Positions 1-7,803 of a DNA stretch of 7,803 bases are shown here, one piece after another. The stretch is from Candidatus Dojkabacteria bacterium (lineage in GTDB: Bacteria; Patescibacteriota; Dojkabacteria; SC72): contig WOZL01000032.1 in assembly GCA_011620305.1 (NCBI GenBank), forward strand, positions 1 to 7,803, written 5' to 3'. Position 1 is the first letter of the stretch, and each line of letters opens with the position of its first letter. Both the position numbers and the translations under genes were made by a program. The notes below the pieces were generated by a model, which was given only the letters and a program-made list of their open reading frames with translations, ran no database searches and was not told the DNA's origin.

Positions 1-813
1 TACTATAATAGAATGAAGAAGTTAGATGAAAAATTAAGAGAATTTAAGTTTGAAGGTAAGTTAACGGGAGCTGTAGGTAATTGGAATGCTCTTGTAGATA
101 GATATCCTAATATAGATTGGGTGAAAGTTAATAGTGAGTTTGTTGAAAGCTTGGGACTTAAACCCAATATGTTTACAACACAGATACTACCCTATGAAAA
201 CTTAATAGAATATCTACATCTTACACATCAATACAACTATATATTAGTAGACATGGCTAGAAACATGTGGATATATATTAGTGAGGGATATTTTAGACTT
301 AAGGTAAATAAAAAAGAGGTTGGTTCTTCTACAATGGCGCATAAAGTTAATCCAATTGATTTTGAAAGATGCGAGTCTAATTTAATAATGTCATCTGGTA
401 TTATAGAAACTTTAGCTAGGAACTTACCGATAAACAGACTACAGAGAGATCTTACAGATAAGCATATAATCAGAGAGTTAGGTCCTCTTATGGCTAGAGC
501 AGTATTAGGATATGCGAGTATATCTGAGGGCCTTAAGAAAGTATCTTTTAATAATGAGAGAGCTAAGAAAGAACTTACTGACCATTGGGAAATACTTAGT
601 GAGCCTATGCAAACTATACTAAGAACACACGGGTATCAGGATGCATATGAGGTTATTAAAGATAAAACAAGAGGTAAAAAATTAACTGAGGATGAGTATA
701 TACAATTGGTAGATGAATTGCGTATTTCTAAAGAGGCTAAGAAAGAATTACAAGAACTAAGACCTGACAAATATATAGGTTGGGCCAAAGATATAGTTAA
801 AGAAATAAAATAA
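1..813 (+). CDS. purB: Adenylosuccinate lyase, C-terminal part (5' end outside window)
   Basis: PurB cleaves SAICAR to AICAR plus fumarate and adenylosuccinate to AMP plus fumarate, in cytosolic purine synthesis. The reading frame is open from base 1, and the ATG at 13 is internal: the protein picks up at a family block that precedes GAVGNWNA in full-length PurB. The fumarase/aspartase superfamily signature GSSTMAHKVNPIDFE is encoded from base 322. It supplies the flexible catalytic-serine loop and the conserved Lys and Asn. Further blocks typical of the Escherichia coli-type enzyme follow: RLQRDLTDKHIIRELG, HWEILSEPMQTILR and DKYIGWAKDIV. About 270 of roughly 450 residues are present, and no frameshift is seen. 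The next gene starts 51 bases downstream with its own promoter-like box, so co-transcription is not required. Identification rests on clear family motifs. Confidence 0.95.
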   Translation, partial: YYNRMKKLDEKLREFKFEGKLTGAVGNWNALVDRYPNIDWVKVNSEFVESLGLKPNMFTTQILPYENLIEYLHLTHQYNYILVDMARNMWIYISEGYFRLKVNKKEVGSSTMAHKVNPIDFERCESNLIMSSGIIETLARNLPINRLQRDLTDKHIIRELGPLMARAVLGYASISEGLKKVSFNNERAKKELTDHWEILSEPMQTILRTHGYQDAYEVIKDKTRGKKLTEDEYIQLVDELRISKEAKKELQELRPDKYIGWAKDIVKEIK

Positions 814-840
814 CAGATTTCACTCTCATTTTCAAATATC

Positions 841-851
841 TATGATATACT
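841..851 (+). promoter_or_regulatory. Candidate -10 region of the ABC exporter operon
   Basis: Two overlapping -10-like hexamers occur in the 51-base gap after purB: TATGAT (841-846) and TATACT (846-851). TATACT would start the transcript near 858, a few bases before the ATPase ATG at 865. TATGAT would start it close to an ATG at 854 that opens a four-codon reading frame. No good -35 box is seen. Which hexamer is used cannot be decided from sequence. Confidence 0.45.
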
Positions 852-853
852 AA

Positions 854-868
854 ATGCGTTTTCTATGA
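854..868 (+). other. Possible four-codon leader ORF (MRFL) overlapping the ATPase start
   Basis: ATG CGT TTT CTA TGA begins 7 bases after TATGAT, the same spacing seen at the leaderless start at 6006. Its TGA overlaps the ATG of the ATPase gene in an ATGA arrangement. It could deliver a terminating ribosome onto a start that has no Shine-Dalgarno site. It may equally be chance in AT-rich DNA. Confidence 0.2.
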
Positions 869-1536
869 AAAACAAATACATTGAAATAAAAAATTTAGAA
901 CGAGTATACCAACCTAGTAGTAAAGTTAAGGTAGATGCCCTTAGAGGGTTAAATATAAGTATTAAAGAAGGAGAGATGGTATCTGTAGTAGGAAGCTCAG
1001 GATCAGGTAAATCTACTCTACTCAATATCTTGGGAGGATTAGATTGGGATTACAGAGGAGAGATAATTGTAGATGGTAAGGATATTAGAGAGTACGATGA
1101 AAACTACTACAGAAGATATATAGTGGGTACAATATTCCAAACATTTTACCTAATACCTACCCTAAATGTAGAAGAGAATATATTACTACCACTTAAGTTT
1201 GGTAAGAAGATGTCTAAGAAAGAAACTCATGAGAGGCTTGAAAAATTGTTAGATGCTGTAGGATTAGCTGATAGAAGAGATCACATGCCCAAAGAACTCT
1301 CAGGTGGACAAGCACAAAGGGTAGCGATAGCTAGAGCATTGATTGATCAACCTAAGATTGTTTTAGCTGATGAACCCACAGGTAATTTAGATAGTAAAAC
1401 TGGAGCACAGATACTAGATCTACTTAATAAGTTAAACAAAGAAGAGAAAACTACAATGATTGTGGTGACTCATGATATGAAGATAGCTGATAAGACAGAG
1501 AGAAAGATAAAGTTAGTAGATGGAAGAAATGTTTAA
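865..1536 (+). CDS. ABC exporter ATPase, MacB/LolD type
   Basis: This is the cytoplasmic ATP-hydrolysing subunit of an exporter-like ABC system and is 223 residues long, the usual length for the LolD/MacB-ATPase group. All nucleotide-binding motifs are intact: Walker A GSSGSGKS (residues 43-50), Q-loop FQ (91-92), signature LSGGQ (145-149), Walker B IVLADEPT (165-172) with its catalytic Glu, D-loop NLDS (174-177) and the switch His in VVTHD (203). LADEPTGNLDS is characteristic of this subfamily rather than of importers. The start at 865 is the first in-frame ATG after the promoter-like region and fits family N-termini (IEIKNLERVYQ). The 3' end overlaps the permease gene by 17 bases, so the two are surely co-translated. 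The substrate cannot be read from sequence. Confidence 0.93.
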   Translation: MKNKYIEIKNLERVYQPSSKVKVDALRGLNISIKEGEMVSVVGSSGSGKSTLLNILGGLDWDYRGEIIVDGKDIREYDENYYRRYIVGTIFQTFYLIPTLNVEENILLPLKFGKKMSKKETHERLEKLLDAVGLADRRDHMPKELSGGQAQRVAIARALIDQPKIVLADEPTGNLDSKTGAQILDLLNKLNKEEKTTMIVVTHDMKIADKTERKIKLVDGRNV

Positions 1537-2809
1537 ATATGCAATAGACTTAGTATTTAGAAGAAAACTGAGAACATTCTTAACAAGCTTAGGCATACTA
1601 ATAGCTGTCATGCTTATGTCTTTCATACTCTTTGGTATGTCTGATTTAGAATCACTAATAGTAGGACAATTCACTGAACAGTTTAAACCAAATGAACTAA
1701 CAGTAGGCACTATGGATATGACCAGTATGATGGGGGGTGCACTATCTGCACCTACTAAAGGAGAAGTCGAACAAGAGGAAATGATACTTAACTCTGAAGC
1801 TGTTGAGAAGATTGAGAATATTGAAGGGGTTGAAACAGTGAATCGTATAGTAAGCATTAGGGGTTTAGATATATATCTAGAGGACGATGATGTGCCGTAT
1901 CCTAGAGGCTTTCCAATGGCCACAGACATTTCAGGAGACTCTGCTATGATTGGAGACTTACTTGAGGGTGATGACCTATCTTTAGACGGAGATGAGGTCT
2001 ATGTTAGTGATTTTGTATCCAAATTCTATGAATTTAGTAATGAAGAGATGTTGGGTAAGAAAATCATATTAAAGAGTTCAACAACTTCAGTATTCTCAGC
2101 ACCATCTAAGAGTAATATAGCTAAGGAGTATGAGTTAACTATAGTGGGTGTTACAGATTCGGGGAATAGTGCTCTGTTTATTGGATTAGATAAAGGATTA
2201 GAGATTGCTGCAGATTTAGGTGGATATGACAGTAAGGAAGAATTCTTAGATACCGTAGGATATACACAACTATTACTTTCTACTGATATTGATAAGACAT
2301 CTGAGATTGAGGACTACATTGTAGATGAGTTAGGTTTCTCTGTATTATCAACAGAAACATTAATGGAGTTTGTATCCACTATAACTGGTGGTCTTACAGT
2401 AGCCCTAATACTGTTTGGTTCTATATCAGCTCTTGTAGCATCTATAGGTATCATCAATACTATGATTATGAGTATATATGAACAGACTAAGGAAATTGGT
2501 ATCATTAAAGCTATTGGTTCTTCTAATATACAAGTACTCATAATATTTCTAATCCAATCTGCTATGATTGGTTTAATAGGTGGTCTACTAGGTTTGGGTG
2601 TTACATATATATTAATGAAAGTTATTGACCCCTTTATTGTTGATTTACTAATTGAACAGGGTTTTACTGTTAATAATTTCTTTAACTTCAGATTTGACTA
2701 TGCGATATATATTACACTAGGAAGTATATTAATTGGTATATTAGCTGGTCTATATCCTGCATATAAAGCTTCTAGGTTAGATCCTGTTAAAGCTTTAAGG
2801 CATGATTAA
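1520..2809 (+). CDS. ABC exporter permease, MacB/FtsX-fold
   Basis: This is the membrane partner of the preceding ATPase. Its 429 residues have the MacB-like plan. One transmembrane helix lies near 21-42, a large extracytoplasmic domain spans about 45-285, and three more helices lie near 289-316, 338-366 and 394-413. The FtsX-domain hallmarks are present: YEQTKEIGIIKAIGSS (320-335), which is the coupling segment facing the ATPase, and the C-terminal PAYKASRLDPVKALRHD. The outer domain has a Met-rich stretch (TMDMTSMM, 64-71) and a Ser/Thr-rich patch around 186-198. MacB-type complexes use ATP hydrolysis to move substrates on the outer face, typically peptides, lipoproteins or lipids. A specific substrate is not evident. 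Two ATGs (1520 and 1529) are possible starts, and both overlap the ATPase gene, which implies translational coupling. No terminator was seen after the stop. Confidence 0.9.
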   Translation: MEEMFKYAIDLVFRRKLRTFLTSLGILIAVMLMSFILFGMSDLESLIVGQFTEQFKPNELTVGTMDMTSMMGGALSAPTKGEVEQEEMILNSEAVEKIENIEGVETVNRIVSIRGLDIYLEDDDVPYPRGFPMATDISGDSAMIGDLLEGDDLSLDGDEVYVSDFVSKFYEFSNEEMLGKKIILKSSTTSVFSAPSKSNIAKEYELTIVGVTDSGNSALFIGLDKGLEIAADLGGYDSKEEFLDTVGYTQLLLSTDIDKTSEIEDYIVDELGFSVLSTETLMEFVSTITGGLTVALILFGSISALVASIGIINTMIMSIYEQTKEIGIIKAIGSSNIQVLIIFLIQSAMIGLIGGLLGLGVTYILMKVIDPFIVDLLIEQGFTVNNFFNFRFDYAIYITLGSILIGILAGLYPAYKASRLDPVKALRHD

Positions 2810-2838
2810 TCAAGATTTATTTTCTTCTCGACTTATAG

Positions 2839-2844
2839 TATAAT
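2839..2844 (+). promoter_or_regulatory. Consensus -10 box, leaderless start of the 149-residue gene
   Basis: A perfect TATAAT lies 5 bases before the ATG at 2850, placing the predicted transcription start at or next to the A of the ATG. No convincing -35 box or ribosome binding site is present. The spacing matches that at 3768-3773. Confidence 0.7.
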
Positions 2845-2849
2845 CTAGA

Positions 2850-3299
2850 ATGATAGAAACAAATGAAAACATAGTAAGCTATGAGAAGTTTGAACCCTTT
2901 AGTTCAGAATACCTTGAGGGTTTAGAAGTATCAGATGAAATAGATGAATTTGAGGTAAGAGAAGCGATTAACTCATCTCATCCTCTTTATGATTGGCTTA
3001 AGATAAGTTATATGCAAGATAATTTTGATATCGAAATTCCAGACAGTTGGATAGAAGAGGATAGGAAGTATATAGTTGCATCCTTTGAAATATTAGAAGG
3101 GATTATTGCTTGGAGGAAAGCCGTAAAAAGTGGAATCAATAAGGAGAATTATCTCGAAGATCTTAATGAGAAAATTAAAGAGACCCTCCTAATCAAAGAA
3201 GGCAATGAATACTTCTCTGATTACCCTACTTCTAAGCTAACTCAAGAAGAAGTAATGAATGTGCTATTTTACGTAGGGCATTTCCTATCCAGAGAGTAA
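2850..3299 (+). CDS. Hypothetical acidic protein, 149 residues
   Basis: I do not recognise this protein. It is rich in Glu and Asp and has no signal peptide, no transmembrane segment and no Cys or His cluster, so it is probably a soluble cytoplasmic, mostly helical protein. Residues 1-60 include a run of acidic segments (SDEIDEFEVREAI). A hydrophobic helical stretch, YIVASFEILEGIIAWRKAV, sits near residues 74-92. The C-terminal part (LTQEEVMNVLFYVGHFLSRE) also looks helical. Coding is supported by an uninterrupted frame and by the TATAAT box 5 bases before the ATG, which also fixes the start. It has its own promoter after the ABC operon, and the RNA-binding protein gene that follows also has its own promoter, so no functional link can be drawn from context. 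Confidence 0.75.
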   Translation: MIETNENIVSYEKFEPFSSEYLEGLEVSDEIDEFEVREAINSSHPLYDWLKISYMQDNFDIEIPDSWIEEDRKYIVASFEILEGIIAWRKAVKSGINKENYLEDLNEKIKETLLIKEGNEYFSDYPTSKLTQEEVMNVLFYVGHFLSRE

Positions 3300-3310
3300 T
3301 TACTAGATAT

Positions 3311-3339
3311 TTGCTTTTTTAACTATTTCAGGATATTAT
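3311..3339 (+). promoter_or_regulatory. Candidate promoter TTGCTT-N17-TATTAT for the RRM gene
   Basis: A -35-like TTGCTT (3311-3316) and a -10-like TATTAT (3334-3339) are separated by exactly 17 bases, giving a predicted start near 3346. This would give the RRM gene a leader of about 100 nt, unlike its leaderless neighbours. A TATAAT at 3443-3448 overlaps the ATG itself and cannot serve that start. Confidence 0.5.
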
Positions 3340-3345
3340 CATTTA

Positions 3346-3446
3346 TAAGCTTTTTTTATTCCATTGTGAGGGTCAAAGAGAAATATCTCCCAGAGCTCCA
3401 AGAGATAGAATTAGTTTAGATATTAATTTTTTATTTTTTATATATA
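3346..3446 (+). promoter_or_regulatory. Predicted 5' leader of the RRM mRNA with a hairpin
   Basis: The gene-free stretch 3300-3446 holds the promoter above and then this leader. A perfect 6-bp inverted repeat, TATCTC (3384-3389) with GAGATA (3402-3407), encloses a 12-nt loop containing the palindrome GAGCTC. The same TCTC can instead pair with the upstream GAGA at 3378-3381, so two exclusive folds are possible. The last 30 or so bases before the ATG are almost pure A/T and unstructured, with no Shine-Dalgarno site. Leader-based control, for example by temperature or by the protein itself, is possible but is inference. Confidence 0.35.
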
Positions 3447-3701
3447 ATGTCCAAAAAACTATTTGTAGGTAATATCGAATGGGGTGCTACCGAAGAAGAT
3501 TTAAAGGAACTCTTTGGTCAATATGGTGAGGTTGAAGAAGCTATCATCATTAAAGACAGAATGAGTGGAAGATCAAAAGGTTTTGGTTTTGTAACATTTG
3601 CTGAGGATGCAGATGCTGAAAAAGCTATCGAAGCTCTTAGTGGTCAAGATCTTAACGGAAGAGAGTTAGTTGTCAACGAGGCAAGACCAAGAGAGTTCTA
3701 A
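3447..3701 (+). CDS. Single-RRM RNA-binding protein
   Basis: This 84-residue protein is essentially one complete RNA recognition motif. RNP2 is LFVGNI (residues 5-10) and RNP1 is KGFGFVTF (44-51), with the aromatic residues that stack on RNA bases intact. The fold runs from the first residues to LVVNEARPR, leaving almost no tail. Proteins of this form are common in cyanobacteria (Rbp family) and in CPR bacteria. They bind single-stranded, often U-rich RNA and act in RNA stability or cold response. The ATG at 3447 is fixed by the RNP2 position. The gene stands alone, with a long predicted leader upstream and a strong terminator 20 bases downstream. It lies under 2 kb from a predicted large non-coding RNA, but any partnership with that RNA is only a hypothesis. 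Confidence 0.95.
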   Translation: MSKKLFVGNIEWGATEEDLKELFGQYGEVEEAIIIKDRMSGRSKGFGFVTFAEDADAEKAIEALSGQDLNGRELVVNEARPREF

Positions 3702-3721
3702 TATTGATTAGATACTTATTT

Positions 3722-3754
3722 AGAAGCCAGGGTTTATCCCTGGTTTCTTTTTTT
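3722..3754 (+). terminator. Intrinsic terminator of the RRM gene
   Basis: An 11-bp stem, AGAAGCCAGGG paired with CCCTGGTTTCT (one G-U pair), encloses the 5-nt loop TTTAT and runs into a T tract (3748-3754). It is the only textbook terminator in the window and separates the RRM gene from the lipoprotein gene. Confidence 0.92.
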
Positions 3755-3767
3755 ATACTCTTTTGTG

Positions 3768-3773
3768 TACAAT
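3768..3773 (+). promoter_or_regulatory. -10 box TACAAT, leaderless start of the lipoprotein gene
   Basis: TACAAT ends 5 bases before the ATG at 3779, the same spacing as at 2839-2844. No -35 consensus and no ribosome binding site are seen. It lies just after the RRM terminator, so this is an independent transcript. Its position supports ATG 3779 despite the unusually long N-terminal region of the encoded signal peptide. Confidence 0.6.
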
Positions 3774-3778
3774 GAAAT

Positions 3779-5326
3779 ATGGAAGAACTGCCAACTAATG
3801 AAACAAATAGTGCTGAGAATTTAGAGAGTTCAAATGAATCTTCTCAAAATGGTAATGATAATGGAGACAAGACATATACTAGAAGAGAATTCAATAAAAT
3901 TTTGGGTATGACTGGACTAGCTTTCCTTTTGGCTTCCTGTGCTCCGGATAAGATGATAGAGGCTGCTCAGGATAATGTGAATTTGCAGAATAATGTAAAT
4001 ACTTTAAATGAGGATTTCTATGCTAGGATAGATCAGTATGTCAATGCTAAAGGGCTATTTAACTATGAAAAATATTCAAATATTTATCCTGAGTTTAATC
4101 AGTATATTGAAAGTATAGATAGATACTCTCAAGAAGTTGAGAGAATGTATGGTATTCACACAGGTATTATGAAGGCCCTAGCCTCTTCTATTTTGGTATC
4201 AAATGTAGGAAGAGAAAACAGTCCAAATGTTGAAAAGGAGTATCAAAAGATTGGCATTATGGGTCTTAGAGGAGCTGATGTATTTCCAGTAATGTCAAAA
4301 GCTTTTGGTGAGCAATATACATACCAAGATTTAGAAAATCCAAATGCTAGTATCTATATCACTATGCTTTACATGGCTGAGAGATTAAAGAGTATACAGA
4401 GTAATGGAGATGGGAAAGAATTGCTTTCATTAATACTTGCTGATTACTACGGCGGTTCCATACTTCAAAAAATTGTTAAAGGTGAGGATAGTATAGAGAA
4501 CTATCCTGGATTAAAATATGGTTATGATCTCTATAACAAAACCTTTAAGATTTTAAAAGGAGAGTCAACTGAGCTCCAAACTGAAGAATCAACAGAAGTA
4601 ATTACTCCTGAACAGGATATTTCAGATCTTGAAGTGGAACCTGACGTCCTAGAAGTGCTCACTCGTGCTGAATCTATATGGTTTAAGTCAAAGTTTAATC
4701 AGTATAGGAGAATATTTGTATTACAGGTAGATAAATATATTGAAAAAGCCAGGATGTTCATTCCTGAGATAACAAAAGCCCAGCTTCTATCTGTATTTCT
4801 CACGATAGCAAGAGCTGAGAGTATGGGTGGAGTGAGAAAAGAGATTGAGAACCCAGATCCAAGTCTTAACAAAGAAGATATTGCTGTTGGTTGGTATCAG
4901 ATAGTTCCTAAATGGAAACATCTTGAGAGATTTAATAAGGAAATGCATAAAAATTATACTTACGATGATATGGTTAATAATGATGTAGCAAGTATAGAGG
5001 CTGGAATATGGACGTTAATGCAATATAGTGACTCTATGGATATCAAAGAACTAATGAAGAAGTTTAAAGGAGGTTGGAATTTTGGAGATATGTACAATCA
5101 ACCTGATGACACTCTTTGGTGGAATAGAGTTAAATATGGAGTTAAGTCTCTTCTAGGTAATGATCCTTTTAATATGAGGTATATAAGTTATTTAGCACCT
5201 AAAGATATATATGATAGTGAAGGAAATTTTATTAAGCAGGTTTGGTCAGGTCCTTTTGAGGGAAGCTATTTTGAAGCATCACCTCACATCGGTGTAATGA
5301 GTCCAGATTTACAGATTGAAGAATAA
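3779..5326 (+). CDS. Predicted Tat-exported lipoprotein with two lysozyme/SLT-like domains
   Basis: This 515-residue protein begins with a hydrophilic Ser/Asn/Glu-rich leader of about 33 residues. A twin-arginine motif TRREFNK (34-40) follows, then a hydrophobic stretch, then a lipobox LASC with Cys54. It is therefore predicted to be exported folded by Tat and anchored by lipid on the outer face of the membrane. Two regions share the order of lytic transglycosylase motifs. The first (about 125-230) has MKALASSILVSNVG, GIMGLRG, YTYQDLENPNASIYITMLYM and LADYYGG. The second (about 330-460) has LTIARAESMGG, AVGWYQIVP and YTYDDMVNNDVASIEAGIW. Only the second has the expected catalytic-type Glu (E347); in the first that position is Ile or Leu. 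A Glu/Thr-rich linker (about 260-292) joins them. Likely role: cutting or binding peptidoglycan. Fold assignment is by motif pattern only. The stop abuts the end of the minus-strand RNA array. Confidence 0.75.
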   Translation: MEELPTNETNSAENLESSNESSQNGNDNGDKTYTRREFNKILGMTGLAFLLASCAPDKMIEAAQDNVNLQNNVNTLNEDFYARIDQYVNAKGLFNYEKYSNIYPEFNQYIESIDRYSQEVERMYGIHTGIMKALASSILVSNVGRENSPNVEKEYQKIGIMGLRGADVFPVMSKAFGEQYTYQDLENPNASIYITMLYMAERLKSIQSNGDGKELLSLILADYYGGSILQKIVKGEDSIENYPGLKYGYDLYNKTFKILKGESTELQTEESTEVITPEQDISDLEVEPDVLEVLTRAESIWFKSKFNQYRRIFVLQVDKYIEKARMFIPEITKAQLLSVFLTIARAESMGGVRKEIENPDPSLNKEDIAVGWYQIVPKWKHLERFNKEMHKNYTYDDMVNNDVASIEAGIWTLMQYSDSMDIKELMKKFKGGWNFGDMYNQPDDTLWWNRVKYGVKSLLGNDPFNMRYISYLAPKDIYDSEGNFIKQVWSGPFEGSYFEASPHIGVMSPDLQIEE

Positions 5327-5339
5327 AAAAAGGAGGGTA
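5325..5339 (-). terminator. Likely 3' end of the array RNA: closing stem strand plus U7
   Basis: On the minus strand the last module ends with UACCCUCC (5339 to 5332), the 3' half of its closing stem, followed at once by seven U (5331 to 5325). The stem encloses a whole folded module rather than a short loop, so it is not a classic hairpin. The preceding P4 hairpin and the U run still make a plausible termination site. It reaches into the stop codon of the convergent lipoprotein gene. Confidence 0.55.
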
Positions 5340-5421
5340 CTGGACTTACACCAGAACACCAATTCTCAAAATCCGAAGACATAAGAAAAGGTGGATGGTT
5401 AAACAACCAACAATACCCTCC
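5332..5421 (-). repeat. RNA module 1 (short type, last transcribed)
   Basis: This module is 90 nt. P1 is a perfect 8-bp stem (5332-5339 with 5414-5421). In minus-strand order, P2 is UGGUU/AACCA with loop GUUU. P3 is CACC/GGUG continuing into a stem of about 10 bp capped by cUUCGg (plus-strand CCGAAG at 5373-5378). P4 is CUGG/CCAG with loop UGUAAGU. It differs from the other short modules at many bases, yet keeps every helix. Confidence 0.85.
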
Positions 5422-5426
5422 ATAAG

Positions 5427-5519
5427 TGCGAGGCACTGGAGTTACACCAGAGCATCAAATCTCAAAATCCGAAGACAAGAGATAAGATGGATGGTTAAAT
5501 CAACCAACAATACCTCGCA
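5427..5519 (-). repeat. RNA module 2 (short type)
   Basis: This module is 93 nt. P1 is 7 bp perfect (5427-5433 with 5513-5519) and extends by a U-G and an A-U pair on the minus strand only. P2 is UGGUU/AACCA with loop GAUUU. P3 is CAUC/GAUG then AUCUC/GAGAU, capped by cUUCGg (5469-5474). P4 is CUGG/CCAG (5436-5450) with loop UGUAACU. Confidence 0.85.
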
Positions 5520-5523
5520 TAAG

Positions 5524-5649
5524 TGTAGAGAGCCGGGCTTACACCGGAGCAACAACCACAAGAAAAGTAATAAAACAAATCAAGCGGGTCTTACAATCCG
5601 AAGAAAGTAAGAACGAAGGAAGGTTTAAAACAACCTACAACTCTCTACA
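5524..5649 (-). repeat. RNA module 3 (long type)
   Basis: This module is 126 nt. P1 is a perfect 9-bp stem, UGUAGAGAG/CUCUCUACA. P2 is AGGUU/AACCU, a compensated change from the short type, with a 6-nt loop. P3 is UCUUAC/GUAAGA capped by cUUCGg (5598-5603). P4 is CCGG/CCGG with loop UGUAAGC. It differs from the short type by an insert of about 35 nt, U-rich on the minus strand, between P3 and P4. Confidence 0.85.
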
Positions 5650-5652
5650 TAA

Positions 5653-5745
5653 TGCAGGACACTGGAGTTACACCAGAGCATCAAATCTCAAAATCCGAAG
5701 ACAAGAGATAAGATGGATGGTTAAATCAACCAACAATACCTCGCA
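5653..5745 (-). repeat. RNA module 4 (short type, copy of module 2)
   Basis: This module is identical to module 2 from the inner end of P1 onward. One P1 strand has changed from TGCGAGGC to TGCAGGAC (plus strand). On the minus strand the 9-position extended stem still forms, with three G-U wobbles and one A-C mismatch. On the plus strand there would be three mismatches. Confidence 0.8.
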
Positions 5746-5749
5746 TAAG

Positions 5750-5875
5750 TGTAGAGAGCCGGGCTTACACCGGAGCAACAACCACAAGAAAAGTAATAAA
5801 ACAAATCAAGCGGGTCTTACAATCCGAAGAAAGTAAGAACGAAGGAAGGTTTAAAACAACCTACAACTCTCTGCA
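5750..5875 (-). repeat. RNA module 5 (long type, first transcribed, copy of module 3)
   Basis: This module matches module 3 except near its outer edge, where one P1 base differs (CTCTCTGCA instead of CTCTCTACA, plus strand). That gives a U-G pair on the plus strand but a C-A mismatch on the minus strand, the one helix change that argues against minus-strand reading. It lies about 24 nt after the predicted minus-strand transcription start. Confidence 0.8.
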
Positions 5876-5905
5876 TTACAAAGATTTTTAATGATCTAGG
5901 ATTTA

Positions 5906-5934
5906 ATAATAGCGAAAATATTTAGGTTTTGCAA
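5906..5934 (-). promoter_or_regulatory. Promoter of the RNA array, TTGCAA-N17-TATTAT
   Basis: Read on the minus strand, TTGCAA (5934-5929) and TATTAT (5911-5906) are separated by exactly 17 bases. This is the best two-box promoter in the window and predicts a start near 5899, 24 bases before the first module. It points away from the HAD gene, whose own promoter is about 80 bases away on the other strand. Confidence 0.7.
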
Positions 5935-5973
5935 GTACATACAATATCTTATAGTAATTTAATCTGTAATTCC

Positions 5974-5986
5974 ATTACTAAGTAAT
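5974..5986. promoter_or_regulatory. Inverted repeat ATTACT-A-AGTAAT, possible operator
   Basis: This perfect 6-bp inverted repeat with a 1-base centre lies 6 bases upstream of the TATAAT of the HAD gene, inside the promoter spacer. A third half-site, AGTAATTT, occurs at 5953-5960 and repeats the sequence at 5981-5988. The arrangement fits a dimeric repressor site, but AT-rich DNA makes chance symmetry fairly likely. Confidence 0.3.
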
Positions 5987-5992
5987 TTCATC

Positions 5993-5998
5993 TATAAT
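5993..5998 (+). promoter_or_regulatory. Consensus -10 box TATAAT, leaderless start of the HAD gene
   Basis: TATAAT ends 7 bases before the ATG at 6006, so the predicted transcript begins at or within a base of the start codon. No clear -35 box and no ribosome binding site are present. The rest of 5876-6005 holds the minus-strand promoter of the RNA array and the inverted repeat; I see no gene there. Confidence 0.7.
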
Positions 5999-6005
5999 AA
6001 GCAGT

Positions 6006-6848
6006 ATGAATAACTACACCAATCTAGATAGTCTCAACTTATCCAATACTTATAAAGTTGAACAGCTGAAAAAATGTTTTGAAAAAGATGGTATTTCTCT
6101 TATAGCTATAGATATAGATAATACCCTAGTGGATACTAGTCCATTTTACAATAGATACGTAAGAAGAATTAATTTAGAACTTGCACATGAAATTGACTCT
6201 AACAAAGATCCTGAAGAAATTGCTGATGAGATATCTGAAGTAATTTGGAGAACATATAGAGAGGGGGGTTATAAACCTCAACTCATTTCAGAGCTATATC
6301 TATATTCTCTTGGTTTATATATTCAGAAAGAAGTCTCCTCTTCTCTTAAAGAACGAATAGAAAAACATTTTGCTGATTTCTATACTACAAGTCCTCCACT
6401 TTTTGAAAAGACTCCTATGTTAGTTAATTCATTCCTATCTACAGGTACAGCAATTGTATTTCATTCACATGCTCAAGATGGTTGGACTGAAATTAAAATT
6501 AACAAAATTATGAAAGAATGTGGTTTAGATAAATATGATATACAACTACCATATTTAGGTACTCCTATTGATAAAGATAAGGATGCAGATAGCTGGCTTA
6601 AAGCATATAAAGTTGCTGAGAAACATTACGGTATTAAAGTTAAACCAGAAAATGTATTAAATATTGGAGATAATTGGATAACAGACATATATCCTGGGTT
6701 AGAGGCTGGATGTAGAAATTTCATATGGATAAGAAATCATACTAAACCTTCAGATGATACAGTTGATAAGTATGGAGATATTAAGATAGTAGAAACAGAA
6801 GCACTAGATACAGCTATAGATGACTATCTATCTCACTGTCCTATTTAA
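6006..6848 (+). CDS. HAD-superfamily hydrolase (predicted phosphatase)
   Basis: This 280-residue cytoplasmic protein has the HAD motifs in order. Motif I is AIDIDNTLVD, with nucleophile D36 and acid/base D38. Motif II is Ser154 in FHSHA, and a motif III Lys lies around 195-202. Motif IV is NIGDNWITDIYPGLEAG, with D222 and D227 for magnesium. A helical cap of about 90 residues lies between motifs I and II (about 45-135), so it is a C1-type enzyme. GDNWITDIYPGLEAGCRNFIWI resembles the phosphatase/phosphoglycolate-phosphatase-like group. Likely activity: removal of phosphate from a small metabolite; the substrate cannot be assigned. The leaderless TATAAT box fixes the start. The gene converges on hisS, and its last eight bases overlap the hisS 3' end. 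Upstream it is divergent from the RNA array. Confidence 0.9.
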   Translation: MNNYTNLDSLNLSNTYKVEQLKKCFEKDGISLIAIDIDNTLVDTSPFYNRYVRRINLELAHEIDSNKDPEEIADEISEVIWRTYREGGYKPQLISELYLYSLGLYIQKEVSSSLKERIEKHFADFYTTSPPLFEKTPMLVNSFLSTGTAIVFHSHAQDGWTEIKINKIMKECGLDKYDIQLPYLGTPIDKDKDADSWLKAYKVAEKHYGIKVKPENVLNIGDNWITDIYPGLEAGCRNFIWIRNHTKPSDDTVDKYGDIKIVETEALDTAIDDYLSHCPI

Positions 6849-7803
6849 CAAATATCTCCTTTATATTCTTAACCAAATCCTCTTTACTTAACATACTCTG
6901 ATTACCAGATTGCATATTCTTCAAAGTATATTTATCCTTTTCTACTTCTTCTTCACCAATAATAACTACATAAGGAATATTTAATCTGTCTGCATATTTA
7001 AAACTACCTTTAAGACCAAAAGCTACCTCTGTATTAATTCCTAATTCTCTTAAAGTATTTCCAAGCTCTAATCCATATCCATCGAAACCTTCCATAGCTA
7101 TTACTAAAATTTTAGTAGGGGTATCTTGGTCTAGAGTAATCTCATTATTCTTTAACAAGCAATCAAACAGTCTAGTTAACCCTATGCTACACCCTACTCC
7201 TGGGAATTTATTCTTTGTGTAGTAAGATGTTAGATTATCGTATCTACCACCTGAACAAACAGAACCAAATTCGGGATAATCTGTAAGGAAAGTTTCATAT
7301 ACTGTACCAGTATAGTAATCTAAACCTCTAGAGATAGTTAAATCTACATCAAAGTTTTCATCTTTCACTCCTATTTCTTTTACTCTGTTAACTACAAACT
7401 CTAACTCTTCTACTCCTTCCCAATAATCTTCATCATTAATATCTAATTCCTTTAGCTTGTTTATAACATTATCTTTGATTTCAATGAATTGAAATATCTG
7501 TTCAATTTTCTTGTCATCTAAATCAAGCTTTTTAAGCTCTTTTATAACATCATCCTTGTTACTCTTATCTAGCTTATCTATTTCTCTAAAAATATCAGAG
7601 GGATTATCTATAATCAGAGATCTAAAAAAGCCATTCATTACTTTTCGGTTATTAATTCTTACTTGAAAGTTTTTAAAACCTAATTTAGTAAAAAGAGCTG
7701 AAATTAAACTTACTATCTCTGCATCAAAGGAGATATCTAGTTCATCTCTATCGATAATGTCTGTATCACATTGATAGAACTCTCTAAATCTTCCTGCTTG
7801 AGG
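6841..7803 (-). CDS. hisS: Histidyl-tRNA synthetase, C-terminal 320 residues (5' end outside window)
   Basis: HisRS charges tRNA-His with histidine in the cytoplasm. The frame is open to the right edge of the window, so the ATG at 7636-7638 is internal (residue 56 of the visible part). Visible landmarks, numbered from the edge, are motif 2 GRFREFYQCDTDII (about 4-17), the histidine-binding block SRGLDYYTGTVYE (about 158-170), SGGRYDNL (about 184-191) and motif 3 GVGCSIGLTRL (about 202-212). The last of these has Thr where the Escherichia coli enzyme has Glu, but keeps the ATP-binding Arg. An anticodon-binding domain follows from about residue 229 (KILVIAMEG...). The HisRS-specific insertion between motif 2 and the histidine-binding block is Lys/Asp-rich and helical. 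The stop is TAG, the only non-TAA stop among the main genes. Convergent overlap with the HAD gene is 8 bases. Confidence 0.96.
   Translation of the reverse strand, partial: PQAGRFREFYQCDTDIIDRDELDISFDAEIVSLISALFTKLGFKNFQVRINNRKVMNGFFRSLIIDNPSDIFREIDKLDKSNKDDVIKELKKLDLDDKKIEQIFQFIEIKDNVINKLKELDINDEDYWEGVEELEFVVNRVKEIGVKDENFDVDLTISRGLDYYTGTVYETFLTDYPEFGSVCSGGRYDNLTSYYTKNKFPGVGCSIGLTRLFDCLLKNNEITLDQDTPTKILVIAMEGFDGYGLELGNTLRELGINTEVAFGLKGSFKYADRLNIPYVVIIGEEEVEKDKYTLKNMQSGNQSMLSKEDLVKNIKEIFVK

Follow-up and report, generated by a model that had tools for sequence, protein, structure and literature searches.

The stretch of DNA analysed here (the window) comprises 7,803 nt of a contig from Candidatus Dojkabacteria (WOZL01000032.1). 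In it, a tandem array of cloverleaf-like modules is flanked by two genes, a divergent one that is HAD-like (Pfam Hydrolase, 24.0 bits, below the cut-off of 26.4) and a convergent one that matches SLT weakly (20.9 bits, below the cut-off of 21.3). The initial annotation had placed five such modules at 5325-5899, and we locate five at 5332-5875, inside that interval and joined by linkers of a few nucleotides. Within the array we found no minus-strand ORF of at least 60 aa, and the plus strand holds one mechanical ORF of 71 aa. Table 1 gives the modules in RNA order together with the predicted signals around them; M1 to M5 are the numbers of the initial annotation, which run in the opposite direction.

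Table 1. Modules of the array and predicted transcription signals in the window.
Feature	Position	Strand	Basis
TTACTATAAG, putative private upstream element, 13 nt ahead of the -35	5948..5957	-	Present in 7/9 loci
Predicted -35, TTGCAA	5929..5934	-	TTGN3-N17-TAN3T in 9/9 leaders; consensus scan 9/12
Predicted -10, TATTAT	5906..5911	-	TTGN3-N17-TAN3T in 9/9 leaders; consensus scan
BoxA-like GATCATTAAAA, near the expected first RNA base	5886..5896	-	GNWCNTTWAHR in 9/9 leaders
Module 1 (M5), with side hairpin	5751..5875	-	Model R1, 67.6 bits
Module 2 (M4), P1 imperfect (7/8)	5654..5745	-	Model R1, 52 bits
Module 3 (M3), with side hairpin	5525..5649	-	Model R1, 70.6 bits
Module 4 (M2)	5428..5519	-	Model R1, 59.8 bits
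Module 5 (M1)	5332..5422	-	Model R1, 62.7 bits
U7 behind the last closing stem, predicted 3' end	5325..5331	-	Sequence; U-run in 6/9 loci

Read on the minus strand, a module begins with a closing stem of 8 bp (P1), followed by a 5-bp hairpin, a long arm set on a 4-bp stem and capped by cUUCGg in most modules, and a last hairpin of 4 bp with a 7-nt loop, which abuts P1 without a linker. The junction linkers measure 4-2-2-0 nt and the modules 91-127 nt. Most long arms also bear a side hairpin capped by UUUA or UUCG; in the window, this extra hairpin is carried by M3 and M5. In an alignment of 19 modules from nine loci, which leans towards the model, includes near-copies among its rows and has three short rows misplaced in the long arm, one common fold leaves 97.0% of 634 cells paired, with changes on both sides in 26 of 35 pairs. 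None of 500 shuffles reached any of the five measures, and a slid-partner control gave 34-43% pairing. From the same alignment, RNAalifold predicted 31 pairs, 23 of them with double changes. The helices named in the initial annotation are present in this alignment and covary across relatives. Single minus-strand modules (11 folded) gave folding z scores of -1.6 to -5.7, and single window modules on the strand given gave -2.7 to -4.8; contrary to the proposed fold, several minus-strand modules have minimum-energy structures in which the small hairpins pair differently.

Some details of the initial annotation need correction. It counted five modules, yet M4-M5 is a 226-bp copy of M2-M3 (98% identical), which leaves three independent module types. 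It also described P1 as fully paired. This is so in M1, M2 and M3, whereas M4 and M5 each have seven of eight standard pairs, and in M4 only four pairs are Watson-Crick. The helix P3 (CACC/GGUG or CAUC/GAUG) likewise stands in M1, M2 and M4, but in M3 and M5 only two of its four pairs hold. The duplication itself (window 5427-5876) shows few differences between its copies, mainly in the outermost closing-stem strands, and looks as if it had been copied by unequal crossing over.

A plus-strand transcript was implied by the initial annotation, but the G-U/A-C balance, the leader and the U-run favour the minus strand, from which the RNA is probably read. On that strand the module alignment contains 45 G-U against 4 A-C cells; the ratio is 16 to 2 when P1 and both small hairpins are counted alone, and 12 to 4 for the window modules. 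Moreover, 615 cells are paired compared to 574 on the plus strand. The conserved unpaired positions count in the other direction: 23 of 29 are U on the minus strand, and so A on the plus strand, and U-rich unpaired positions are unusual for a folded RNA. The array could instead be transcribed from the plus strand, with the upstream gene's transcript continuing into it at the 3' end, given that it begins right behind a plus-strand stop codon in the window, that its unpaired positions are A-rich in this orientation, and that the array region folds well on the plus strand (z of -8.5 against shuffles, with 0/100 shuffles as good). However, this reading is opposed by the G-U excess and by a U-run and leader elements of fixed spacing that lie on the minus strand, and we consider it very unlikely.

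TTGN3-N17-TAN3T occurs in all nine minus-strand leaders (0.10 expected per 170 nt). Against the minus strand, a consensus promoter scan was overall near chance, with 4 found against 2.3 expected. Just behind the promoter pattern, GNWCNTTWAHR is present in 9/9 leaders, where about 0.01 would be expected per 80 nt for a pattern that was drawn after the leaders had been seen. Further upstream, TTACTATAAG-N13-TTG is found once each in 6 of the 31 family genomes, always at the array; its reversed control has 0 occurrences in the same 31 genomes. There are exceptions: G020 has a gap of 23 nt, ten longer than elsewhere, and the element is absent from G005 and G013, so that two of nine loci lack it, a point against the reading proposed below. 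At the other end, a run of at least 5 U follows the last module in 6/9 loci, with shorter U stretches in the three loci of genus g5. The U7 of the window shares bases with the stop codon that ends the convergent gene. The consensus scan found no compact terminator hairpin at the array end, which again counts against the minus strand.

For comparison with the predicted boxA, the E. coli rrn boxA is TGCTCTTTAACA, and sequences resembling boxA are found in the 16S leaders of three relatives. The 16S model matched full-length in 2 and partially in 2 more of 11 genomes; because only 4/11 gave matches, many of these assemblies must lack rRNA genes or have them interrupted. PMC7862264 gives GTTCTTTAAAA as boxA of a Legionella CRISPR array and describes boxA ahead of long non-coding RNAs, CRISPR arrays included. 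The array resembles such boxA-led transcripts, rRNA operons among them, in having a boxA-like leader before a long, structured and untranslated array (PMC7862264 and PMC12691694); it differs from them in that its predicted boxA lies near the expected first base, ahead of cloverleaf modules.

Relatives of the array were sought with a covariance model (R1). It was trained on six modules, taken from three relatives and read in the orientation opposite to that of the initial annotation. All five window modules, absent from its training, were detected at 52-70.6 bits, and all on the minus strand. Among the 31 genomes of the family, R1 found modules in 9, belonging to 3 of 12 genera, and a second model (R2) found the same 9. 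The nine loci hold 5, 3, 2, 2, 2, 2, 1, 1 and 1 copies: five in the window's own genome, three in a genome of the same genus, two in each of four g11 genomes and one in each of three g5 genomes. A scan of 85 genomes of the class returned the same 9 carriers. Among 379 genomes drawn from the phylum there were 4 carriers, all within the family, in a scan whose strict filters and limit of nine scored candidates per genome may miss distant relatives. A pattern scan of GTDB species genomes matched 5 records, four of them Candidatus Dojkabacteria, and a DNA search of 96 genomes, including the window's own, gave matches in 7; those in G024 and G048 are short and have no model match in support. A weak module match of 18.9 bits in G001:C54 was set aside. 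An origin in phages or plasmids was rejected, as the pattern scan of viral contigs and blastn of the window array against phage and plasmid records gave no match.

In a tree of the CarD-type protein, carriers of g1 and g5 group together (100/98) and g11 is placed elsewhere; this takes at least two changes and is compatible with loss as well as with transfer. The tree covers 26 genomes of the 30 with a CarD match: three matches were unrecognised by the pattern and the split match of G024 was left out. The window's own genome has no CarD match.

In all nine loci the first ORF to follow the array has a convergent orientation, and the array is therefore most likely an independent non-coding RNA gene. 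A riboswitch or other cis-regulatory leader was rejected, with no same-strand gene directly behind the array in 9/9 loci. One hairpin (CCGG-UGNRANU-CCGG) does look similar to the P4/L4 hairpin of the cobalamin riboswitch, but there is no Cobalamin match at E<10 in the window or in the arrays of three relatives, no same-strand gene follows, and the g5 loop differs. Because the flanking genes vary among loci, the conserved unit is the leader with its modules and not a gene pair, and the gene order argues against a role in cis. In the four g11 loci (L011:6846-7190, L012, L013 and L035) a convergent CarD-type gene, assigned by Pfam for L011 and by homology for the others, lies behind the array; a long same-strand gene, ileS by inspection, precedes it in three of them, and in L013 the contig ends. 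Since the array is behind CarD in g11 and the 420 nt after CarD in 22 non-g11 genomes contain no array, the gene occupies different sites in different genera. In g5, a convergent gene follows the array in L036 and L038, with a DEAD-box helicase further on (by Pfam for L036), and in L037 a helicase-like ORF is directly behind it.

The remaining locus, L010, is from the window's genus. Its three-module array has on one side a divergent gene that, by inspection, resembles the HAD-like gene of the window, and on the other a convergent DUF3800 gene (L010:480-1247, Pfam 30.3 bits), which is seen at this one of the nine loci. DUF3800 genes elsewhere neighbour structured RNAs. Pfam gave no DUF3800 next to the array of the window or among those neighbours scanned in L011 and L036, and a search of the 31 family genomes, which missed the L010 gene, gave matches in 6, one of them a carrier. 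We thus rejected a DUF3800-associated RNA.

In multi-copy arrays the closing stems behave differently from the modules they close. In the four two-copy arrays, 87/87, 80/83, 77/89 and 85/85 body positions are identical (87-100%), whereas P1 is identical between modules at 9, 10, 13 and 9 of 16 positions. The pairing energy between the two strands of a module's own P1 is -9.4 to -12.4 kcal/mol; for strands of different modules it is -3.7 to -5.6 kcal/mol in seven of eight combinations and -9.7 in the eighth. This suggests selection for each module closing on itself within one transcript, and because the bodies are near-identical but the P1 stems differ, the modules likely fold side by side. The rule is weaker in the three-copy array of L010, where cross P1 pairs range from -5.7 to -11.2. 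In the window, the recent duplication has left module 2 (RNA order) with a 5' P1 strand that pairs at -12.5 with its neighbour's 3' strand and at -3.7 with its own. Closing stems that differ between near-identical neighbours would provide a testable rule for avoiding misfolding in tandem RNA domains.

We tentatively propose that the minus strand of the array carries an independent gene for a non-coding RNA of about 575 nt. Each of its five modules is predicted to bind one copy of the same protein, which would make the RNA a multivalent sponge or scaffold; we hold this preferred reading to be plausible, if somewhat short of probable. Transcription would start at the TTG..N17..TA...T promoter, aided by a factor reading TTACTATAAG. 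The boxA-like RNA would then recruit NusB and S10 and let RNA polymerase pass the structured array, and the transcript would end at the U-run. Neighbouring modules, by keeping different P1 stems, would each close on themselves and hold one copy of the protein, and the copy number would set the amount of protein held. Holding several copies of one protein would be the simplest function for a repeated-domain plan, following a CsrB-like logic. Several units are present in 6/9 loci; the other three have one copy each, which fits a sponge less well. From the functions offered by the initial annotation we keep the scaffold or multi-site binder as our best guess and the cut precursor as its main rival. 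One could go further and imagine a new class of regulatory RNA in ultra-small bacteria, a dosage-tunable chain of tRNA-mimicking cloverleafs with keyed closing stems, boxA-assisted transcription in the manner of an rRNA operon and a private activator, which titrates a tRNA-binding or translation factor, a combination that we regard as improbable.

A close parallel is the Csr/Rsm system, in which, according to PMC7911923, RNAs sequester a protein, lie behind an upstream sequence of their own and differ in the number of their genes. Like the array, CsrB/CsrC and RsmX/Y/Z stand alone, repeat a structural unit, have an activating sequence to themselves upstream and change in copy number (PMC7911923). 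In contrast, the units of the array are cloverleafs of 91-127 nt, not short hairpins, with no GGA-loop plan, and occur in different bacteria. GGA, the motif that CsrA/RsmA binds in loops, is absent from the hairpin loops conserved among the aligned modules.

In the main rival, RNase P, perhaps together with other processing nucleases, would cut the minus-strand transcript into separate tRNA-like monomers in the fashion of a tRNA operon. tRNA operons and tRNA-like RNAs share with the array the tandem units a few nucleotides apart and a four-way plan in which a hairpin of 4 bp and a 7-nt loop stacks on the closing stem. The 8 bp of P1 and the adjoining 4 bp would stack to 12 bp; the acceptor and T arm of tRNA also amount to 12 bp, which guide RNase P. 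Moreover, the first pair of P1 is G-C and the preceding base U in 19/19 modules. However, ARAGORN finds no tRNA in the arrays and the tmRNA model matches lie elsewhere, so that identity with tRNA or tmRNA was rejected. There is no CCA behind P1, the 4-2-2-0 nt linkers and the long UUCG-capped arm set the modules apart from tRNA, and g5 has a single module. Unlike in the invariant T-loop, positions 1 and 5 of the 7-nt loop covary as an ordinary pair (U-A 12, U-G 4, A-U 3). We consider such a precursor unlikely, and less likely than the protein-holding array.

It is quite improbable, in our estimate, that the array is a housekeeping ribonucleoprotein RNA of the family with a general task, such as rescue, secretion or polymerase control, in unusual form. 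Its strong fold conservation and a boxA-like leader as in rRNA operons would suit such a task, but it is present in only 9/31 family genomes and 3/12 genera. It does not replace tmRNA, which gives matches over the cut-off in 4/9 carriers and 15/22 other genomes, and a bacterial Y RNA was rejected because a Ro60 (TROVE) gene is found in 0/31 genomes (the control was found in 1/14). That the modules form a guide array or a mobile element, as in CRISPR or TIGR systems, seems extremely unlikely. A tandem array in a Patescibacteria-type genome, whose genomic site differs among all three genera, invites the comparison, as do the boxA known ahead of CRISPR arrays (PMC7862264) and the TIGR arrays of CPR bacteria (PMC12045711). 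Yet there are no variable spacers, the bodies of two-copy arrays being 87-100% identical, and modules of 91-127 nt compare with TIGR repeats of 8-12 nt, which have 9-nt spacers and lie beside a Nop protein (PMC12045711). No Nop or Cas domain was found in the nine proteins scanned (eight beside the arrays of three loci, plus neighbours), and phages, plasmids and, by pattern, viral contigs gave no match. With conserved module bodies and no effector domain in these nine proteins, a TIGR/CRISPR array was rejected.

The initial annotation had called the array an RNA of no named family and suggested a covariance model and an Rfam search as a check. Both agree with it: covarying homologues were found, and neither the window nor the arrays of three relatives gave an Rfam 15 match over the gathering score (the best overlapping match in the window, AniS, reached 21.1 of 50 bits). 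Our literature search, which largely did not reach subscription papers, found no description of the RNA itself. A stand-alone RNA of several units is of a known kind; we know, however, of no other RNA that combines such a cloverleaf unit, keyed closing stems and such a leader. To our knowledge, few regulatory RNAs have been described from bacteria of the Candidate Phyla Radiation. Here, an RNA with a strongly covarying fold, a leader resembling boxA and an upstream element to itself varies from 1 to 5 units while its leader plan stays constant, and the identity of its partner would reveal what reduced cells control with it. Near the array, positions 3447-3701 of the window encode a protein of 84 aa that matches RRM_1 of Pfam with 88 bits and is a possible candidate for binding the U-rich unpaired positions.
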